Shown here: piece by piece, positions 1 to 64,000 of the stretch | How the letters are laid out: each line of letters begins with the position of its first letter | Position numbering within the stretch: position 1 is the first letter of the stretch | Assembly (NCBI RefSeq): GCF_002355655.1 | Contig: NZ_AP017569.1 | Coordinates: 248,001-312,000 of the forward strand | Length of the DNA stretch: 64,000 nt | Reading direction: 5' to 3' | From: Halorubrum trapanicum | GTDB lineage: Archaea > Halobacteriota > Halobacteria > Halobacteriales > Haloferacaceae | Made by a program: the position numbers and the translations under genes | The notes under the pieces: model-generated | What the model was told of the DNA's origin: nothing | Database searches by the model: none | What the model saw: the letters and a program-made list of their open reading frames with translations, nothing else

Positions 1-1762
1 GCCACAACACGAGCAGCACGTACAGCGTCACGAGCGAGATGAGCGTCAGCCGGATGAGGATGTTGACGCTGAACACGAGCCCGTTGTAGTCGTTCTTCAG
101 CAGCTTCACCGGCTCCGTGCGGCGGCTCTCGAACCCGACCGTCGCGGGCGCGACGTCGTCGACGGCGCGGTCGACCGCGCGCTCGATGGCGTCGGTGTCG
201 GACTCGCGCATGTTCGCCAGCTCGTGGATCGACGCGTGGGTGTCCGTCGAGAAGGGGATCACGGCGTCGAACTCGTCGCGGTACGCGTCGGCGGTCGCCC
301 GCACGTCCGGGGTGAGCCCGTTCGTGTCGACGCCGATCCACAGCACTTCTTGGTCGCCGACGGACTCGACCATCGCCAGGGCATCCTGCCCGGTCCGCGT
401 CAGGGCGAACCCGGCGGCGTAGTCGTCGGTGAGGGGTGCGTCGGCGAGCCGATCGCGGAAGTCGTCGAACGCGCGCTTGAGGCGGTCGGCCTCGGCGGAG
501 CCGTACTGGATCTCGGCGTCGGGGCCGTTCTGGATGTCGTGTCTGTGCTGGTCGATCAAAAGCACGTCGTCGTGGTCGACGTCGCGCATGAACACGCCGG
601 TGTCGTAGTCGTCGATCCCCTCGCCGTGGAGGACGATCACCTCCTTGTCGCCGATTCGACGGCCGTGGAATCGCACGTCCGCGTACCCCTCGCGCTCGCC
701 GTACGACTCCGTGACGAGCCGCGACGCGCGCTCGGTCAGCTCCGGCTCGGCGACCGCGTCGAGGATCCGCTCCGCGTCAGCCGGGTTCGAGAGGTCCTCC
801 TTGTGGGTACACGGGACGTGGAAGAAGAACCCGGCGTCGCCGTCCGAGGCCGCGCCGGTCCCGCCGTCGATCGCAGCGGCCTCGGTACCGCCGTCGGCGG
901 CGGCCGCGGCCCCGGAGGGGTCGCGCCCCGCGACGTCCCCTCGACCCCCGTTCAGCGCGTCGATCAGGTTCCCGCTCAGCTGACCGCCGCCGAACCCCCC
1001 GAGCGGGCCGGGGTGGACCCACGGGGCCGCGACCGTGAGGCGGCTCCCGTTGTCGACGGCGAACGTCTCCACGGACGGTCGGGCCTCGACGCCCAGGTCG
1101 AGCGACTCGCGGTCGTTCCGGAGCAGTCCGGAGGTGAGCGCGAACGCCGAGACGTCGGTGTTGCTCTTGATCAGGTAGTCGACGACGAGGAGGACCAAGA
1201 CGAGGAACCCCGCCGCGATGAGCAGCGAGGCGAACGCGAACACGTGACGGTACGTCGAGAACCCGAACTCGCTGCCGCCCAGCGCGTAGAACGCCGCGAT
1301 GAGCAGTCCCGGCTCGACCAGCGAGGCGAGCAGGATCCGGTCGGAGCGGTCGATGCCCGTCGAGACGACGAGCACTAAGATGTTGACCAGGTACAGCGTG
1401 ATGAAGCTCAGCCAGATGATACTCCAGGCGTTCCCGACGTTGTTCGCGCCGGTGAGCACCAGCGCGTACACGAACAGGACGAACTGCGAGGTGAGCGCGA
1501 GGAAGTAGCTCCACGGCCGCGGGTAGCCGTCGAGGACGCGGGGGAACAGCTCCGCGGCGACGACGAACGGAACTAAGAAGATGAGGGCGGCCACCGGCAC
1601 GATCCGAGACGGGTCCGGCGCGAACGGCGTGAAGAGCCAGATTCCGCCGAACGTGCCGACGGCGTACACGGCGCTGAGCACGACGAGCGCGGCCGCCTGA
1701 ACCCTGAGGGGTGGGACCGAAAAAATGAACCGCTGGAAGGCGTCGACGTTGTCCGCGCCCAT
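1..1762 (-). CDS. DUF2070 family membrane protein (C-terminus cut by window edge)
   Basis: The reading frame starts at the ATG complementary to 1760-1762 and runs off the left end of the window, so the C-terminus is missing. The first roughly 190 residues hold several hydrophobic helices. A large hydrophilic domain follows, with conserved-looking HPGPLGGFGGG and HVPCTHKEDL segments and an Ala/Gly/Asp-rich linker between them, then another membrane segment near the truncated end. This layout matches archaeal DUF2070 proteins, whose biochemical role is unknown. The glycosyltransferase stop codon (1763-1765) abuts this start, so the two genes are probably co-transcribed leftward. The family call is recognition from sequence features, not a database search. 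Confidence 0.8.
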   Translation of the reverse strand, partial: MGADNVDAFQRFIFSVPPLRVQAAALVVLSAVYAVGTFGGIWLFTPFAPDPSRIVPVAALIFLVPFVVAAELFPRVLDGYPRPWSYFLALTSQFVLFVYALVLTGANNVGNAWSIIWLSFITLYLVNILVLVVSTGIDRSDRILLASLVEPGLLIAAFYALGGSEFGFSTYRHVFAFASLLIAAGFLVLVLLVVDYLIKSNTDVSAFALTSGLLRNDRESLDLGVEARPSVETFAVDNGSRLTVAAPWVHPGPLGGFGGGQLSGNLIDALNGGRGDVAGRDPSGAAAAADGGTEAAAIDGGTGAASDGDAGFFFHVPCTHKEDLSNPADAERILDAVAEPELTERASRLVTESYGEREGYADVRFHGRRIGDKEVIVLHGEGIDDYDTGVFMRDVDHDDVLLIDQHRHDIQNGPDAEIQYGSAEADRLKRAFDDFRDRLADAPLTDDYAAGFALTRTGQDALAMVESVGDQEVLWIGVDTNGLTPDVRATADAYRDEFDAVIPFSTDTHASIHELANMRESDTDAIERAVDRAVDDVAPATVGFESRRTEPVKLLKNDYNGLVFSVNILIRLTLISLVTLYVLLVLW

Positions 1763-2827
1763 CTACGCGGTCACCCCGTATATCGATTCGAGCTCGTCTA
1801 TCGTCTGTTCCACCGAGAACTGCTGGACGGCCGCGCGGGTGTCCCTGTCGCCGTCGAGGCAGTCGCGGACCGCGCGCTCCATGTCGTCGAGGTCGCCGAG
1901 CGCGAAGCGGGCCCCGTTCTCGGGGCCGATCGTCTCGTCGAACGGCGCCACGTCCGCGGCGGCCACCGGGGTGCCGCAGGCGTTCGCCTCCAGCGTCGAG
2001 AGGCCGAGCGTGTCGCAGGTCGACGCCGTGACGAAGACGTCGAGCGCGGCGTAGAAGTCGGGGAGTTCCTCCCGTGGGAGGAAGTCGTGGAACCGGACGT
2101 TCGCGGGCGCGTCGGCCTCCAACTCCGCGCGGACAGGTCCCTCGCCGACGAGTTCGAACCGGACCTCGGGCAGCCGCTCGGCGAGCCGGAGCGTCTCGTC
2201 GACGTTCTTCTTGTGCGTCATCCGGCCGCTGTACCCGACCACGGGCGCGTCCGCCGCGGTCGGACCGCCGTCGGTCGCCAGCGCGGCGACGCGGCCGTTC
2301 TCGCTCGGCCGGAACCGGTCCATCTCGATGCCGACCGGGAGCCGAACCGGGTCCACGTCGCGGCGGATCCGTGAGGTCGAGGCCGTGACGCAGTCGAACG
2401 CTCTCAGGAATCGGTTCTCGTAGGCCACGTACGCCCGACCGGCGAGCGCGGCGAGCCGCTCCGACTTGAGCCCCTGGACGAAGTAGTCCTCGATCGGAGT
2501 GTGGTGGGTGTACACCGACGTCGCGCCGTGCCGCTTCGCGTACCGAAGCCCCATCAGGCCGGTCGACGCCGGGCCGTGACAGTGGACGACGTCGAGGTCG
2601 GGGAGCGTCGACAGGCGGCGGTAGGTCGGGAGGCGGTACTGTCGGTAGAAGGGGTTCGGCAGCGACGGGACCGGTATCTCGCGCTCGTCGGGCTCGTGGC
2701 TGCTCTCCGGGTACACGACGTACACGTCGTGGCCCCGGGACTCGAGGCGGTCGCGCCACGCCTGAATGGTGTAGGTGACGCCGTCGATCCCGGGGAAGTA
2801 GCTGTCGGTGAAGAAGCCGATGTTCAT
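1763..2827 (-). CDS. GT4-family glycosyltransferase
   Basis: A 354-residue protein beginning MNIGFFTDSYFPGIDGV, the typical N-terminus of GT-B fold, family 4 glycosyltransferases. It has an HCHGP segment near residue 100, a GYSGRMTHKKN acceptor-loop region near residue 210, and the donor-binding STCDTLGLSTLEANACGTPV segment near residue 290 with the E(x7)E-type acidic pair. The frame is open for 56 more codons upstream, but those are Arg/Pro-rich and unlike coding sequence, so the ATG at 2825-2827 is chosen. It probably transfers a nucleotide-activated sugar to a lipid or glycan at the inner membrane face; donor and acceptor cannot be read from sequence. It directly precedes the DUF2070 gene. 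Confidence 0.85.
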   Translation of the reverse strand: MNIGFFTDSYFPGIDGVTYTIQAWRDRLESRGHDVYVVYPESSHEPDEREIPVPSLPNPFYRQYRLPTYRRLSTLPDLDVVHCHGPASTGLMGLRYAKRHGATSVYTHHTPIEDYFVQGLKSERLAALAGRAYVAYENRFLRAFDCVTASTSRIRRDVDPVRLPVGIEMDRFRPSENGRVAALATDGGPTAADAPVVGYSGRMTHKKNVDETLRLAERLPEVRFELVGEGPVRAELEADAPANVRFHDFLPREELPDFYAALDVFVTASTCDTLGLSTLEANACGTPVAAADVAPFDETIGPENGARFALGDLDDMERAVRDCLDGDRDTRAAVQQFSVEQTIDELESIYGVTA

Positions 2828-3068
2828 GGTCGCCGTCGTGGGTGGAGGGGTCGCGTCCGGCCGCGGCGGCCGACGTCGCGGTCGGAGGGGCGCGCGTCGG
2901 TCGCGGCGTCGCCACGGCCGGCGGCTCGGTCCGGTCGGTGGCCGCCCGCGACGACAGATGCTACCGGTACCACTGTTGGTCGCGAGGTTCTCCACCTGAC
3001 CGCTTCAACATTTTCATTTCCCGATGCGACGGGGACGCCGCGACCCCGACCGCGCTCGGACCCCGTCC

Positions 3069-3076
3069 GCTTAATC
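3069..3076 (+). promoter_or_regulatory. TATA-like box for the NAD(P)H-hydrate repair gene
   Basis: GCTTAATC is centred about 27 bases before the ATG at 3100, the spacing expected for a leaderless haloarchaeal transcript. It supports that start over the longer upstream open frame. The 272-base spacer to the divergent glycosyltransferase holds no other gene I can support. Confidence 0.5.
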
Positions 3077-3099
3077 CCCGGCCGCGCGTACTGCCGGCC

Positions 3100-4563
3100 A
3101 TGATCACGACCGACCGCATGGCGGCCGTCGACGCCAACGCGGCCGCGCTCGGCGTGCCACGAAAGCAGCTGATGGAGTCGTCCGGCAACGCGGTCGCCCG
3201 CGAGGTGCGAGCCGCCGCGGATCCCGGCGCGACCGTCGCGCTCGTCTGCGGGCGCGGGAACAACGGGGGGGACGCCCTCGTCGCGGCGCGGTTCCTCGGC
3301 GGGTACGACGTCGCGGTTCACCTGCTCGGCCGCCCCGAGACGATCCGGACCGACATCGCTCGGGAGAACTGGGACGCGCTCGAAAACGCCGAGATCCCGA
3401 GAGAGGCCGTCTCGGACTCGCGCCAGTTCGATCTCGGCGGGCCCGACGGCGACGACCCGGACGTGGTCGTCGACGCGATGCTCGGCTCCGGGGTCTCGGG
3501 CGGCCTCCGCGAACCGGAACGGACCGCGGCCGCCGCGATCAACGCGAGCGACGCGACGGTGATCGCGGTCGACGTCCCCTCCGGGATAGACGCCGACACG
3601 GGCGACCCGACCGGTAGCCCGGAGTCCGATCCGACCCCCGTCGACGCCGACCGCGTCGTGACGTTCCACGACGCGAAGCCCGGGCTAGCCGCGCTCGACG
3701 CCGAGATCACGGTCGCCGACATCGGAATTCCGGCCGCCGCGGAGCGCTTCACCGGGCCCGGCGACCTGCTCGGGCTCGACCGCGACCCGGACTCGCACAA
3801 GGGGGACAACGGCGAGGTACTGGTGGTCGGCGGGGGACCCTACACCGGCGCGCCGACGCTGTCCGCGCTCGCCGCGCTCCGCGCCGGGGCCGACCTCGTC
3901 CGCGTGGCGTGCCCCGAGTCCGTCGCCGACGCGGTCCAGGGGTTCTCGCCGAACCTCATCGTCCGCGCGCTGCCCGGCGACCGCGTCGGGCCCGCCCACG
4001 TCGAGCGGGTCACGTCGCTCGCGGCCGGGAACGACGTCGTCGTCCTCGGCCCGGGGCTCGGGGGCGGCGACGGCACCGAGGCGTTCGTCCGCGAGTTCCT
4101 GACGGCGTTCGAGGGGCGCGCGGTCGTCGACGCGGACGCGCTCCGGGTCGTCCCCGAGGTCGACACCGACGCCGACCTGATCTGTACGCCGCATCAGGGC
4201 GAACTCGTCGGGATGGGCGGCGAGACCGCGGCGGACCCCGACGAGCGCGCGGAACTGGTCCGCGAGTTCGCCGCCGAGGCGGGTCACACGCTGCTCGTGA
4301 AGGGCGCCGTCGACGTGGTCGCCGACGGCGACGACGCGCGGCTGAACCGCACCGGCAACCCCGGAATGACCGTCGGCGGGACGGGAGACGTGCTAGCGGG
4401 GACGGTCGGCGCGCTGGCGGCCGTGACGGAGCCGTTTCACGCGGCCGCGGTCGGCGCGTACGTCGTCGGGCGCGCGGGCGACGCCGCCGCGGCGGCGAAC
4501 GGAGCCGGACTGGTGGCGACGGACTTACCCGACCGGCTGCCGGAGGCGATGCGTGATGAGTGA
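3100..4563 (+). CDS. nnr: Bifunctional NAD(P)H-hydrate epimerase / ADP-dependent dehydratase
   Basis: A 487-residue metabolite-repair enzyme that restores damaged NAD(P)HX: one half interconverts the epimers and the other dehydrates the S form using ADP. The N-terminal YjeF_N-type epimerase domain (about residues 1-215) has the GRGNNGGDALVAARFL loop. The C-terminal ribokinase-like dehydratase domain (about 225-487) carries GPGLGGGDG and NPGMTVGGTGDVLAG, the latter with the catalytic Asp of the GTGD motif. The start is set by the TATA-like box 27 bases upstream. The last codons overlap the start of moaC, suggesting translational coupling. Confidence 0.92.
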   Translation: MITTDRMAAVDANAAALGVPRKQLMESSGNAVAREVRAAADPGATVALVCGRGNNGGDALVAARFLGGYDVAVHLLGRPETIRTDIARENWDALENAEIPREAVSDSRQFDLGGPDGDDPDVVVDAMLGSGVSGGLREPERTAAAAINASDATVIAVDVPSGIDADTGDPTGSPESDPTPVDADRVVTFHDAKPGLAALDAEITVADIGIPAAAERFTGPGDLLGLDRDPDSHKGDNGEVLVVGGGPYTGAPTLSALAALRAGADLVRVACPESVADAVQGFSPNLIVRALPGDRVGPAHVERVTSLAAGNDVVVLGPGLGGGDGTEAFVREFLTAFEGRAVVDADALRVVPEVDTDADLICTPHQGELVGMGGETAADPDERAELVREFAAEAGHTLLVKGAVDVVADGDDARLNRTGNPGMTVGGTGDVLAGTVGALAAVTEPFHAAAVGAYVVGRAGDAAAAANGAGLVATDLPDRLPEAMRDE

Positions 4564-5098
4564 GGACGAAGGCGGCGGGTCCGGAGGCGGAGAGAGAGCC
4601 GAGTCCGCGGCCGGGAGCGCGGACGCGCTGACCCACACCGACGACGCGGGCGACGTCCAGATGGTCGACGTCGGCGCGAAGCCCGACAGCAGCCGACGCG
4701 CGGTCGCCCGCGGCGAGATCCGGCTGACGCCGGAGACGGTCGCCGCGGTCGAGGCCGACGCGGTCGAGAAGGGCGACGTGCTCGCGACCGCCCGGATCGG
4801 CGCGGTTCAGGCGGTCAAACACACCTGGGAGACGATCCCGATGTGCCACCAGATCCCGATCACGAACGTCGACACCGACTTTTCGGTCGGCGACGACCGG
4901 ATCGGACTGACGGTCGCGGTCGAGACCACCGGGAAGACTGGCTGCGAGATGGAAGCGCTGGAAGGCGTCACGACGGGGCTCAACACCGTCTGGGACATGG
5001 TGAAGGCCGCCGAGAAGGACCCCGATGGGGGGTATCCGGACACGCGAATTTCGGACGTCGAGGTCGTCGAGAAGCGGAAGGAGACGCTCGGGGAGTAG
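4556..5098 (+). CDS. moaC: Cyclic pyranopterin monophosphate synthase MoaC
   Basis: Converts 3',8-cyclo-7,8-dihydro-GTP to cyclic pyranopterin monophosphate, the first committed part of molybdenum cofactor synthesis, together with MoaA encoded elsewhere. The 180-residue protein shows family hallmarks: KPDSSRRAVARGEI, KHTWETIPMCHQIPITN and GKTGCEMEALEGVTTGLN. The ATG at 4556 is preceded directly by an in-frame GTG (4553), which could also serve as start. It overlaps the 3' end of the NAD(P)H-hydrate repair gene by eight bases. The acidic Gly/Glu-rich N-terminal tail of about 35 residues is a typical haloarchaeal extension. Confidence 0.95.
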   Translation: MSEDEGGGSGGGERAESAAGSADALTHTDDAGDVQMVDVGAKPDSSRRAVARGEIRLTPETVAAVEADAVEKGDVLATARIGAVQAVKHTWETIPMCHQIPITNVDTDFSVGDDRIGLTVAVETTGKTGCEMEALEGVTTGLNTVWDMVKAAEKDPDGGYPDTRISDVEVVEKRKETLGE

Positions 5099-5133
5099 GT
5101 CCGCGGTCGCCCTGGCCCGACGCGGCCTCCTGA

Positions 5134-6876
5134 TCAGAACAGCCCGGTCACCTCGCCGTCGGCGTCGACGTCGATGTCCTCGGCGGCCGGCTCGGCGGGG
5201 AGCCCCGGCATCGTCATCACGTCGGCGGTCTTCGCGACGACGAAGCCGGCGCCCGCCGAGGGCGTCACCTCGCGGACGGTGAGCGTCCACCCCTCAGGGA
5301 CGCCGGTGAGCGCGGCGTCGTCGGACAGCGAGTACGGCGTCTTCGAGATACAGACCGGTAGGTCGCCGTGCCCCCACCGCTCGACGCGCTCGACGTCGTC
5401 GGCGGCGCCGTCGACGTACTCGACACCCGCGGCGCCGTACACCTCGCGAGCGACGGTCTCGATCTTCTCGCGGACGGGCGCGTCGACGTCGTACAGCGGC
5501 GCGAACGATCCCGTTCCGGCGCGCTCGCGGACGAGCTCGGCGAGGTCGGTCGCGCCCGCGCCGCCGTCGCGGTAGGCGGTCGAGCGCGCGACGGGGATCC
5601 CGCGGTCTGCGATCGCCTCCTCCAGCGCTGCCAGTTCGGCCTCCGTGTCGTCAGCGAACACGTTGATCGCGGCGACCGTCGGGACTCCGAACGACTCGGC
5701 GATCGAGACGTGTTTCGCGACGTTGCCGACGCCGGCACGCACTGCGTCGGGGGCCGGCTCCGCGAGGGCCTCGAAGTCGGTCGGCCACATCTCCAGCCCG
5801 TGGCGCTTCGCGCCGCGGACGGTGGCGACCACGACCGCGACGTCGGGGACCACGCCCTCACGGGCGACGATGTTCCCGAACTTCTCCGCGCCGAGGTCGG
5901 CGCCGAAGCCGGCCTCCGTGACGAGGTAGTCGGCGAGCGAGGCGCCGACCCGGTCCGCGACGAGCGTGTTCGTCCCGTGCGCGATGTTCGCGAAGGGGCC
6001 GCCGTGGACGAACGCCGGGACGCCCTCGACCGTCTGGACGAGGTTCGGGCGGAAGGCGTCGCGGAGCAGCGCGGCCGCGGCGCCGGTCACACCCAGATCG
6101 TCGGGCGTCACCGGCTCGCCGTCAGCGTCGGCCGCGAGGACGATGCGGCCGATTCGGGCTTTTAAATCCTCCAGGTCGGACGCGAGCCCGAGGACCGCCA
6201 TCAGCTCCGAGGCGGCGGTGATGACGAACTCGTCCTCGCGCGGGACGCCGCCGGTCGCCCCGCCGAGGCCGACGACCGTCTCGCGGAGCGCGCGGTCGTT
6301 GACGTCGAGCGCGCGCGGCCAGTGGACCCGCCGCGCGTCGACCTCCGCGTCGTCTCCCTGATGGAGGCGGTTGTCGAGCGCGGCCGCGAGGAGGTTGTGC
6401 GCCGACGTCAGCGCGTGGATGTCGCCGGTGAAGTGGAGGTTGATCGCCTCCATCGGCAACACCTGCGAGTAGCCGCCGCCGGCCGCGCCGCCCTTGATCC
6501 CGAAGACGGGGCCGAGCGACGGCTCGCGCACGGCGACCGCGGTCCGCTCGCCCAGCGCGGCGAGGCCCTGGCCGAGCCCCACGGAGGTGACCGTCTTCCC
6601 CTCCCCCTTCGGGGTGGGCGACATGCCGGTCACGAGGACGGTCGTCCCGTCGGCTTCAGCCGGTCCGTCGGCCGTCCCCGTCTCACTACTGACGGCCTCG
6701 CGCACCGCCGCGTGCGTGAGCTTCGCGACGCCCTCGCCGCGGCGCTCGACGTCGTCGGGGGAGAGCCCCAGATCGGCTGCGACGTCCTCGATCGGGCGAG
6801 GATCGGTCGCTCGCGCGACGGCGAGGTCGGATTCCGGTACGCCGGTCGCGTCGCTCGCGGAACCTGTTGGCGCCAT
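5134..6876 (-). CDS. fhs: Formate--tetrahydrofolate ligase
   Basis: ATP-dependent ligation of formate to tetrahydrofolate, giving 10-formyl-THF for purine synthesis and other one-carbon transfers in the cytoplasm. The 580-residue protein has the P-loop-like TPTPKGEGKT-type segment (MSPTPKGEGKTVTSVGLGQG, near residue 85), GIKGGAAGGGYSQV, INLHFTGDIHALT and the C-terminal MTMPGLPAEPAAEDID, all typical of the family. It lies 55 bases downstream of gcvT in the same direction, so folate-linked C1 metabolism appears grouped. It converges with moaC across a 35-base gap. Confidence 0.95.
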   Translation of the reverse strand: MAPTGSASDATGVPESDLAVARATDPRPIEDVAADLGLSPDDVERRGEGVAKLTHAAVREAVSSETGTADGPAEADGTTVLVTGMSPTPKGEGKTVTSVGLGQGLAALGERTAVAVREPSLGPVFGIKGGAAGGGYSQVLPMEAINLHFTGDIHALTSAHNLLAAALDNRLHQGDDAEVDARRVHWPRALDVNDRALRETVVGLGGATGGVPREDEFVITAASELMAVLGLASDLEDLKARIGRIVLAADADGEPVTPDDLGVTGAAAALLRDAFRPNLVQTVEGVPAFVHGGPFANIAHGTNTLVADRVGASLADYLVTEAGFGADLGAEKFGNIVAREGVVPDVAVVVATVRGAKRHGLEMWPTDFEALAEPAPDAVRAGVGNVAKHVSIAESFGVPTVAAINVFADDTEAELAALEEAIADRGIPVARSTAYRDGGAGATDLAELVRERAGTGSFAPLYDVDAPVREKIETVAREVYGAAGVEYVDGAADDVERVERWGHGDLPVCISKTPYSLSDDAALTGVPEGWTLTVREVTPSAGAGFVVAKTADVMTMPGLPAEPAAEDIDVDADGEVTGLF

Positions 6877-6931
6877 ACCGGCACTTCTCAGGCGGCTCCC
6901 ATGAGCGTTGCTCGGTCCTTGGTGACGAGCC

Positions 6932-8116
<1,185 letters not shown>

Positions 8117-8249
8117 ACCCGCACCTCATCGGGACGAGCCTAAGGTGTTGTGCCATCGGCGGTCCGCTCGGCGGCGGTCGGTATCGTTCGCGGTCGTCGT
8201 TCCCCCGCCGGCCGACAGCCTCAAGCGGTCGCCGGCCCCCGTATCGGGC

Positions 8250-8912
8250 GTGAGCAGCCGTCGCCCCGATCGCACCGGCCTCGTCGCGCCCGCGGTCGCG
8301 GTCCTCCTGATCGCGGTCCTCCTCGGCGCGCTCGTCGGCACCTGGCCGCCGTTCGTCGCGGTCGAGAGCGGCAGCATGGCGCCGGGCGTCGAGCGCGGCG
8401 ACCTCGTCGTCGTCACCGCGGCCGACCGCGCGCCGTGGGGGGACCTCTCGACCGCCGCCGACCCGGACGCGCCGACGCGCCTCGGCGGGACGGGCGACGT
8501 CGTCGTCTACACCGTTCCGGGCGCCGGTGAGAGACCGGTGTTCCATCGCCTGGCATTCCCCGTCGAGGCCGGCGAGGACTGGACGGATCGGGCGGACCCG
8601 GCGCTCCTCGCGGGCGACTGCGGCGAGCTCTCGACCTGTCCGGCGCCGTACGACGGGTACGTCACGTACGGCGACGCGAACGAGCTGTACGACCAGAGCG
8701 CCGGCATCGCGCCGGTCGTCCCCGACGAGTGGATCGTCGGCAAGGCGCTGTTCGCGGTGCCGAACCTCGGCTGGATCCGTGTGTGGGTGGACGCGGCGGC
8801 CGCGCGGTACGGCGGCGTCGCGACCGGCGTGGTCCTCGTGGGCGGCGCGGGCCTCGCGGGGGGCGTCGGCGCGCTGCTTCTGGGACGGTTTCAGCGCGGG
8901 AGGCGGCGATGA
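8250..8912 (+). CDS. Archaeal/ER-type signal peptidase I (S26B)
   Basis: Membrane-bound protease that removes Sec signal peptides outside the membrane. From the GTG start at 8250 the 220-residue protein has an N-terminal membrane helix (about residues 11-31), the nucleophile Ser in ESGSMAPG (Ser42), a His in PVFHRLAF (His99) where bacterial enzymes have Lys, and an acidic residue in YGDANELYD (Asp142). This Ser/His/Asp set is that of Sec11-type signal peptidases. A second hydrophobic helix lies near the C-terminus. The frame is open further upstream (to 8145) but that stretch is Arg/Pro-rich. The gene ends just before a structured repeat element. Confidence 0.85.
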   Translation: MSSRRPDRTGLVAPAVAVLLIAVLLGALVGTWPPFVAVESGSMAPGVERGDLVVVTAADRAPWGDLSTAADPDAPTRLGGTGDVVVYTVPGAGERPVFHRLAFPVEAGEDWTDRADPALLAGDCGELSTCPAPYDGYVTYGDANELYDQSAGIAPVVPDEWIVGKALFAVPNLGWIRVWVDAAAARYGGVATGVVLVGGAGLAGGVGALLLGRFQRGRRR

Positions 8913-8919
8913 GTCTGTC

Positions 8920-9293
8920 CGGTGGCAGCGATACGCTATTTAAATATCTATGAACGGCGGCAGCGATTACTTATAAACGCGGTACGGTCGGCGCGCGCCT
9001 CCGAGCGGCCGCCCCCGACGGCCGCGAGGAGCCCGTGCGAGGGAGTCGGTGGTCCGGAGCGAAGCGGAGGACCACCGACGAGGCTGGGGAGGCGTGAGGT
9101 GCTGTGCGGTGCGGGGGCGGGACTCAAAGGGGCAGCCGTGAGGCGGGCGCAGGCGACGCAAGCACCGCAGCGAGGAAACGTAGTGACTGAGCGAGGAGCG
9201 CAGCGAGCGTGCGCCCGCCTCACGGCTGGGGCTTTGGAGATGGTTTCGGCCAGTCCGCAGTAAACCGTTTATAAGTGAGCGGCTAGAGCTTCG
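8920..9293 (-). repeat. Dispersed three-hairpin element, copy 1 (reverse orientation)
   Basis: This fills the spacer between the convergent signal peptidase and NYN genes; I see no gene in it. Read on the minus strand it starts at a TTATAA box near 9267-9273, then CTCCAAAGCCCCAG. Hairpin I has 19-bp perfect arms (9133-9151 with 9210-9228), extended across a 3x3 internal loop by CAAAG/CTTTG (9125-9129, 9232-9236). Hairpin II has 11-bp arms (9045-9055 with 9069-9079). Hairpin III has an inner 7-bp stem (9005-9011 with 9019-9025). A TTATAA box near 8970-8976 and an ATTTAAAT palindrome near 8938-8945 close the element. The palindromic flank is shared with copy 3. Confidence 0.8.
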
Positions 9294-9345
9294 GAGGCGC
9301 TCGCCGTCGATCTGCGACGTATCGAAGCGAACTCAACTCCCAGTG

Positions 9346-9954
9346 CTACTGCGTTGAAGCCGATTCGGCCCCCGACTCGTCGCCGCCGTTTTCGATTACA
9401 TCGTCCTCGTCGCCGTCGAGCGTCACGGAGCCGTTGGCGGCGTTCCGGAGCGCGTCGGAGCGCCCGAACTCGCCGGGTGCGATGGCGAGCGTCCGGATCC
9501 CGTAGCCGTTCGCGGTCTCGACGACCGGCTTGAAGTCCGTGTCGCGGGAGGCGATCGCGAGGGTGTCCATCCGGCCTTCGGCCGCGAATCGCGCGGCGTC
9601 GACCGCGAGCTTCACGTCCACGTCGCCGCTCGTGATCACGACTTCGAAGCCGCGCGCCTCCGCGGCCTGAATCAGCCCCGGCGTCGCGTGCTCGTCGAGG
9701 TACAGGCGGGTCGTCACCAGCGGTCCCTCGGCCTCGCCGGCCCGCCGCACGTCGTCGAGGTCGACGTCGAACTCCTCGCGCAACACGTTGGGGCCGTCGA
9801 CGAACAACGCCACGCCGCCGGCGTCGACGTCCGTCACGCCGTCCGGTCCGACCCCGTCTTCCGGTCGGATCTCGTCGTCTGCGCTCGGCTCGGCGTCAGC
9901 GGTCGGCTCGCCATCCACGTTCGGCTCGCTCTCCGGCCCGTCGCCTCGGTCCAT
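9346..9954 (-). CDS. NYN (PIN-like) domain protein, predicted ribonuclease
   Basis: A 202-residue protein with a low-complexity acidic N-terminal tail (about 45 residues) followed by a NYN/PIN-like nuclease domain. Conserved acidic positions sit in ALFVDGPNVL, GDVDVKLAVDAARFA and IASRDTDFKPVVETAN, the layout of the LabA/limkain-type NYN superfamily that binds metal ions and cuts RNA. The ATG at 9952-9954 is preferred to the longer open frame, whose extra 29 residues are Arg/His-rich. RNA substrate and partner are unknown. It is divergent from the small gene at 10129, with a shared promoter region holding an inverted repeat. Confidence 0.8.
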   Translation of the reverse strand: MDRGDGPESEPNVDGEPTADAEPSADDEIRPEDGVGPDGVTDVDAGGVALFVDGPNVLREEFDVDLDDVRRAGEAEGPLVTTRLYLDEHATPGLIQAAEARGFEVVITSGDVDVKLAVDAARFAAEGRMDTLAIASRDTDFKPVVETANGYGIRTLAIAPGEFGRSDALRNAANGSVTLDGDEDDVIENGGDESGAESASTQ

Positions 9955-10034
9955 GGCCGGCCTTCGCCGTCGCCGGAGATAGGTATGGTGATTCCGCTCA
10001 ACGGCGGGTCGCGGCGCCGCCCGATCGTTTCGGA

Positions 10035-10102
10035 ACTTCAAGCCCTTATATCCGTATTACGACTTCGGTCACGACCGTAGTGAATATACGGAGATTTGAA
10101 GT
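10035..10102. promoter_or_regulatory. Divergent promoter with nested inverted repeat
   Basis: ACTTCAA (10035-10041) is mirrored by TTGAAGT (10096-10102). Inside are an imperfect CCGTAT/ATACGG pair and a central CGGTC-AC-GACCG palindrome. A TATA-like TTATATCC (about 10046-10053) points right and CCGTATATTC (10083-10092, reverse strand) points left. The symmetry suggests one regulator could control both the NYN gene and the small gene at 10129. Confidence 0.45.
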
Positions 10103-10128
10103 AGGGTGTCCAGCAATAACGGGATAAG

Positions 10129-10383
10129 ATGTCACAATCGAACGCGTACACCGTCATTTCCGCACAGAACGATCACGAATGTACCACTGTACGTGCCCAT
10201 CCCCGCAACGAGACGTTCCACGTCGTCGAGTACGCCGACGAGGACGCCCGTGAGCGCGTTGCTGACCTGCCGGTGGGCTCGGTCGTGAAGATGGAGCTGT
10301 CGCGCGCCGGCCGCCGCAGCAACGTCTGGCGCGCCGAGTCGGTCAATACCGCACAGACCGACGGCGGGACGAGCGGGGCGTAA
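10129..10383 (+). CDS. Small haloarchaeal protein of unknown function
   Basis: An 84-residue protein starting MSQSNAYTVISAQNDHE, with beta-rich looking segments (TFHVVEYADED, GSVVKMELSRAGRRSNVWRA) and a short flexible tail. I do not recognise a family with confidence; a small beta-barrel is possible but is only a guess from the alternating hydrophobic pattern. Codon use matches the genome, and a TATA-like box lies about 80 bases upstream, implying a leader of roughly 50 bases. It ends just before repeat element copy 2. Confidence 0.7.
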   Translation: MSQSNAYTVISAQNDHECTTVRAHPRNETFHVVEYADEDARERVADLPVGSVVKMELSRAGRRSNVWRAESVNTAQTDGGTSGA

Positions 10384-10429
10384 TCCGAGTGGCTCCTAGC
10401 GCGAAATTCCGGATTTATTGATATTCTCT

Positions 10430-10710
10430 ATTATAAGCGATCGACTGCGCTACGGAGAACACCTCCAAAGCCCCAGTCGCGAGGCGGGCGCACGCTCGCT
10501 GCGCTCCTCAGTCGCTCGTTTCACTCGCTCCTTCCGGTGCTTACGTCGCCTGCGCCCGCCTCGCGACTGCCCCTTTGAGTCCCGCCCCCAACAGCACCGC
10601 AGCCTCACACCTCCCCAGCCTCGTCGGCCTCCCTCCGGTCGGCCGACTCCCTCGCGCGTGCTCCTCGCGGCCTTCGGCCGCTCGTCGGCACGCGCCACCG
10701 CACATATAAA
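10430..10710 (+). repeat. Dispersed three-hairpin element, copy 2
   Basis: This occupies the gap between two convergent genes. After a TTATAA box (10430-10436) and ACACCTCCAAAG, hairpin I has 19-bp perfect arms (10474-10492 with 10551-10569), extended across a CCC/CCC internal loop by CAAAG/CTTTG (10466-10470, 10573-10577). A G-poor linker contains CACACCTCCCC. Hairpin II pairs 10623-10629 with 10641-10647. Hairpin III pairs 10654-10661 with 10688-10695 and encloses a 6-bp stem with a TTC loop (10667-10681). The end is ATATAAA at 10704-10710. No gene is supported here; open frames inside reflect GC-rich sequence without stops. Confidence 0.8.
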
Positions 10711-10735
10711 TCCAAAAAGCAGCTGCTCGTCTCCT

Positions 10736-12529
10736 TTATAAGTCTCGCGTGAGCCGCGGGTTCGTCACCGCGCCGTCCGCGGCGGACGCGAAGTCGCGGC
10801 CGTACTTCGCGAGGATGCCGCCCTCGTAGGGCGGTTCGGGTGCGTCCCACGCCTCGCGGCGCTCGTCGAGCTCCTCCTCGGTGAGGTCCACCGTCAGGTC
10901 GCGTTCGGGGATGTCGACCGTGACGTGGTCGCCGTCCTCGATGAGCCCGATCGGGCCGCCGACGGCGGCCTCGGGCGCGACGTGGCCGATCATCGGGCCG
11001 CGGGTGGCACCCGAGAACCGGCCGTCGGTGAGCAGCGCCACGTCGTCCTCGTGGCCCGCGCCCACGACGGCGGCGGTGACGCCGAGCATCTCGCGCATCC
11101 CGGGGCCGCCGCGGGGGCCCTCGTTGCGGATGACGATCACGTCGCCGGACTCGATGCCGCCGGACTGGACGTACTCCATCGCCTCTTCCTCGTTCTCGAA
11201 CACGCGGGCGGGCCCCTCGTGGTAGAACTCGTCGTCGCCGGTCACCTTCAGCACCGAGCCGTCGGGCGCGAGGTTCCCGTCGAGGATCTTGATCGCGCCC
11301 TCCTCCTCCTTCGGCTCGTCGACCGTGTAGAGGAAGTCGGCCTCGATCTCGTCGTCGGCCGGCAGGTCGCCCCGCTCCTCCAGCTCGGCGATCTCCTCGG
11401 CGAGGGTTCGGCCCGTCACCGTCATCGCGTCGCCGTGGAGCAGGTCGGCCTCCAGCAGGCGCCGGAGGACGACAGGCACGCCGCCGACCTCGTGGAGGTC
11501 GTTCATCACGCGGCTCCCGCCGGGCTGGAGGTCCGCGATCTTCGGCGTGCGCCGCGAGATCTCGTCGAAGTCCTCGATCGAGAGGTCCACGTCCGCCTCG
11601 CCCGCGAGCGCGAGCAGGTGGAGCACCGCGTTCGTCGAGCCGCCCATCGCGGTCTGGACCGCGATCGCGTTCTCGAACGACTCTCGGGTGAGGATGTCGG
11701 AGGGCCGCCGGTCGTTCTCGATACAGTCCATCGCGAGCTCGCCGGCGCGCTCGGCGACCGCGTAGCGCTCCTCGTCCTCGGCGGGCGGCGAGGCGGAGCC
11801 GAGCGGCGCCAGCCCGAGCGCCTCCGAGAGCGACGCCATCGTGTTCGCGGTGAACATCCCGCCGCACGAGCCCGCGCCGGGGCAGGCGTTGCGCTCCAGG
11901 TCGTCGAGCTCGTCGGCGTCCATGTCGCCCTGCGCGTACGTCCCGACGCCCTCGAACACCTGGACGATCGTCACGTCGCGCCCGTCGTGTTGGCCGGGCA
12001 TGATCGACCCGCCGTAGAGGAAGACGCTGGGGAGGTCCGTCCGGATCGCGGCCATCATCATCCCGGGGAGGTTCTTGTCGCAGCCCGCGACCGTCACCAG
12101 CGCGTCCATCCGCTCGCCGAAGGAGACGAGCTCGACGGAGTCGGCGATCACCTCCCGCGAGATGAGACTCGCCTTCATCCCCTCGGTCCCCATCGAGATG
12201 GCGTCGCTAATGGTGATCGTCCCGAACTCGATCGGCATCCCCCCCGCGGCGTCGATGCCGTCGAGCGCGGCGTCCGCCACGTCGTCGAGGTGGACGTTAC
12301 ACGGCGTGATGTCCGCGGCCGGGTTCGGCACGCCGATGATCGGCGAGGAGAGGTCCTCGTCGTCGAACCCCATCGCGCGGAACATCGCGCGGTGCGGCGC
12401 CTTGTCCGGCCCCTCGGTCACCTCGCGGCTCCGCAGCTCCTCGTCTTTCCCGCCGGCGAATCGGTCCGTGTCCTCCCGGCGACGACGCCGCTCGTCGTCG
12501 TCGTCGGATCTCGGCTGCTGTTCGCTCAT
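10736..12529 (-). CDS. ilvD: Dihydroxy-acid dehydratase
   Basis: Dehydrates 2,3-dihydroxy-isovalerate and dihydroxy-methylvalerate to the 2-oxo acids in valine, leucine and isoleucine synthesis. The 597-residue protein shows the Fe-S ligand segments [14 protein letters not shown] and [18 protein letters not shown], plus [32 protein letters not shown] and [13 protein letters not shown]. The first 45 residues are an acidic, charged extension. It has no branched-chain partners next to it and stands alone between repeat copy 2 and the lower-GC islet. Confidence 0.96.
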
Positions 12530-12611
12530 ACCCGACCCTGTCGCTCGGGACTCTTAAACGACCGCGTCGGGGCGAGGGTTGCTCGGCGGGGCGAACTAGT
12601 TCGGGGCGGGA

Positions 12612-13694
12612 TTACCACTCGCCTGTATAATCTATGTCGACACCGCAGGCGTCGGCGAAGTTTCGGAGATGGCGTTTCTTGTCTTTCTTGTTTAATGACG
12701 TGTAGACATAGTAGTCCTCGCCGACCTGCCGGTACGTTCGCATCTCGTCGCCGTTCGGATGGTTCGGCTCGTCGTTCAGCATCGCGATTTTCTGTCCAGG
12801 AACGTACGGAAGTGGCGCGTACGCCTCGATCAGACCGTGGTTTTCGATGAGATGATCCACGGTCCCCTCCATAACGTCTGACTGGCTCTCACCGCTGAGG
12901 AACGTTGACCCAGTATCGGTGATGAGTTCCACGACGTACGATCCAGATTCGTCTGAATGTCCGGTGGTTTTCGTGGGGTCTGACGACTGGGTATCAGTTT
13001 CACTATCCACCCGACTCTCGTTCTGATCTCGTTCCAATTCCGCGATCAGATCGTCTACGAGTGTCTTCGACAGCGACTCAGCTGGTTGGGAGACAACTTC
13101 GCCGACTCGATCGACGACCGTCTCACGGATCGAATCCGCGATATCGTCTTTCTCTTTGGACAGCGTCGAAATCGCTTGCCGTCGACGCTCCACCCGCTGA
13201 TAAATCTCTGTCGAGGCACCCGACTGAATCGAATCCTTCGAGAGCGCGGCGAGCATCCAGTCGTTCGCGGTGAGGTCGGCGAGGTCAGATTCTCCGAGGC
13301 GTTCCACGTCGGGGGTAGCGCCGTCTTTTTTAAGACGAAACACGGCGAACGTCTTTCCGTTCGTGAGTAGTCCCCAATCGACCCACTCCTGTCGCATGTA
13401 GCTCCGTAGTTGGTCGGCGTAAGCGTCGGTAATCGTTGTGTCACAGCCTTTCGCTTCGACGAATAGAGTCGGAGATCCGTCGGCGAACAGCGCGTAGTCG
13501 ACCTTCTTTTTTGAAGACCCCATCTGGACCGAGTATTCCATCTCGATTTCCGTGGAGTAGAAGTCCCATCCAAGAACATCTCTTATAAATGGATCAATCA
13601 GTCGAGATCGCGTGTTCTGCTCGTCCATTTGCGGAGACGACTCGACGAGCGACAGGGAGCGTTCGACGTAGTCCGACACCGTCTCCTCGTCCAT
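12612..13694 (-). CDS. Stand-alone HsdR_N-type (PD-(D/E)XK) nuclease-domain protein
   Basis: A 360-residue protein whose first half resembles the N-terminal nuclease domain of type I restriction subunit R: RSRLIDPFIRDVLGWDF, then KKVDYALFADGSPTLFVEAKG with the D...ExK catalytic pattern, then LRSYMRQEWVDWGLLTNGK. No helicase domain follows; the second half is charged and unannotated. An ATG at 13692-13694 is chosen because a TATA-like box sits about 27 bases upstream, although an in-frame GTG exists at 13718. Codon use is clearly more AT-rich than in the flanking genes, which suggests recent transfer. No methylase or specificity subunit is nearby, so a complete restriction system is not supported. 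Confidence 0.8.
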   Translation of the reverse strand: MDEETVSDYVERSLSLVESSPQMDEQNTRSRLIDPFIRDVLGWDFYSTEIEMEYSVQMGSSKKKVDYALFADGSPTLFVEAKGCDTTITDAYADQLRSYMRQEWVDWGLLTNGKTFAVFRLKKDGATPDVERLGESDLADLTANDWMLAALSKDSIQSGASTEIYQRVERRRQAISTLSKEKDDIADSIRETVVDRVGEVVSQPAESLSKTLVDDLIAELERDQNESRVDSETDTQSSDPTKTTGHSDESGSYVVELITDTGSTFLSGESQSDVMEGTVDHLIENHGLIEAYAPLPYVPGQKIAMLNDEPNHPNGDEMRTYRQVGEDYYVYTSLNKKDKKRHLRNFADACGVDIDYTGEW

Positions 13695-13720
13695 CTTTCG
13701 GAAATCTCTGGTGCGCACCC

Positions 13721-13728
13721 TCTTAAAA
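13721..13728 (-). promoter_or_regulatory. TATA-like box for the HsdR_N-type gene
   Basis: TTTTAAGA on the minus strand, centred about 30 bases before the ATG at 13694. It fits a leaderless transcript and argues for that start over the GTG at 13718. Confidence 0.45.
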
Positions 13729-13771
13729 GTGAAACGTTGCTAACCGTACAGGTGACAGCGTAGGAATACTG

Positions 13772-14080
13772 TCACGAAATCTCTTCCATGTCTTCCGTTT
13801 TTATCTCTTCCAAGCGTTCTTCGCCGTACTGACCGTCTGCGTTTTTGTGGTGTCGGTGGAATCGGTAGGCGGCTTGGAGTCGTTCTTCGTCATCGGTGAT
13901 TGTCCAGTACGACTCCTTGTGACGGACGAGGTCACGCTCTTTCAATCGGGAAAGGATCGCACTAACGACGTCCGTATCCAGATCGAGTCGATCGGCGATC
14001 GTCGCCGCCTTCCACGCGCGATCGTCGCTTTCGTCGAGGAACAGTACGATCCGTTCGGTATTATTCTGTACTTCGTCCAT
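13772..14080 (-). CDS. Small winged-helix protein
   Basis: A 102-residue protein starting MDEVQNNTERIVLFLDESDD. The pattern AWKAATIADRLDLDTDVVSAILSRLKERDLVRHKESYWTI splits into helix-turn-helix plus wing, as in MarR/ArsR-like DNA-binding folds, followed by a charged helical tail. It lies between the VOC gene (8-base gap upstream) and the HsdR_N-type gene, on the same strand. Its codon use is less GC-biased than the VOC gene but similar to the nuclease-domain gene, so these two may have arrived together. A role as regulator of its neighbour is an inference only. Confidence 0.7.
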   Translation of the reverse strand: MDEVQNNTERIVLFLDESDDRAWKAATIADRLDLDTDVVSAILSRLKERDLVRHKESYWTITDDEERLQAAYRFHRHHKNADGQYGEERLEEIKTEDMEEIS

Positions 14081-14088
14081 AGAGGGAT

Positions 14089-14481
14089 TCAAACCCGCGC
14101 TTTCAGTTCCACCCGGTAGCCAAACGGGTCTCGGACGTACACCGCGCCCGCCTCGCCGGTCGCGCCGAGCGGCGAGTCGAGCGTCTTCTCGACCTCGACG
14201 TCGGCCTCGGCCAGTTCGGCCTCGATCTCGTCGACCGACTCCTCGACGACGACCGCGACGTGGTCGTAGTTCGTCTTCGTCGGCCGCTCGAACTCGTCGG
14301 TCGGCCAGAGGTGGATCACCGCGGTCGCCGAGAGCCGCACGTCGAAGAACGGTTTCTCGTCGGCCGCGTACAGCGCGTCCTCGACGCCGAATCCGAGCCG
14401 CTCACCGTAGAACTCGCGGGCGGCGTCGGCGCCGTCCTCGGGGATCCGGAGGTTGACGTGGTCGATGTGTCGCGCGTTCAC
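14089..14481 (-). CDS. VOC (glyoxalase/dioxygenase superfamily) protein
   Basis: A 130-residue protein of the vicinal-oxygen-chelate fold, made of two beta-alpha-beta-beta-beta modules. HIDHVNLRIPEDGADAAREFY gives the first metal-ligand His region, AVIHLWPTD and YDHVAVVVEESVDEIEAEL the middle, and YVRDPFGYRVELKA the C-terminal Glu ligand. The substrate cannot be predicted. The GTG at 14479-14481 is chosen because a TATA-like box lies 27 bases upstream; the frame remains open beyond but looks non-coding. It is divergent from the SHOCT gene. Confidence 0.8.
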   Translation of the reverse strand: MNARHIDHVNLRIPEDGADAAREFYGERLGFGVEDALYAADEKPFFDVRLSATAVIHLWPTDEFERPTKTNYDHVAVVVEESVDEIEAELAEADVEVEKTLDSPLGATGEAGAVYVRDPFGYRVELKARV

Positions 14482-14504
14482 GTAGGCCAGTTCGGTGCCC
14501 GAGC

Positions 14505-14512
14505 GCAAAAGT
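14505..14512 (-). promoter_or_regulatory. TATA-like box for the VOC gene
   Basis: ACTTTTGC on the minus strand, centred about 27 bases before the GTG at 14481. This spacing decides the start codon. Confidence 0.4.
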
Positions 14513-14607
14513 CGTGCGGGGGCGTCGCGACGCTCGCTTCCGAACGCCGGCAGCGTGTCTGCCGGCGACGGGGGAGCGCGGTCCCACCACCCGCGAACGG
14601 CCGCGGA

Positions 14608-14615
14608 GTATTTAC
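14608..14615 (+). promoter_or_regulatory. TATA-like box for the SHOCT gene
   Basis: GTATTTAC centred about 27 bases before the ATG at 14639, consistent with a leaderless transcript. Confidence 0.5.
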
Positions 14616-14638
14616 CCACAGAAATGTAATTTTCGCAC

Positions 14639-15010
14639 ATGATTGGGTTCGACGCCGCCGCCGTCGCGCCGCTTATGGGTGGCATGGCCGGTTCGGGGAT
14701 GGCGGGCGGGATGGGCGGCTGGATGGTCCTCTTTCCGCTCCTCGCGCTGCTCACCGTCGCGGCGCTGCTCGCCGTGGGCGTCGTCGGAATCAGGGCGCTC
14801 GCGAGCGAGCGCGACGACGGATCGGAGCCGAGCGAGCGCGACGAGTCGCCGGTCGAACGCCTTCAACGACGGTACGCGGAAGGGGAGCTCACGGAGGCTG
14901 AGTTCGAGCGGGCGCTGGAGCGCGAACTGGAGTCCGAGGGGGCGGACGGGATCGAGTCGGAGTCACCGACGGAGGCGGAACGGAGCGGATCGGCCGCGAG
15001 AGCGCGGTAA
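14639..15010 (+). CDS. SHOCT-domain small membrane protein
   Basis: A 123-residue protein. A Gly/Met/Ala-rich N-terminus (GGMAGSGMAGGMGGWM) leads into one membrane helix (about residues 28-52). After a charged linker comes the short SHOCT motif PVERLQRRYAEGELTEAEFERAL (about residues 69-91, quoted in part), then an acidic tail. SHOCT is an oligomerisation-type motif common in haloarchaeal membrane proteins; its cellular role is unknown. It converges with purQ across 33 bases. Confidence 0.8.
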   Translation: MIGFDAAAVAPLMGGMAGSGMAGGMGGWMVLFPLLALLTVAALLAVGVVGIRALASERDDGSEPSERDESPVERLQRRYAEGELTEAEFERALERELESEGADGIESESPTEAERSGSAARAR

Positions 15011-15043
15011 CCGCGAGTCGAGTTAGGCGAACTCCGACCCCGA

Positions 15044-15730
15044 TCAGGCGAGCGCTTCGAGGATCCCCGCGCCGTCGGTGCTCCGGCCGAGGTCCGGGAG
15101 CGTCGCGCGCTCGGGGTGCGGCATCAGCACCGCGACCGTCTCGCGCTCACCGAGGACGCCCGCGACGTTGTCGGTCGAGCCGTTGGGGTTCGCCGCGTCC
15201 GTGACGTTCCCGTCGGCGTCGCAGTAGCGGAACAGGACGCGGTCGTCGGCGACGAGGTCGGCGTGGGCCGCGTCGCTGATCTCGAAGCGCCCCTCGCCGT
15301 GGGCGATGGGGACCTCGATCACGTCGCCCTCGTCGTAGGCGGCGGTCCACGGCGTGTCCGCGCGCTCGACGCGCAGGTGGACCGGTTCGCACTGGAAGCG
15401 CGCGGAAGCGTTGGTGGTGAACGCGCCGGGCGTGAGCCCCGACTCCGAGCCGATCTGCGCGCCGTTACAGATGCCGATCACGGGGACGCCCTCGTCGGCC
15501 GCCGCGCGGACTTCCTCCATGATCGGCGCGCGGGCGGCCATCGCGCCGGCGCGGAGGTAGTCGCCGTAGGAGAATCCGCCGGGGAGGACGATTCCGTCGG
15601 GGTCGGCCGGAAGCCCGTCCTCGTGCCAGACGCGCTCGGCGTCGACGCCCAGGTGGTCGAGCGCGCGGACGGCGTCGCGGTCGCAGTTCGAGCCGCCGAA
15701 CTGGACGACAGCGACCGTCACGCCGCCCAC
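15044..15730 (-). CDS. purQ: Phosphoribosylformylglycinamidine synthase subunit PurQ
   Basis: The glutaminase subunit of FGAM synthase, which supplies ammonia for the fourth step of purine synthesis. The 228-residue class I glutamine amidotransferase has the nucleophile Cys in VIGICNGAQIGSESGL (near residue 90) and the His/Glu pair in LMPHPERATLPDLG at the C-terminus. Starts are GTG at 15730 or the in-frame GTG at 15721, the latter giving the more usual TVAVVQFGGSNCDRD N-terminus. It is 16 bases downstream of purS, which forms part of the same complex. Confidence 0.95.
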   Translation of the reverse strand: MGGVTVAVVQFGGSNCDRDAVRALDHLGVDAERVWHEDGLPADPDGIVLPGGFSYGDYLRAGAMAARAPIMEEVRAAADEGVPVIGICNGAQIGSESGLTPGAFTTNASARFQCEPVHLRVERADTPWTAAYDEGDVIEVPIAHGEGRFEISDAAHADLVADDRVLFRYCDADGNVTDAANPNGSTDNVAGVLGERETVAVLMPHPERATLPDLGRSTDGAGILEALA

Positions 15731-15746
15731 CCCGCGTTGGCAACCG

Positions 15747-15998
15747 TCATCGCTCCGCGACCGCCACGTCGTAGTCGTGGATGGTCGGGTTCGCGAGCAG
15801 CCGCTCGGCCATCTCGTCGGCGCGCGCGGCCGCCTCGTCGGCGTCGGCGGCGTCGAGGTCGACCTCGAAGCGGTCCGCCGAGCGGAGGTCGGACAGCTCG
15901 AACCCGAGCCGTTCGAGGGCCTGCTGGGTCGTCTCGGCCTCCGGGTCGAGGACGCCCCGCTTCAGCCGGACCGTCACCGTCGCCGTGTACGCGGTCAT
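15747..15998 (-). CDS. purS: Phosphoribosylformylglycinamidine synthase subunit PurS
   Basis: An 83-residue bridging subunit that connects PurL and PurQ in the multi-subunit FGAM synthase. It shows the family pattern YTATVTVRLKRGVLDPEAET, then LGFELSDLRSADRFEVDLDA and NPTIHDYDVAV. The ATG at 15996-15998 is close to a minus-strand TATA-like TTTTTACA at about 16022-16029, which fits a leaderless transcript. The promoter region is shared with the divergent purU gene. Confidence 0.95.
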   Translation of the reverse strand: MTAYTATVTVRLKRGVLDPEAETTQQALERLGFELSDLRSADRFEVDLDAADADEAAARADEMAERLLANPTIHDYDVAVAER

Positions 15999-16062
15999 AC
16001 CCGTCGGTGCGGGGTCGTGTGTAAAAACCGTTTTGGAACGGCGTTTATACGCACATACGTGG

Positions 16063-16178
16063 ATATATTGCGGTCGTTCGTGCGGGAGGCAGGGACCGCG
16101 CGGAACGAAAGGGGCAAACCCCTCCGCCTGTTGGGGTGGGTGTATGCAGCCGCTCGAACCCGCGGAGGTGATCGTCGC
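16063..16178 (+). promoter_or_regulatory. purU promoter and structured leader (candidate translational switch)
   Basis: A TATA-like ATATATTG (16063-16070) predicts a transcript start near 16090, giving a leader of almost 90 bases in a genome where most genes look leaderless. The leader can form a bulged hairpin: GCGGA (16100-16104) with TCCGC (16123-16127), bulge ACGAAA, inner GGGG (16111-16114) with CCCC (16119-16122), loop CAAA. The same CCTCCGC (16121-16127) is perfectly complementary to GCGGAGG (16162-16168), which contains the Shine-Dalgarno core. A third option pairs ACCCC (16118-16122) with GGGGT (16133-16137). These helices exclude one another. The ligand, if any, is unknown. Confidence 0.5.
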
Positions 16179-16182
16179 ATGA
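16144..16182 (+). CDS. Twelve-codon upstream ORF of purU
   Basis: ATG at 16144 opens MQPLEPAEVIVA, whose TGA stop (16180-16182) overlaps the purU ATG (16179-16181) as ATGA. The purU Shine-Dalgarno sequence lies inside this ORF, so ribosomes translating it would cross and open the SD-covering helix. It may be a leader peptide that couples translation to purU. No peptide function is claimed. Confidence 0.4.
   Translation: MQPLEPAEVIVA
16164..16173 (+). promoter_or_regulatory. Strong Shine-Dalgarno sequence of purU
   Basis: GGAGGTGATC is a ten-base perfect complement of the haloarchaeal 16S rRNA 3' tail (GAUCACCUCC), five bases before the ATG at 16179. It decides the start codon and supports a leadered transcript. 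Confidence 0.75.
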
Positions 16183-17159
16183 CCCGCGAACTGACCGAGA
16201 TCACGGTCGTCGGAGGAGACAAGACCGGACTCATCGCGCGGGTCACCTCCCTGCTGTTCGAGCGGGGAATCAACATCGAGGATCTCGACCAGGCGGTCCG
16301 CGAGGGCGTCTTCCGGATGACGACCCGCGTCGACGCGTCGGAGATGGAGACCTCCCGGGGCGAGCTCCGCCGCGCGCTCGCCGAGCTCGGCCGCGAGCTC
16401 GACGTGGACATCCAGGTCCGCTTCCCGAGCGACCGGGACGCCCGCCGCGTCGCGCTGCTCGTCACGAAGGAGACGCACGCGCCCGAGGCGCTGCTGGAGG
16501 CCGAGGCCAACGGCGAACTGGCCGACGACGGCGCGGAGGCGGAGATCCCGGTCGTCATCGGCAACCGCGGCGACCTCCGGTCGCTCGCGGAGCGCTACGA
16601 CAAGCCGTTCTACGACGTGGGCGACGGCAACGGCAACACCGACGAGGGGCGCCTCCTCGACCTGTTGGCCGAGTACGACGTGGACCTCATCGCGCTGGCC
16701 CGCTACATGCGGATCCTCTCGCCGGAGGTCGTCTTCCGGTACGAGGGCCGGATCATCAACGTCCACCCCTCGCTGCTGCCGGCGTTCCCCGGCGCGGAGG
16801 CGTACCGGCAGGCGAAGGACGCGGGCGTCCGCATCGCGGGCGTCACCGCCCATTACGTCACGACCGACCTCGACCAGGGCCCGGTCATCGCCCAGCGCGC
16901 CTTCGACGTGCCGCCGGGCGCCGACGTCGACGAGATCAAGCGCCGCGGGCAGCCCCTCGAAGCCGAAGTGCTGCTCGACGCGGTCCGGCTCCACCTCGCG
17001 GACGCCATCGCCGTCCACCGCGGCACCGTCCACGTGCGCGAGGACGCCGACGTCGACGCCCAGTTCGGGCTGAGCGACGCCGCCGTCGACGCGAACCCCG
17101 ACGAGCCCGTCGACGGCGAGCCGCTCGGCCGGTCCCCCGTCTCGCCCTCGGACGACTGA
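16179..17159 (+). CDS. purU: Formyltetrahydrofolate deformylase
   Basis: Hydrolyses 10-formyl-THF to THF and formate, balancing one-carbon pools and supplying formate. The 326-residue protein has an N-terminal ACT domain (ITVVGGDKTGLIARVTSLLF and onwards, residues 1-85) and a C-terminal formyltransferase-fold domain with the catalytic Asn-His-Asp set in IINVHPSLLPAFPG and VTTDLDQGPVIAQ. The C-terminal 40 residues are an acidic extension. The start is fixed by the ten-base Shine-Dalgarno match. It is divergent from purS-purQ, and fhs in this window catalyses formate re-entry to THF. Confidence 0.93.
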   Translation: MTRELTEITVVGGDKTGLIARVTSLLFERGINIEDLDQAVREGVFRMTTRVDASEMETSRGELRRALAELGRELDVDIQVRFPSDRDARRVALLVTKETHAPEALLEAEANGELADDGAEAEIPVVIGNRGDLRSLAERYDKPFYDVGDGNGNTDEGRLLDLLAEYDVDLIALARYMRILSPEVVFRYEGRIINVHPSLLPAFPGAEAYRQAKDAGVRIAGVTAHYVTTDLDQGPVIAQRAFDVPPGADVDEIKRRGQPLEAEVLLDAVRLHLADAIAVHRGTVHVREDADVDAQFGLSDAAVDANPDEPVDGEPLGRSPVSPSDD

Positions 17160-17199
17160 GCGGCCGCGAGCGAGTCGGCCGAGTCGGCGGTCCACAGCC

Positions 17200-17209
17200 T
17201 ATTTTTAAA
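17200..17209 (+). promoter_or_regulatory. TATA-like box for the small membrane protein at 17235
   Basis: TATTTTTAAA is centred about 30 bases before the ATG at 17235, supporting that small ORF as a real leaderless gene. Confidence 0.5.
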
Positions 17210-17234
17210 CGGACGCGGACGCAACGACCGGTCG

Positions 17235-17423
17235 ATGGTCGAGCGTCGCCCGCGCACGGAGTTCCTCGCCGACACCGCCGCGGTCGTCCGCAGCGACGAG
17301 CGGTTGGTCCTGCTGTTCCTGCTGTTGCTGTCGCTCGCGGCGCTGGTCGTCTTCCTCCACTACACGACGCTGATCTTGGACGGGCTTCCCGACCCGCTCC
17401 CGGCCGAGCCGATTCGGCCGTAA
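17235..17423 (+). CDS. Small single-helix membrane protein, unknown function
   Basis: A 62-residue protein with one clear membrane helix (LVLLFLLLLSLAALVVFLHY, about residues 24-43) between a basic N-terminus and a short Pro-rich tail. It resembles the many small membrane proteins of unknown role in haloarchaea. A well-placed TATA-like box and GC-ending codons support expression. It ends nine bases before the convergent helicase stop. Confidence 0.65.
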   Translation: MVERRPRTEFLADTAAVVRSDERLVLLFLLLLSLAALVVFLHYTTLILDGLPDPLPAEPIRP

Positions 17424-17432
17424 CCCTGGGGC

Positions 17433-20351
17433 TCAGTCCGGTCGGCGGTCCGCGGCGGGTTCGGCGTCGCGGTCCCCGGCCTCGTCGCTCCCGGCGCTCC
17501 GCGGCGCCTCGTCGATCTCCTCCATCACCCGGGCGTGGAACTCGCGGAGGACGGCCGACTCGTCGTCGGCGATGACGGTGTCGGAGTCGACGAGCGTCGC
17601 CAGCCCGAACGCGAGCGGACTCGGCGAGTCGACGACGCGGTGTTCGACCGCCAGGTCGCCCGTCGCGATCCGCCCGACCGCCTCGCGGATTCCCCCGACA
17701 TCCAGCCGGTCCTCCAGCAGCTCGCGGTACGTCTCCTCCAGCACGGCGAACTCGTCTAGGTCGGCCGCGAACGACAGCAGCATCTCGGCGGACACCTGCT
17801 GTTCGGCGGCCGACTTCTCGTACCCCTTGTACCGCTTCAGGATGAGGAGCGCTCGCCCCGCGTTGATCCGGAAGTAGCGCTGGAGCAGGTCCGTCCCCCG
17901 AACGGCCTCGCGGAGGTCCTCGCGGACCGTCTCGGGGTCGAGATCGGCCAGAATCTGTGCCACGTCGACCTTGCGGTTCAGCGGGAGCGCGAGCGAGAAC
18001 CCGCGGTCCGCGACCGCGACCGCCACGTTGGCGTCGGTCCGGTTCGCGACCGCGGCCGCGACGAGACGCGAGAGCCCGTCGTTGAACCGCCGGCCGTAGA
18101 CGGAGTGGACGTAGAAGCGGCGCTTGTACTCGTTGCGGTCGAGCTCCTCCTCCACGACGAGCCGGTCGGGCGTCGAGACGCTCTCCGGGCCCGCGTACCG
18201 GACCTGCTCGTCGTACATCCGGGCGAGCGCTCGGACCGCGTTCCCGTCGAGGGGGAACTCGCGGAGCCACGCGCGGACCGCGGCGGGGCCGGCGCTCGGG
18301 CCGTCGCCGGTCAGCCGGTCGAGGAGTTCGGCCTGGAAGTCGAGCACCTCGCGCGCGAGGTCGGCGGAGAGGGGGAGGCGCTCGGCGAACCACGAGGGGA
18401 CGGTCGGGCGCTCGCTCGTGCGGTCGACGTACACCTTCGAACCGCGGCGGTAGCGGAACGCGAACCGCTCGCCGCCCAGCGCGAACACGTCGCCCGACTC
18501 CAGCGTGTCGAGGTACGACTCGTCCAAGGTCCCGACCCACTCGTCGTCGCGCGTGAACACGTCGCAGGTGAACGAGTCCGGGATGGTCCCGACGTTCGTC
18601 ATGTAGATGACCCGCGCGAGCCGCCCGCGCTTGCCGACGAGCGTCTCGTCGACCGGGTGATCTGGGTAGTGGTGCTCGCCGTCCGGCGGGTCGTTGGCGT
18701 CGCGCCACACCTTCGGATAGACGTTCTTCTCTTCGAGGCCGTCGTAGTCCCCCGTGAGGTACCGGAGGAGCCGCTCGTAGGCCGCGTCGTCGAACTCGCG
18801 GTACGGGTGCGCCCGACGCAGGACCTCGCGGACCTCCCGGTCCGGTCGGATCCGGTTTATCGCCATGCCGTAGACGTGCTGGGCGGCGACGTCGTAGGCC
18901 CCCTCGGGCGGGAACACGCGGTCGACGAACCCGTCCTCGGCGCGCGCGAGGATCGTCGCGCACTCGATCAGCTCGTCGCGGTCGAGCGCGAACACCCGCC
19001 CCTCGACGGTCTCGCCCGGGCTGTGGCCCGCGCGGCCGACGCGCTGGAGCAGCGCCGCGACGGACTTCGGGGAGCCGACCTGAACGACCAAATCGAGGTG
19101 CGGCATGTCGATGCCGAGCTCCAGGCTCGTCGAGGTGGTGACCACGTCGAGCTCGCCCGACTTCAGCCCCTCCTCGACCCGGGTGCGCTGGGCCTCCCCG
19201 AGGCTCCCGTGGTGGCAGCCGGAGTCCGACTCGTCGTAGTCGAACCGCTGGCGGAGCTCCTGGAGCGTGCGCTCGGCGCCCGACCGCGAGTTCGTGAACA
19301 CCAGCGTGTTCTCGTGGGACTCGATCAGGTCGCGGAGCGACTCGTAGAACCGGTCGGTCACCGCCGACCGCGGCGTGTGGACGAGGTCGGCGGCCGGCGT
19401 CCGGAGTTCGAGGTCGAACTCGCGGGCGAACCGGGCGTCGACCACCTCGCAGGGGCGCGTCTCGAAGCCGTCGACCTCGCCGGCCGCGCCGTCGACGCGC
19501 TCGCGACCGACGAGGAACGAGGCGATCCCGTCGAGCGGTTCGACGGTGGCCGAGCAGCCGATCCGGGTGATCTCGGCCGCTCCGTCCCGCTCGCCGTGCC
19601 GCGCCAGCTCGGTCAGCCGTTCCAGCGACACGGAGAGGTGTGTCCCGCGCTTGTTCGCGGCCAGCGAGTGGATCTCGTCGACGATCACGTACTCGACGGT
19701 ACGGAGCTTCTCCTTGAACTTCGGCGAGTTGAGCAGGATCGCGAGCGTCTCCGGCGTGGTGTTGAGGACGTGCGGCGTCTCCGAGAGCATCGCCTGGCGG
19801 TCCGCCTGCGAGGTGTCGCCGTGGCGGATCGCCTGCCTGACGCCGGGGTCGTAGGAGTCAGCCTCTCCGTCGCCGTCGCCTCCTTCCGCCGCTGCGATCG
19901 CCTCGCCGATCCCCTCTAACGGGGCCTCCAGGTTCCGCTCGATGTCGTTCGCGAGCGACTTCAGCGGCGAGACGTACAGGCAGTAGACGGAGTTCTCCAG
20001 GTCGCCGGCGCGGTCGCGCGCGAAGAGGTCGTCGAGGACCGCGAGGAAGGAGGCGAGCGTCTTGCCGCTGCCCGTCGGCGCGGCGACGAGGCAGTTCTCC
20101 CCGGCGTCGACGTGGGGGATCGCCTCGCGCTGCGGGGGCGTGAAGAAGCCGCCGTTCTCGCCGACGTACTCGCCGAAGCGCTCGACCCACCAGCGCCGGA
20201 CCGGCGGCGAGAGCCGCGCGAGCACGTCGGCGTCCGCGATCGGGACCGTCTCCGGGTCGAAGCCGGGGTCCGGGATCGCGCCGCGGTCGACCGCGTCTCG
20301 GAGGAGGGCCCGCGCGGCGGCCTCGTCGCCGCGGTCCGTGGTCTCGCTCAC
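17433..20351 (-). CDS. Lhr-type DEAD/DEAH-box ATP-dependent helicase
   Basis: A 972-residue superfamily 2 helicase of the Lhr family, thought to act in DNA repair or replication-linked unwinding. From the GTG at 20351: Walker A APTGSGKT (near residue 95), DEIHSLAANKRGTHL (motif II), GCSATVEPLDGIA (motif III), FTNSRSGAERTLQELR, TSTSLELGIDMPHLDLVVQ and QRVGRAGHSPGE (motif VI). The long C-terminal region includes winged-helix and Lhr-specific domains. The frame is open upstream but that stretch contains two identical DNA repeats translated as GRAKFRGTD, so it is judged non-coding. It is divergent from the kinase-like gene. Confidence 0.92.
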   Translation of the reverse strand: MSETTDRGDEAAARALLRDAVDRGAIPDPGFDPETVPIADADVLARLSPPVRRWWVERFGEYVGENGGFFTPPQREAIPHVDAGENCLVAAPTGSGKTLASFLAVLDDLFARDRAGDLENSVYCLYVSPLKSLANDIERNLEAPLEGIGEAIAAAEGGDGDGEADSYDPGVRQAIRHGDTSQADRQAMLSETPHVLNTTPETLAILLNSPKFKEKLRTVEYVIVDEIHSLAANKRGTHLSVSLERLTELARHGERDGAAEITRIGCSATVEPLDGIASFLVGRERVDGAAGEVDGFETRPCEVVDARFAREFDLELRTPAADLVHTPRSAVTDRFYESLRDLIESHENTLVFTNSRSGAERTLQELRQRFDYDESDSGCHHGSLGEAQRTRVEEGLKSGELDVVTTSTSLELGIDMPHLDLVVQVGSPKSVAALLQRVGRAGHSPGETVEGRVFALDRDELIECATILARAEDGFVDRVFPPEGAYDVAAQHVYGMAINRIRPDREVREVLRRAHPYREFDDAAYERLLRYLTGDYDGLEEKNVYPKVWRDANDPPDGEHHYPDHPVDETLVGKRGRLARVIYMTNVGTIPDSFTCDVFTRDDEWVGTLDESYLDTLESGDVFALGGERFAFRYRRGSKVYVDRTSERPTVPSWFAERLPLSADLAREVLDFQAELLDRLTGDGPSAGPAAVRAWLREFPLDGNAVRALARMYDEQVRYAGPESVSTPDRLVVEEELDRNEYKRRFYVHSVYGRRFNDGLSRLVAAAVANRTDANVAVAVADRGFSLALPLNRKVDVAQILADLDPETVREDLREAVRGTDLLQRYFRINAGRALLILKRYKGYEKSAAEQQVSAEMLLSFAADLDEFAVLEETYRELLEDRLDVGGIREAVGRIATGDLAVEHRVVDSPSPLAFGLATLVDSDTVIADDESAVLREFHARVMEEIDEAPRSAGSDEAGDRDAEPAADRRPD

Positions 20352-20386
20352 GGCGTTCACCAGGGCTCGGGAAGGGAAATCGGTTG

Positions 20387-20458
20387 CGTCGGTCCCGCGG
20401 AACTTCGCGCGACCGACCCCATCTCCGTCGGTCCCGCGGAACTTCGCGCGACCGACCC
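20387..20458. promoter_or_regulatory. Two identical 33-bp direct repeats between divergent genes
   Basis: The same 33 bases occur at 20387-20419 and 20426-20458, offset by 39 bp. Each copy has an imperfect palindrome, with CGGTC at one end and GACCG at the other around a CGCG-rich core. The second copy ends at the TATA-like GTTTATCC (20459-20466) of the kinase-like gene, 30 bases before its ATG. The position and symmetry fit tandem operator sites. Confidence 0.6.
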
Positions 20459-20491
20459 GTTTATCCGGCGGCCATCCGTGTCGCCACACGC

Positions 20492-21106
20492 ATGAGCGGC
20501 ACCTCGCCGGAGCCCGACCGACGGATCGACCGGAACCTGTTCGTCACCGTCTCCGGCCCGCCGGGCTGCGGGGCCACGACGCTCGTCGAGGGGATCGCCG
20601 AGGCGCTCGACTGCGGCTACGTCTCCGGCGGCGAGCTGTTCCGCGAGATCGCCGCCGAGCGGGACATGAGCCTCTCACAGCTGATCGCAGAGACCGGCGA
20701 GTCCGAGGAGATCGACCGGGCGCTCGACCGCCGGCTCCGCCGCATCGCCGAGAAGTGGGGCGCCGCGAACAAGGCGTTCGTGCTGGAGTCGCGGCTCGCG
20801 GGCTGGATCGCCGGCAACCGCGCCGACATCCGGATCTGGCTCGACGCCCCGGACGAGGTCCGCGCGGACCGCACGGCCGCCCGAGAGGAGATGACCTCGG
20901 AGATGCAGGTCCGCGAAGTCATCGAGGAACAGCGTTACAAGTCCTACTACGGCATCGACCTGTCGGACCGATCCATCTACGACCTGGTCATCAACACGGG
21001 ACGGTGGGACGCCGAGGCGACGCTCGATCTGGCGCTCACCGGAATCCAGGGGTACGACGTCGCCGCCGACGAGGGCGCGTTCGACACGCCCGACTTCGAG
21101 ATCTGA
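20492..21106 (+). CDS. Cytidylate kinase-family protein with altered P-loop
   Basis: A 204-residue NMP-kinase-like protein resembling archaeal cytidylate kinase: VTVSGPPGCGATTLVEGIAEAL, then YVSGGELFREIA, ESRLAGWIAGNRADIRIWLDAP and IYDLVINTGRW. The P-loop reads GPPGCGATT where active kinases have GxxGxGK[ST], so the phosphate-binding Lys is replaced by Ala. It may be a non-canonical kinase or a paralogue with a binding role; CMP kinase activity should not be assumed. The ATG at 20492 has a TATA-like box 27-30 bases upstream and two 33-bp repeats beyond it. Confidence 0.8.
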   Translation: MSGTSPEPDRRIDRNLFVTVSGPPGCGATTLVEGIAEALDCGYVSGGELFREIAAERDMSLSQLIAETGESEEIDRALDRRLRRIAEKWGAANKAFVLESRLAGWIAGNRADIRIWLDAPDEVRADRTAAREEMTSEMQVREVIEEQRYKSYYGIDLSDRSIYDLVINTGRWDAEATLDLALTGIQGYDVAADEGAFDTPDFEI

Positions 21107-21122
21107 CGCGCGTCCGGGGGAC

Positions 21123-21596
21123 CTACCTAACCGAAATCCCCTCGACGGACCGCAGCACGTCTCGGACCTCCCCCGGCGTGGCGTACGGGCCGCCGCTCAC
21201 TCGGTGGTCCGGCAGGAGGACGGGGACCGGGTTGTCGTTGAGCGCGCCCGTGACCGTCTCCAGGTCGTCGGCGTCGTCGGGGTCGAAGCCGGCGAGCCGG
21301 GCGAGCCGGCTCACGGAGACCTCCTCGCCGTACGGAACGCTGCGGAGCGACTCCAACACCTCCCGCTGGTCGGTCGGCACGGTGAGGCCGAGCGCCACCT
21401 CGGCGAACTCGTCTCGCTCGCCGCCGAGGTACGCCTCGATCCGGTCCAACAGGTCGTGGTCGCCGTCGGCGTCCCCCGGCGGTTCGGCGGGGAACGACAC
21501 CGAGATGACGCGACCGCCGGCGAACCCCACCTGAACGGTCCGGCCGATCTCGTCGAACTCCCGGGCGAAGACGCCAGACGTACCCGCCGTATCCAT
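21123..21596 (-). CDS. Alkyltransferase-like protein related to O6-alkylguanine methyltransferase, lacking the active-site Cys
   Basis: A 157-residue protein with the overall pattern of methylated-DNA--cysteine methyltransferases: a small N-terminal domain and a helix-turn-helix region SVPYGEEVSVSRLARLAGF, then ALNDNPVPVLLPDHRVSGGPYATPGE. In the active enzyme the last motif is PCHRV; here Cys is Asp (PDHRV). It therefore resembles alkyltransferase-like proteins that bind alkylated bases without repairing them. The ATG at 21594-21596 has a minus-strand TATA-like ACTTAAGT about 27 bases upstream. It is convergent with the kinase-like gene. Confidence 0.8.
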   Translation of the reverse strand: MDTAGTSGVFAREFDEIGRTVQVGFAGGRVISVSFPAEPPGDADGDHDLLDRIEAYLGGERDEFAEVALGLTVPTDQREVLESLRSVPYGEEVSVSRLARLAGFDPDDADDLETVTGALNDNPVPVLLPDHRVSGGPYATPGEVRDVLRSVEGISVR

Positions 21597-21636
21597 ACCC
21601 TTCATTGGACGGGTGATTCACTTAAGTTATCGCCCG

Positions 21637-21644
21637 AGGAGGGG
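21637..21644. repeat. Left target-site duplication of the IS element
   Basis: AGGAGGGG directly precedes the left end of the insertion sequence and is repeated at 22343-22350. Eight bases is the usual duplication length of the IS6 family. Confidence 0.75.
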
Positions 21645-22342
21645 GACGGTGTTCAGATAAGGATTGAAAGGTGAGGCGGTGCGTTTTCAAAGTGATTCAT
21701 GCCCGAAAACGACCGCCTCAGCGGCTGTTTAGACGAGATCAACTTAGAGTTTGTGGAGCGAGAGGCAACACCGACGTTGTTGATGAAGATCAGTATTCAG
21801 CTCCATCTTGCTGGATTATCGCTTTCGAATACTGTTTCGTTTCTTGAGGTATTTGGTGTTGATCGGGTTCGATCTACTGTTCATAACTGGGTTCACAAGG
21901 CCGATCTACAGCCGGAATCTGGTCGGTGCCCGAATCACGTTGCGGTCGATGAAACCGTGATTCAGCTTGACGATGAACAATATTGGCTGTACGCCGCTGT
22001 CGATCCCGATTCAAACGATTTACTCCATACAAAGCTTGAGCCGACAAGAACGAACGTGATCGCAGATCAGTTCTTCGCGGAACTCCGCGAAAAACACGAT
22101 GTGGATGACGCGATCTTTCTCGTTGATGGCGCGACTCCACTTCACCGTGCCTGTGACAAACATGACCTCGATTTCAGATACGAACGACATGGAAATCGGA
22201 ACAGCGTCGAACGTGTCTTTCGTGAGGTAAAACGCAGAACTACCAGTTTCTCAAACTGTTTCAGCAACGCCGAAGCAGAAACTGCTGACGAGTGGCTCAG
22301 GTCGTTCGCGTTCGCATGGAATCAGCTTATCTGAACACTACC
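21645..22342 (+). mobile_element. IS6-family insertion sequence (698 bp)
   Basis: The element is bounded by 17-base ends that share GTGTTCAGATAAG (21649-21661; inverted at 22326-22338) and differ at three outer bases, all transitions. It is flanked by the 8-bp duplication AGGAGGGG on both sides, which sets the exact borders. It encodes one transposase and is more AT-rich than its surroundings. It lies between the alkyltransferase-like gene (promoter side) and trpC, about 100 bases upstream of trpC. The intact duplication points to a relatively recent, non-rearranged insertion. Confidence 0.85.
21699..22334 (+). CDS. IS6-family DDE transposase
   Basis: A 211-residue RNase H-fold transposase, normal length for haloarchaeal IS6-type (ISH15-like) elements. 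A helix-turn-helix region (VFGVDRVRSTVHNWVHKA) is followed by the first catalytic Asp in HVAVDETVIQLDD, the second in AIFLVDGATPL and the Glu in VERVFREVKRRT. It appears intact. Its stop codon lies within the right terminal repeat. Codon use is mixed and AT-richer than the host genes, as expected for a mobile gene. Confidence 0.9.
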   Translation: MPENDRLSGCLDEINLEFVEREATPTLLMKISIQLHLAGLSLSNTVSFLEVFGVDRVRSTVHNWVHKADLQPESGRCPNHVAVDETVIQLDDEQYWLYAAVDPDSNDLLHTKLEPTRTNVIADQFFAELREKHDVDDAIFLVDGATPLHRACDKHDLDFRYERHGNRNSVERVFREVKRRTTSFSNCFSNAEAETADEWLRSFAFAWNQLI

Positions 22343-22350
22343 AGGAGGGG
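22343..22350. repeat. Right target-site duplication of the IS element
   Basis: AGGAGGGG follows the right end of the insertion sequence and matches 21637-21644. Confidence 0.75.
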
Positions 22351-22445
22351 TTCCCACAGCGGGCGCCCGGGACGAACGTGGCGTCGACTCCAACGCGTTT
22401 ACCCCCGCAAGCCTTATGAACAGATACGTACATTAGTGTATAGTA

Positions 22446-23282
22446 ATGGACGATCCAAACGAGCTGGCGCCGGCGGTCCGGTCGATCCTGTCCGCCGCTC
22501 GGGAGCGCGCGGACGCGAGGGGGGACGCGAGCGGAACCGTCTCGGTCTCGCCTCGCGACCTCTCGGCCGCGTTCGAGCGGGCCGAGGCCGACGGGCGCGT
22601 TCCGGTGATCGCCGAGGTGAAGCCGACGAGCCCGACGACCGAGGGCAGCCGCGAGGACGACCCCGTCGCGCTCGCCGAGGGGATGGTCGCCGGTGGGGCC
22701 GCCGCGCTGAGCGTGCTCACCGAGCCGGAGCACTTCGGCGGCAGCGTCGACACGCTCGAACGCGTGCGCGACGCCGTCGACGTGCCGGTCCTCCGGAAGG
22801 ACTTCGTCGTCGGCGAGGCGCAGCTGGACGCCGTCGAGAGCGACGTCGTCCTGCTGATCGCGCGGTTCGTTGGCGAGGGCCTCCCGGACCTGCTCGCCGC
22901 CGCCCGCGACCGCGGCTTCCGGGTCCTCGTCGAGGTCCACGACCGCGAGGAGCTGGAGCGCGCGCTCGACGCGGGCGCGACGACGATCGGCGTGAACAAC
23001 CGGGACCTCGCGGAGCTCGTCGTCGACCTCGGAACCTTCGAGTCCGTGGCGCCCCGCGTTCCGGACGACGTCACGCTGATCGCCGAGAGCGGCATCGGCT
23101 CGCCCGCGGACGTCCGCCGGATGCGGGCGGCGGGCGCCGACGCCCTGCTCGTCGGCAGCGCGATCATGGACGGCGACGTGGAGGCGAACACCCGCGAACT
23201 GGTGCGGGCGGAGGCGGACGAGGACGAAGACGCGGACCCGACACTCGACGACACGACTGACACCACGGAGACACCCACATGA
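22446..23282 (+). CDS. trpC: Indole-3-glycerol-phosphate synthase
   Basis: A (beta/alpha)8 enzyme that closes the indole ring from carboxyphenylaminodeoxyribulose phosphate in tryptophan synthesis. The 278-residue protein carries [14 protein letters not shown] (catalytic Lys), [43 protein letters not shown] and [21 protein letters not shown]-like CTTATGAA about 30 bases before the ATG fits a leaderless transcript. The stop overlaps the trpB start by four bases (ATGA). The last 25 residues are an acidic extension. The IS element ends about 100 bases upstream and leaves this promoter intact. Confidence 0.95.
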
Positions 23283-24583
23283 GCGAGACCGAATCATCGA
23301 CGAGCGAGGTTGGAGAGCTTTCGCGACGGCCAGGCCGCGAGCGCGGCCGCGACGACGGGAAGTTCGGCCGCTACGGCGGCCAGTACGTCCCCGAGGCGCT
23401 GATGCCCGCGATCGAGGAGCTGACGGACGCCTACGAGCGGTACGTCCTGAACAACGAGGACGGGTTCATGGACGAGTTCCGCGAGCGGCTCGCGGAGTTC
23501 GGCGGCCGGCCGACGCCGCTCCAGCGCGCCGACCGGCTCTCCGAGCGCTACGACACGGAGGTGTACCTCAAACGGGAGGACCTCCTCCACGGCGGCGCGC
23601 ACAAGCTGAACAACGCGCTCGGGCAGGTCCTCCTCGCGAAGTACATGGGGAAGGAGCGCATCATCGCGGAGACCGGCGCCGGCCAGCACGGGACCGCGAC
23701 GGCGATGGCGGCCGCGCACCTCGACATGCCCTGTACGATCTACATGGGCGAGCGCGACATCAACCGCCAGCGCCCCAACGTGTTCCGGATGAAGCTCAAC
23801 GGCTCTGAGGTGAAGCCGGTGACGACGGGCCGCGGCACGCTCAAGGAGGCCATCTCCGAGACGATGCGCGACTGGGCCGAGACGGTTGAGGACACGCACT
23901 ACGTGATCGGTTCGATCGTCGGTCCGCACCCGTTCCCGGTGATGGTCCGCGACTTCCAGGCGGTCATCTCCGAGGAGGCCCGCGAGCAGGCGATAGAGAA
24001 GACGGGCGGGCTCCCGACCGACGTGGTCGCCTGCGCCGGCGGCGGCTCGAACACGATGGGCGCGTTCGCCGACTTCGTCGACGACGAGTCGGTCGCGCTC
24101 CGCGCGGTCGAGGCCGGCGGCTCCACGCTCGAAGTCGACGAGGAGGCGGGCGTCGCGCCCAACTCCGCGTCGCTGTACGCCGGCGAGGAGGGCGTCCTCC
24201 ACGGCGCCCGGACGAAGCTGCTTCAGGACTCGGACGGACAGATCATGGAGAGCCACTCGGTCTCTTCCGGGCTCGACTACGCCGGGGTCGGCCCCGAGCT
24301 CGCGTACCTCGTCGACGAGGGGCGCGTCGAGCCGGTCGCGGTCGACGACGACGCCGCGCTGGAGGGGTTCCACCGGCTCTCCTCGACGGAGGGGATCATC
24401 CCCGCGCTGGAGACGGCCCACGCGTTCGGCTTCCTCGAAGAACACCACGAGGAGCTCGGCGAGCGCGTGGTCGTGAACGTCTCCGGGCGCGGCGACAAGG
24501 ACCTCGACGCCGCCATCGAGGAGACGGACCAGCGCGACCTCCCGAACGCGCCGGACATGTCGATGTTCACGGAGGGGATCTGA
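23279..24583 (+). CDS. trpB: Tryptophan synthase beta subunit
   Basis: PLP enzyme that joins indole and serine. The 434-residue protein has the PLP Lys in [15 protein letters not shown], then [19 protein letters not shown], the phosphate loop [15 protein letters not shown] and [17 protein letters not shown]. Length and the [16 protein letters not shown]-terminus match the TrpB1 type that pairs with TrpA. It overlaps trpC by four bases and abuts trpA without a gap, so the three genes form one operon. Confidence 0.97.
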
Positions 24584-25438
24584 ATGGCGGAGACGGGCAA
24601 CTCCGAGGCCATCGCCGCCGCGTTCGCCGACGGCCCCGCCTACGTCCCGTACCTCGTCGTCGGCGACCCGGACTACGAGTCGTCGAAGGCGCACGTCGAG
24701 GCGCTCGACCGCGGCGGCGCCGACGTGATCGAGCTCGGCCTCCCCTTCTCCGAGCCCATCGCCGAGGGGTCGACGATACAAGAGGCGCTCGTCCGCGCGC
24801 TCGACGCGGGGATGACGCCGGAGCGGTTCTTCGCGTTCGCGGAGGAGGTGGAGGTCGACGCCGCGCTGGTGTGTATGACGTACTACAACCTGATTTATCA
24901 GTACGGTAGCGAGACCGGCCCGCGGCCGTTCGTCGAGCGGGCGGCGGCCGCGGGGATTCAGGGACTAGTCGTCCCCGACCTGCCGGCGGAGGAGGCGGAC
25001 CCGCTGCGCGAGGCCTGCGACGAGTTCGGGCTCGACCTCGTCTTCATCGTCGCGCCGACGACGCGCGGCGACCGACTGGACCGTATGATGGAGAACGTCT
25101 CCGGCTACGTGTACGTTCAGGCGCGGCTGGGGACGACCGGCGCCCGCGACGACGTCTCCGACCAGACCACTGAGAGCCTCGACCGGCTCCGCGAGTACGA
25201 CGTGCCGAAGGCGGTCGGATTCGGCATCTCGTCGGGCGAACACGCCGAGCGCATCGTCGCGGGCGGCGCCGACGGGATCATCGTCGGCTCGGCGCTCGTC
25301 GACGTCGTCGCCGACGGCGTCGAGAACGACCTGCCGACCGCGGCGGTCGCCGACAGGCTGGAGGCGCTCTCCCGCGAACTAAAGGCGGGCGCGGAGCGCG
25401 GCTACCGCTCGCGGACGGAGACGGTCGAGTCCGCCTGA
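24584..25438 (+). CDS. trpA: Tryptophan synthase alpha subunit
   Basis: Cleaves indole-3-glycerol phosphate and channels indole to TrpB. The 284-residue TIM barrel has the catalytic Glu in [16 protein letters not shown], the catalytic Asp in [12 protein letters not shown], and phosphate-binding loops [13 protein letters not shown] and [12 protein letters not shown]. It starts immediately after the trpB stop codon. The aromatic-pathway aldolase gene follows 80 bases later on the same strand. Confidence 0.97.
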
Positions 25439-25518
25439 CCAGAAACGGACTAATACGTCCCCGAACGAAACCGACTTACCTCCGATTGCCACACTCTCAC
25501 ACAACGACCCATCCCACA

Positions 25519-26310
25519 ATGACAGCAGGACTCTCGGCACGACTCGACCGCATCTCCACGAACGACCGCTACCTCATCGTCCCGATGGACCACGGGATCA
25601 CGATGGGCGCCGTCGACGGCCTCGTCGACATCGAGTCCACCGTCGACGGCGTCACCAGCGGCGGCGCGGACGCGGTGCTCACCCAGCGTGGGATCGCGCC
25701 GCGCGTCCACCAGAACAAGAACGACGCGGGCTACATCGTCCACCTCAACGGGTCGACGACCATCGGCCCCGACGAGAGCGACAAGCGCGTCACGGGCACC
25801 GCGGAGGACGCGGTCCGCGCGGGCGCCGACGCCGTCTCCTTCCACATCAACGTCGGCTCGGAGTACGAGCCCGACCAGATCGAGGAGCTGGCGGAGCTGA
25901 CGGCCGACGCCGAGCGGCTCGGGCTTCCCGTCCTCGCGATGGCGTACGCGCGCGGCCCGGGCGTCGACGAGAGCGACCCCGAGGCGCTCGGCCACGCGGT
26001 CCGGCTCGCCGAGGAGCTCGGCGCCGACGTGGTGAAGACGGGGTACTCCGGCGACGGCGACTCCTTCGAGCGCGTCACGGAGTCGACCCGCCTGCCGGTG
26101 GTCATCGCCGGCGGCTCGAAGGGAACCGACCGCGAGACGGTCGAGATGGTCCGCGGCGCCATGGACGGCGACGCGGCCGGCGTGTCGATGGGGCGGTCGA
26201 TCTTCCAGCACGAGGACCCCGAGGGGATCGCCCGCGCCGTGTCCGCGGTCGTCCACGACGACGCGGGCGTCGAGGAGGCGCTGCGAGCGGGCGGGTTCGT
26301 CGAGGCGTAG
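25519..26310 (+). CDS. 2-amino-3,7-dideoxy-D-threo-hept-6-ulosonate synthase
   Basis: A class I aldolase of the DhnA/FbaB type that makes the seven-carbon precursor of dehydroquinate in archaea lacking DAHP synthase. The 263-residue barrel has LIVPMDHGITMGAVDGL, the Schiff-base Lys in GADVVKTGYSGDG and the phosphate loop VVIAGGSKGTDRE. It is often annotated as fructose-bisphosphate aldolase; the linkage to trpCBA and dehydroquinate synthase II favours the aromatic role. The ATG at 25519 follows an A/C-rich, G-poor stretch; an in-frame GTG-type start 33 bases upstream is less likely. Confidence 0.9.
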   Translation: MTAGLSARLDRISTNDRYLIVPMDHGITMGAVDGLVDIESTVDGVTSGGADAVLTQRGIAPRVHQNKNDAGYIVHLNGSTTIGPDESDKRVTGTAEDAVRAGADAVSFHINVGSEYEPDQIEELAELTADAERLGLPVLAMAYARGPGVDESDPEALGHAVRLAEELGADVVKTGYSGDGDSFERVTESTRLPVVIAGGSKGTDRETVEMVRGAMDGDAAGVSMGRSIFQHEDPEGIARAVSAVVHDDAGVEEALRAGGFVEA

Positions 26311-26331
26311 CTGTCGCGTTCCGATACCGTT

Positions 26332-27900
26332 TCAGCAGGCGACGCGCACTCGTTTCTCCGCGTCCGGTTCTCCGACGAACCCGTCGGCGTCGACGGCCTG
26401 TTCGACGTGGAAGACGGTCACCGACGCCACGTCGCGGTCCGTCCGTTCGCAGACGTACGACGCCACCGGTCGGTACCGCGACTCGGCGGCGTTCTTCAGC
26501 CTGAACCCGAACTGGTGCCAGAGGGTCGTCGGATACGTCTCCGCCGCGTCCGGCGGCCGGTCGAACGTGACCGCCCCGCCGTCACGCAGGTCGACCGTCT
26601 CGCCGGAATCGAGCGTGCCGGCGACGACGTACCAGCCCGAGGCGTCCGGCGGGTTCGGCGCGAAGAACGACCAGCTCACCTCCGACAGCTCGCCGGTCGA
26701 CTCCTGTGCCGGGAGGTCGACGAGTCCGACACCCGCGGCCTGCCACCAGACGAGCGCGAGGAAGAAGCCGACGAGCAGCGCGGCGGCGCCGACCCCGAGC
26801 ACGCGACGGGCTCGCGACGGAGTCCGGGACGCGGCCCCTGCGTCGGTGCCGCCGTCGCTCCGGTGCGCGGGGTCGGTCCCCCCGAGCCGCGCGGAGTCGG
26901 AGCGCCTCGTCGCGACGGCCTCGACCCGGTCCCACGCCGCGGGCGGGAGAAACAGGAGCAGGACCGAGGCCATGACGAACGGGAACACCGCGAGCCGCAT
27001 CGTCGCGGCCATGCCGAGGTGCGCGGCGACGAACGCGAGGGCGAGTGCGGTCCTGCGCCGTCCGGTGGCGACGACCAGCAGGGGGGAGACGGAGAGGAGC
27101 GCGATCCAGAGCCAGTTGACCGCGGTCAGGACGGCGGTGTACTCCGAGACGAGCGGCCCCAGCCCCACGGTGAACTCGCCCAACTGGAAGATCCGAGGGA
27201 CCGCAGTCCCGGACGTCCACGCGTCGCTCCGGTACTTCGAGACCGCGTTCGCCGCGTATATCGACACGAGCGTCAGGAGCGTGACGGCCGTTCCGACCGA
27301 ACAGACCCGCGGGTCGGCGGCATCTCCTCGGTCGTCTCTCGCCCGTCCGTCGCTCGCTCGTCCGTCGACGTCGCCCCGAGCGTCGCGGTCGCTCCGGCGA
27401 CCCGAACCGAGCGAATAGCGCGCGTCGAGCGGAAGGAAGAGGCTCAAGAAGAGGAACACGGCGAGGATCGAGTTCCCGCCGTTGATCACGTACGGGTTCC
27501 GCGCGTACAGCGACGCGAGCAGGAGGAGCGAGATCCCTGTGGCCGCCCGCGTGCGGTAGCCGACCAGCAGGCAGACGGCGGCGACGACGGCGACCGCGAG
27601 GAGTCCCGTCTGTACCCGCGCTGACCCGGACATCGCGTGGAGGGACGCTCGCTCCAGCAGCGGGAAGGTCTCGGCGAGCGTCGAGCGAGGGAGGACGCCG
27701 CCGTCCGTGTAGAACGTCCGAATCGCCGGGAGCCGATAGATCAGCAGGTCGGCGAGGAGGAGGAGCGCCACCGCGATCCGAAAGATGCCAAGCCCCCGCG
27801 GATCGATCCCGAGGCGCGGCCGGGCGCGTTCACGGAACGACTCGCGCGCACCGCCGTATCGGGAACTCGCCGCTGAGAGGCGCTGGCTTGGTGGCGTCAT
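26332..27900 (-). CDS. HTTM-domain membrane protein (vitamin K-dependent carboxylase-like)
   Basis: A 522-residue integral membrane protein. Starting LGIDPRGLGIFRIAVALLLLADL, it has about eight membrane helices in the pattern of HTTM proteins, which share the membrane core of gamma-glutamyl carboxylase. A charged Asp/Arg-rich loop (about residues 175-215) and a C-terminal domain outside the membrane (SWSFFAPNPPDASGWYVVAGT onwards) follow. Its enzyme activity is unknown. The frame is open far upstream, but the ATG at 27898-27900 gives a sensible N-terminus. It lies on the opposite strand inside the trp/aro cluster. Confidence 0.8.
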   Translation of the reverse strand: MTPPSQRLSAASSRYGGARESFRERARPRLGIDPRGLGIFRIAVALLLLADLLIYRLPAIRTFYTDGGVLPRSTLAETFPLLERASLHAMSGSARVQTGLLAVAVVAAVCLLVGYRTRAATGISLLLLASLYARNPYVINGGNSILAVFLFLSLFLPLDARYSLGSGRRSDRDARGDVDGRASDGRARDDRGDAADPRVCSVGTAVTLLTLVSIYAANAVSKYRSDAWTSGTAVPRIFQLGEFTVGLGPLVSEYTAVLTAVNWLWIALLSVSPLLVVATGRRRTALALAFVAAHLGMAATMRLAVFPFVMASVLLLFLPPAAWDRVEAVATRRSDSARLGGTDPAHRSDGGTDAGAASRTPSRARRVLGVGAAALLVGFFLALVWWQAAGVGLVDLPAQESTGELSEVSWSFFAPNPPDASGWYVVAGTLDSGETVDLRDGGAVTFDRPPDAAETYPTTLWHQFGFRLKNAAESRYRPVASYVCERTDRDVASVTVFHVEQAVDADGFVGEPDAEKRVRVAC

Positions 27901-28020
27901 GCGGAGGTGTGCGTTAGACGATACTATCTCAGTGATAAGTGCTTTGTCGTCGCCGCGCCGGCCTCCGCATCGCGCGACCCTTCCGCAGTTTTCAAGCCGG
28001 CGGGCCGTGAGGTTCCGACA

Positions 28021-29193
28021 ATGACACGCACGGTCTGGGTCAAAGCCGACGGCGCCGTCGGCGACTGGGAGGCGCGCAAGCGACGGGTCACGGCCGCCAT
28101 CGAGGCCGGCGCGGACTGGGTGCTCGTCGACGAGGGCGACGTCGGCCGCGTCCGCGAGCTCGGCGACGTGAACGTGGCGGCGTTCCGCTCCGACGCCGAC
28201 GTGATCGACGACGCCGAGAGCGACGCCGAGGCCGATGCGTACTTCGTCGGCAAGGGCGGCGAGGGCGACGGGACGATCGACATGCCCGAGGACCTCTCGG
28301 GCTCGGCCGACCTGACCACGCTGCGCCGCCGCGACGACCGCGCGCAGGGCGCGTACGTCCGCGTTCTGGGCACCGAGTACGAGGAGTTCGCCGAGGCCGC
28401 GGCCGACGAGGCCGAGTTCACCGTGATCGTCGGCGAGGACTGGTCGATCATCCCGCTGGAGAACCTCATCGCCCGGGTCGGCGACGAGACGCACCTGATC
28501 GCTGGCGCCACGACCGCCGCGGAGGCCCGGACCGCGTTCGAGACGCTGGAGATCGGCGCCGACGGCGTCCTCCTCGACGCGGACTCGCCCGACGAGATCC
28601 GCGGCGCGGTCGAGGCCCGCGACGCCGCCGACCGCGAGACGCTCGACCTCCGGCACGCCGAGGTGACCGAGGTCGAACAGACCGGGATGGCGGACCGCGT
28701 CTGCATCGACACCGGATCGCTGATGGACGACAGCGAGGGGATGCTCGTCGGCTCGATGTCTCGCGGGCTCTTCTTCGTCCACGCCGAGACCGCGGAGTCG
28801 CCGTACGTCGCCTCGCGCCCGTTCCGCGTGAACGCCGGCGCGGTCCACGCGTACGTCCGCAACGCCGAGGGCGGCACGAACTACCTCGCCGAGCTGTCGA
28901 GCGGCGACGAGGTACAGGTCGTCGACACCGACGGCCACACGCGCGAGGCGGTGGTGGGACGCGTGAAGATCGAGAAGCGCCCGATGTTCCGGATCCAGGC
29001 GGAGATCGAGACGGAGGACGGTACCGACCGCATCGAGACGCTCATCCAGAACGCCGAGACCGTGAAGATCGCGACGAGCGAGGGGCGGAAGGCCGTCACC
29101 GACGTCGAGCCCGGCGACGAGGCGCTCGTCTACTACGAGGACGTGGCGCGCCACTTCGGCGAAGCCGTCGAGGAGAGCATCATCGAGAAGTGA
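28021..29193 (+). CDS. 3-dehydroquinate synthase II
   Basis: Oxidative deamination and cyclisation of aminodideoxyheptulosonate to 3-dehydroquinate, the second step of the archaeal shikimate entry route. The 390-residue protein has the family N-terminus RTVWVKADG, then GEDWSIIPLENLIA, CIDTGSLMDDSEGMLVGSMSRGLFFVH and FRVNAGAVHAYV. It works with the aldolase encoded at 25519; the HTTM gene now sits between them. The ATG follows a GC-rich spacer shared with the divergent HTTM gene. Confidence 0.94.
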   Translation: MTRTVWVKADGAVGDWEARKRRVTAAIEAGADWVLVDEGDVGRVRELGDVNVAAFRSDADVIDDAESDAEADAYFVGKGGEGDGTIDMPEDLSGSADLTTLRRRDDRAQGAYVRVLGTEYEEFAEAAADEAEFTVIVGEDWSIIPLENLIARVGDETHLIAGATTAAEARTAFETLEIGADGVLLDADSPDEIRGAVEARDAADRETLDLRHAEVTEVEQTGMADRVCIDTGSLMDDSEGMLVGSMSRGLFFVHAETAESPYVASRPFRVNAGAVHAYVRNAEGGTNYLAELSSGDEVQVVDTDGHTREAVVGRVKIEKRPMFRIQAEIETEDGTDRIETLIQNAETVKIATSEGRKAVTDVEPGDEALVYYEDVARHFGEAVEESIIEK

Positions 29194-29302
29194 GGCGGTC
29201 GCGGTCGCGCGACCGCGACTCCGATCGCGCTCGGGGCGCGGAGAACCGGCCTGGATCGTGTCGACCCGAACGCATTTCACGGAGACTCCGGATCCGGTGT
29301 CC

Positions 29303-29920
29303 ATGGCAGTCGCTGACGAAGGTAGCCGTCACGTCGCTGAGTCGGGATTCGTCGAACGAGTTCGCCACCTCGCGGACGCCGCGAACCCGGCGTTCGCGGC
29401 CGGGAGCTTCCTCGTGCCGCTGGCGTTTTTCGCCGCGAGCCTCGCGCTCGCGAGTACCGAACTCCTCTTTTATACCCACATCGCCGCCGGCGCGGTGTGG
29501 TTCGGCTTCGCGATCATCTTCCCGGCGATCATCGGGCCGACGCTGGGCGGCCTCGACGAGGAGGCGTCGGCCGCGGTGAACAGGACGCTGATTCCGAAGG
29601 CCGTCTTCTTCCTCGTCGGCTTCTCGCTGACGACGGTGTTGTCCGGGACGGTCCTGTTGACGCCTGACCTCGGGCTCGGCTACGGCTTCGGCGGGACGTG
29701 GTCCGGGCTCGCGCTCGGTCTGGGGTGGGGGCTGTTCGCGTTCGGGCTGGCGGTCCCACACCGGCTCCAGCTCAGCGCGTACTACGAGACGCTGTCGCCG
29801 GACCCGGACGCCGCCCGGCTCGAAGCGATCGAGAAGAAGAACCTGATCGTCGGCCTGTTCGAGGGCGCCGTGATGCTCGCGCTCATCGTATTGATGACCG
29901 GGTTCCGGCTGGGAATGTAA
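29303..29920 (+). CDS. Integral membrane protein of unknown function
   Basis: A 205-residue protein with about five membrane helices. Notable segments are ELLFYTHIAAGAVWFGFAII with a membrane-embedded His, a glycine-rich helix (LGLGYGFGGTWSGLALGLG), VPHRLQLSAYYETLSP in a loop, and a final helix FEGAVMLALIVLMTGF. The His-in-helix arrangement recalls haem or quinone proteins, but I cannot assign a family. The ATG at 29303 is preferred to a GTG at 29258. It follows dehydroquinate synthase II by 109 bases on the same strand. Confidence 0.75.
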   Translation: MAVADEGSRHVAESGFVERVRHLADAANPAFAAGSFLVPLAFFAASLALASTELLFYTHIAAGAVWFGFAIIFPAIIGPTLGGLDEEASAAVNRTLIPKAVFFLVGFSLTTVLSGTVLLTPDLGLGYGFGGTWSGLALGLGWGLFAFGLAVPHRLQLSAYYETLSPDPDAARLEAIEKKNLIVGLFEGAVMLALIVLMTGFRLGM

Positions 29921-30069
29921 CGGCGTTTGAACGCATGGGTTGAATACACGGTTTCACAGCAGTACGGAATACGGATTACGCATTTCGCAGCATACGCTCT
30001 TTTGGGGTGGCTAGCATGGTTGCGATCAGTACAGCGATCAATAGCGGAGGTGACGCAGATCGGCCGAGT

Positions 30070-30515
30070 GGTTGCTTATAAGTTGCGGCGAGTCCGCGGT
30101 GGAGTTTTCCAAAGTCTCCGTCAATCGTTTATAAATAAACATCCGTTGGCCGACAGAGAGCACCGCTAAAGCCCCAGCCGCTCGCTTATAAATGGTTAGC
30201 GATGAATCGGCGGAGACTACCTCCAAAGCCCCAGCCGCGAAGCCGCCGCACACTCGCTGTGCTCCTCACTCGTTCCGGTGCTTGCGTCGTCTGCGGCGGC
30301 TTCGCGGCTGCCCGTTTGAGTCCCACCCCGCACAGCCTCACACCTCCCCAGCCTCGTCAGTCGCCGTCGCTTCGCTCGGCGACTGACTCCCTCGCGCGGG
30401 CGGTTCGCGCCGCGTTGCGGCGCTCACCGGCACGCGCCACCGCCGTGTTTATTTATAAGTAATCGTCGCCGCTCACGGGTATTTAAATATCATACCGCTG
30501 CCGCCGGTCTGACTC
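30070..30515 (+). repeat. Dispersed three-hairpin element, copy 3, with tandem TATA-like units
   Basis: The 643-base gap 29921-30563 between convergent genes holds this element; 29921-30069 shows nothing I can support. Three tandem units begin at TTATAA boxes 30076, 30129 and 30186, each ending near CCAAAG or CTAAAGCCCCAG. Hairpin I has 19-bp perfect arms (30232-30250 with 30292-30310), with many bases different from copies 1 and 2 on both arms. Hairpin II has 11-bp arms (30356-30366 with 30377-30387). Hairpin III contains a 7-bp stem with a GTT loop (30407-30423). A TTATAA box (about 30453) and an ATTTAAAT palindrome near 30482 end it. Confidence 0.8.
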
Positions 30516-30563
30516 ATCCACTCCCCTAATCGGTCGCGGAGCAGACGAATCCTCGCAGCTACG

Positions 30564-32090
30564 TCAGATCCCGTACAGCTCGCCGTACTTCTCGTCGACG
30601 TAGTCGAGGAAGGCGTCCGCCGAGAAGTCCTCGCCGGTCGCCCGCTTCACGAGCTCGTTCGTCTCGTAGCGGGAGCCGTGCTGATGGACGTTCTCGCCGA
30701 GCCAGTCCTGGAGGTCGTCGAACTCGCCGTCGGCGATCTTCCCGTCGAGGTCGTCGATGTCGGCCTCGGCGGCCTCGAACAGCTGGGCCGCCATCACGGA
30801 GCCGAGCGAGTAGGTGGGGAAGTAGCCGAAGTTGCCGTGGCTCCAGTGGATGTCCTGGAGGCAGCCCTCGCTGTCGGTGTCGGGGCGGATACCGAGGTAC
30901 TCCTCGTACTTGTCGTTCCAGACCTCGGGCACGTCCTCGACGTCGAGGTCGCCGCGGATCAGGTCGCGCTCGATCTCGAACCGGATGACGATGTGGAGGT
31001 GGTAGGTGAGCTCGTCGGCCTCGACGCGGATGAGGTTGTCCTCGTACACCTGGTTGAACGCCTCGTAGGCGTCCCGGACCGTCGCCTCCTCCGTCTGCGG
31101 GAAGTGCTCCTGGAAGATCGGGAGGAACTGCTCCCAGAACGCCTCGCTGCGCCCGACGTGGTTCTCCCAGAGCCGCGACTGCGACTCGTGGACCGAGAGG
31201 TCGCGCGACTCGCCGAGCGGCGTGCCGAAGTGCTCCTGCGGCAGCCCGAGGTTGTACTGCGCGTGGCCGTACTCGTGGATCGTCGAGCCGACGGCGCCGA
31301 GCGGGTCCTCCTCGTCGAAGCGGGTCGTCACGCGGCAGTCGAACTGGTTGCCCGAGGTGAACGGGTGCGAGGAGACGTCGAGGCGACCGCGGTCGAAGTC
31401 GTAGCCGACGAGCTCCAGCGCGTCTCGGGAGAGCGCTTCCTGCTCCTCTTCGGGGAACGTCCCCTCGAAGGTGTCGACCGCGAGGTCGACGTCGGACTCG
31501 CGGATCTCGTCGATCATCGGGACGAGCGCCTCGCGGAGCTCGGTGAGGATCGACTCGGCGCGCTCCATCGACAGGCACGGCTCGAACTCCTCGAAGAGGA
31601 CCTCGTAGGGGTCGCGGTCGGGGTCGATGTGCTCGGCGTACTCGCGCTTCAGCTCGACGTGCTTCTCGAGGTAGGGGGCGAACTCATCGAACTCGTCTTC
31701 GGCCTTCGCCTCCTCCCACGCCTGGAGCGCCTCGGAGCCGGTCTCGGAGATCTCCTCGACGAGCTCGACCGGGACGGCGTCGGCGCGCTCGTACTCGCGG
31801 CGGACCTCGCGGACGACCGCCGCCCGCTCCTCGGTGAGGTCGGCGTCGTCGAGCTCGTCGAGCAGCTCGCCCGTCTCGTCGGCGGTGACCATGTCGTGCT
31901 GGACGGAGGAGAGCGCCGAGAGCTGCTTCGACCGGGCCGGCGTGCCGCCCTCGGGCATCATCACCTGCTGGTCCCAGCCGAGGACGCCGGAGGCGCTGCC
32001 GACCGCGTTCCACCGCTCGACGCGGTCGAGGAGGGCGTCGTAGGCGTCCGGTACGTCGGCTGCGTCGTCTGGCGCGGCTTCCGTTGCCAT
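30564..32090 (-). CDS. M32-family metallocarboxypeptidase
   Basis: A zinc carboxypeptidase of the Taq/PfuCP family that removes C-terminal residues from peptides in the cytoplasm. The 508-residue, largely helical acidic protein has the HEXXH zinc motif in GSTIHEYGHAQYN (near residue 270), with a likely third ligand Glu in LSVHESQSRLWENHVG. Other family segments are RVTTRFDEEDPLGAV and HWSHGNFGYFPTYSLG. The ATG at 32088-32090 gives the normal family length; the frame is open upstream but looks non-coding. Confidence 0.93.
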   Translation of the reverse strand: MATEAAPDDAADVPDAYDALLDRVERWNAVGSASGVLGWDQQVMMPEGGTPARSKQLSALSSVQHDMVTADETGELLDELDDADLTEERAAVVREVRREYERADAVPVELVEEISETGSEALQAWEEAKAEDEFDEFAPYLEKHVELKREYAEHIDPDRDPYEVLFEEFEPCLSMERAESILTELREALVPMIDEIRESDVDLAVDTFEGTFPEEEQEALSRDALELVGYDFDRGRLDVSSHPFTSGNQFDCRVTTRFDEEDPLGAVGSTIHEYGHAQYNLGLPQEHFGTPLGESRDLSVHESQSRLWENHVGRSEAFWEQFLPIFQEHFPQTEEATVRDAYEAFNQVYEDNLIRVEADELTYHLHIVIRFEIERDLIRGDLDVEDVPEVWNDKYEEYLGIRPDTDSEGCLQDIHWSHGNFGYFPTYSLGSVMAAQLFEAAEADIDDLDGKIADGEFDDLQDWLGENVHQHGSRYETNELVKRATGEDFSADAFLDYVDEKYGELYGI

Positions 32091-32235
32091 ACGCGACGGA
32101 TCGATCCCGGTCGTTAAATAGGGACCGAACGCGGAACCCGCTCGTTCCGCGCGCGGAACCGCCGAATTCCCTCGCAGCCGCGACCGGCCGCGAGCGCGAG
32201 ATATATGCCCGGCGCCGCGGAACGGCCTACAACCG

Positions 32236-33282
32236 ATGTCCGACGACGACTTCATCGACCTGCGGTCCGACACTGTCACGGCGCCCTCGGACGAGATGCG
32301 CGACGCGGCCGCGACCGCCGAGGTCGGCGACGACGTGTATCGCGACGACCCGACGGTCAACGAGCTGGAGCGCCGGGCGGCCGAGGCGGTCGGCACGGAG
32401 GCGGCGCTGTACGTGCCCTCCGGGACGATGGCGAACCAGATCGCGGTCCACGCGCACACGGAGCCGGGCCAGGAGCTCCTCTTGGAGCGCGAGTCGCACA
32501 TCTACCGCTGGGAGCTGGCTGGCGCGGCCAAGCTCTCCGGCGTCCAGACGCGGACGGTAGACGCCGGCGAGCGCTGCGTCCCGACGCCCGAGGCGGTCCG
32601 CGAGGGGCTCGTCGACGAGGACCTCCACCGCCCCGGGACCGGCCTGCTCTCCCTTGAGAACACGCACAACTACCGCGGCGGCAAGGCGATCCCGGTCGAT
32701 CGGATCGCGGCCGCGGCCGAGGCCGCACGCGACGCCGACGTGCCGATTCACCTCGACGGTGCGCGCGTGTTCAACGCCGCGGTCGCGCTCGGCGTCGACG
32801 CGAGCGAGATCGTCGCCCCCGTCGACAGCGTCACCTTCTGCCTCTCGAAGGGGCTCGGCGCCCCCGTCGGCTCGATCCTCGCCGGCGACGAGGCGTTCGT
32901 CGAGGACGCGCGCCGCGTCCGCAAGCTGTTCGGCGGCGGGATGCGGCAGGCCGGCATCATCGCCGCGCCCGGCCTCCGCGCGCTGGAGAACGTCGACCGC
33001 CTCGCCGAGGACCACGCCAACGCGGAGCGGCTCGCGGCCGGCCTCGACGCGCTCGACGGCGTCGACGCGCCCGCGCCCGACACCAACATCGTCGTCGCGC
33101 ACACCGAGGACGCCGGCATCCCGGCCGAGTCGCTCTACGCGGCGTGTAAGGAGGCCGGCGTCGGCTGCGTCGAGTTCGCGGACTACACGACGCGGTTCAC
33201 CACCCACCTCGACGTCGACGAGGCCGACGTCGACGAGGCGGTCGAGCGGATCGCGGCCGTCGTCGACGACCTCCGGGACTGA
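32236..33282 (+). CDS. Low-specificity L-threonine aldolase
   Basis: PLP-dependent cleavage of L-threonine or L-allo-threonine to glycine and acetaldehyde. The 348-residue protein begins with the family signature FIDLRSDTVTAPSDEMRDA, followed by GDDVYRDDPTVNELE, LYVPSGTMANQIAVHAH, ENTHNYRGGKAIPVD and the PLP Lys in VTFCLSKGLGAPVGS. The glycine made could feed the glycine cleavage pathway represented here by gcvT. The gene is divergent from the M32 peptidase, with the promoter between. Confidence 0.93.
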   Translation: MSDDDFIDLRSDTVTAPSDEMRDAAATAEVGDDVYRDDPTVNELERRAAEAVGTEAALYVPSGTMANQIAVHAHTEPGQELLLERESHIYRWELAGAAKLSGVQTRTVDAGERCVPTPEAVREGLVDEDLHRPGTGLLSLENTHNYRGGKAIPVDRIAAAAEAARDADVPIHLDGARVFNAAVALGVDASEIVAPVDSVTFCLSKGLGAPVGSILAGDEAFVEDARRVRKLFGGGMRQAGIIAAPGLRALENVDRLAEDHANAERLAAGLDALDGVDAPAPDTNIVVAHTEDAGIPAESLYAACKEAGVGCVEFADYTTRFTTHLDVDEADVDEAVERIAAVVDDLRD

Positions 33283-33354
33283 CGGGACGGGTCCGCCCCC
33301 GACTTGAGGTTCGGCACGGAAACGTTCAACTCGGCTGCCGACCAACGCCCACTC

Positions 33355-33423
33355 ATGGGTACGCAGGTAGTCGACGCGAACGCGCGGACCGGCCGAACCG
33401 TGGTGAACCGCACCCGCCCCTGA
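33355..33423 (+). CDS. Possible 22-residue leader ORF before the DUF2209 gene
   Basis: ATG at 33355 opens MGTQVVDANARTGRTVVNRTRP with a TGA stop at 33421-33423. The stop overlaps GAGGT (33422-33426), which is a plausible Shine-Dalgarno for the GTG at 33434. It could couple translation to the next gene. No homology is claimed, and chance occurrence cannot be excluded. Confidence 0.25.
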   Translation: MGTQVVDANARTGRTVVNRTRP

Positions 33424-33433
33424 GGTCGTCGGC

Positions 33434-33790
33434 GTGGACATCAGCGGGCGCCACGAGGAGGACGGCGAGTACCTGATGGTCGCGGCCGCGGTCCACGCGC
33501 GCGTCGACTCCTCGCGGATCCGGTCGGTGGAGGGGGTCGGGTTCGCCGCCGCGCGCGAGGGGCCGACGCTGGAGGCGACCGTCGCGCTCGTCGCCGAGGC
33601 GGTCGGGGACCTCCCGACGCCGCCGGACGGTCCGATCGTCGCGGAGGGCGGCGAGTTCTACGAGGAGCCGGCGGAACGCGTCGGCCTCAGCTTCCAGCCC
33701 GACTTTAAATACGTCGAGAGCATAGGCGAGCGCGAAACAGTGCAGGCAGCACACCACGCCGCGTACGCCGCTCGGGACCTCCTCCGATGA
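33434..33790 (+). CDS. DUF2209 family protein
   Basis: A 118-residue protein of unknown function. DISGRHEEDGEYLMVAAAVH at its start and the PDFKYVESIGERETVQAAHHAAYAARDLL-type C-terminus (quoted in part) match archaeal DUF2209. The only start codon in frame after the last stop is the GTG at 33434, although the codons just before it (VVGV) look like family sequence, so the true N-terminus is uncertain. It overlaps hflX by four bases (ATGA), suggesting a joint function or regulation. Confidence 0.75.
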   Translation: MDISGRHEEDGEYLMVAAAVHARVDSSRIRSVEGVGFAAAREGPTLEATVALVAEAVGDLPTPPDGPIVAEGGEFYEEPAERVGLSFQPDFKYVESIGERETVQAAHHAAYAARDLLR

Positions 33791-35136
33791 CCGGGGACGC
33801 CGGAGCGGCGGACGCCGACGCCGAGTCGCCGACCGAGGGACGCCGCGCAGTCGTCGCCAAGCGGGTCGATAGCGGGACGGCCGACCTCGCAGAGATCTCA
33901 CAGCTCGCGGCCGCCGCGGGCTACGAGGTGGTCGGCGAGCTCACCCAGACTCGCACCGAGGACGCCGCCTTCATGTTCGGCGAGGGGAAGGTCGCGGAGC
34001 TACGCGACCTCGTCCGCCGCACCGACGCCGACGCGGTGATAATCGACAACGACGTCGGGCCGTATCAGACGTTCAACGTCGGCGGGAAGCTCCCCGAGGG
34101 CGTCGAGGTCGTCGACCGGTTCACGCTCATCCTCGAAATATTCGGCCAGCGCGCCGACACCCGGAAGGCGCAGCTCCAGGTCGACCTCGCGGAGCTGCGG
34201 TACGAGCTGCCGCGCGCGGAGGCGAAGGCGAGCCTCGCGAAACGCGACGAGCGACCGGGATTCATGGGGCTCGGCGAGTACGACGAGAGCGTCGAGCGCG
34301 ACATCAAACGGCAGATCTCGGAGATCCGTGACGAGCTGGAGTCGATCGCGGAGAAGGAGGAGGCGCGGCGCGAGCAGCGCCGCGACTCCGGCTTCGACCT
34401 CGTCGCGCTCGCGGGCTACACTAACGCGGGGAAGTCGACGCTGATGCGCCGGCTCGCGGACGAGCTGGAGGTCGACGAGAACGCCGACCGCCACCGCGAC
34501 CTCGACACCACCGCCGAGTCACAGGATATGCTGTTCACGACGCTCGGCACCACGACGCGCCGGGCGGAGATGGAGAAGCGCGACGTCCTCCTCACCGACA
34601 CGGTGGGGTTCATCGCGGACCTCCCGCACTGGCTCGTGGAGTCGTTCGAGTCGACGCTCGACTCCGTCTACCGGGCCGACCTCGTGCTGCTCGTCGTCGA
34701 CGCCAGCGAGCCGGTCGAGGAGATGCGCGAGAAGCTCGTCACGAGCCACGACACGCTCTACGAGCGCAACGAGGCGCCGGTCGTCACCGTGTTCAACAAG
34801 ATCGACCGGCTGGAGCCCGGGGGGCTCGCGGACAAGCGCGCCGCGCTCTCGGGCGTCGCGCCCGACCCGATCGCCGTCTCGGCGAAGACCGGGGCCGGGG
34901 TGGCCGAACTCCGTGACCGCGTCGAGGGCGAACTCCCCGACTGGGAGCGAGAGCGACTCGTCCTCCCCGTCTCGGACGACGCGATGAGCCTCGTCTCGTG
35001 GGTCCACGACCACGGGTACGTCGCCGAGGAGACGTACGCGGGCGGCCAGGTGACGGTGGACTTCGAGGCGAAGCCCTCCATCGTCTCTCGGGCCCGCGCG
35101 AAGGCGGCCGAAATCGCGCCCGCCGAGTCGGCGTGA
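33787..35136 (+). CDS. hflX: HflX-family ribosome-associated GTPase
   Basis: A 449-residue GTPase that binds the large ribosomal subunit and is linked to ribosome splitting or rescue under stress. The N-terminal HflX domain (about residues 20-190) has LTQTRTEDAAFMFGEGKVAEL and a basic coiled-coil (KRQISEIRDELESIAEKEEA). The G domain has G1 LAGYTNAGKST, G3 DTVGFIADLPHWLVESFEST, G4 FNKID and G5 VSAKTG. A C-terminal acidic domain follows. It overlaps the DUF2209 gene by four bases. Confidence 0.95.
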   Translation: MTGDAGAADADAESPTEGRRAVVAKRVDSGTADLAEISQLAAAAGYEVVGELTQTRTEDAAFMFGEGKVAELRDLVRRTDADAVIIDNDVGPYQTFNVGGKLPEGVEVVDRFTLILEIFGQRADTRKAQLQVDLAELRYELPRAEAKASLAKRDERPGFMGLGEYDESVERDIKRQISEIRDELESIAEKEEARREQRRDSGFDLVALAGYTNAGKSTLMRRLADELEVDENADRHRDLDTTAESQDMLFTTLGTTTRRAEMEKRDVLLTDTVGFIADLPHWLVESFESTLDSVYRADLVLLVVDASEPVEEMREKLVTSHDTLYERNEAPVVTVFNKIDRLEPGGLADKRAALSGVAPDPIAVSAKTGAGVAELRDRVEGELPDWERERLVLPVSDDAMSLVSWVHDHGYVAEETYAGGQVTVDFEAKPSIVSRARAKAAEIAPAESA

Positions 35137-35197
35137 GGGGTCGCCTCGACGACGCGACCGGGTCCGGTTCGCGGCGGGACGGTGGGACGGCTCCGGC

Positions 35198-35797
35198 TCA
35201 GAACTGCGGGCCGAGCGACCCGAGCGCGTCGCTCTTCTCTATCGCCCGCGCGAGGTCGACGGTCGCGGCCCCGAGGGTTTCCAGCCGCTCTCGGACGGCG
35301 TCGTCCGCCACCTCGCGGGACTCGAAGTCGTCGTCGCTCGCGTACACGCCGTCGACGACGTGGGCGCCGAAGAAGGCGAAGACGGGTCGGAGCTCCTGAT
35401 CGACCGCGAGGTAGTGGTGATCCGTCGCGCCGGTGGCGACGAGCCCGACCGCGGCGTCCTCGAACGGCGCCACGTCGGCCTGCCACATGCCGCGCGGGAC
35501 CATGTCGAGCAGGTTCTTCAGCGCCCCGGAGTAGGAGCCGCGGTAGACCGGCGTACCGACGACGTAGGCGTCGGCCGCGACGATCCGTTCGAGCGCGGCC
35601 GCGGTGTCGCCTTCGTACTCGTCGAGCCCGCGTCCGTCCGCGGTGACGAGGTCGTACTCCGCGAGGTGGAGTACCTCCGTCTCGACCCCGTCGCTGGCCG
35701 AATCGGCCGCTTCGAGCGCGGTCTCCACCGCGCTGCGGGTCTTCGACTCGGTCGAGACGCTGCCCGCGATCCCGAGGACGGCGGTCGCGTCGGTCAC
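35198..35797 (-). CDS. NAD(P)H-dependent FMN reductase
   Basis: A 199-residue flavodoxin-fold reductase that supplies reduced FMN to a partner monooxygenase. The N-terminus VLGIAGSVSTESKTRSAVE has the phosphate-binding loop, and TPVYRGSYSGALKNLLDMVP is the flavin-ring loop typical of SsuE/MsuE reductases. The GTG at 35795-35797 overlaps the last codon of the upstream monooxygenase gene (stop at 35794-35796), so the two are translated together and probably form one two-component system. Confidence 0.9.
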   Translation of the reverse strand: MTDATAVLGIAGSVSTESKTRSAVETALEAADSASDGVETEVLHLAEYDLVTADGRGLDEYEGDTAAALERIVAADAYVVGTPVYRGSYSGALKNLLDMVPRGMWQADVAPFEDAAVGLVATGATDHHYLAVDQELRPVFAFFGAHVVDGVYASDDDFESREVADDAVRERLETLGAATVDLARAIEKSDALGSLGPQF

Positions 35798-36942
35798 CGC
35801 GCCACCTGCGCGCCAGCTATCTCTTCGACCTCGTCGCCCCCCTCGATCTCGTCGAGATCGAGCGGGTCGGCCTCCTCGACCCGCGGGATGATCGTCTCGC
35901 CGAACCGCTCCAGTTCCTCGTCGTAGTGGAGGAACCCGGCGAGCACGATGTCGATCCCGATCGCGTCGAGCTTCCGGATCCGCTCGACGATCTGGTCGTC
36001 GGTCCCGATGAGTCCGGTCTTGAACCCGTCGTTGTACTGGACCAGGTCCTCTACGTCGGAGTCGGCCCACATCCCCTCGCCTTCGGCGGACGACTGCCCG
36101 GCCTGTTTCACCTGATCCTGGAACGCCTCGACCGCCTCGTCGGTCGCGTTCTCGATGATCCCCTCCAGCGTCTCCTTCGCCCCGGCCTCGGTGTCGCGCT
36201 GGATGACGAAGGCGTTCGCCGCGAACCGCGGCGGCTCCGTGTCGAACTCCGCGGCGTACTCCTCGACGTCCTCGATCACGGCGCGGATCTCCTGAAGGCT
36301 CCCGCCGTTGATGAACAGCACGTCGGCGTTGCGCGCGGCCATCTTCCGGGCCGCCTGCGAGTTGCCGCCCTGGAACACCTGCGGGTACGGCTCCTGGACC
36401 GGCTTCGGCTCCAGTGGCGCGCCCTCGAAGCCGTCGATGTCGCGGCCGATCGTGTAGAACCGGCCGTCGTAGGTGGCACGCTCCTCCGTCCACAGCGCCT
36501 TCATCGCCTCGATGAACTCCTCGGAGCGGGCGTACCGCTCGTCGTGGGCGAGCCACGACCGGCCGAACCCGGTGAACTCGCCTTTGAACCAGCCGGAGAC
36601 GACGTTGATCGAGAAGCGGCCGTCGCTGATGCGGTCGGCGGTGGCGATGAAGTTCGCCAGCGGGCCGGGCTCCCACAGCCCGGGGTGGACGGCGCCGATG
36701 ACGTGGAGGGTCTCGGTCTGCGCCGCCAGCGCGTTCGCGATCGACAGCGCCTCCAACTGGCGGTCGGCGCCGTAGCTCCCGAAGAACCGGGCCTGTGCGA
36801 GCGCGTAGTCGAAGCCGACGTCCTCCGCCGTCCGCGCCAGGTCGAGGTTGTACTCGTACGTCCAGTCGGTGTCCATCTCCCAGTCGGAGACGACCAGCCC
36901 GCCGCTGACGTTCGGTACCCAGTAGGCAAACTCCGTGTCCAT
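35794..36942 (-). CDS. FMNH2-dependent monooxygenase resembling SfnG (dimethyl sulfone monooxygenase)
   Basis: A 382-residue bacterial-luciferase-like (LLM) flavin monooxygenase. Segments EFAYWVPNVSGGLVVSDWEM, INVVSGWFKGEFTGFG, VFQGGNSQAARKMAARNADV, GEGMWADSDVEDLVQYNDGF and KTGLIGTDDQIVERI closely recall SfnG, which oxidises dimethyl sulfone to methanesulfinate using FMNH2. Related SsuD alkanesulfonate enzymes are the main alternative. The overlapping FMN reductase gene is the expected partner. The ATG at 36940-36942 is chosen three codons after an in-frame alternative. The 277-base divergent spacer to the acetyl-CoA synthetase gene contains GGCAGGG repeats. Confidence 0.82.
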   Translation of the reverse strand: MDTEFAYWVPNVSGGLVVSDWEMDTDWTYEYNLDLARTAEDVGFDYALAQARFFGSYGADRQLEALSIANALAAQTETLHVIGAVHPGLWEPGPLANFIATADRISDGRFSINVVSGWFKGEFTGFGRSWLAHDERYARSEEFIEAMKALWTEERATYDGRFYTIGRDIDGFEGAPLEPKPVQEPYPQVFQGGNSQAARKMAARNADVLFINGGSLQEIRAVIEDVEEYAAEFDTEPPRFAANAFVIQRDTEAGAKETLEGIIENATDEAVEAFQDQVKQAGQSSAEGEGMWADSDVEDLVQYNDGFKTGLIGTDDQIVERIRKLDAIGIDIVLAGFLHYDEELERFGETIIPRVEEADPLDLDEIEGGDEVEEIAGAQVAR

Positions 36943-37096
36943 ACCCCTCATCCGGTCGGTTCACGGGTAAGGGACCCCGTAGTGGCGAGTCATGGCGCTG
37001 CTCCCCGGAGACGGCAATGGTTGACGCTCTCTCGGATCCGCGGGACGAACGGGACGCCGCCGGCCGGTCCGCATCGGCGTCCCGGCCGTTCCACTC

Positions 37097-37145
37097 GGCA
37101 GGGGCCGATCACTTCGATGAGGCAGGGGCTCAATTATGCCCTGCC
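37097..37145. promoter_or_regulatory. Cluster of three GGCAGGG sites in the divergent sfnG-like/acs spacer
   Basis: GGCAGGGGC occurs at 37097-37105 and 37121-37129, 24 bp apart, and its inverse GCCCTGCC at 37138-37145. The last two form an inverted pair around an AT-rich centre. The TATA-like AGTATACA near 37189-37196 of the downstream gene lies about 45 bases beyond. These could be operator sites; no binding protein is identified. Confidence 0.4.
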
Positions 37146-37219
37146 GGCGGGGATCCGGTTACCCTCAGCTGCCGGGGATCCGGACAAAGTATACATCCCT
37201 TGGATTGCGAACTGGTATC

Positions 37220-39187
37220 ATGGACGACGTCGGAGTCGACGGGTGGCGAGCGAGCGGGGTCGCTGACGGCGACGCCGTCGAGCCACCGGCGGGATTTCGC
37301 GACCGGGCCGTCGCAAGCGACGCGGGGATATACGAGCGGTTCGACCGCGAGGGCCCGGAAGCGTGGCGCGCGGCCGCCGACCTGCTGACGTGGGACCGGG
37401 AGTACGAGACAGTCCTCGACGACTCCGAGCCGCCGTTCTACGAGTGGTTCCCCGACGGGCGGCTCAACGCCGCGGCGAACTGCGTCGACCGCCACCTCGA
37501 CGACCGCCGGAACCAGCTCGCGATCCGGTGGTTCGGGAAGCGCGGCGAGCGCCGGTCGTACACGTACCTCGACCTCCACCGCGAGGTGAACGCGGTCGCG
37601 GCCGGGCTCCGCGACCTCGGCGTCGAGGAGGACGACGTGGTCACGCTGTACCTGCCGATGGTCCCGGAGCTGCCGATCGCGATGCTGGCGTGCGCGCGCA
37701 TCGGTGCGCCGCACAACGTCGTCTTCGCGGGGCTGTCCGCGGAGGCGCTCGCGACGCGGATCGACGCGGCCGACTCCGAGTACCTGATCACCTGCGACGG
37801 CTACTACCGCCGGGAGGACGCGTTCAACCAGAAGTCGAAGGCGGACAACGCTCGGATCCGCGCCGAGGGGGAGCTGTCGGCCGCGGTCGTCGTCGACCGC
37901 CTCGGCGACGAGCTGGCCGTCTCGCTGGGCGACGACGAACACGAGTACGACGCGCTCGTCGAAGCGCACGACGGCGAGACGGTCGAGCCGGTCGCCCGCG
38001 ACGCGACAGACCTCCTCTTCGTGATGTACACCTCGGGGACGACCGGGCGGCCGAAGGGGGTCGAGCACGCCACGGGCGGCTACCTCGCGCACGTGGCGTG
38101 GACGACGCGGAAGGTCTTGGACGTGCGCCCCGACGACACCTACTGGTGCGCCGCCGACATCGGCTGGATCACCGGTCACTCCTACGGCGTGTACGGCCCG
38201 CTCGCGACCGGCACGACGACCGTGCTGTACGAGGGGTCGCCCGACTACCCCGACCGCGACCGCGTCTGGGACCTGATCGAGCGCAACGCGGTGAGCGTCT
38301 TCTACACCTCACCGACGGCGATCCGGTCGTTCATGAAGTGGGGCGCGGAGTACCCCGAGTCGCACGACCTCTCGTCGATCCGCCTGTTGGGGACCGTCGG
38401 CGAGTCGATCACCCCGAAAGCGTGGCGGTGGTACCGCGAGCACGTCGGCGGCGGCGACGCCCCAGTGGTCGACACCTGGTGGCAGACGGAGACGGGGGCC
38501 ATCTCGCTCGCCACCCTCCCCGGGATCACGCCGATGAAGCCGGGGAAGGTCGGCCCGCCGCTGCCGGGCATCGACGCCCGCGTCGTCGGCGAGGACGGCG
38601 AGCCGGTCGACCCCGGCGAGTCGGGGTACCTCACGCTCGCCTCCCCGTGGCCGGGGATGCTACGCGGGCTCCGCGAGGGGGACGAGCGCTACCTGCGGGA
38701 GTACTGGGTGGAGGGCGAGGACGGCTGGCGCTACCGCACCGGCGACGGCGCGACCGTCGACGAGGACGGCTACGTCACGATCCTCGGACGCGTCGACGAC
38801 GTGATCAACGTCCGCGCCCAGCGGTTCAACACCGGCGAGTTAGAGGCGGCCATCGTCGACGCCGACGGCGTGACCGAGGCCGCGGTCGTCGGCGACGGCG
38901 ACGGGCACATCGTGGCGTACGTGACGACGAAGAGCGACGTCGAGCCCGGCGAGCCCCTACGCGAGGCCATCGCCGACCGGCTGGCGAGCGTCGTCGGCGA
39001 CGTGGCCCGGCCCGACCGCGTCGTGTTCACCCCCGAACTCCCGAAGACGCGGTCGGGGAAGATCATGCGGCGACTCCTGGAGGACATCGCCCGCGGCGAG
39101 GAGTTCGGCGACGTGAGCGCGCTCCGGAATCCGGAGGTCGTTGGCGAGATCGAGTCGACCGTTCGGGAAATGGGTAACCAGATATAA
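37220..39187 (+). CDS. Acetate--CoA ligase family protein (AMP-forming)
   Basis: A 655-residue acyl-adenylate enzyme that activates acetate or another short acid to its CoA thioester. Core motif A3 is MYTSGTTGRPKGVEHATGG (near residue 275), followed by WCAADIGWITGHSYGVYGPL, VDTWWQTETGAIS and the C-terminal PKTRSGKIMRRLL with the catalytic, acetylatable Lys. It is a clear paralogue of the ligase encoded at 41598. The ATG at 37220 has a TATA-like box about 28 bases upstream. Substrate preference (acetate versus propionate) cannot be decided. Confidence 0.9.
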   Translation: MDDVGVDGWRASGVADGDAVEPPAGFRDRAVASDAGIYERFDREGPEAWRAAADLLTWDREYETVLDDSEPPFYEWFPDGRLNAAANCVDRHLDDRRNQLAIRWFGKRGERRSYTYLDLHREVNAVAAGLRDLGVEEDDVVTLYLPMVPELPIAMLACARIGAPHNVVFAGLSAEALATRIDAADSEYLITCDGYYRREDAFNQKSKADNARIRAEGELSAAVVVDRLGDELAVSLGDDEHEYDALVEAHDGETVEPVARDATDLLFVMYTSGTTGRPKGVEHATGGYLAHVAWTTRKVLDVRPDDTYWCAADIGWITGHSYGVYGPLATGTTTVLYEGSPDYPDRDRVWDLIERNAVSVFYTSPTAIRSFMKWGAEYPESHDLSSIRLLGTVGESITPKAWRWYREHVGGGDAPVVDTWWQTETGAISLATLPGITPMKPGKVGPPLPGIDARVVGEDGEPVDPGESGYLTLASPWPGMLRGLREGDERYLREYWVEGEDGWRYRTGDGATVDEDGYVTILGRVDDVINVRAQRFNTGELEAAIVDADGVTEAAVVGDGDGHIVAYVTTKSDVEPGEPLREAIADRLASVVGDVARPDRVVFTPELPKTRSGKIMRRLLEDIARGEEFGDVSALRNPEVVGEIESTVREMGNQI

Positions 39188-39250
39188 TTTCATTTTGCGT
39201 TTTGGGGAACAGGTAGTAGTTACTTACCGTCGGCGACCGAACGACCGTAC

Positions 39251-39490
39251 ATGCACACCACCGTCTTCTCGCGGGACGCGATCCACGCCCGTCGCCGCGC
39301 GGTCGTCAAGACCCTCTGCTACCGGGCGCTGATGGTCACGATCACGGTGCTGGTCGCGTGGCTCGTCGTCGCCGACATCGGCCAGGCGGCGAGCATCGGC
39401 CTCGCGACCAACGCCGTAAAGACGCTCACTTACTACGGCTACGAGCGCCTGTGGGACCACGTCTCCTGGGGCGTCGGCGCGTCGAGGTGA
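39251..39490 (+). CDS. DUF2061 small membrane protein
   Basis: A 79-residue protein with two membrane helices. It shows the DUF2061 pattern: RRAVVKTLCYRALMVTITVL at the start of helix one, ATNAVKTLTYYGYERLWDHV at the end of helix two. The family is small and of unknown function in bacteria and archaea. It lies between the first acetyl-CoA ligase gene and the Bat-like regulator, on the same strand. Confidence 0.85.
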   Translation: MHTTVFSRDAIHARRRAVVKTLCYRALMVTITVLVAWLVVADIGQAASIGLATNAVKTLTYYGYERLWDHVSWGVGASR

Positions 39491-39502
39491 CCGGCGACCG
39501 TC

Positions 39503-39649
39503 GTTTCGGAGCACCGGACAAAACCGAAACCGCTCGGTCGGAAAGCGGCCGCGATAAGGGGAGCTATCGCGACGGGACGGGAGGCTCCGCCGCAGAAAGG
39601 GGCGTTTTCCGGAACAGTTTTGTTTCGGCTGCTTGTTGAGTTCCGAAAC
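39503..39649. promoter_or_regulatory. Two identical-architecture palindromes before the Bat-like gene
   Basis: GTTTCGG-N14-CCGAAAC occurs at 39503-39530 and again at 39622-39649, with the same 7-bp arms and the same 14-base spacer. The second ends two bases before the ATG at 39652. This is the layout of paired operator sites and suggests autoregulation by the regulator that follows or control by another factor. Confidence 0.6.
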
Positions 39650-39651
39650 GA

Positions 39652-41436
39652 ATGGTCGACGGCCTCGACGCGGACGCGTACGACGCGCTCGTCACCGCCG
39701 CGGAGACGTATCGCGCGGCGCTCGTCGTCAGGCTGGCGGGCGAGGCCGGGCTCCGAACCGACGAGATCACCCGCGTCGCACCGCGACACCTGCGCGAGGC
39801 GGAGTCGGTCGCGGACGCGCGACTCCTCGCGGTCCCCGCGGGCGACGACGGGAGCGAGGAGGGTGAATCACCCTCGTCCGACGACGAACCGGTCGACCGC
39901 GAGACCGTCGTTCCGGCGTCGCTGGCGGCAGACCTCGACCGGTACGCGACGAGCGAGGGGCTCGACGACGACGACCCGTACGTCGACGTCTCGTCCCGGC
40001 GCGTCCAGATGATCGTGAGCGAGACGGCGGCGCGGGCGGCCGGCCTCACCGACGCCGCGCTCGACGAACGGGTCACCCCCAGTTCCCTCCGGAAGACGTT
40101 CGCCCGGCGGCACCTCGTCGAGCGCGACGCCGACCCGCGGGCGGTCCGGGACGCCGGCGGCTGGGAGTCGCTGGGCACGCTCGACCCGTACCTCGACCCG
40201 CTCGACGGCGAGGCGCTCGCGGCCGCCATCGCCGGCGACGATCGGGACGGCGACGCGTCCGCGATGCGGGGCGAGACGACCGTCTTACCGGGGTTCGAGG
40301 CGCTCGCGGACCCCGATGGTGCGGCCCCGGCAGCGGCCGTCGCCGCCGGACTGATCGAGGCCGACCGCTGGGCCGAGGCGTGGGTCGTCCGCCGGGCGGT
40401 CGGCGGCGAGCGGGCCGACGTGGCAACGGCGGCGGGCGTCGACCGGGAGGCGCTCGCGGACCGCGGCGTGACCGCCGGAGGACCGTGGCTTGACGCGATC
40501 ACTGACGGCGCGCCCGCGGCGACCGACGGGCGTCAGGGGACCGCGGGGCGGCCCGCCGTTGCGGTCCCCGCGGCCTACGAGGGCGTGGTCCACGGCGCGC
40601 TCTGCGTCGTCGCGGCCGACGACGACCCGGTCGACGAGCCCGAACGCCGAGCGCTCGCCGCCCTCGGGGGGTGTCTCGGCCGCGCGATCACCGCTGACCG
40701 GTGGCGGGAGCTGCTCCACTCCGACGCGGTCACCGAGGTCGAGTTCCACACGACCGACGACGCCGCGTTCCTCGCCCGCGCGAGCGAGCGACTGGACTGC
40801 CGGATCGAGCTGGCGTCGACCGTCGACGTCGACGACGACGTCTCACGGGCGTACCTCTCCGTCGACGGCGCTCGCCCACAGGACTTCGCGGCGGTCGTTG
40901 AGGCGGCGACGGGCGTCTCCGACTTCCGGGTGATAGAGACCGGCGAGGACGGCTGTTCGGCGTCGGTCCGCCTCGCGGACGGGTCGCTCGTCAGGGCGCT
41001 CATCGACCACGGTGCGACCGTGCGCGACGCGTCCGCCGCCGACGGCCGGGTCCGCGTCGTCGCCGACTTCCCCGAGGGAACGAACGTCCGCCCCGTCGCG
41101 GACGGGCTGCGCGACCGGTTCGCGGACGTCAGGCTCGCGAGTAAGGAGTCGGTCGCGCGGTCGCCGCGCACGGAGTCGTCGCTGCGGGACGGCGTCGCCG
41201 ACCGGTTCACGGACCGCCAGTGGGCCGCGCTGTCGGCGGCGTACCACGGCGGCTACTTCGACTGGCCGCGCGGGAGCACGGCCGAGGAGGTGGCCGACGC
41301 GATGGACGTCTCGTCGCCGACGTTCCACAACCACCTCCGGAAGGCCCAGCGCGCCCTCCTCGACGGCGTCTTCGAGGACGGCGCGGACCGGCCGATTCGG
41401 GAGGGCGACGAGCGGGCGACACCGCCGGGCGGGTGA
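39652..41436 (+). CDS. Bat-like (HTH_10) transcriptional regulator with integrase-like N-terminal domain
   Basis: A 594-residue regulator. The first roughly 190 residues resemble the catalytic-domain fold of tyrosine recombinases (GEAGLRTDEITRVAPRHL, then TPSSLRKTFARRHLVERDAD and GGWESLGTLDPYL) but lack the usual HxxR and His/Trp residues, so recombination is unlikely. A GAF-like sensory region (about 220-350), a bacterioopsin-activator domain (about 360-520) and a C-terminal HTH_10 (FTDRQWAALSAAYHGGYFDW, SSPTFHNHLRKAQRALLDGV) follow. Its place between two acetyl-CoA ligase genes suggests control of acetate use. Confidence 0.85.
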   Translation: MVDGLDADAYDALVTAAETYRAALVVRLAGEAGLRTDEITRVAPRHLREAESVADARLLAVPAGDDGSEEGESPSSDDEPVDRETVVPASLAADLDRYATSEGLDDDDPYVDVSSRRVQMIVSETAARAAGLTDAALDERVTPSSLRKTFARRHLVERDADPRAVRDAGGWESLGTLDPYLDPLDGEALAAAIAGDDRDGDASAMRGETTVLPGFEALADPDGAAPAAAVAAGLIEADRWAEAWVVRRAVGGERADVATAAGVDREALADRGVTAGGPWLDAITDGAPAATDGRQGTAGRPAVAVPAAYEGVVHGALCVVAADDDPVDEPERRALAALGGCLGRAITADRWRELLHSDAVTEVEFHTTDDAAFLARASERLDCRIELASTVDVDDDVSRAYLSVDGARPQDFAAVVEAATGVSDFRVIETGEDGCSASVRLADGSLVRALIDHGATVRDASAADGRVRVVADFPEGTNVRPVADGLRDRFADVRLASKESVARSPRTESSLRDGVADRFTDRQWAALSAAYHGGYFDWPRGSTAEEVADAMDVSSPTFHNHLRKAQRALLDGVFEDGADRPIREGDERATPPGG

Positions 41437-41540
41437 CCGGAGGGGTCTCGGGGCGACGGCCCCGCCCCGGTCGACCGCACACGGTTGCGGCCCCGCCCGA
41501 CGGCGCGACTCCCGCCCCGTCCGGCCGGAGTCTATCACGA

Positions 41541-41546
41541 TTTTTT
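41541..41546 (+). terminator. T-run, possible terminator of the Bat-like gene
   Basis: Six T residues followed by GTATTT lie about 105 bases after the Bat-like stop codon and just before the next promoter. Oligo-T tracts act as archaeal termination signals. Confidence 0.35.
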
Positions 41547-41562
41547 GTATTTAGCGTCAGCG

Positions 41563-41569
41563 TTTATAT
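41563..41569 (+). promoter_or_regulatory. TATA-like box for acs
   Basis: TTTATAT lies 32 bases (centre) before the ATG at 41598. Its position argues against an in-frame ATG at 41568, which would fall inside the box. Confidence 0.5.
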
Positions 41570-41597
41570 GCCGATATTGGTTGGATACGACCGTACC

Positions 41598-43592
41598 ATG
41601 ACAGAGGGAGACGGCCAACTGGAAGCGAGATTAGCGGAACAGGAGGTATTCGAGCCGTCGGAGTCGTTCGTCGAGCAGGCGAACGTCTCCGACCCAGAGA
41701 TATACGAGGAGTTCGACGAGAACTGGCCCGAGTGCTGGGAGACGGCCGCCGACCTGCTGGAGTGGGAAACCGACTACGACCAAGTGCTCGACGACAGCAA
41801 CCCCCCCTTCTACGAGTGGTTCACGGGCGGCGAGCTGAACGCGTCGGCGAACTGCCTCGACCGACACCTCGACGAGCGCGGCGACGAGGCCGCCATCGAG
41901 TGGGTCGGCGAGCCCGTCGACGAGGACGACCGCACGTACACGTACGAGGAACTCCACCGCGAGGTGAACGAGTTCGCGGCCGCCCTTCGGGAGCAGGGCG
42001 TCGAGGAGGACGATGTCGTCACGATGTACATGCCGATGATCCCGGAGCTGCCGATCGCGATGTTGGCCTGTGCGCGCATCGGCGCGCCCCACAGCGTCGT
42101 GTTCGCCGGGTTCTCGGCCGACGCGCTGGCGACGCGGATGAACTCCGCGGACTCCGAGTACCTCGTCACCTGCGACGGCTACTACCGCCGCGGCGACCCG
42201 CTCGACCACCTCGACAAGGCGAACGAGGGGCTCTCGGGCGTCGACCACGAGACGACCACGGTGGTCGTCGACCGGCTCGGGCCGAACGGCGACGACTTCG
42301 GCCACGACCTCGGCGACGACCAGATCGACTACGGCGACCTCGTCGCGGAACACGAGGGCGCCGAGGTCGAGCCGGTCACGCGCGACGCCGAGGACATGCT
42401 GTTCCTGATGTACACCTCGGGGACGACCGGGAAGCCGAAGGGCGTGAAACACACGACCGGCGGCTACCTCTCGTGGGTGTCGTGGACCTCGCAGTCGGTG
42501 CTCGACATCAAGCCGGATGACACCTACTTCTGTTCGGCCGACATCGGCTGGATCACGGGGCACTCGTACATCGTCTACGGGCCGCTTTCGCTCGGTACGA
42601 CGACGATGATGTACGAGGGGACGCCGGATCACCCGGAGCGCGACCGCCTCTGGGAGATCGTCGAGGAGCACGAGGCGACCCAGCTGTACACCGCCCCGAC
42701 CGCGATTCGGGCGTTCATGAAGTGGGGCTCGAAGTTCCCGGACCGCCACGACCTCTCCTCGCTGCGGCTGCTCGGCACGGTCGGCGAGCCGATCAACCCG
42801 CGCGCGTGGAAGTGGTACTACCAGCACATCGGCGACGAGGAGTGCCCCGTCGTCGACACGTGGTGGCAGACCGAGACCGGCGGGATGATGGTGACGACGC
42901 TGCCCGGCGTCAAGGACATGAAGCCCGGCGCCGCGGGGCCGCCGCTGCCCGGGCTCGACGTCCAGATCCTCGACACGCTCGGCGACGAGGTAGAGCCCGG
43001 AAAGGCCGGCTACCTCACGGTACAGAAGCCGTGGCCCGGCATGCTCCGGACGCTGTACAACAACGACGAGCGCTACATCGAGGAGTACTGGGCGGAGTAC
43101 TCCGACACCGACAGCGACGACCCTGACGACTGGGTGTACTTCCCGGAGGACGGCGCGAAGATCGACGACGACGGCTACATCACCGTCCTCGGCCGCGTGG
43201 ACGACGTGCTCAACGTCTCCGGCCACCGACTGGGGACGATGGAGATCGAGTCGGCGATCGTCGGCGTCGAGGGCGTCGCCGAGGCCGCGGTGGTCGGCGG
43301 GAACCACGACATCAAAGGCGAGGCGGTGTACGCCTACGTCACCACCGAGGACGGCTACGAGGGCAACGACGAACTCCGCGAGGCGATCGTCGCGGGCGTC
43401 GAGGACGCCATCGGCCCGATCGCCCGGCCCGAACAGGTCGTGTTCACGCCCGACCTGCCGAAGACCCGGTCCGGGAAGATCATGCGCCGCCTGCTCGAGA
43501 ACATCGCTGACGGCGAGGAGCTCGGGAACACGAGCACGCTTCGGAACCCGGAAATCGTCGAAGAGATCCAGCAGAAGGCAAACGCCGAGTAG
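41598..43592 (+). CDS. acs: Acetyl-CoA synthetase (AMP-forming)
   Basis: Activates acetate to acetyl-CoA through an acetyl-adenylate. The 664-residue protein begins MTEGDGQLEARLAEQEVFEP and has MYTSGTTGKPKGVKHTTGG, FCSADIGWITGHSYIVYGPL, WWQTETGGMMVTTLPG (acetate-pocket Trp region) and PKTRSGKIMRRLLENIA with the catalytic Lys. It is followed on the same strand by the DUF4212/SSS symporter pair and UspA, which together read as an acetate uptake and activation unit, and is preceded by the Bat-like regulator. Confidence 0.93.
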   Translation: MTEGDGQLEARLAEQEVFEPSESFVEQANVSDPEIYEEFDENWPECWETAADLLEWETDYDQVLDDSNPPFYEWFTGGELNASANCLDRHLDERGDEAAIEWVGEPVDEDDRTYTYEELHREVNEFAAALREQGVEEDDVVTMYMPMIPELPIAMLACARIGAPHSVVFAGFSADALATRMNSADSEYLVTCDGYYRRGDPLDHLDKANEGLSGVDHETTTVVVDRLGPNGDDFGHDLGDDQIDYGDLVAEHEGAEVEPVTRDAEDMLFLMYTSGTTGKPKGVKHTTGGYLSWVSWTSQSVLDIKPDDTYFCSADIGWITGHSYIVYGPLSLGTTTMMYEGTPDHPERDRLWEIVEEHEATQLYTAPTAIRAFMKWGSKFPDRHDLSSLRLLGTVGEPINPRAWKWYYQHIGDEECPVVDTWWQTETGGMMVTTLPGVKDMKPGAAGPPLPGLDVQILDTLGDEVEPGKAGYLTVQKPWPGMLRTLYNNDERYIEEYWAEYSDTDSDDPDDWVYFPEDGAKIDDDGYITVLGRVDDVLNVSGHRLGTMEIESAIVGVEGVAEAAVVGGNHDIKGEAVYAYVTTEDGYEGNDELREAIVAGVEDAIGPIARPEQVVFTPDLPKTRSGKIMRRLLENIADGEELGNTSTLRNPEIVEEIQQKANAE

Positions 43593-43699
43593 CGCTCGGC
43601 GACCCGTTTTCAACTGTTCCACTCACGACCACGACAGACTACACGACGACAACCATCACGAAAAAACCACACAAACGAACTCACAACACACGACAAAAC

Positions 43700-44245
43700 A
43701 TGACAGATAATACCTCACGCGAACGAGACGATGCGGTCGCCGACGGTGGCCGCGCAACAGATAACGCGGTCACCGATGGTGGCCGCGCAACTGACGACGC
43801 GGTCACCGATGGTGGCCGCGCAACTGACGACGCGGTCACCGATGGTGGCCGCGCAACTGACGACGCGGTCACCGACGGCGGCGTCGCCTCCTCGGGAGCC
43901 GCACAGACGCACAACAACACCGACTACCTCGGAGCGGAGGTGAACATCCTGAATCCGAGCACGCCGTACATGCGCGATCACCTGCGCATCGTGTGGTCGG
44001 GGTTCGCCGTCTGGGTCCTCGCGGTGTGGGGGCCGGTGACCCTGACGCGGATCGCCCCCGGTCCGATGACGCAGCCGATGCCAATCTTACAGTTCCCGCT
44101 TCACTACTTCCTCGTCGCGTTCGGCGCGCCGACCAGCGCGCTGATCTTAGCGTTCTGGTACTCGCGCAAGCGGGACGCGCTCGACGAGAAGTACGGTATC
44201 GAGCACGGTGACGTCGCGGCGACCGACGGAGGTGCCGACGAATGA
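43700..44245 (+). CDS. DUF4212 small subunit of a sodium/solute symporter, with N-terminal repeats
   Basis: A 181-residue protein. Residues 12-62 consist of 4.6 tandem copies of an 11-residue unit (AVTDGGRATDD). The DUF4212 domain follows, with two membrane helices (IVWSGFAVWVLAVWGPVTL and FPLHYFLVAFGAPTSALILA), then a cytoplasmic tail ending ATDGGADE. DUF4212 proteins are encoded with and accompany SSS symporters. It overlaps the symporter gene by four bases (ATGA). The leader 43621-43699 is unusually poor in G and has no TATA box, suggesting read-through from acs. Confidence 0.88.
   Translation: MTDNTSRERDDAVADGGRATDNAVTDGGRATDDAVTDGGRATDDAVTDGGRATDDAVTDGGVASSGAAQTHNNTDYLGAEVNILNPSTPYMRDHLRIVWSGFAVWVLAVWGPVTLTRIAPGPMTQPMPILQFPLHYFLVAFGAPTSALILAFWYSRKRDALDEKYGIEHGDVAATDGGADE
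43733..43885 (+). repeat. 33-bp tandem coding repeat
   Basis: Units at 43733-43765, 43766-43798, 43799-43831 and 43832-43864, plus a partial one to 43885. Units 2-4 are identical in DNA. Each encodes AVTDGGRATDD or a variant. A closely related unit lies at 45921-45953, in the tail of the symporter gene. Confidence 0.9.
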
Positions 44246-46005
44246 CGGCGAGTTCGCTCCTCCTACAGAGCGACCTCCTGCCGGAGGCGCTCAACATCTC
44301 GTTCAAGGTGGGGCCCGCAGTCCTCGTGATCGGGATGTTGGGGCTGTTCCTCACGATCGGATTCGTCTTCCGTGTCGCCGACACCGAGGACATGTGGGTC
44401 GCCGGTCGGTCCATCGGGAACGTCGAGAACGGGATGGCGATCGGGGCGAACTGGATGTCCGCCGCCTCGTACCTCGGCATGGCGGCGTCGATCGCGCTCG
44501 CGGGGTTCTACGGGCTGGTGTACGTCGTCGGCTGGACAACGGGGTACTTCATCCTGCTCATCTTCCTCGCCGCGCAGCTGCGCCGGTTCGGGAAGTACAC
44601 GGCGCCGGACTTCGTCGGCGACCGATTCAACTCCGACACCGCGCGCGCCATCGCTGCGGTGACGACGTTCCTCATCGGCTTCGTCTACGCCATCGGACAG
44701 GCGAAGGGGATGGCCTTGGTCGGCCTGTACATCTTCGGTAACTACGGGGGTCTCATCCCCGGCCTCGACGGGTACCAAGTGATGGTCGTCGCCATGATGG
44801 TCGTCACCGTCGGCTACCTGACGCTGTCCGGGATGCTGGGCGCCACGAAGAACCAGGCGGTCCAGTACGTCATCCTCATCCTCGCGTTCGTGGTCGGCCT
44901 GTTCGTCGTCGGCTGGACGAACGGCTACTCCACGGTGCTGCCGCAGCTGGAGTACGGCGCGCTGATCAGCCAGCTCGGCAGCGAGTTCTCCGAGCCGTTC
45001 GCCTCGTCGAGCTACTACCTGTGGGTCGCGACGACGTTCTCGCTGATCGTCGGGACCTGCGGGCTCCCGCACGTGCTCGTCCGGTTCTACACGGTCGAGA
45101 GCGAGCGGACGGCCCGCTGGTCGACGGTCTGGGGGCTGTTCTTCATCTGCATCCTTTACTGGAGCGCTCCCGCGTTCGCGGCGTTCGGGACCGACCTCTA
45201 CTCGCAGAACGTCGGTGCGACGTACGGTGACCCCGGCATGACGAGCGCGGCCAGCGAGGTCATCGTCGTGCTGGCGACGCAGCTTTCGGGGCTGCCGCCC
45301 TGGTTCGTCGGCATCGTCGCGGCGGGCGGTATCGCCGCGGCCATCGCGACGGTCGCCGGGCTGTTCATCGCCGGTTCGTCGGCGATCAGCCACGACATCT
45401 ACACGAACATCATCAACGAGGACGCGACGCAGCGCCAGCAGATCCTCGTCGGCCGCCTCTCGATCGTTGCGCTGGGCGCGCTGACCACGCTGGCGGCGCT
45501 CAACCCCGCATCCTCGATCGCGGCGCTCGTGGGATACGCGTTCTCGCTCGCCGGCTCCGTCCTGTTCCCGATGTTCTTCCTCGGCATGTGGTGGGAGAAC
45601 GCCAATCGGCAGGGCGCGCTCGCCGGCATGACCACCGGACTCACGCTCTGGTCGCTCCCGATGATCAACCAGATCGTGCCGACGTACATCGGTTCGCTCG
45701 AAGCGCCGCTGTCGGCGGGGCTGGCGCAGTGGATGCCCGCCATCGGCTCGGCGCTCATCACGCTCCCGATCGTGTTCGTCGTCACCATCGCCGTCTCGAT
45801 GGCCACCGACGAGCCGTCGCTCGAGACGAAGCGGATCGTCCGGCAGTGTCACAGCCCCGAACCGATGGGCCAACAGGAGACCGCCGAGGACGTCGTCGCC
45901 GACGGCGGCGAGGACGTCGCGACCGACGGCGGCCGCGCAATGGACGACGCGGCCGCCGAGTGCGACCGCGCAGTTGAGGAAGACGAAAACACGGAGGAGC
46001 GATAA
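44242..46005 (+). CDS. Sodium:solute symporter (SSS family), probable acetate/monocarboxylate carrier
   Basis: A 587-residue carrier with about 13 membrane helices. It has the family segments GRSIGNVENGMAIGANWMSA, AASYLGMAASIALAGFYGL, GTCGLPHVLVRFYTV and AGGIAAAIATVAGLFIAGSS, as in ActP-type acetate permeases. The C-terminal 50 residues are a cytoplasmic acidic tail with DGG repeats related to those of the preceding DUF4212 protein. Genomic linkage to acetyl-CoA synthetase supports an organic acid substrate. It overlaps the DUF4212 gene by four bases and uspA by one. Confidence 0.9.
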   Translation: MTASSLLLQSDLLPEALNISFKVGPAVLVIGMLGLFLTIGFVFRVADTEDMWVAGRSIGNVENGMAIGANWMSAASYLGMAASIALAGFYGLVYVVGWTTGYFILLIFLAAQLRRFGKYTAPDFVGDRFNSDTARAIAAVTTFLIGFVYAIGQAKGMALVGLYIFGNYGGLIPGLDGYQVMVVAMMVVTVGYLTLSGMLGATKNQAVQYVILILAFVVGLFVVGWTNGYSTVLPQLEYGALISQLGSEFSEPFASSSYYLWVATTFSLIVGTCGLPHVLVRFYTVESERTARWSTVWGLFFICILYWSAPAFAAFGTDLYSQNVGATYGDPGMTSAASEVIVVLATQLSGLPPWFVGIVAAGGIAAAIATVAGLFIAGSSAISHDIYTNIINEDATQRQQILVGRLSIVALGALTTLAALNPASSIAALVGYAFSLAGSVLFPMFFLGMWWENANRQGALAGMTTGLTLWSLPMINQIVPTYIGSLEAPLSAGLAQWMPAIGSALITLPIVFVVTIAVSMATDEPSLETKRIVRQCHSPEPMGQQETAEDVVADGGEDVATDGGRAMDDAAAECDRAVEEDENTEER

Positions 46006-46466
46006 TGTACGACCGAATACTCGTTCCCACGGACGGCAGTGACGTCGCGGAGGCCGCCGTCGACCACGCGCTCGACCTCGCGGAGAAGTACGACGCCGAG
46101 GTCCACGCGCTGTACGTGGTCGACATCGACTCCGTGAACTTCAGCCTCGGCACCGAGCAGGTCGACCGGCTCAAGCAGGGCCGGTTCGACGAGATGGGTG
46201 AGCTGAAAGAGCAGGCCGACGAGGCGACCGGCGTGGTCGCCGACCGCGGAGCCGAACGCGGCGTCGATATCGTCGAGCACGTCTCCGGCGGTCGACCGCA
46301 CAAGGTGATCGGCGACTACGCCGAGAACCACGACATCGACCTCATCGTGATGGGGAGTCACGGCCGCGCGGGCGTCCGCCGCGCGCTGCTGGGCAGCGTC
46401 ACGGAGCGCACCCTGCGCTCGACGCACGTGCCCGTTCTCGTCGTCGACTACCTCGACGAGGACTGA
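46005..46466 (+). CDS. Universal stress protein (UspA family)
   Basis: A 153-residue single-domain UspA protein of the ATP-binding type: YDRILVPTDGSDVAEAAVDH at the N-terminus and LIVMGSHGRAGVRRALLGSVTERTLR with the G-2x-G-9x-G-[ST] nucleotide loop at the C-terminus. Its ATG shares one base with the symporter stop codon, so it is the last tightly coupled gene of the acs-DUF4212-SSS unit. UspA proteins often sit with haloarchaeal transporters and may modulate them. Confidence 0.93.
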   Translation: MYDRILVPTDGSDVAEAAVDHALDLAEKYDAEVHALYVVDIDSVNFSLGTEQVDRLKQGRFDEMGELKEQADEATGVVADRGAERGVDIVEHVSGGRPHKVIGDYAENHDIDLIVMGSHGRAGVRRALLGSVTERTLRSTHVPVLVVDYLDED

Positions 46467-46573
46467 GGTCGCCGCACCGGGAGCGAACCGCCCGGTCCGC
46501 GAACCGTTTCCTCGCGCGGTCGACCCCGCGCGATTCCGCAACACCGACGTATCCCCTCTTCCACACTCAGTTC

Positions 46574-46849
46574 ATGCCCGACTCGGACGCCACGGAGACG
46601 CCGGACGACCAGCCGACCGACCCGAGCGTCGCCGACCGCGCCCGGCACGTACTCAGCGAGAACGGCACCGGGATGCTCCAGGACCTGCTGTTCGCGCTCG
46701 TGTGGGTGGGGCTCGCGTCGGCGCTGTACAACGTCGCCTTCTCGACGGCCCCGCAGTGGGTGCTGTACATGTTCATGCTCGCGGGGATCCCGGCGTACTT
46801 CGGCTTCTTCATCTCGCTGGAGATGGCCAAGGAGCGCAGCGCGCGCTGA
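46574..46849 (+). CDS. Small membrane protein of unknown function
   Basis: A 91-residue protein with an acidic N-terminal region of about 35 residues and two membrane helices (LLFALVWVGLASALYNVAF and VLYMFMLAGIPAYFGFFISL). I do not recognise a named family. It follows uspA by about 110 bases on the same strand and ends at a T-run. It may be an accessory of the transport unit, but nothing in the sequence proves this. Confidence 0.7.
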   Translation: MPDSDATETPDDQPTDPSVADRARHVLSENGTGMLQDLLFALVWVGLASALYNVAFSTAPQWVLYMFMLAGIPAYFGFFISLEMAKERSAR

Positions 46850-46853
46850 CGGC

Positions 46854-46860
46854 TTTTTTT
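46854..46860. terminator. T-run between convergent genes
   Basis: Seven T residues directly follow the stop of the small membrane gene, the form expected for archaeal oligo-T termination of the rightward unit. Confidence 0.5.
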
Positions 46861-46881
46861 AATCAGGTATCGCTCCGCCGT

Positions 46882-47538
46882 TCACCCGGCGAGGTCGCGG
46901 ATATCGGAGACGTCGAGCAGTCGCTCGTCCGGGTCCAGCGCGGCGCGATACGTCGCCCGCGCGACGGTGTCGACGGAGAGCGGTCGCGCCTCCCCGAGCC
47001 GCGACGCGAGCGGCGGCGCGCTCGCGACGAACCGGAGGACGCGGTCGACGACGCCGGGGAGGTGCGGCTGTCCCGGGCCGTAGACGGGACCGGGCCGGAG
47101 GGTGACAACGTCGAGATCGAGGTCGGCGATGGACGCCTCGGCGCGGCGCTTCGCCGTCAGGTAGGCGTTTCGAACGCCGGGCGGCTTCGCCGCCGCCGAG
47201 AGGAAGGCGAACGCGTCGACGCCGGCGCGCTCCGCCTCCAGCGCCGTGAGGAGGGCGGCGTCCCCGTTGACGCGCTCGAAGGTGACTCCCTCCCTCGGCG
47301 CCTCGGCGAGCGTCCCGACCGAGTGGACCACGGCGTCGACGCCGTCGAGGCGGTCGCGCCACGCGTTCGGGCGGAAGAGGTCGGCGCTCGTCCACGAGAC
47401 GGCGTCCGCCCACGCCTCGTCGACATCGGGGCGGCCGCTCCGCGAGACGCTGCGGACCTCGTGGTCGTCGCGGACCGCGAACCGGCACACGTCGCGTCCG
47501 ATGAAGCCGCTGCCGCCGACGACGAGGAGGGTCGACAT
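46882..47538 (-). CDS. NAD(P)-binding epimerase/NDUFA9-like protein
   Basis: A 218-residue atypical short-chain dehydrogenase. The N-terminus LLVVGGSGFIGRDVCRFAV is a Rossmann GxxGxxG loop. VDAVVHSVGTL, AFAFLSAAAKPPGVRNAYLTAKRRAE (quoted for motif only) and TLRPGPVYGPG follow the extended-SDR layout, with a YxxxK-like YLTAK. Such proteins are often annotated as complex I NDUFA9-family in haloarchaea. A membrane or quinone link is not shown here. It is downstream of copA on the same strand. Confidence 0.82.
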   Translation of the reverse strand: MSTLLVVGGSGFIGRDVCRFAVRDDHEVRSVSRSGRPDVDEAWADAVSWTSADLFRPNAWRDRLDGVDAVVHSVGTLAEAPREGVTFERVNGDAALLTALEAERAGVDAFAFLSAAAKPPGVRNAYLTAKRRAEASIADLDLDVVTLRPGPVYGPGQPHLPGVVDRVLRFVASAPPLASRLGEARPLSVDTVARATYRAALDPDERLLDVSDIRDLAG

Positions 47539-47608
47539 GTGCCGGCGTACGCGCCGCGTCGTCTTGGGGCTTCGGGACCGCTGGCGGAGAAGGGAGATTG
47601 GGCCGCGC

Positions 47609-50302
47609 TCAACGCCGCAGGAACCCGAGGAGCCTGTAGTCGCCGTCGGGGTCGTACCGGCGGAACAGGAGGCTGTTCGTCAGCACCGACACCGAGGAGA
47701 ACGCCATCGCCCCGGCCGCGAGGACGGGCTGGAGCAGCCCGAGCGACGCCAGCGGGATCATCGCCGTGTTGTAGCCGAGCGCCCACACGAGGTTCTGTTT
47801 GATCTTCTGGAGCGTCGCGTCCGAGACGCGGATCGCCTTCACGACGTCGAGCGGGTCGTCGCGCATCAGCGTCACGTCGGCGGCCTCGATGGCCACGTCG
47901 GTCCCGCTCCCGATGGCGGTGCCGACGTACGCGACCGCGAGCGCCGGCGCGTCGTTGACGCCGTCGCCGACCATCATCGCCCGGCGACCGTCGGACTGGA
48001 TCTCCTCGACCGCGTCGGACTTGTCCTCCGGGAGGACGCCGGCGCGGACGTTGTCGGGGTCGATGCCGACCCGCTCGGCGACCGCGCGGGCGGTGCGCTC
48101 GTTGTCGCCCGTGATCATCATCACGTCGATGCCGCGGTCGCGGAGCTGACTCACCGCCTCTTCGGCGCTCGATTTCACCGTGTCCGCGTCGGCGACGACG
48201 CCCATGAGCTCCCCGTCGTCCGCGCCGTCTCGAATCCGGGCGACGAGCATCGCCGTCTTCCCCTCGCTCTCTAAGCGTTCCATCGTCTCGGCGGCGGGCG
48301 CAGGGTCGATCCCCGCGTCGCGCAGCAGCTTCCGGTTGCCGACCAGCACCTCGTCGCCGTCGACGGTCGCCCTCACCCCGTGTCCGGGGACGTTCTCGAA
48401 GTCCTCCGGGTCGGCGAGGTCGAGTCCGCGCGACTCGGCGCCGTCGACGATCGCCTGAGCGAGGGGGTGTTCGCTGCCGCGCTCCGCGCTCGCGGCGAGC
48501 CGGAGGACCTCGTCCTCGTCGGCCCGCGCGCCGGTCCCGGCGGCCCCGTCCGCGTCGTCGGCGGCCGTCGCGTCGTCGTCCGTCGCCTGCGCGTCGCCGC
48601 CCTCGGCGACAGCGCCGCCGTCGGGGACGCGCTCGTTGCCGACCGCGACGACGTCAGTGAGTTCCATCTCGCCTCTCGTGAGCGTCCCCGTCTTGTCGAA
48701 CACCGCGGTGTCGACGTCCTTCGCGCGTTCGAGGACGTCGCCGCCCTTGAACAGGACGCCGTGTTGCGCGCCGATGGTGGTGCCGACCATCGTCGCGGCC
48801 GGCGTCGCGAGGCCGAGCGCGCAGGGACACGCGATCAGGACCGAGGAGGCGAAGACGACGATCGCGAACTCGAACACCGAGACGGTCCCGCCGACCACCG
48901 CGGGGCCGCCCGCGACCTGTCCCCACAGCGGAAGTCGGTCGACGAACGCGGCGAGCGTCTCGGGGAAGGCGAACCAGACGACGCCCCAGAACAGCGCGTT
49001 CGCGATGACCGCGGGCACGAAGTACGCGGAGATGCGGTCCGCGAGGTTCTGGATGTCGGGCTGTCGGGACTGCGCCTCCTTCACCGTCTGGACGATCTGC
49101 TGGAGCGCGGTGTCCGCGCCGACCTTCGTCGCCTCGACGACGAGGAGCCCGTTCTCGTTGATGGTGGAGCCGACGACCTCGTCGCCCTCCGACTTCTCCA
49201 CCGGGACGGACTCGCCGGTCACCATCGACTCGTCGACCGCGGACTGCCCCTCGACGACGACCCCGTCGGTCGGGACCTGCTCGCCGGGGCGGACCTTCAT
49301 CCGGTCGCCGACCTCGACCTCGTCGATCGGGACCTCGCGCTCGGTCCCGTCCTCGTCGACGAGGGTCGCGGTGTCGGCCTCCATCTCCAGGAGCTTCCGG
49401 AGCGCCTCCCCGGCCTGCCCCTTCGAGCGGGCCTCGAGGTAGTTGCCGAGCGTGATGAACACGAGGATGAGCGCCGCCGTGTCGAAGTAGACGCTCCCGG
49501 CGACCAGGTTGAGGAGGACCGCGACGGAGTAGACGTACGCCGTCGTCGACCCCAGCGCGATCAGCACGTCCATGTTGGCGCGCCCGTTCGTGACGAGCGC
49601 CTTGTAGGAGTTCACGTAGAACGGGCGACCGAGGACGACCTGGACCGGCGTCGCGAGCGCGAACGCGACCCAGTGGATCCCGACGCCGAAGAGCCGGTCC
49701 GGCACGACCGCACCCCCGAGGAGGAGGTTGTCGACGAGGAAGAAGAGCAGCGGCGCGGACAGCGCGGCGCCGAACAGCGTCAGGCGGCGCTGCTTTCGGA
49801 TCTCGGCGTTCCGAGCCGCGTCGCGCGCGCTCTCGCCCGAGCCGTCGCCCTCGCCGTCCGCCTCCTCGCCGCCGCCCTCGCCCTCGCGCACCGGCGAGTA
49901 GCCGGCGTCCTCGACGGCGTCGTACAGCGCCGACAGCGAGGTCTCGGCGGGGTTGTACCGCACCTGTGCCTCGTCGGTCGCGTAGTTCACGTCGGCCTCG
50001 ACGACGCCGGGCACGGACTCTAAGGCGTCGCGGTTCGCGTCCGCGCAGTTCGCGCACGTCATGTCGGTGATCGCCACGGTCGCCGTCTCGGAGACCGCCC
50101 CGTAGCCCGACTCCTCGATCGCGTCGTAGACCGCCGCGAGCGACGTCTCCTCCGGGTCGTACTCGACGGTCGCCTCGTCCGTGGCGTAGTTCGCGTCGGC
50201 TCGCGTGACGCCGTCTATCGACTCCACGGCGTCGCCGACGGTCGCCGAACAGTTGGCGCAGCTCATCCCCGTGATGTCGAGGTGGGTGGTTCTGGTGCTC
50301 AT
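47609..50302 (-). CDS. copA: Copper-translocating P1B-type ATPase
   Basis: Exports Cu(I) across the membrane using ATP. The 897-residue protein has two N-terminal heavy-metal domains with GMSCANCSA (near residue 13) and DMTCANCAD (near residue 82), eight predicted membrane helices, the TGES actuator motif in [12 protein letters not shown], the metal-gate CPC in [16 protein letters not shown], phosphorylation motif [10 protein letters not shown], nucleotide-domain HP in [10 protein letters not shown] and [13 protein letters not shown]. An acidic insert (about 560-590) lies in the ATP-binding region. An imperfect palindrome lies just upstream of the start. It is divergent from the MOSC gene. 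Confidence 0.95.
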
Positions 50303-50312
50303 CTTGTGTAGT

Positions 50313-50333
50313 ACTAGGGGCTACTCCCTTAGT
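50313..50333. promoter_or_regulatory. Imperfect palindrome before copA (possible metal-responsive operator)
   Basis: ACTAGGG (50313-50319) faces CCCTTAGT (50326-50333), inverted with one bulged base, 11 bases before the copA ATG. It would cover the core promoter, consistent with repression relieved by copper. The regulator is not in this window. Confidence 0.4.
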
Positions 50334-50537
50334 GCGTTTTCCCCTTCGAAACCAAAGCTATCGACCGCCGATATCTTCGGATCGAAAGCGGTAGCGGCCC
50401 GAAGACCTCCGACAGGGAACCGACGAGAGCGAAATCGGTCGGAACGCCCCGTCTCCGTCCCCGGTCCGAGTCACCGGCCCAAGTCACCGGAACGCGCCGA
50501 AGAAAGACTATTGGAAGCGGCGCCTCGTACCCACGAC

Positions 50538-51308
50538 ATGGCCCGTTTGGAGCGACTCACGGTGTTTCCGGTGAAGGGGTTAGACGGGGTCGACGTCGAG
50601 GCCGCCCGGGTCCTCGACGGCGGGACGCTGAAACGCGACCGCGAGTTCGCGCTGTTCGACGCCGACGGCGACGTCGTCAACGGGAAGCGGACCGACCGGG
50701 TCCACGACCTCTCGACCGACTTCGACACCGAGTCGGGCGCGCTCCGGGTCGAGACGCCCGACGGGACCGTCCGGCGGTTCGACCTCGACGGGGAGCCCGC
50801 CCGCGCCGCCGAGTGGTTCGGCGACTTCTTCGACGCGGAGCTCCGGCTCCGGCGCGACGAGTCGCTCGGGTTCGTCGACCGCCGGGAGATGGGCCCCTCC
50901 GTCGTCAGCACGGCGACGCTGGAGGCGGTCGCCTCGTGGTTCGATGGAATGACCGTCGAGGGGGCGCGCCGCCGCCTCCGCGCGAACGTCGAGGTGTCGG
51001 GCGTCCCGGCGTTCTGGGAGGACCGGTTCGTCGGCGACGGGGCGCCGGCGTTCGAGATCGACGGCGTCCGCGTCGAGGGCGTGACGCCCTGCGGTCGGTG
51101 CGTCGTCCCGGAGCGCGACCCCGACACCGGCGAGCCGACGCCGGAGTTCCGCGAGCGGTTCGTTCGGCGGCGCGAGGCGACGTTCCCCGAGTGGGCCGAC
51201 GAGGACGCGTTCGACCACTACTACACCTTGATGACCATCGCGCGGATACCCGAGCGCGACCGCGGCGAGACGCTCCGCGTCGGCGACGAGGTCACGGTCC
51301 GCGCGTAA
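50538..51308 (+). CDS. MOSC-domain protein
   Basis: A 256-residue protein with an N-terminal beta-barrel domain (ERLTVFPVKGLDGVDVEAARV and RDREFALFDADGDVVN) and a C-terminal MOSC domain with the conserved Cys in VEGVTPCGRCVVPERDPDTG (near residue 190). MOSC proteins bind or carry sulfur for molybdenum-cofactor enzymes or reduce N-hydroxylated compounds (mARC/YcbX-like). The exact substrate is unknown. The ATG at 50538 is chosen over a longer open frame that overlaps the copA promoter. moaC in the same window shows the cofactor pathway is present. Confidence 0.88.
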   Translation: MARLERLTVFPVKGLDGVDVEAARVLDGGTLKRDREFALFDADGDVVNGKRTDRVHDLSTDFDTESGALRVETPDGTVRRFDLDGEPARAAEWFGDFFDAELRLRRDESLGFVDRREMGPSVVSTATLEAVASWFDGMTVEGARRRLRANVEVSGVPAFWEDRFVGDGAPAFEIDGVRVEGVTPCGRCVVPERDPDTGEPTPEFRERFVRRREATFPEWADEDAFDHYYTLMTIARIPERDRGETLRVGDEVTVRA

Positions 51309-51454
51309 GCGAGGGCGACCTCGTCGATCGAACGCGATCGATCCAGCGCGGAAATTCCCTTCTAAGCGGCGAATACGCCCGAGAGAGCGCGGGCGGCGGC
51401 GATTCAGCGCGGCACACAACACTTATCACCTCGTCGGGAGACAGTTAGGATGCG

Positions 51455-51649
51455 ATGGCGACAGGCAAGGTTGACTTCTTCAACGACACTGGCGGCTACG
51501 GATTCATCGAGACTGACGACGCTGACGAGGACGTGTTCTTCCACATGGAAGACGTCGGCGGCCCGGACCTCGAGGAGGGACAGGAGGTAGAGTTCGAGAT
51601 CGAGGAGGCGGACAAGGGTCCGCGCGCGACGAACCTCACTCGGCTGTAG
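51455..51649 (+). CDS. cspA: Cold-shock domain protein
   Basis: A 64-residue OB-fold nucleic-acid-binding protein. It has RNP1 GGYGFIETDD and RNP2 EDVFFHMED, the two aromatic-rich motifs that bind single-stranded RNA or DNA. The acidic surface (LEEGQEVEFEIEEADKG) is a haloarchaeal adaptation. A TATA-like ACTTATCA near 51421 lies about 30 bases before the start. It probably acts as an RNA chaperone in the cytoplasm. Confidence 0.95.
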   Translation: MATGKVDFFNDTGGYGFIETDDADEDVFFHMEDVGGPDLEEGQEVEFEIEEADKGPRATNLTRL

Positions 51650-51767
51650 CTCGTTCGGCAGTATCCGCTACCGGCGAACTCGGACAGCTCTCGAAACGCG
51701 TTCCGCGTATATTATCACCGCGAGCGACAGCGCCGCCGTTTTGGTCGCAGAGCCGGAAGCGGCGCGC

Positions 51768-52343
51768 ATGGAGGCAGACGATCCCGACGCCGACGGTCCC
51801 GACGCGAACGCCCGCGACCTCGACGCGTTCGTCGCCGAGAACCTCGACCGCTACGCCGAGACGCAGGGCGTCCTCCCGGAGCGGCTGGAGGAGTTCGGCG
51901 AGGCGTACCGGTCGCAGGGGCACCTGACCCGCGATCAGCTGTACGAGATCGCCTACGAGTCGTCGACGCGGAGCGCCTATCACGTCGAAAAGAACCCCGA
52001 GTCCCGGTGCCGGGAGGTGACCCGCAACGCCCGCGCCGTCGACGGCGACTTCTCGACGGTCCACCTGCTCACCGGCCTCGCCGGCTTCAAGGCGCCGACC
52101 GCGTCGTGCGTGCTGGCCGCGCTCGACGGCGACCGCCACGCCGTCGTCGACACGCGGGTCTGGGCGTCCTTGGAGCGGCTCGGCTACCTCGACGGTCGCA
52201 AGGAGTCGTTCGACGCCGCAGACTACGTAACGATGATCGAGCCGATCCGCCAGATCGCCGACGAGACCGAGCACCGCGCGGTCGACGTGGGATACGCGCT
52301 GTTCGCGCACGACGCGCACGTCCGAGAGGGGACGCTCCACTGA
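51768..52343 (+). CDS. Conserved haloarchaeal protein, possibly helix-hairpin-helix glycosylase-like
   Basis: A 191-residue, mostly helical acidic protein. The segment VHLLTGLAGFKAPTASCVLAA followed by HAVVDTRVWASLERLGYL recalls the HhH and catalytic-Asp region of HhH-GPD DNA glycosylases (a Gly-rich hairpin, then VDT), as in OGG-like proteins. No Fe-S cysteines are present. The call is tentative; no substrate is proposed. The ATG at 51768 is chosen over a GTG nine codons upstream. Confidence 0.65.
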   Translation: MEADDPDADGPDANARDLDAFVAENLDRYAETQGVLPERLEEFGEAYRSQGHLTRDQLYEIAYESSTRSAYHVEKNPESRCREVTRNARAVDGDFSTVHLLTGLAGFKAPTASCVLAALDGDRHAVVDTRVWASLERLGYLDGRKESFDAADYVTMIEPIRQIADETEHRAVDVGYALFAHDAHVREGTLH

Positions 52344-52485
52344 CACCTTCGAGAGACCGGAGCCGAGGACCGATCAGCTCTCGGAACGGGTGGACCTCGG
52401 AGCGGTCGGACGCAGGAGAGTGCGCTCCGAGCGAGGCGGAGCCGGAAGCCGGATATTCAAGTCGGTCCGGCGAGATGCGCGTGAC

Positions 52486-52923
52486 ATGGCCTCCCGCAGA
52501 CGATTCCTCCGAGCCGGGGCGGCGGGCGCTCTCGCCGGCCTCGCGGGGTGTTCGGCGGTCCCGGCTCCGCGGCCGATGCTGGACCTCACCGTGAGTAACG
52601 TGCGCGACACCGCCGTCTACCTCGGCGTGCGGTTCTTCCGGCCGGACGTCGCCGAGCGGAGCGAGGCGCTCGTCTACCGCAACAGCGTCGAGATTCCACC
52701 CGGGGACTCGGACGACCCTTGGACGGCCGAGGACGTCGTCTCGGACCGGCCGTACCGGATCGAGATCGAAGACCGGAGCGCCCGGAGTTCACATCACTAC
52801 CACTACCGACCGGACTGTTCCGACGACGATCCGTACGATATCGGCGTCCTCGTCCGATTCAACCCGGACGGCGGCGTCACCTTCTCGCAGACCACGTGCT
52901 CGTCCGACGCGCCCTTCCTGTAG
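52486..52923 (+). CDS. Tat-exported lipoprotein of unknown function
   Basis: A 145-residue protein with a twin-arginine signal MASRRRFLRAGAAGALAGLA followed directly by a lipobox (LAGC, Cys at residue 22). The mature part is beta-rich and acidic (TVSNVRDTAVYLGVRFFRP, YRNSVEIPPGDSDDPW) with a His/Tyr-rich stretch SSHHYHYRPDC and two further Cys that could form a disulfide. It should be anchored on the outer face of the cell membrane. The ATG at 52486 gives the complete signal; the open frame upstream looks non-coding. Confidence 0.8.
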   Translation: MASRRRFLRAGAAGALAGLAGCSAVPAPRPMLDLTVSNVRDTAVYLGVRFFRPDVAERSEALVYRNSVEIPPGDSDDPWTAEDVVSDRPYRIEIEDRSARSSHHYHYRPDCSDDDPYDIGVLVRFNPDGGVTFSQTTCSSDAPFL

Positions 52924-52968
52924 GCTCCGGAGTGGGACCGCACGCGAGATCCGAAGGCGTCGCGCCGC

Positions 52969-53937
52969 TCACAGCGGGTACTCGACGGCGGTCGCCTCGG
53001 TCGAGTACTCCCAGAGCCGCCGGGCGTCCTCGCGGTCGTAGGAGGCGTCGTTCGACCGGCCGACGGTCGGGTGCCCGCGCATGTTCATGAGGCCGCCGGG
53101 CTCGACGTAGGCGCCGCCGTCGACGTCGGTCGTCGCGGCGAACAGCATCGGCTCGACCCCGATCTCGGGGGATTGTCCCAGCACCGCGTTCGCGGCCGTC
53201 ATCGCGACCTTCATCAGGGGGTTGCCGCTCTCGGCCGCGGTCCGCATCTGGAGGTTCGTGTCGGTGTAGCCGGGGTGGCAGGCGACGCTGCGGATCCCCG
53301 GGTCGTCTGTCTCGTCCGTCTCGCCGCGCGCCGCGTCGAGGCGCCGCTGGAGCTCGTAGGCGAACAGCAGGTTCGCGAGCTTACTGCGCCCGTACGCCTT
53401 CCACTTGCCGTACGACGCCTCCCAGTTGAGGTCGGCGAAGTCCATCTCGCCCTGCTCGTGGGCGCCCGACGACTGGGTGACGACGCGCGCGTCGCCACCG
53501 ATGCCGTCGGCGTCTTTTAAAAGGGAGAAGAGCCGCCCGGTGAGCGCGAAGTGGCCGAGGTGGTTGACGCCGAACTGCGTTTCGAAGCCGTCCTCGGTCT
53601 CGCTCCGCGGGATCGCCATCACGCCGGCGTTGTTACAGAGAATGTCGACCGCGTCGTAGTCGTCGTTCAAGCCCTCGGCGAACGCCTCGACCGAGTCGAG
53701 CGAGGCGAGGTCGCACTCGCGGACGTCGAGTTCGCCGTCGACCTGGCCGCCCGCGTCGGTGCGGATCTCGCTGGCCGCCGTCTCACCGCGCTCGACGCTC
53801 CGGCACGCCATCACGACGATCGCGCCCCGGGCGGCGAACGCGCGGGTGCCCGCGTAGCCCAGCCCGCTGTTCGCCCCCGTGACGACGACCGTCTTCCCGT
53901 CCAGTCGCGGCATCTCGTCGGTCGTCCAGTCTGCCAT
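52969..53937 (-). CDS. Short-chain dehydrogenase/reductase
   Basis: A 322-residue NAD(P)-dependent oxidoreductase. The cofactor loop is VVVTGANSGLGYAGTRAFAA, then ILCNNAGVMAIP (NNAG), VVTQSSGAHEQG (catalytic Ser) and AYGRSKLANLLFAYEL (catalytic YxxxK). The layout is close to retinol dehydrogenase/WW-oxidoreductase-like SDRs common in haloarchaea; the substrate is unknown. The ATG at 53935-53937 is chosen; the frame extends 40 codons upstream without looking coding. It is divergent from top6B. Confidence 0.9.
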   Translation of the reverse strand: MADWTTDEMPRLDGKTVVVTGANSGLGYAGTRAFAARGAIVVMACRSVERGETAASEIRTDAGGQVDGELDVRECDLASLDSVEAFAEGLNDDYDAVDILCNNAGVMAIPRSETEDGFETQFGVNHLGHFALTGRLFSLLKDADGIGGDARVVTQSSGAHEQGEMDFADLNWEASYGKWKAYGRSKLANLLFAYELQRRLDAARGETDETDDPGIRSVACHPGYTDTNLQMRTAAESGNPLMKVAMTAANAVLGQSPEIGVEPMLFAATTDVDGGAYVEPGGLMNMRGHPTVGRSNDASYDREDARRLWEYSTEATAVEYPL

Positions 53938-54107
53938 GGGGTACCGAAGGGGTGTCACGGGGAGAAACCTGTCGGCCGGATCGGACGTTTCCCGTTCGTG
54001 CGAGAGGTTCTCGATCGGGGCGACGAGACGGCGTCTGACGCCGGGATCCACTTTCACCTCGCCGCCGGTGCGTTTTTAGGTGCCTCGGAGGTAGGAACGG
54101 GTACCGA

Positions 54108-56576
54108 ATGACGTCCTTCCAGTCGACGATCGGCGACGAGGAGGGGATCGCGGAGGAGCTGGCCGAGGGCCAGCGCGAGATCTCCATCGCCGAGTTCTTC
54201 GAGAAGAACAAACACATGCTCGGGTTCGACTCGGGCGCCCGCGGGCTCGTCACCGCCGTCAAGGAGGCGGTCGACAACGCCCTCGACGCGACCGAGGAGG
54301 CCGGCGTCCTCCCCGACATCTACATCGAGATAGAGGAGGTGGGCGACTACTACCGGGTCGTCATCGAAGACAACGGGCCGGGCATCACGAAGGAACAGCT
54401 CCCGAAAGTTTTCGGCAAACTCTTGTATGGTTCAAGATTTCATAAGCGTGAACAAAATCGCGGTCAACAGGGGATCGGGATCTCGGCGGCCGTCCTGTAC
54501 TCGCAGCTGACCTCCGGCCAGCCCGCGAAGATCACCTCGCGGCCGAAGGGGCAGTCGCGGGCGCAGTACTTCGAGCTCATCATCGACACGGACACGAACG
54601 AGCCGGAGATTCAGGCCGACGAGGAGACGACGTGGGACCGCCCGCACGGCACCCGGATCGAGCTGGAGATGGAGGCGAACATGCGCGCCCGCCAGCAGCT
54701 CCACGACTACGTGAAACACACCGCGGTCGTCAACCCCCACGCGCGGCTCGAACTGCGCGAGCCGGGCCTCGACGAGCCGCTGAAGTTCGAGCGCGCGACC
54801 GACGAGCTGCCGGCGGAGACGGAGGAGATCCGCCCGCACCCCCACGGGGTCGAACTCGGCGCGCTGATCAAGATGCTGGAGGCGACCGAGTCGTACTCCG
54901 TCTCCGGGTTCCTCCAGGAGGAGTTCACGCGGGTCGGCAAGAAGACCGCCGACAGCGTGATCGACAACTTCCGCGACGTCTACTACGGCCGCGAGCTCGC
55001 CTGGTCGCCGCCGCGCGCCCACGACGACCGCGACGTCGCGAGCGCGGTGAGCGAGGCCGTCGCGAACAAGGGCGCGGAGGCGACGACCGCCTTCGCCGAG
55101 GGCGTCGCCGAGACGGTTTCGAACAACGAACGGATCGCCCGGTCCGAACTCGCGGAGATCGTCGACAACGTCGCGGAGACGGTCGAGGGCGACACCGGGA
55201 AGACGTTCGGCGGAACCGTCCGCGAGAACGCGGTCGACGCCGCGTGGCGGGCGGTGACGGGGCTCGGCGGCGACGAGGACGAGAGCGAGGAGGGGGCCGC
55301 CGACTCCGGCGAAGCCGACGGCGACGCGGACGAGTCGCCGCTCGTCCCCGACGTGTACGCCCTCGTGGACGAGGCGACGTCGACGCGGAAGGACGACGCC
55401 GCCGTTCAGGCGATGGCCGAGGCGCTCTCGCGGCGGTTCGAGAACCTCGACGGCGACGCGTTCCGGATCACCCGCGACGACCTCGAACGCCTCGTCGCGG
55501 ACGCGGCCTCGTTCGTCGCCGAGCAGCGCGACGCGACGTTCGGCGAGACCGCCCGCGAGAACGTCGTCGAGGCGTTCTGGTCGCGGGCGCGGACGGTCCC
55601 GGACGACCCGCCGAAGGTGAAGGCGATCGGCGGCGACCGCGACGCCGCCGCCGACCTGCTCGACGCGATGCGGACGACGGACATCCTCTCGCCGCCGACC
55701 GACTGCCTCGCGCCGATCACGGCGGAACTGGTCGAGGCCGGGCTCCGGAAGGAGTACGACGCCGACTTCTACGCGGCCGCGACCCGCGACGCCGACGTCC
55801 ACGGCGGCGACCCGTTCATCGTCGAGGCCGGGATCGCCTACGGCGGGTCGATCCCGGCGGAGGGGTCGGTCGAACTGCTCCGGTTCGCGAACCGCGTTCC
55901 GCTCGTCTACCAGCGCGGGGCCTGCGCGACGACGGACGTGATCAAGAACATCGGGTGGCGCAACTACGGGCTCGACCAGCCCGGCGGCTCGGGGATGCCG
56001 AACGGGCCGGCCGTCATAAGTATCCACGTCGCCTCCACGAACGTCCCGTTCACGAGCGAGTCGAAGGACGCGCTCGCGAACGTCCCGGAGATCGAAGACG
56101 AGATCGAGCTCGCGGTGCGGGAGGCCGCCCGCGAGCTGAAGTCGTACCTCAACAAGCGGCGCTCGATGCAGCAGCGCCGCGAGAAGCAGGACGTGCTCGG
56201 CAAGATCCTCCCGGAGATGGCCGACAAGGTGAGCGAGGTCACGGGCCGGCCGCGCCCCGACATCGACGGCGCGCTGGCGCGGATCATGAACAACGTGAGC
56301 GTCGAGCGCGAGGTGAACGGCGAGACGGTGACGCTCGTCGTCGAGAACCACTCGGACGTGAACGAGGAGCTGGAGATCACCGACATCGTCTCGACGGAGC
56401 CGACGGACCTCTCCGACGGGACGGTGGTGGACATGGACGGCGAGTGGTTCGTCCAGTGGAAGCCCGAGGTGCCCTCGGGCGACGAGCGGGAACTGACGTA
56501 CGCGGTCGACGGGGACCCCGAGTTCGAGGTCAGCGTCGGCGGCGTGGAGACGGAGAAACTCACGGTGAACGCCTAA
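54108..56576 (+). CDS. top6B: DNA topoisomerase VI subunit B
   Basis: ATPase subunit of the type IIB topoisomerase that decatenates and relaxes DNA. The 822-residue protein has GHKL motifs: N-box [16 protein letters not shown], the ADP loop [19 protein letters not shown], and [20 protein letters not shown]. An H2TH region, a transducer domain and a C-terminal extension follow. It is much longer than many archaeal Top6B proteins because of insertions, including an acidic linker (about residues 390-410). The top6A ATG follows its stop immediately. A patch of AT-ending codons lies at 54402-54470. Confidence 0.95.
54402..54470 (+). other. Codon-use anomaly inside top6B
   Basis: Codons 99-121 (PKVFGK through NRGQQ, the conserved GHKL loop) use AT-ending codons such as TAT, GGT, TCA, AGA, TTT, CAT, CGT, GAA, CAA and AAT, while the rest of the gene almost always ends in G or C. 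The protein sequence itself is fully conserved. It may be a gene-conversion tract or a mark of selection on the DNA. Confidence 0.75.
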
Positions 56577-57662
56577 ATGACGACCGAAAGCGACGCACGA
56601 GACGAGCTGATCGACCTGGCGGCGGACTTCTACGACCAGTTCGCTGCGGGGTCTATTCCGGAGATGACGCTTCCCACGCGGACGAAGAGCAACATCGAGT
56701 ACGACGAGGAGAGCGGCGTCTGGACCTACGGCGACCGCACCTCGACGCGCAGCGCCAACTCGGTGCGGGGCGCGCGCAAGCTGTTGAAGGCCGCGTACAC
56801 CATCGAGTTCCTCGCGAACCAGCTCGACGACGACCGCTCGTCGACGCTGCGTGAGCTGTACTACCTCTCGGAGTCGTGGGACAACGACGAGGCGCAGTTC
56901 AAGAGCCAGGACGAGTCGAACGATCTCGTCGAGGACTTGGAGATCGTCACGGGCGTCACCCGCGAGGACTTCCACATGCGCCCGGAGGAGTCGGGCGCGA
57001 AGGTGATGGGCCCGCTGGAGATCCGCGAGCAGACCAACCGCGGCGACCGCGAGATCCACTGTCAGCTCGACGTCGGCCAGGGCGGGTACCAGATCCCGAA
57101 CAACCCGGACACCATCGAGTTCCTCGACAACGACGCGGAGTTCGTCCTCTGCGTGGAGACCGGCGGGATGCGCGACCGGCTCGTCGAGAACGGGTTCGAC
57201 GAGGCGCACGACGCCCTCGTCGTCCACCTCGGCGGCCAGCCCGCGCGCGCCACCCGGCGCCTGACGAAGCGCTTCCGCGACGAGCTCGACCTCCCCGTGG
57301 TGGTGTTCACCGACGGCGACCCGTGGTCGTACCGCATCTACGGCTCCGTGGCGTACGGCTCGATCAAGTCCGCGCATCTCTCGAAGTACCTCGCGACGCC
57401 CGAGGCGCGGTTCATCGGGATCCAGCCGGAGGACATCGTCGAGTACGACCTCCCCTCGGACCCGCTCTCGGACTCGGACGTCAACGCCCTCGAATCCGAG
57501 CTGGAGGACCCGCGCTTCCAGACCGACTACTGGGAAGAGCAGATCGAGCTCCAGCTCGACATCGGCAAGAAGTCCGAGCAGCAGTCGCTCGCGAGCCGCG
57601 GCCTCGACTTCGTCACGGACACCTACCTCCCCGAGCGGCTGAACGAGATGGGCGTGCTGTAG
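56577..57662 (+). CDS. top6A: DNA topoisomerase VI subunit A
   Basis: Spo11-like cleavage subunit that makes the transient double-strand break. The 361-residue protein has the catalytic Tyr in [13 protein letters not shown] (near residue 105) in the 5Y-CAP domain, and the Toprim domain with the acidic residues in [12 protein letters not shown] (Glu) and [18 protein letters not shown] (DxD). [18 protein letters not shown] also matches. It starts directly after the top6B stop codon, so both subunits come from one transcript. Confidence 0.97.
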
Positions 57663-57699
57663 GCGCGACCGCCGCCCCGGGCGCGGACGGCGCCCCTCG

Positions 57700-57936
57700 C
57701 TACTCGTCGGCGTATCCGATCTCGTCGACCTCGCGCCGTTCCTCGTCGGCGTCGTCGTTCGGGTATTTATAAACGACGCCGTCTTCCTCGTCGGTCGTCG
57801 CGTTGTGCGACCCGTCACAGAGCGGCTTCGTGTCCGACAGGCCGCACTGACAGACGTAGATCAGTCCGTCGTCGCCCTTGTCGTCGTCGTCGAGTATCGC
57901 CGGCCCCCGCTCCTCGTGCGTGACTTCGCGCGCCAT
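57700..57936 (-). CDS. CDGSH-type iron-sulfur protein
   Basis: A 78-residue protein with one CDGSH motif, CQCGLSDTKPLCDGSHNAT (residues about 29-47), which holds a redox-active, acid-labile [2Fe-2S] cluster by three Cys and one His. Acidic tails flank it. Small CDGSH proteins are proposed electron or cluster carriers; the partner is unknown. It converges with top6A and is divergent from msrB. Confidence 0.92.
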   Translation of the reverse strand: MAREVTHEERGPAILDDDDKGDDGLIYVCQCGLSDTKPLCDGSHNATTDEEDGVVYKYPNDDADEERREVDEIGYADE

Positions 57937-58013
57937 GGGCGCGGTTCGGCTCCCACCCGAATACGGCTTGTGTCCGCCGCAACCCCCTTGCCCGTGGGGC
58001 GCGTACGAGCGGT

Positions 58014-58424
58014 ATGAGCGAGACCGACGAGCGCGACCCGAGCGAGCTGACCGACGAGGAGTGGCGCGAGCGGCTCTCCGAGGAGGAGTACCGCGTGCTG
58101 CGCGAGAGCGGCACGGAGGCGAAGTTCTCCGGCGAGTACGTCGACCACCACCCCGACGACGGGGAGTACCGCTGTCGGGCCTGCGGCACCGTCCTCTTCG
58201 AGGCCGAGACGAAGTACGAGTCCGGCTGCGGCTGGCCCGCCTTCTACGCCGCCGAGGAGGAGTCGGTGACCACGACGGTGGACACCAGCCACGGGATGCG
58301 CCGCACCGAGGTCCGGTGTGCGAACTGCGACTCGCATCTCGGCCACGTGTTCGACGACGGCCCCGAGCCCACCGGGAAGCGCTTCTGTATCAACTCGGTC
58401 GCGATGGAGTACGACGACGACTAA
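58014..58424 (+). CDS. msrB: Peptide-methionine (R)-S-oxide reductase
   Basis: Reduces methionine-R-sulfoxide in oxidised proteins. The 136-residue protein has zinc Cys pairs YRCRACGTVLF and EVRCANCDSHLGHVF, substrate residues SGCGWPAFY, and the catalytic Cys in GKRFCINSVAMEY. Length is normal for a single-domain MsrB. The ATG at 58014 follows a GC-rich spacer with the divergent CDGSH gene. Repeat element copy 4 begins shortly after its stop. Confidence 0.96.
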   Translation: MSETDERDPSELTDEEWRERLSEEEYRVLRESGTEAKFSGEYVDHHPDDGEYRCRACGTVLFEAETKYESGCGWPAFYAAEEESVTTTVDTSHGMRRTEVRCANCDSHLGHVFDDGPEPTGKRFCINSVAMEYDDD

Positions 58425-58452
58425 TTCGGTTCGCCGGACATATTGGGAGAAG

Positions 58453-58700
58453 TCATTTATAAAGCGATCGCGGCACTGCTATCAGTGATATATAAGCGAT
58501 CGACGACGCAACGAAGACTTCCGAATCTCCAGCCGCTCGCTTATAAATAGTTGTCAGTGACTCTGCGGTGAACACCTCCAAAGCCCCAGTCGCTCGGCCA
58601 TACGTCGATGGTTACGCCGGGACCACTCCCAAAGCCCCAGCCACTCACTTATAAACGGTTGCTGGCAGAACGGCGACAAACACCACCAAAGCCCCAGCCG
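58453..58700 (+). repeat. Tandem array of TATA-like ~51-57-bp units leading element copy 4
   Basis: TTATAA-type boxes at 58457, 58490, 58541 and 58649, plus a degenerate one near 58600, open successive units. Each unit runs about 51-57 bases to a conserved end such as CTCCAAAGCCCCAGYCGCTCG. TATA-to-CGG.GAACACC spacing is about 25-27 bases, as in a promoter and start site. The last unit leads into hairpin I of copy 4. Copy 3 has three such units and copies 1-2 one each. Confidence 0.7.
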
Positions 58701-59005
58701 CGAGGACTCGCGCGCCTCGTTGCGCGCTTCAGTCGCTCGCGTTGCTCGCTCCTTCCAGTGCTTACGTCGGCGTGCTTCGCCCTCGCGGCTGCCCCTTTGA
58801 GTCCCGCCCCGCACCGCAACCGTACCTCACACCTCCCCAGCCTCGTCGCCGGACTACGTCCGGCTGCAAGCGAGAGCTTCGCTCTCGCCCTGTCAGTCGC
58901 CTCCGCTTCGCTCCGGCGACTGACTCCCTCGCGCGTGCTGACTCGCGGCCGCCGGGGGCGGCCGCTCGCAGGCACGCGCCACCGCGTAGTTCTTTATAAG
59001 CAACC
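58649..59005 (+). repeat. Dispersed three-hairpin element, copy 4 (with two extra hairpins)
   Basis: The 601-base gap between convergent msrB and the histidine kinase gene is filled by the tandem units and this element. Hairpin I has 11-bp perfect arms (58695-58705 with 58781-58791), extended over a CCC/CCC loop by CAAAG/CTTTG (58687-58691, 58795-58799). Two additional perfect hairpins are inserted in the linker (58848-58864 and 58870-58888). Hairpin II pairs 58892-58901 with 58915-58924. Hairpin III pairs 58931-58938 with 58972-58979, around a 9-bp stem with a GGG loop (58945-58965). TTTATAAG near 58993 ends it. Confidence 0.8.
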
Positions 59006-59025
59006 GCGGTCGCGTCTGCTGATTG

Positions 59026-59733
59026 TCACCCCTCGCAGAGCGGCAGTCGGACGACGAACACGGCGCCCTTCGGCTCGTTGTCCTCGATCCACACGTCGCC
59101 GCCGTAGATCTCGACGAGCGACCGGACCAGGTAGAGCCCGATCCCCGCGCCCGGGCTGTCGAGCCCCTTCTCGCCTTTGCCGAATATCTCGTCGCGCTGG
59201 TCCGCGGGGACGCCGGGCCCGTTGTCGGCGATCCGCACCTCGGCGGCGGCCGCGGCCTCCTCGACGGTCGCGGACACCGTCACCTTCGGCGGGGTCTCGT
59301 CGTTGTGCTGGACCGCGTTCCGCAGGAGGTTCCGGAACACCGAACTCAGCATCTCGTCGCCGACGACCTCGACCTCCGGGAACGAGCCCTCGACCGTGAA
59401 GACCGCCTCCGGGCACCCCGACCGGACCTCCTCCACCTGCTGCGAGAGGACCCGGTCGAGCGCGACGCGGCTCGGCTCCGTGTCCTCGCGGAGCATCACC
59501 TCCGCGAGGTCGCGGACCGTCGTGGTGAGCGAGACCGCGCTCTGGGTGTTGCGCTTGATCACGTCCAGGTACTCTCTCCCCTCCTCGTCGACGTGGTCGT
59601 CGAGCAGCTCGGCGTACGCGCCGACGAGCTGGAGGTCGTTGCGGATGTCGTGGCGCATCACCTGGTTCAACAGCCGGAGGTCGTCGCGCTGTCGCTTGAG
59701 CCGCTCTTCCGGGTCCACCTCGGCCTCGCTCAT
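59026..59733 (-). CDS. Soluble sensor histidine kinase
   Basis: A 235-residue histidine kinase without membrane helices or a sensor domain. The dimerisation helix has the phospho-acceptor His28 in VMRHDIRNDLQLVGAYAELL. The ATP-binding domain has the N-box VFRNLLRNAVQHNDE, G1 RIADNGPGVP and G2 GAGIGLYLVRSLVEIYGGD. This HDxRN-type H-box is common in haloarchaeal kinases. Input would come from a partner protein. A TATA-like TTTAAAAA about 27 bases before the ATG fits a leaderless transcript. No response regulator lies beside it. Confidence 0.9.
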   Translation of the reverse strand: MSEAEVDPEERLKRQRDDLRLLNQVMRHDIRNDLQLVGAYAELLDDHVDEEGREYLDVIKRNTQSAVSLTTTVRDLAEVMLREDTEPSRVALDRVLSQQVEEVRSGCPEAVFTVEGSFPEVEVVGDEMLSSVFRNLLRNAVQHNDETPPKVTVSATVEEAAAAAEVRIADNGPGVPADQRDEIFGKGEKGLDSPGAGIGLYLVRSLVEIYGGDVWIEDNEPKGAVFVVRLPLCEG

Positions 59734-59804
59734 GACGATACGTACGCCCGCCCTGAATTTTTAAATGCCGGTTGCGGACGACGCCCGGGCGAGCCGCGCC
59801 CGGC

Positions 59805-60959
59805 CTACATCCCCTCGTCGAGCAGTTCGCGGGCCACGATGTTCTTCTGGATCTCCGTGGTCCCCTCGTAGATCTGGGTGATCTTCGCGTCGCGGTAGAG
59901 CCGCTCGACGTCGTGGTCGTTGACGAAGCCCGCGCCGCCGTGGACCTGGACCGCCTCGTCCGCGACCTCCACCGCGGTCCGCGAGGCGAACTCCTTGGCC
60001 ATCGACGCGAGCGCGGTCAGGTCGCCCGACTCGTTGTCGACCGCCCACGCCGAGCGGTAGGTGAGCCAGCGGGCGGCCTCGGTGTTCGTGTGCATCTCCG
60101 CGAGCTTGTGTTTGATCGCCTGGAAGTCGCTGATCGGGCGGTCGAACTGCTCGCGCTCCTCGGCGTACTCCAAGGCCCGCTCGGCCGCGCCGCGGGCGAT
60201 CCCGACGCCCTGCGCCGCGACCGCGGTCCGGGTCTCGTCGAAGAACTGCATGAGCTGGAGAAAGCCCATCCCGCGCTGGCCGATCAGGTTCTCCTCGGGC
60301 ACCCGGACGTCGTCGAAGCGCAGCTCCGCGGTGTCGCTCGCGCGGATCCCGAGCTTGCCGGTGATCTTGTCGCGGGTGAGCCCGTCGCGGTCGGCCTCGA
60401 CGAGGATCTGCGAGTAGCCGGAGTAGCGGTCGTCGATCTCGGGGTCCGTCTCGCAGACGACGACGAAGTAGTCGGCGACGGTGCCGTTCGTGATCCACAT
60501 CTTCGAGCCGTTTATCACCCACTCGTCGCCGTCCTTCTCGGCGCGCGTCGCGACCGAGGTCACGTCCGAGCCCGCCTGCGGCTCCGAGATGGCCGAGCCC
60601 ATCACCGCGTCGCCCGCGGTCACCTCCGGAAGCACGCGCTCCTTCTGCTCCTCGGTGCCGAACTCCATCAGCGCCTCCGCGCCGAAGCCGGCGCTGGAGA
60701 TGCAGAGCCCGATCCCGGGGTCGGCCGCGAACAGCTCCTCGGTGAGGATCGCGTTCTCCAGCGAGGAGTAGCCGATCCCGCCGTACTCGACCGGGACGTG
60801 CGGCGCGAGCAGCCCCATGTCGGCCGCCTTCTCCATCACCTCGTGGGGGTACGCCTCGTCGACGTCGTACTCGGTCGCCACCGGCCGGATCTCCTCGTCG
60901 GCGAACTTCCGCACCTCCTCGCGCAGCTGCTTCTGTTCGTCCGTTAGCTGGAACTCCAT
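59805..60959 (-). CDS. Acyl-CoA dehydrogenase
   Basis: A 384-residue FAD enzyme that oxidises acyl-CoA to the trans-2-enoyl-CoA. It has the family pattern FQLTDEQKQLREEVRKFADE, MGSAISEPQAGSDVTSVATR (FAD loop), WITNGTVADYFVV, QVHGGAGFVNDHDVERLYRD and the C-terminal IYEGTTEIQKNIVARELL, with the catalytic Glu in IYEGT. Chain-length preference cannot be read. It is the last gene of a leftward series after the aminotransferase and monooxygenase-like genes. A TATA-like GATTATCA lies about 27 bases upstream. Confidence 0.95.
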   Translation of the reverse strand: MEFQLTDEQKQLREEVRKFADEEIRPVATEYDVDEAYPHEVMEKAADMGLLAPHVPVEYGGIGYSSLENAILTEELFAADPGIGLCISSAGFGAEALMEFGTEEQKERVLPEVTAGDAVMGSAISEPQAGSDVTSVATRAEKDGDEWVINGSKMWITNGTVADYFVVVCETDPEIDDRYSGYSQILVEADRDGLTRDKITGKLGIRASDTAELRFDDVRVPEENLIGQRGMGFLQLMQFFDETRTAVAAQGVGIARGAAERALEYAEEREQFDRPISDFQAIKHKLAEMHTNTEAARWLTYRSAWAVDNESGDLTALASMAKEFASRTAVEVADEAVQVHGGAGFVNDHDVERLYRDAKITQIYEGTTEIQKNIVARELLDEGM

Positions 60960-61028
60960 ACGCGGACGATCAGGAACGAGCGTGATAATCGTTAGCGAAC
61001 GCTCGACAATCCGCGAGGAGTTGTTCGT

Positions 61029-61364
61029 TTAGGAACCGTCCGCCGGGTACTCGCGCTCCTCGCGCACCTCGTAGTGGCGCGCGCGGTCGTCGTACCGCTT
61101 CAGCACCTCGCGAGCGGCGTCCGGGACGTGCGCGTCCCGGTACTCCTCGCCGGCGAACGACTTCACTGACTCCAGCGAGTCGAACCGCAGGATCGTGACG
61201 AACTCGACCTCGTCGCCGTCGGCGTCGCGGCGGAGCACTCGGGCGCCCCGGTACCCCTCGTTGTCGGCGTCCGCGAAGTCGGGAAGGATCTCCTCCCGGA
61301 GCAGCCGCTCGTACTCGTCGGCGTTCGCCGGCGTCGTCCACCCGTGCCAGATCCTGTCGATCAT
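61029..61364 (-). CDS. Antibiotic biosynthesis monooxygenase (ABM)-like small protein
   Basis: A 111-residue protein with a dimeric alpha/beta barrel (ferredoxin-like) pattern: IDRIWHGWTTPANADEYERL, GYRGARVLRRDADGDEVEFV, TILRFDSLESVKSFAG and a conserved HVPDAAREVLKRYDDRARHY. The DAL-type layout resembles ABM-family proteins, which include haem-degrading and quinone-oxidising enzymes; the substrate here is unknown. It lies 43 bases after the aminotransferase stop on the same strand. Confidence 0.78.
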   Translation of the reverse strand: MIDRIWHGWTTPANADEYERLLREEILPDFADADNEGYRGARVLRRDADGDEVEFVTILRFDSLESVKSFAGEEYRDAHVPDAAREVLKRYDDRARHYEVREEREYPADGS

Positions 61365-61407
61365 CGTCGTTCGGCGACCCCGGTCACCGTCCGCTTGGCG
61401 GTCCCGA

Positions 61408-62547
61408 TCATCGACCCTCCACGAACGACGCGATCCGGTCGGTCGCCTCCTTCAGTTCGCCCATCGAGGTCGCGTACGAGACGCGGAGGTGTCCCTCGCC
61501 CCCCTCGCCGAAGACGGAGCCGGGGACGACCGCGACGCCCTCCGCCTCCAGCAGCGCCTCGGCGAACGCCTCGTCGTCGCCGCCGCACTCGGGGAAGGCG
61601 TAGAAGGCGCCGCCCGGCTCGAACGTGTCGAGGCCCATCTCGTTGAACCGGGAGACGACCAGCCGCCGGCGGCGGTCGTACTCCTCGACCATCTCCGTCA
61701 CCTCGTCGTCGCAGCGGTCCAGCGCCTCGATGGCCGCGTACTGCGGCGTCGTCGGCGCGGACAGCATGGTGTACTGGTGGATGCGGTTCATCGCGTCGAT
61801 CGCCTCCGCGGGGCCCAGCGCGTAGCCCAGGCGGAGCCCGGTCATCGCGTACGCCTTCGAGAAGCCGTTGACGACGACGGTGCGCTCGCGCATTCCCGGC
61901 TGGGTGGCGATCGAGTTGTGGTCAGTCTCGTAGGTGAGCGCGGAATAGATCTCGTCGGCGACCACTCGGAGGTCCTCGTCGCGGCAGAACGCGGCGACCT
62001 CGGCCAGCTGCTCGTCGGTCATCGTCGCGCCGGTCGGGTTGTTCGGGTAACAGAGGACGAGCAGGTCGGCGTCGCCGGCGCCCGCCGCCTCCAGCGCCTC
62101 GCGGGTGAGCGCGAAGTCGTCCTCTGCGCGCGTGGGGACCGTCAGCTGCTCGCCGCCCGCCAGTTCGATCCCCGGCCCGTAGGAGATGTACGTCGGCTCG
62201 TGGACCGCGACGGTGTCGCCGGGGTCGACCAAGGCCCGGAACGCGAGGTCGACCGCCTCGCTCGCGCCGGTGGTGACGAGCACCTCCGACTCCGGGTCGT
62301 ACGACTGGTCGTAGCGCTCGTGGTGGTCGGCGATCCGCTCGCGGAGCGCCGCCATCCCGCGGTTCGCGGTGTAGGAGGTCTTCCCGCGTTCGAGCGAGTC
62401 GATCGCGGCGGTGCGGGCGGTCCACGGGGCCGAGAAGTCCGGCTCCCCGACGCCGAGCGAGATGACGTCGTCGCGCGCCTCCGCGAGCTCGAAGAACTTC
62501 CGGATCCCGGACTCGGGGAGGGTTCGCGCGCGGTCCGACAGTCTCAT
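61408..62547 (-). CDS. Class I/II PLP-dependent aminotransferase
   Basis: A 379-residue fold-type I aminotransferase. It has DVISLGVGEPDFSAPWTARTA, TTGASEAVDLAFRALVDPGD, CYPNNPTGATM (Asn contact), VVADEIYSALTYE (Asp contact), the PLP Lys in VNGFSKAYAMTGLRLGYALG, and the carboxylate Arg in GHLRVSYATSMGE. It is likely an aspartate- or aromatic-type enzyme; the amino acid is unknown. The start ATG overlaps the stop of the Lrp-type regulator gene by four bases, pointing to direct regulatory linkage. Confidence 0.93.
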   Translation of the reverse strand: MRLSDRARTLPESGIRKFFELAEARDDVISLGVGEPDFSAPWTARTAAIDSLERGKTSYTANRGMAALRERIADHHERYDQSYDPESEVLVTTGASEAVDLAFRALVDPGDTVAVHEPTYISYGPGIELAGGEQLTVPTRAEDDFALTREALEAAGAGDADLLVLCYPNNPTGATMTDEQLAEVAAFCRDEDLRVVADEIYSALTYETDHNSIATQPGMRERTVVVNGFSKAYAMTGLRLGYALGPAEAIDAMNRIHQYTMLSAPTTPQYAAIEALDRCDDEVTEMVEEYDRRRRLVVSRFNEMGLDTFEPGGAFYAFPECGGDDEAFAEALLEAEGVAVVPGSVFGEGGEGHLRVSYATSMGELKEATDRIASFVEGR

Positions 62548-63032
62548 GGCGACACGGAGAGGCGGTCGTCGTCGTCGCCGTCCTCGAACCGGATCCCCCC
62601 GTCCTTGTACGTCTCCATGATGTAGTGAGTCACCGTCTGGGTGACCTCCGGCATGGGCGCGACCTGCTCGGAGATGAACTCGGAGACGTCCTGCATGTTC
62701 TCGCCGAGCACCTCGACGGCGAAGTCGTAGTCGCCGGACACGAGGTGTAAGGCGTCGACCGCGGGGAACTTCGCGATCCGGTCGGCCACCTGCTCGTACC
62801 CCGTTTCGCGGTCGAGCTCGACGTTGATCTCGACGACCGCGCGGATCTTCCCCTCGTCGACGCGGTCCCAGTCGACGACGGCCTGGTAGCCGTGAACGAC
62901 GTTTTTCGCCTCCAGCGCGTCGATCGCGTCCGCGACCGCCGCCGCGTCGAGGCCCGTCTGGGCCGCGATGTCGTCGATGTCCTCGCGGGCGTTCCGCGCC
63001 AACACGTCGAGTACCTCGCGCTCGGCGTCCAT
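62544..63032 (-). CDS. Lrp/AsnC-family transcriptional regulator
   Basis: A 162-residue regulator with an N-terminal winged helix-turn-helix (LDVLARNAREDIDDIAAQTG, then DAIDALEAKNVVHGYQAVVD, residues 1-60) and a C-terminal RAM effector domain (VVEINVELDRETGYEQVADR, VSGDYDFAVEVLGENMQDVS, residues 65-150) that binds amino acids. It overlaps the aminotransferase gene by four bases, so it probably controls that gene in response to an amino acid. The ATG lies 3' of a TATA-free GC-rich stretch. Confidence 0.94.
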   Translation of the reverse strand: MDAEREVLDVLARNAREDIDDIAAQTGLDAAAVADAIDALEAKNVVHGYQAVVDWDRVDEGKIRAVVEINVELDRETGYEQVADRIAKFPAVDALHLVSGDYDFAVEVLGENMQDVSEFISEQVAPMPEVTQTVTHYIMETYKDGGIRFEDGDDDDRLSVSP

Positions 63033-63127
63033 ACCTCACGATCGCGCGGGGACGGTTTATGAGTAGCGACGGGCGCAACACGGGCGAGCGGCGGGGGGTC
63101 AGGTGCGTGCGCCCCGAACCCTTTTTA

Positions 63128-63145
63128 GTGATACCACTGTATCAC
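63128..63145. promoter_or_regulatory. Palindromic operator of the RHH/RelE module
   Basis: GTGATAC (63128-63134) and GTATCAC (63139-63145) form a perfect inverted repeat with a CACT spacer. It lies between the TATA-like CTTTTTAG (63121-63128) and the ATG at 63151, where antitoxin binding would block initiation. This is a typical autoregulatory site for ribbon-helix-helix antitoxins. Confidence 0.7.
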
Positions 63146-63150
63146 ACGAT

Positions 63151-63426
63151 ATGAGCACCGACACAGACGCGGGCGACGACCGGATGGAGAAGATCAACGT
63201 CCGGGTTCCGAAGTCCCTGCTGGACCGGATCGACGAGGAGTGGGAACGGCGGGGGTACGCGAGCAAGTCCGAGGCGATCCGCGACGCGCTGCGCGACTGG
63301 GTGGACCCGTCGGTGACGCTCTCCGAGGAGACGCTGTCGGATCTGGCGGAGAGCCGCGAGCAGGCGGAACGCGACGAGACGGTGTCGGCCGACGAGGCCC
63401 GAGAGCGACTGGGTCTGGATGACTGA
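63151..63426 (+). CDS. Ribbon-helix-helix antitoxin-like protein
   Basis: A 91-residue protein. After an acidic N-terminus, EKINVRVPKSLLDRIDEEWE and YASKSEAIRDALRDWVD form a CopG/ParD-type ribbon-helix-helix that dimerises to bind DNA. The C-terminal half is acidic and helical (ETLSDLAESREQAERDETVS) and would wrap the toxin. It overlaps the toxin gene by eight bases and is preceded by a perfect palindrome. Confidence 0.88.
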   Translation: MSTDTDAGDDRMEKINVRVPKSLLDRIDEEWERRGYASKSEAIRDALRDWVDPSVTLSEETLSDLAESREQAERDETVSADEARERLGLDD

Positions 63427-63682
63427 GGTCGAGTACACCGAACAGGCGCTCTCTCACCTCGAATCACTCGATTCGCAGGCCGCCGATCGGATCCTGAACA
63501 AGGTCGACGAGGCGACGGAGTGGACCGAACACCGATTGGAACCGCTCTCCGGCTACCCGTACTACAAGCTGCGGGCCGGCGACTACCGCGCCATCGTTGC
63601 GTGGGATCAGGGCGCCGACGTCATCCGCGTCGAGGCCGTCGGTCACCGCCGGAACGTGTACGATCGACACCTCCCTCCCTGA
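63419..63682 (+). CDS. RelE/ParE-family toxin
   Basis: An 87-residue protein with the RelE-superfamily pattern [20 protein letters not shown], then [20 protein letters not shown] (the characteristic YRxRxGDYR-type strand), [13 protein letters not shown]. Members are usually mRNA-cleaving (RelE) or gyrase-targeting (ParE) toxins; which applies here is not clear. The gene starts eight bases before the antitoxin stop, the normal antitoxin-first order. Confidence 0.88.
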
Positions 63683-63755
63683 GCGCTCACTGCTGTTCCT
63701 CCCCTCTCCTTCCGGCATCCCCACGGCTTTCCGCGTGGCGCGAGATCCGTCGCGC

Positions 63756-64000
63756 ATGGCTTCGAACACCACCGGCGGGAGCGAGACGTTCGACATCGGC
63801 GGCGAGCTTACCGTCAACCGACTCGGCTTCGGCGCGATGCGGATCACGGGCGAGGATATCATCGGCCGCCCCGAGGACGAGGCGGACGCGAAGGACGTGC
63901 TCCGCCGCGCGGTCGACCTCGGCGTCGACTTCGTCGACACGGCCGACTCCTACGGGCCGGGCGTCTCGGAGCGGCTCATCGGCGAGGCGTTGGGCGACCC
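63756..64000 (+). CDS. Aldo/keto reductase (cut by window edge)
   Basis: The first 81 codons of a TIM-barrel NADPH-dependent reductase. [20 protein letters not shown] and [20 protein letters not shown] give the N-terminal strand and the catalytic Asp and Tyr of the family (DTADSYG). The rest lies beyond the right end. It follows the toxin gene by 73 bases; the ATG at 63756 has no clear TATA box. Confidence 0.9.

What the first reader, a model, noticed from the sequence alone, without database searches (positions are those of the whole stretch)
8913..9345. All four element copies lie between convergent genes
Seen: by my gene map the window has 13 plus-to-minus (convergent) junctions. Four hold the element; the other nine are shorter than 70 bp. 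No divergent or tandem spacer contains a copy. Inference: either insertion elsewhere is removed by selection because it disturbs promoters, or the element acts as a shared 3' region, for example a bidirectional terminator or transcription insulator.
Basis: seen in the sequence. Interest (0 to 1): 0.55.

Follow-up and report, generated by a model that had tools for sequence, protein, structure and literature searches.

The report
Dispersed hairpin repeat between archaeal genes
The four copies belong to a large family of non-coding hairpin elements scattered between the genes of salt-loving archaea; in this genome they favour gene ends over gene starts, but they are not confined to gaps between convergent genes.

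Summary
The window observation holds: four copies sit in the four long convergent junctions; the other nine are 9-61 bp. Genome-wide, "all convergent" fails. Of 183 copies found, all on the main contig, 69 are convergent, 95 tandem, 19 divergent. Copy-free junctions in the DNA held split 195/641/247: convergent enriched (odds ratio 2.8, P=1e-8), divergent depleted (0.39, P=8e-5), most copies not convergent. Orientation relative to genes is not significantly biased. In one Halorussus genome the counts are 12/17/16: per junction convergent is not enriched and divergent is, though per base of spacer convergent still leads.

The element has three hairpins with covarying arms, joined by conserved C-rich linkers. 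Its motif is in all 32 same-genus (Halorubrum) genomes sampled, patchy in other families. At the first site it is an insertion: 11 of 30 loci filled, all in one orientation, 2 remnants, 17 without it (called gaps 8-90 bp). Wide convergent gaps are wide because they hold a copy. Cores lack T-runs (2 of 183); mismatches in P1 and P2 show no RNA-strand signature. Best reading: an old REP/BIME-like intergenic palindrome family, kept where promoters are least disturbed. A 3'-end or chromosome-structuring role stays possible. My paper searches found no description.

The parts
8913..9345 (-). Element copy 1, filling the convergent spacer between ORF 8145-8912 (read by eye as a signal peptidase I; no Pfam hit) and an NYN-domain gene (9346-10041)
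   Evidence: NYN domain; 11 of 30 same-genus loci, own included, carry a copy here
9125..9236 (-). Copy 1, hairpin P1 (CAAAG...CTTTG base, long stem)
   Evidence: sequence; arm pairing over 171 copies
9079..9098 (-). Copy 1, conserved linker motif C (CTCACRCCTCCCCARCCTCG)
   Evidence: same motif in other families
9045..9079 (-). Copy 1, hairpin P2
   Evidence: arm pairing over 173 copies
8990..9040 (-). Copy 1, hairpin P3, which ends the core
   Evidence: arm pairing over 141 copies
8936..8979 (-). Copy 1, AT boxes beyond the 3' end (CTTATAAA, TATTTAAAT)
10384..10735 (+). Element copy 2, convergent spacer between a small ORF (10129-10383) and an IlvD-family dehydratase gene (10736-12529); P1 10466-10577, motif C 10604-10623, P2 10623-10647, P3 10654-10695
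   Evidence: Pfam; hairpin bounds read
29921..30563 (+). Element copy 3, convergent spacer between ORF 29303-29920 and an M32 carboxypeptidase gene; P1 30224-30318, motif C 30337-30356, P2 30356-30387, P3 30394-30437
   Evidence: hairpin bounds read
58425..59025 (+). Element copy 4, convergent spacer between an MsrB (SelR domain) gene and a histidine-kinase gene; P1 58687-58799, motif C 58826-58845, P2 region 58844-58924, P3 58931-58979
   Evidence: hairpin bounds read
30112..30238 (+). Tandem copies of the upstream AT-box unit (about 57 bp: TTATAAA ... CCAAAGCCCCAGCCGC) before copy 3
   Evidence: family D12; (number of A motifs varies between copies)
58524..58701 (+). Copies of the same upstream AT-box unit before copy 4
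   Evidence: family D12

Best explanation
Each copy is one member of an old, high-copy family of non-coding, modular palindromic elements of haloarchaeal chromosomes: AT-box unit(s), hairpin P1, C-rich linker, hairpins P2 and P3, AT box. It enters intergenic DNA as a unit and is then mostly inherited at a fixed place and in a fixed orientation, while its hairpin sequences turn over and sometimes are lost. Shown: copy number, anatomy, arm pairing, presence/absence at two sites, shared position and orientation, biased location. Inferred: that the location bias in Halorubrum is mainly a filter on insertions (copies that would separate or disturb promoters are lost, so gaps between two 3' ends keep most), and that the paired arms matter, or are kept, at the DNA level, as for bacterial REP/BIME palindromes, rather than as a terminator or an RNA gene. 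The convergent setting of the four window copies is then a consequence of where a copy is tolerated, not a requirement of its function.
For: 183 copies, 69/95/19 convergent/tandem/divergent against 195/641/247 copy-free junctions; per kb of copy-free spacer about 3.5, 1.6 and 0.4. Tandem copies 56 sense to 39 antisense (P=0.10), convergent 41 to 28 (P=0.15). First site: 11 of 30 loci filled, all in one orientation, 2 remnants with hairpins missing, 17 without; on a tree of the neighbouring gene, presence or remnant needs 3 changes against 10 by shuffling. Of 71 copies in named loci, 27 meet a copy in the matching G000 spacer, 25 of them in the same orientation. Arm pairing beyond shuffled arms for P1 (0.80 vs 0.67), P2 (0.75 vs 0.55) and weakly P3 (0.67 vs 0.61), each above all 200 shuffles. 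In copies whose stems are in register, GU- and AC-type mismatches are similar in P1 (59 and 49) and both rare in P2 (2 and 6 of 1340), against GU 31, AC 0 in 21 tRNAs. Core T5 in 2 of 183. Linkers are alike across families while stems differ.
Against: In a Halorussus genome divergent junctions are enriched (12/17/16 with, 35/105/31 without; odds ratio 2.5, P=0.015), so promoter avoidance is not general. Spacing more regular than random (CV 0.80, P=0.001) and absence from the two smaller contigs (about 16 expected, 0 found) hint at a chromosomal role beyond tolerated insertion. The orthologous copy ranks first in only 3 of 26 comparisons, so vertical descent needs gene conversion, replacement or fast stem turnover. 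P3 has many more GU than AC cells (159 vs 60), which I put down to register slips but did not prove. T-runs are commoner in copy-bearing convergent spacers than at copy-free junctions, so a terminator beside the core is not excluded. DNA-level pairing could also be neutral quasi-palindrome correction (recalled, not tested).
Confidence: 0.6

Rival explanations
1. The element is a shared 3' region: a bidirectional terminator or mRNA-end stabiliser that serves the genes on both sides.
For: Convergent enrichment and divergent depletion in G000; very stable predicted hairpins in the six copies folded; copy-bearing convergent spacers hold T5 in 17 and 16 of 69 on the two strands, copy-free ones in 7 and 11 of 195; one hairpin terminated 59% of transcripts in Haloferax volcanii (PMC7237163, passages read); convergent spacers lead per base in Halorussus too.
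Against: The main intergenic signal in Haloferax is a T stretch (same passages); the core itself has T5 in 2 and A5 in 3 of 183 copies, and no terminator-like site was found at copies 1-2. 195 convergent junctions in the held DNA have no copy. Tandem copies show no significant strand preference and no strand-matched GU/AC shift. Halorussus junctions with a copy are not 3'-biased per junction.
Confidence: 0.15
2. Each copy is a gene for a structured non-coding RNA with its own TATA promoter; P1-P3 are RNA helices.
For: A CTTATAAA-like box upstream of P1 in 109 of 136 copies, at 40 nt from its base in 68; TTTATA is concentrated 20-40 nt before divergent gene starts (20 of 30 occurrences); covarying stems and conserved linkers; P3 has more GU than AC.
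Against: GU and AC mismatches are alike in P1 and both rare in P2, and isolated P1 mismatches are AC 50 to GU 14, opposite to a + strand RNA; no Rfam match at the gathering score in the window and none of note at copy 4; I saw no such box at that place in the non-Halorubrum loci printed; exact TTTATAAG outnumbers its reverse to the right (46 to 4) and the reverse leads to the left (64 to 30), i.e. mainly outward.
Confidence: 0.12
3. It is a transposase-dependent non-autonomous mobile element (MITE- or PATE-like, moved by an IS200/IS605-type Y1 enzyme) that is still spreading.
For: Insertion at the first site, only 3 of 27 loci with motif C at the third, patchy spread over families and 0-107 motif hits within genus g37, inverted AT boxes at the ends, palindrome-rich PATEs known in Haloquadratum (PMC3119063, passages read).
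Against: Y1_Tnp does not track the motif: present in 19 of 28 genomes with 10 or more motif hits and in 13 of 22 with none (P=0.56). Near-identical copies are rare (median best-hit identity 87% over 178 copies, one identical pair); orientations shared at 25 of 27 matched spacers; the own genome's IS605-type end hairpins look different by eye; 5 plasmid records matched (how many haloarchaeal plasmids were searched is not known).
Confidence: 0.15
4. It is a chromosome-organising site (a supercoil or loop anchor) placed at intervals along the main chromosome.
For: All 183 copies on the main contig, more even spacing than random, shared position and orientation.
Against: 17 of 30 loci do without the first copy; the motif count varies from 16 to 195 within the genus; no orientation pattern along the chromosome (P=0.165).
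Confidence: 0.1

Closest known systems
Bacterial REP sequences and BIMEs
   Same: High-copy intergenic palindromes in both orientations, here more often at gene ends; in Halorussus some inverted pairs
   Different: Larger (three hairpins plus conserved linkers), archaeal; no association with a Y1 gene found. Preference of REPs for gene ends and gyrase/IHF binding of BIMEs are recalled, not tested here
PATEs, SMRs and MITEs of Haloquadratum walsbyi (PMC3119063, passages read)
   Same: Non-coding, multi-copy elements of a haloarchaeon, PATEs with palindromes
   Different: Here no likeness to IS605-type ends was seen in the own genome (by eye), positions are shared between species, and copies are diverged
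Intergenic repeats of HF1-group haloviruses (PMC7230728, passages read)
   Same: Intergenic AT-rich repeats with promoter elements, in haloviruses (that their hosts include Halorubrum is recalled)
   Different: No match of copy 4 in 50,697 phage records; the element core is G+C-rich
Haloferax volcanii termination sites (PMC7237163, passages read)
   Same: Hairpins lie upstream of 503 of the sites, as the passages read
   Different: The main intergenic motif, a T stretch, is missing from nearly all element cores

Membership tests
REP/BIME | High-copy intergenic palindrome | tested here: met
   183 copies in G000; all but one (1926982) fall between called genes
REP/BIME | Accompanied by a REP-associated Y1 transposase | tested here: not met
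   Y1_Tnp in 19 of 28 genomes with 10 or more motif hits and 13 of 22 with none (57 genomes searched, 7 with 1-9 hits). A special RAYT-like subgroup was not looked for
REP/BIME | Alternating or inverted pairs of units | tested here: inconclusive
   5 head-to-head pairs among 45 motif-bearing spacers in Halorussus G161; in G000 only one spacer holds two copies
REP/BIME | Binding of gyrase or a nucleoid protein | not testable with these tools
   needs a binding experiment
PATE (IS605-derived) | Near-terminal palindromes like those of an IS605-type transposon | tested here: inconclusive
   The own genome's only Y1 element has other hairpins, compared by eye; other genomes' IS605 ends were not compared
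MITE | Terminal inverted repeats matching a transposon, target duplication | tested here: inconclusive
   CTTATAAA/TTTATAAG boxes at the two ends, not compared with transposons; empty sites too diverged to read a duplication
T-run (archaeal intrinsic) terminator | Run of T in the element core | tested here: not met
   T5 in 2 and A5 in 3 of 183 cores; none at copies 1-2. T-runs elsewhere in the spacer are commoner than at copy-free junctions
Known Rfam RNA family | Match at the gathering score | tested here: not met
   0 in the window; best sub-threshold hit at copy 4 is 11.4 bits against a cut-off of 50

The most novel reading that the evidence does not exclude
A chromosome-specific architectural element of haloarchaea: a three-hairpin DNA module with single-strand linkers conserved across families, set at more even than random intervals on the main chromosome, kept at the same places and in the same orientation across a genus, while its stems are continually rewritten at the DNA level.
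Probability: 0.15. Interest if true: 0.75.

Novelty: new variant of a known kind. Interest (0 to 1): 0.42.

Why it matters
It turns a local remark about four spacers into a defined repeat family whose motif is in all 32 same-genus genomes sampled and in other haloarchaeal families, with a measured location bias that differs between two genera. It warns that long convergent gaps may be long because of an insertion rather than because genes need room there. If the paired arms are under selection as DNA, it gives a tractable system for asking what dispersed palindromes do in archaeal chromosomes.

Tried and rejected
Rfam at gathering and relaxed thresholds gave nothing of note. Phage records gave no match, plasmids 5 records; one viral contig matched the short motif, without the hairpin context as far as I could see. 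A first gene-finder training converged on the antisense frame and was discarded; later versions lost single genes to a contaminated intergenic model or fixed starts and were corrected; one atypical gene in the gap 12782-14089 is still missed in the last map. A first P1 pairing test was one base out of register and was redone. A replichore-like orientation pattern was tested and not found. A strand-matched GU/AC shift in tandem copies, predicted by a 3'-UTR RNA model, was not seen; the small shift ran the other way. Y1 transposase as partner did not track the motif. Paper searches for a description of the element: 84 of the open PubMed Central library; none of the listings showed one, and I read passages only of PMC7230728, PMC12306157 (RepRanger; the term 'halo' does not occur in it), PMC2841640 (only CRISPR passages for these terms) and PMC3119063. 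Searches were for mechanisms.

Limits: the 183 copies come from two anchor motifs with up to 3 mismatches; 3 of the 103 forward B hits were beyond the listing, and 21 weak single B-type hits were dropped. Two copies rest on motif B alone and 12 on motif C with at most a weak B. Copy 1926982 lies inside a called ORF and was kept in the tandem count; two copies share one tandem spacer. The background is copy-free junctions in the DNA held, which was fetched around copies plus 12 stretches chosen as copy-free, so absolute rates are inflated though the types are compared within one set; the script's label "unbiased" is wrong. One search's length-matched test took copy spacers of all lengths; one search repeats it for 300 bp or more. 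In one search, 15 named loci of other or unplaced genera were dropped. In one search two of the 27 filled pairs (two motifs in L361) are one spacer, and held DNA favours finding copies. That the window's genus is Halorubrum, and g37 Halorussus, is inferred: from the named hits, and for g37 from equal contig lengths. The Halorussus table used 40 stretches covering the exact motif places on C1-C4 of G161 (listed contamination 6%); two exact-match places (C5, C7) were not fetched, further mismatched motifs in those stretches were counted, and the gene finder was retrained on those stretches alone.

Full report
WHAT WAS CLAIMED.

THE WINDOW. The window is bases 248001-312000 of the 2.84-Mb main contig of a 3.08-Mb genome with three contigs. 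I take the genus to be Halorubrum, because the genus-mates carry the repeat in numbers and the named hits are mostly Halorubrum; no call names the genome itself. With a gene finder trained on this genome I get 13 convergent junctions and one doubtful one; four hold the element (433, 352, 643 and 601 bp) and nine are 9-61 bp. The flanking genes include an NYN-domain gene, an IlvD-family dehydratase, an M32 carboxypeptidase, an MsrB (SelR) gene and a histidine kinase; three flanking ORFs have no Pfam hit, and calling the one at 8145-8912 a signal peptidase is by eye.

GENOME-WIDE COUNT. Two anchor motifs, searched in both directions with up to three mismatches, give 183 copies, 96 in + and 87 in -, all on the main contig. 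Motif B had 197 hits and its reversed-pattern control 13; motif C had 181 and its control 1. All 181 motif C hits are on the main contig; about 16 of 183 copies would be expected on the other two contigs by length. What kind of replicon those contigs are is not known. Classified by neighbours: 69 convergent, 95 tandem (one inside a called ORF), 19 divergent. Copy-free junctions in the DNA held: 195, 641, 247. Convergent against the rest: odds ratio 2.76, P=1.1e-8; divergent 0.39, P=7.6e-5; by distinct spacer 2.81 and 0.40. Among spacers of 300 bp or more, 66/92/19 hold a copy and 6/29/21 do not: convergent odds ratio 5.0, P=1e-4. A second sample, named Halorubrum loci found by motif, gives 25/29/7 with and 52/256/73 without: convergent P=1.9e-6, divergent P=0.21. 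So there is a real gradient from convergent to divergent, but 114 of 183 copies are not convergent. Orientation relative to genes is not significantly biased: tandem 56 sense to 39 antisense, P=0.10; convergent 41 to 28, P=0.15.

A TEST IN ANOTHER GENUS. In genome G161 of genus g37 (Halorussus by equal contig lengths of its genus-mates), 45 motif-bearing spacers in 40 fetched stretches are 12 convergent, 17 tandem and 16 divergent; copy-free 35/105/31. Convergent is not significantly enriched (P=0.42) and divergent is (odds ratio 2.5, P=0.015). Per kb of copy-free spacer convergent still leads, about 5.9 against 1.6 tandem and 2.6 divergent (from the sums), because convergent gaps are short; in G000 the same figures are about 3.5, 1.6 and 0.4. 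Divergent enrichment counts against both a purely 3' role and universal promoter avoidance. Five of the spacers hold a head-to-head pair of motifs; in the four I printed the sequence of, a palindrome lies between them.

ANATOMY. From the alignment and folds of six copies: one or more upstream units with a TTATAAA box, hairpin P1 with base CAAAG/CTTTG, a C-rich linker ending in motif C, hairpin P2, a short linker CCCTCGCGC, hairpin P3, then an AT box. In the 136 copies with both ends recognised, a CTTATAAA-like box (up to one mismatch) lies upstream in 109, at exactly 40 nt from the P1 base in 68, and a TTTATAAG-like box within 60 nt downstream in 83, median 8 nt. TTTATA is concentrated 20-40 nt before divergent gene starts here (20 of 30 occurrences), so the boxes may act as promoters; in that sense they point mainly outward. 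In other families the linkers (CTCACRCCTCCCCARCCTC, TCCCTCGCRCG, GCGCGCC) are much the same while stems and the 5' module differ (21 loci printed).

PAIRING. Arms of the same copy pair better than arms swapped between copies: P1 0.80 vs 0.67 (171 copies; 12 without anchors), P2 0.75 vs 0.55 (173), P3 0.67 vs 0.61 (141), each above all 200 shuffles. If an RNA from one strand were selected, G-U should exceed A-C. Counting only copies whose stem is in register, they are 59 and 49 in P1, 2 and 6 of 1340 cells in P2, and 159 and 60 in P3; isolated P1 mismatches are A-C 50, G-U 14, partly one inherited position. The tRNA control gives G-U 31, A-C 0 in 21 tRNAs, though that program may draw only acceptable pairs. 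The P1 and P2 pattern suggests upkeep of the inverted repeat as DNA; P3 does not fit it unless its register slips. Upkeep may be selection or neutral quasi-palindrome correction (the latter recalled, not tested).

TERMINATION. The core has T5 in 2 and A5 in 3 of 183 copies; the whole copy-bearing convergent spacers have T5 in 17 and A5 in 16 of 69, copy-free convergent junctions (with 50 bp each side) in 7 and 11 of 195; the former are much longer stretches. In Haloferax volcanii a T stretch is the main intergenic termination motif, and one hairpin tested from a coding region ended 59% of transcripts (PMC7237163, passages read).

INSERTION AND DESCENT. At the first site, 11 of the 30 loci read (38 of 39 genomes had the gene) carry the element, all in the same orientation; two (L424, L427) hold what I read as remnants with hairpins missing; 17 lack it, with called gaps of 8-90 bp (in one, L439, the next gene called is not convergent). 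I printed 12 of those 17 gaps. On a tree of the NYN protein, presence or remnant needs 3 changes (shuffled mean 10); only 3 of 27 inner branches are firmly supported. At the third site 3 of 27 loci have motif C, and one more (L468) looks like a remnant. Of 71 copies in named loci, 27 fall in a spacer whose G000 counterpart also has a copy, 5 in one without, 27 had only one flank in the held DNA or flanks not adjacent, and 12 neither; 25 of the 27 have the same orientation. The orthologous copy ranks first among G000 copies in only 3 of 26 comparisons. Positions look old, but sequence is replaced or drifts fast.

DISTRIBUTION. Motif C with up to two mismatches is found in 92 of 392 genomes of the order; all 32 same-genus genomes have 16 or more hits, and some other genera have dozens while most have none. 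Named hits include Haloparvum, Halorussus, Halosimplex and Halobellus (capped list). Some of the 92 have a single hit, which can be chance. Within g37 the count runs from 0 to 107.

REGULARITY. Distances between copies have CV 0.80, against 0.99 for random placing, P=0.001; no orientation pattern along the chromosome (P=0.165).

PARTNERS. A Y1 transposase is present in 19 of 28 genomes with 10 or more motif hits and in 13 of 22 with none (P=0.56); the one in G000 belongs to an IS605-type element whose end hairpins look different by eye.

CONCLUSION. Observation confirmed; the generalisation fails; a genuine Halorubrum bias remains. The best reading is a REP/BIME-like family held where it does least harm to promoters. 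I cannot exclude a 3'-end or chromosomal function.

Noticed in passing
window 30112-30238 and 58524-58701: Tandem AT-box units of about 57 bp upstream of the element; the number of A motifs within 400 nt varies from 0 to 6 between copies.
   Followed up: partly
L482, L483, L487, L491, L510: In Halorussus G161 two element cores lie head to head; in the four printed, a palindrome containing an AGCTAGCT-like core lies between them.
   Followed up: partly
G000:C1:2623023 and 2788494: The only identical pair of copies, 100% over 330 nt, in tandem spacers; recent copying or gene conversion.
   Followed up: no
L283, L297, L370: A second repeat (GGGACTGAAAGGGGC or a GGATAAAGGGGC form, in two of the three with GACCCCTATCCGAG), resembling the P1 module, near the element (by eye).
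   Followed up: no
window 43718-43887: A 33-bp tandem repeat beside a doubtful convergent ORF.
   Followed up: no
L472, downstream of the element core: Five tandem copies of a short unit containing TCTGTTTAGACGCGATC beside a copy.
   Followed up: no
L461: A duplicated P3 hairpin within one copy.
   Followed up: no

Follow-up and report, generated by a model that had tools for sequence, protein, structure and literature searches.

Integron attC sites are folded single-stranded DNA that is recognized by structure, and the sequence of their stems is variable. They form arrays, whereas the repeat described here, from Halorubrum trapanicum, occurs as dispersed single sites. The PATEs of Haloquadratum walsbyi are transposase free, reach about 180 copies per genome, and are dominated by palindromes (PMC3119063). 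Our element resembles the heterogeneous class of PATEs in being haloarchaeal, in its copy number, in the variability between copies, and in its invasion by small hairpin repeats. However, PATE palindromes match IS605-type ends, none of which were found in the element, and PATEs have strain-specific insertions, whereas the sites of the element are common to species (PMC3119063). The bacterial REP/BIME/REPIN repeats with RAYT are like it in being persistent and 3′ biased and in numbering over 100 extragenic palindromes on a chromosome, but the element is ∼250 bp long with three hairpins and fixed anchors, and Y1 is not conserved across its genus (PMC3116915, PMC2817692). Finally, the Halorubrum virus HF2 carries class I and class II intergenic repeats with lengths of 57 to 58 bp and 29 bp and with AT-rich promoter motifs (PMC8707807). 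The leader units of the element are similar to these in repeat length, but the motifs differ (TCTTTAAGTC, CGTCTNNTAGAG), and the HF2 repeats were for this reason rejected as the origin of the 57-bp leader. Phage records showed no similarity to the element.

Anatomy and distribution of the repeat

The window, which is the whole 64,000-nucleotide stretch of H. trapanicum DNA that was analyzed, contains four places that an earlier note on this sequence had named as copies of one structured element. All four were found where it had put them and are one and the same element, although the ranges it gave for copies 3 and 4 also take in leader units. The order of parts is leader unit(s), hairpin I, a C-rich linker, hairpin II, TCCCTCGCG, hairpin III, GCGCCACCGC, and TTTATAAG. 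The leader consists of one or more tandem ∼57-bp TTATAA units (CTTATAAATnGTTGA...CGGATCGGCGGCGAACACCnCC). Hairpin I reads CAAAG-CCC-arm, apical loop, arm-CCCC-TTTGAGTCCC, with CAAAG and CTTTG forming the base and a CCC × CCC loop left unpaired. The linker is made of CACCGC-like repeats terminating in CCTCACACCTCCCCAGCCTC. The TATA-like right-end motif, TTTATAAG, lies 7 to 9 bp past CACCGC in most copies that have it. On the leader side, a TTATAA-type motif is found by profile 46/45 bp before CAG in 51 to 52 of the 98 own copies, and a TATA-like motif of any kind 60 to 30 bp before CAG in 77 of the 98. An inward-pointing CTTATAAA at both ends of the element forms a short inverted motif.

A clear illustration is copy 2, on the plus strand. 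Its leader unit (10430 to 10463) has a TTATAAG-type motif and then GGAGAACACC; a candidate TATA box precedes the conserved GAACACC by ∼25 bp. Hairpin I (10466 to 10577) is closed by CAAAG at 10466 to 10470 and CTTTG at 10573 to 10577, with the CCC × CCC loop and 19-bp arms at 10474 to 10492 and 10551 to 10569 that are supported by sequence, fold, and covariation. The linker (10578 to 10622) contains AGTCCCGCCC, CACCGC-type repeats, and the anchor CCTCACACCTCCCCAGCCTC. Hairpin II (10623 to 10647) is GTCGGCC...GGCCGAC, and hairpin III (10654 to 10695) has an outer stem, GCGCGTGC/GCACGCGC, a covarying 3-bp middle stem, an internal loop, and an inner hairpin. The right end (10696 to 10743) has CACCGC and a TTTATAAG (10735 to 10743) that is more distant than in most copies. 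Folded as RNA, copy 2 gives −106.5 kcal/mol compared to −80.4 for dinucleotide shuffles (z −6.7). Copy 1 (8969 to 9276, minus strand; body about 8984 to 9237) lies between convergent genes, and a motif search placed TATA-like motifs at its right end (8969 to 8977) and leader (9268 to 9276). Copy 3 (30070 to 30515, plus strand) has leader units at 30070 to 30224, a body at about 30224 to 30443, and the tail TTTATAAG...TATTTAAAT...GACTCATC. Copy 4 (58450 to 59005, plus strand) has several leader units from about 58450, a body at about 58687 to 58985, and the right TTTATAAG at 58993 to 59001; its hairpin I is of the CGCGAGGACTCGCGC subfamily, and an additional double-hairpin insert lies next to hairpin II.

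Variation beyond this plan was seen at several loci. Tandem duplications of the leader unit are present at L002, L020, L025, and L062 and in the window at 30070 to 30224 and 58450 to 58687. Such units are near-identical inside one locus and differ from locus to locus; from their sequences, the tandem duplication suggests in-place expansion of a possible promoter. At L105, L116, and L249, hairpin I is wholly or partly gone and hairpins II and III are kept, as if it had been deleted. Past some copies an extra tail, TTTATAAGTAATCGTCGCCGC..TATTTAAATA..CGCTGCCGCCGG..GACTCATC, is conserved, in the window at 8920 to 8977 (minus strand) and 30452 to 30510, and contains two AT motifs ∼28 bp apart.

A 22-bp core motif, allowing up to 3 mismatches, has 178 copies in the genome (94 on the plus and 84 on the minus strand), whereas the backward control has 0. 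All 178 are on the chromosome contig (C1; 2,835,595 bp, ∼2.84 Mb) of the 3.08-Mb genome, and the non-chromosomal 245 kb contain none compared to 15.4 expected (P(0) about 2e-7). The element thus occupies ∼180 intergenic gaps of the chromosome and about 1.7% of its length (178 × 265 bp). In the window, two anchor motifs were counted 8 and 4 times, respectively, whereas shuffling predicts 0.44 and 0.17. A search for the family gave matches in 30 of 30 Halorubrum genomes sampled and in 103 of 148 genomes overall; the named loci with matches are mostly from Halorubrum, with a few from Haloparvum, Halobellus, and Halorussus. Six further Halorubrum genomes have 12, 62, 67, 117, 122, and 123 core-motif copies, and copy number in the genus ranges from 12 to 178 per genome. 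For analysis of the copies themselves, the stretches around them (loci) were taken. The anchors are kept and the stems are unrelated in Halobellus, Haloparvum (a partial element), and Halobaculum. For instance, in a copy on a Halobaculum plasmid, hairpin I is CGGCGCTCTCGGG/CCCGAGAGCGCCG, an unrelated stem, and the anchors persist.

Outside chromosomes the element is nearly absent. No match was found in phage records and viral contigs, and a search of 72,556 plasmids gave just four weak ones, which is unlike an active transposon. An Rfam scan of the window returned 0 matches, the best Rfam score obtained was 17.9 bits where 88 is the cut-off, and no published description was found in the literature searched, which leaves subscription journals mostly uncovered, so that priority cannot be claimed. 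The element is real, genus-wide, and strongly structured, and the 1.7% of the chromosome that it takes up is without a counterpart in Rfam or the literature searched. Its gene context is approximate, since genes were taken from a simple trained caller built for this analysis. All 103 copies examined lie in gene gaps, with a 7-bp overlap between one of them and the end of a predicted gene, and the upstream gene is co-directional in 69 of the 103 (p 0.0007).

Covariation of the stems and the scarcity of G·U pairs

The hairpins pair in the way that the earlier note had described. The arms of hairpin I are exact complements over 19 bp in copies 1 to 3 and 11 bp in copy 4, CAAAG and CTTTG pair beneath the 3 × 3 C loop, and hairpins II and III retain pairing through sequence change. 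The statistical covariation test that it had recommended, carried out on many copies, showed an excess over both shuffled and slid controls. For hairpin I, of which 55 distinct stems were used, pairing was found in 96.8% of the cells compared to 82.5% after shuffling, two-sided change was seen at 13 of 18 pairs, and none of 500 shuffles reached any of these measures. The changed cells were two-sided in 131 cases and one-sided only in 5, and pairing with slid partners was 32 to 40%, far below that of the real partners. The base helix covaries as well, CAAAG/CTTTG alternating with CGAAG/CTTCG. Among 96 own copies, hairpin II occurs in 62 distinct versions, most of which are palindromic; they fall into two anchored types, GTC...GAC and CGCGG...CCGCG. 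In hairpin III, the 3-bp middle stem between loops pairs exactly in 111 of 183 hairpins compared to 33 when shuffled (maximum, 49), its variants being TCC/GGA, TGC/GCA, GAC/GTC, GGT/ACC, TGT/ACA, and CGT/ACG. The CCC × CCC loop is unpaired although perfect stems enclose it; the motifs by which copies were collected fix the anchors in part, this loop included.

RNA stems proper tolerate G·U pairs. Hairpins I and II of the element contain 4,791 Watson-Crick, 20 G·T (0.4%), and 48 C·A (1.0%) cells, a count that omits one position where the 5′ arm belongs to the repeated leader; 17 of the 48 C·A cells stem from a single variant. In the control, 30 tRNAs from the same loci, 620 of 662 pairs were Watson-Crick, 42 (6.3%) were G·U, and none were C·A. 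The zero for C·A is uninformative because the tRNA finder, ARAGORN, favors paired stems and so under-counts C·A, but 6.3% compared to 0.4% for G·U is still informative. G·U pairs are about 15 times rarer in the element than in tRNA stems and not commoner than C·A. Of the features expected of a structured RNA, covariation is present and G·U tolerance is absent. The near absence of G·U compared to tRNA stems indicates that complementarity appears to be maintained at the DNA level, and judged from these counts DNA is more likely than RNA to be the acting form. The earlier note had read compensatory change as the classic sign of selected structure; this is borne out for covarying hairpins but not as a pointer to RNA, G·U being scarce. 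The element is a clean case of strong covariation nearly without G·U, and covariation alone is no proof of RNA structure.

The non-coding RNA that the note had proposed is weakened by the same deficit. Such a reading would make the element a multi-copy structured RNA or a 3′-UTR RNA structure, with transcription driven by the TTATAA leader or the right-end TATA or reading through from the upstream gene. It would account for the TATA-like motif ∼25 bp ahead of the conserved GAACACC in most copies, the TTTATAAG 7 to 9 bp beyond CACCGC, the location of the element 3′ to a co-directional gene, and the strong fold of copy 2, and the element may be transcribed from its inward TATA-like motifs at both ends. 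However, it is unlikely given that plus-strand G·U is nearly absent and not above C·A and that Rfam has no match. A plus-strand C·A is a minus-strand G·U, so that a minus-strand RNA is slightly less disfavored; the C·A excess would favor that strand if anything, but 17 of the cells come from one variant.

Our preferred reading, to which we give a probability of about 0.5, is that the element is a REP-like high-copy chromosomal repeat that most likely works as folded DNA. The three hairpins, with fixed single-stranded anchors between them, would arise in single strands during replication or repair or as cruciforms. They would be recognized by a structure-specific host or transposition enzyme through their shape and fixed parts (the CCC × CCC loop, the C-rich linker, TCCCTCGCG, and GCGCCACCGC) and not through the letters of the stems. 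Copies would be gained in intergenic, mostly 3′ sites and afterwards long retained in one orientation, and hairpins would be exchanged or corrected piecewise, between and within copies, which would keep the stems complementary despite sequence drift. DNA as the acting form, the recognizing enzyme, past mobility, and gene conversion are what we infer. More tentatively, and at well below even odds, this may be a chromosomal family defined by folded DNA, with constant unpaired anchors and free perfect stems, that is read by an archaeal protein, either a structure-specific enzyme or one for chromosome maintenance, and has spread over Halorubrum and relatives with plasmids and viruses largely excluded. 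The hundreds of natural variants can be used in the search for an archaeal protein by which the fold would be read.

Mutation by itself might also generate such palindromes, if template switching during replication corrected one arm to the other and no function were needed. The 131 two-sided changes compared to 5 one-sided ones, the rarity of both G·T and C·A, and the independent evolution of the hairpins would all follow from this process. However, the loops between perfect stems remain unpaired and are not "corrected," the anchors are kept across genera and the stems are not, and a 3-bp stem flanked by two loops covaries. Because the CCC × CCC loop is unpaired within perfect stems, arm-to-arm copying without selection fails to explain the shape, and we consider this origin very improbable.

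Sites, orientation, and turnover

Some trends were apparent in the placement of copies. First, convergent gaps are used more often than divergent ones (35:12, p 0.001). Second, the leader sides of neighboring elements face each other in 7 of 7 cases at less than 1.3 kb and in 15 of 18 at less than 2.6 kb (p 3e-7), whereas neighbors beyond 2.6 kb show no orientation bias. In relatives, 6 of 10 close pairs are leader-facing and none are tail-facing. The 18 pairs within 2.6 kb in the own genome include window copies 1 and 2. Local duplication was rejected as the source of the head-to-head pairs, hairpin I identity being 0.87 in 12 close pairs compared to 0.85 in random ones. No replication-strand bias or regular spacing along the chromosome was seen.

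Third, orientation is conserved at shared sites. At site c4, which is flanked by convergent genes, 6 species have the element, in the same orientation; in most other species the site is empty, with the flanking genes about 20 to 80 bp apart, and one genome (G135) has a leader remnant only. Where filled, site c1 is always minus and site c2 always plus. In flank-matched comparisons over all loci, the element was present in the same orientation in 135 cases, reversed in 2 (at one site), and missing in 35; these are not frequencies, since many loci were fetched for carrying the element, and the 35 include some false core matches within genes. A composite cassette of two inverted copies flanking a gene was rejected because the c1-c2 gene pair occurs in other species without either element.

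At the shared sites c2 and c4, right-flank identity was 0.82 and 0.76 compared to 0.72 for paralogues, whereas the hairpins were not more similar than those of paralogues, identity being 0.85 to 0.87 compared to 0.85 for arm I and 0.86 to 0.88 compared to 0.86 for hairpin II; site c1 contributed one pair alone. Inside the element, the three hairpins show no association with one another beyond shuffling, for which reason swapping of whole elements was rejected as the source of covariation, and the two parts of hairpin I are associated within copies (z 4.5). These patterns would fit sites that are slowly gained and lost, together with exchange or correction of short tracts, one hairpin at a time. 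The analysis revealed neither an enzyme nor a transposition event or target duplication, and the species with empty sites are too diverged for a junction to be seen.

The long-term retention of sites may instead reflect a site-specific function. The element would then be a domesticated chromosomal DNA element, selected at each site and bound as folded DNA by a host protein, acting as a nucleoid or replication site or as a 3′-end insulator between genes. This would agree with its restriction to the chromosome in this genome, the sites and orientation common to species, the convergent gaps, and the leader-facing neighbors. Against it, congeners vary from 12 to 178 copies, empty sites are clean with normal gaps, and neither spacing regularity nor strand bias is found along the chromosome, which makes selection at each site an improbable account.

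Relation to transposons and nested inserts

The REP-like repeat preferred here was compared with known mobile elements. The resemblance to a MITE or REP put forward in the earlier note holds in that the element is dispersed, intergenic, and 3′ biased, with occupied and empty sites, but no movement of it was seen, and none of the usual enzymes is linked to it. With 178 copies it is a high-copy extragenic palindrome, as REPs are. Its ends share just TTATAA, and the junctions are too diverged to resolve a target duplication of the MITE kind. This genome has one Y1_Tnp, and the Y1 transposase is absent from 11 of 52 genomes. One of the 11, G013 (2 contigs; 99% complete), contains 122 copies of the core motif. 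A RAYT-driven REPIN was therefore rejected, Y1 not being conserved across the genus. Transposon ends were compared for the IS605 type: at 21 tnpA and 16 tnpB loci, similarity was found only near a whole copy or a small hairpin insert, and 7 of 14 chromosomal tnpB genes lie within 3 kb of an element compared to 4.7 at random (p 0.145). Derivation from IS605 elements or PATEs was rejected for lack of end homology and of significant tnpB nearness; the element is too short for a transposase. Given the 11 genomes without Y1 and the lack of a relation to IS605 ends at these tnpA and tnpB loci, the element is described as working like a REP or PATE and filed as neither.

Smaller repeats are nested in the element. 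Like SMR-A, which inserts within PATE palindromes, small inverted-repeat inserts lie within its hairpins, but these are double hairpins of about 50 to 60 bp, whereas SMR-A is about 110 bp (PMC3119063). Inside copy 4, at about 58848 to 58927, there is a ∼50-bp double-hairpin insert (e.g., CCAGCGAGGGACC..GGTCCCTCTGGCAGCCGGCG..CGCCGGCGAC). The same insert family, which resembles the SMR-A inserts in Haloquadratum PATEs and whose stems vary in pairs too, is found within hairpins II/III at L129, L132, L146, L045, L061, L067, L103, and L189. A third double hairpin of ∼57 bp, CGTTCACGAGAGC..GCTCTCGTGAGCCAATCAGAACGC..GCGTTCTGATGACG, has variable loops and occurs at L074, L077, L078, L092, L146, L161, L164, L165, L170, and L193. 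A similar double hairpin lies beside an IS605-type transposase at the TnpA locus L202.
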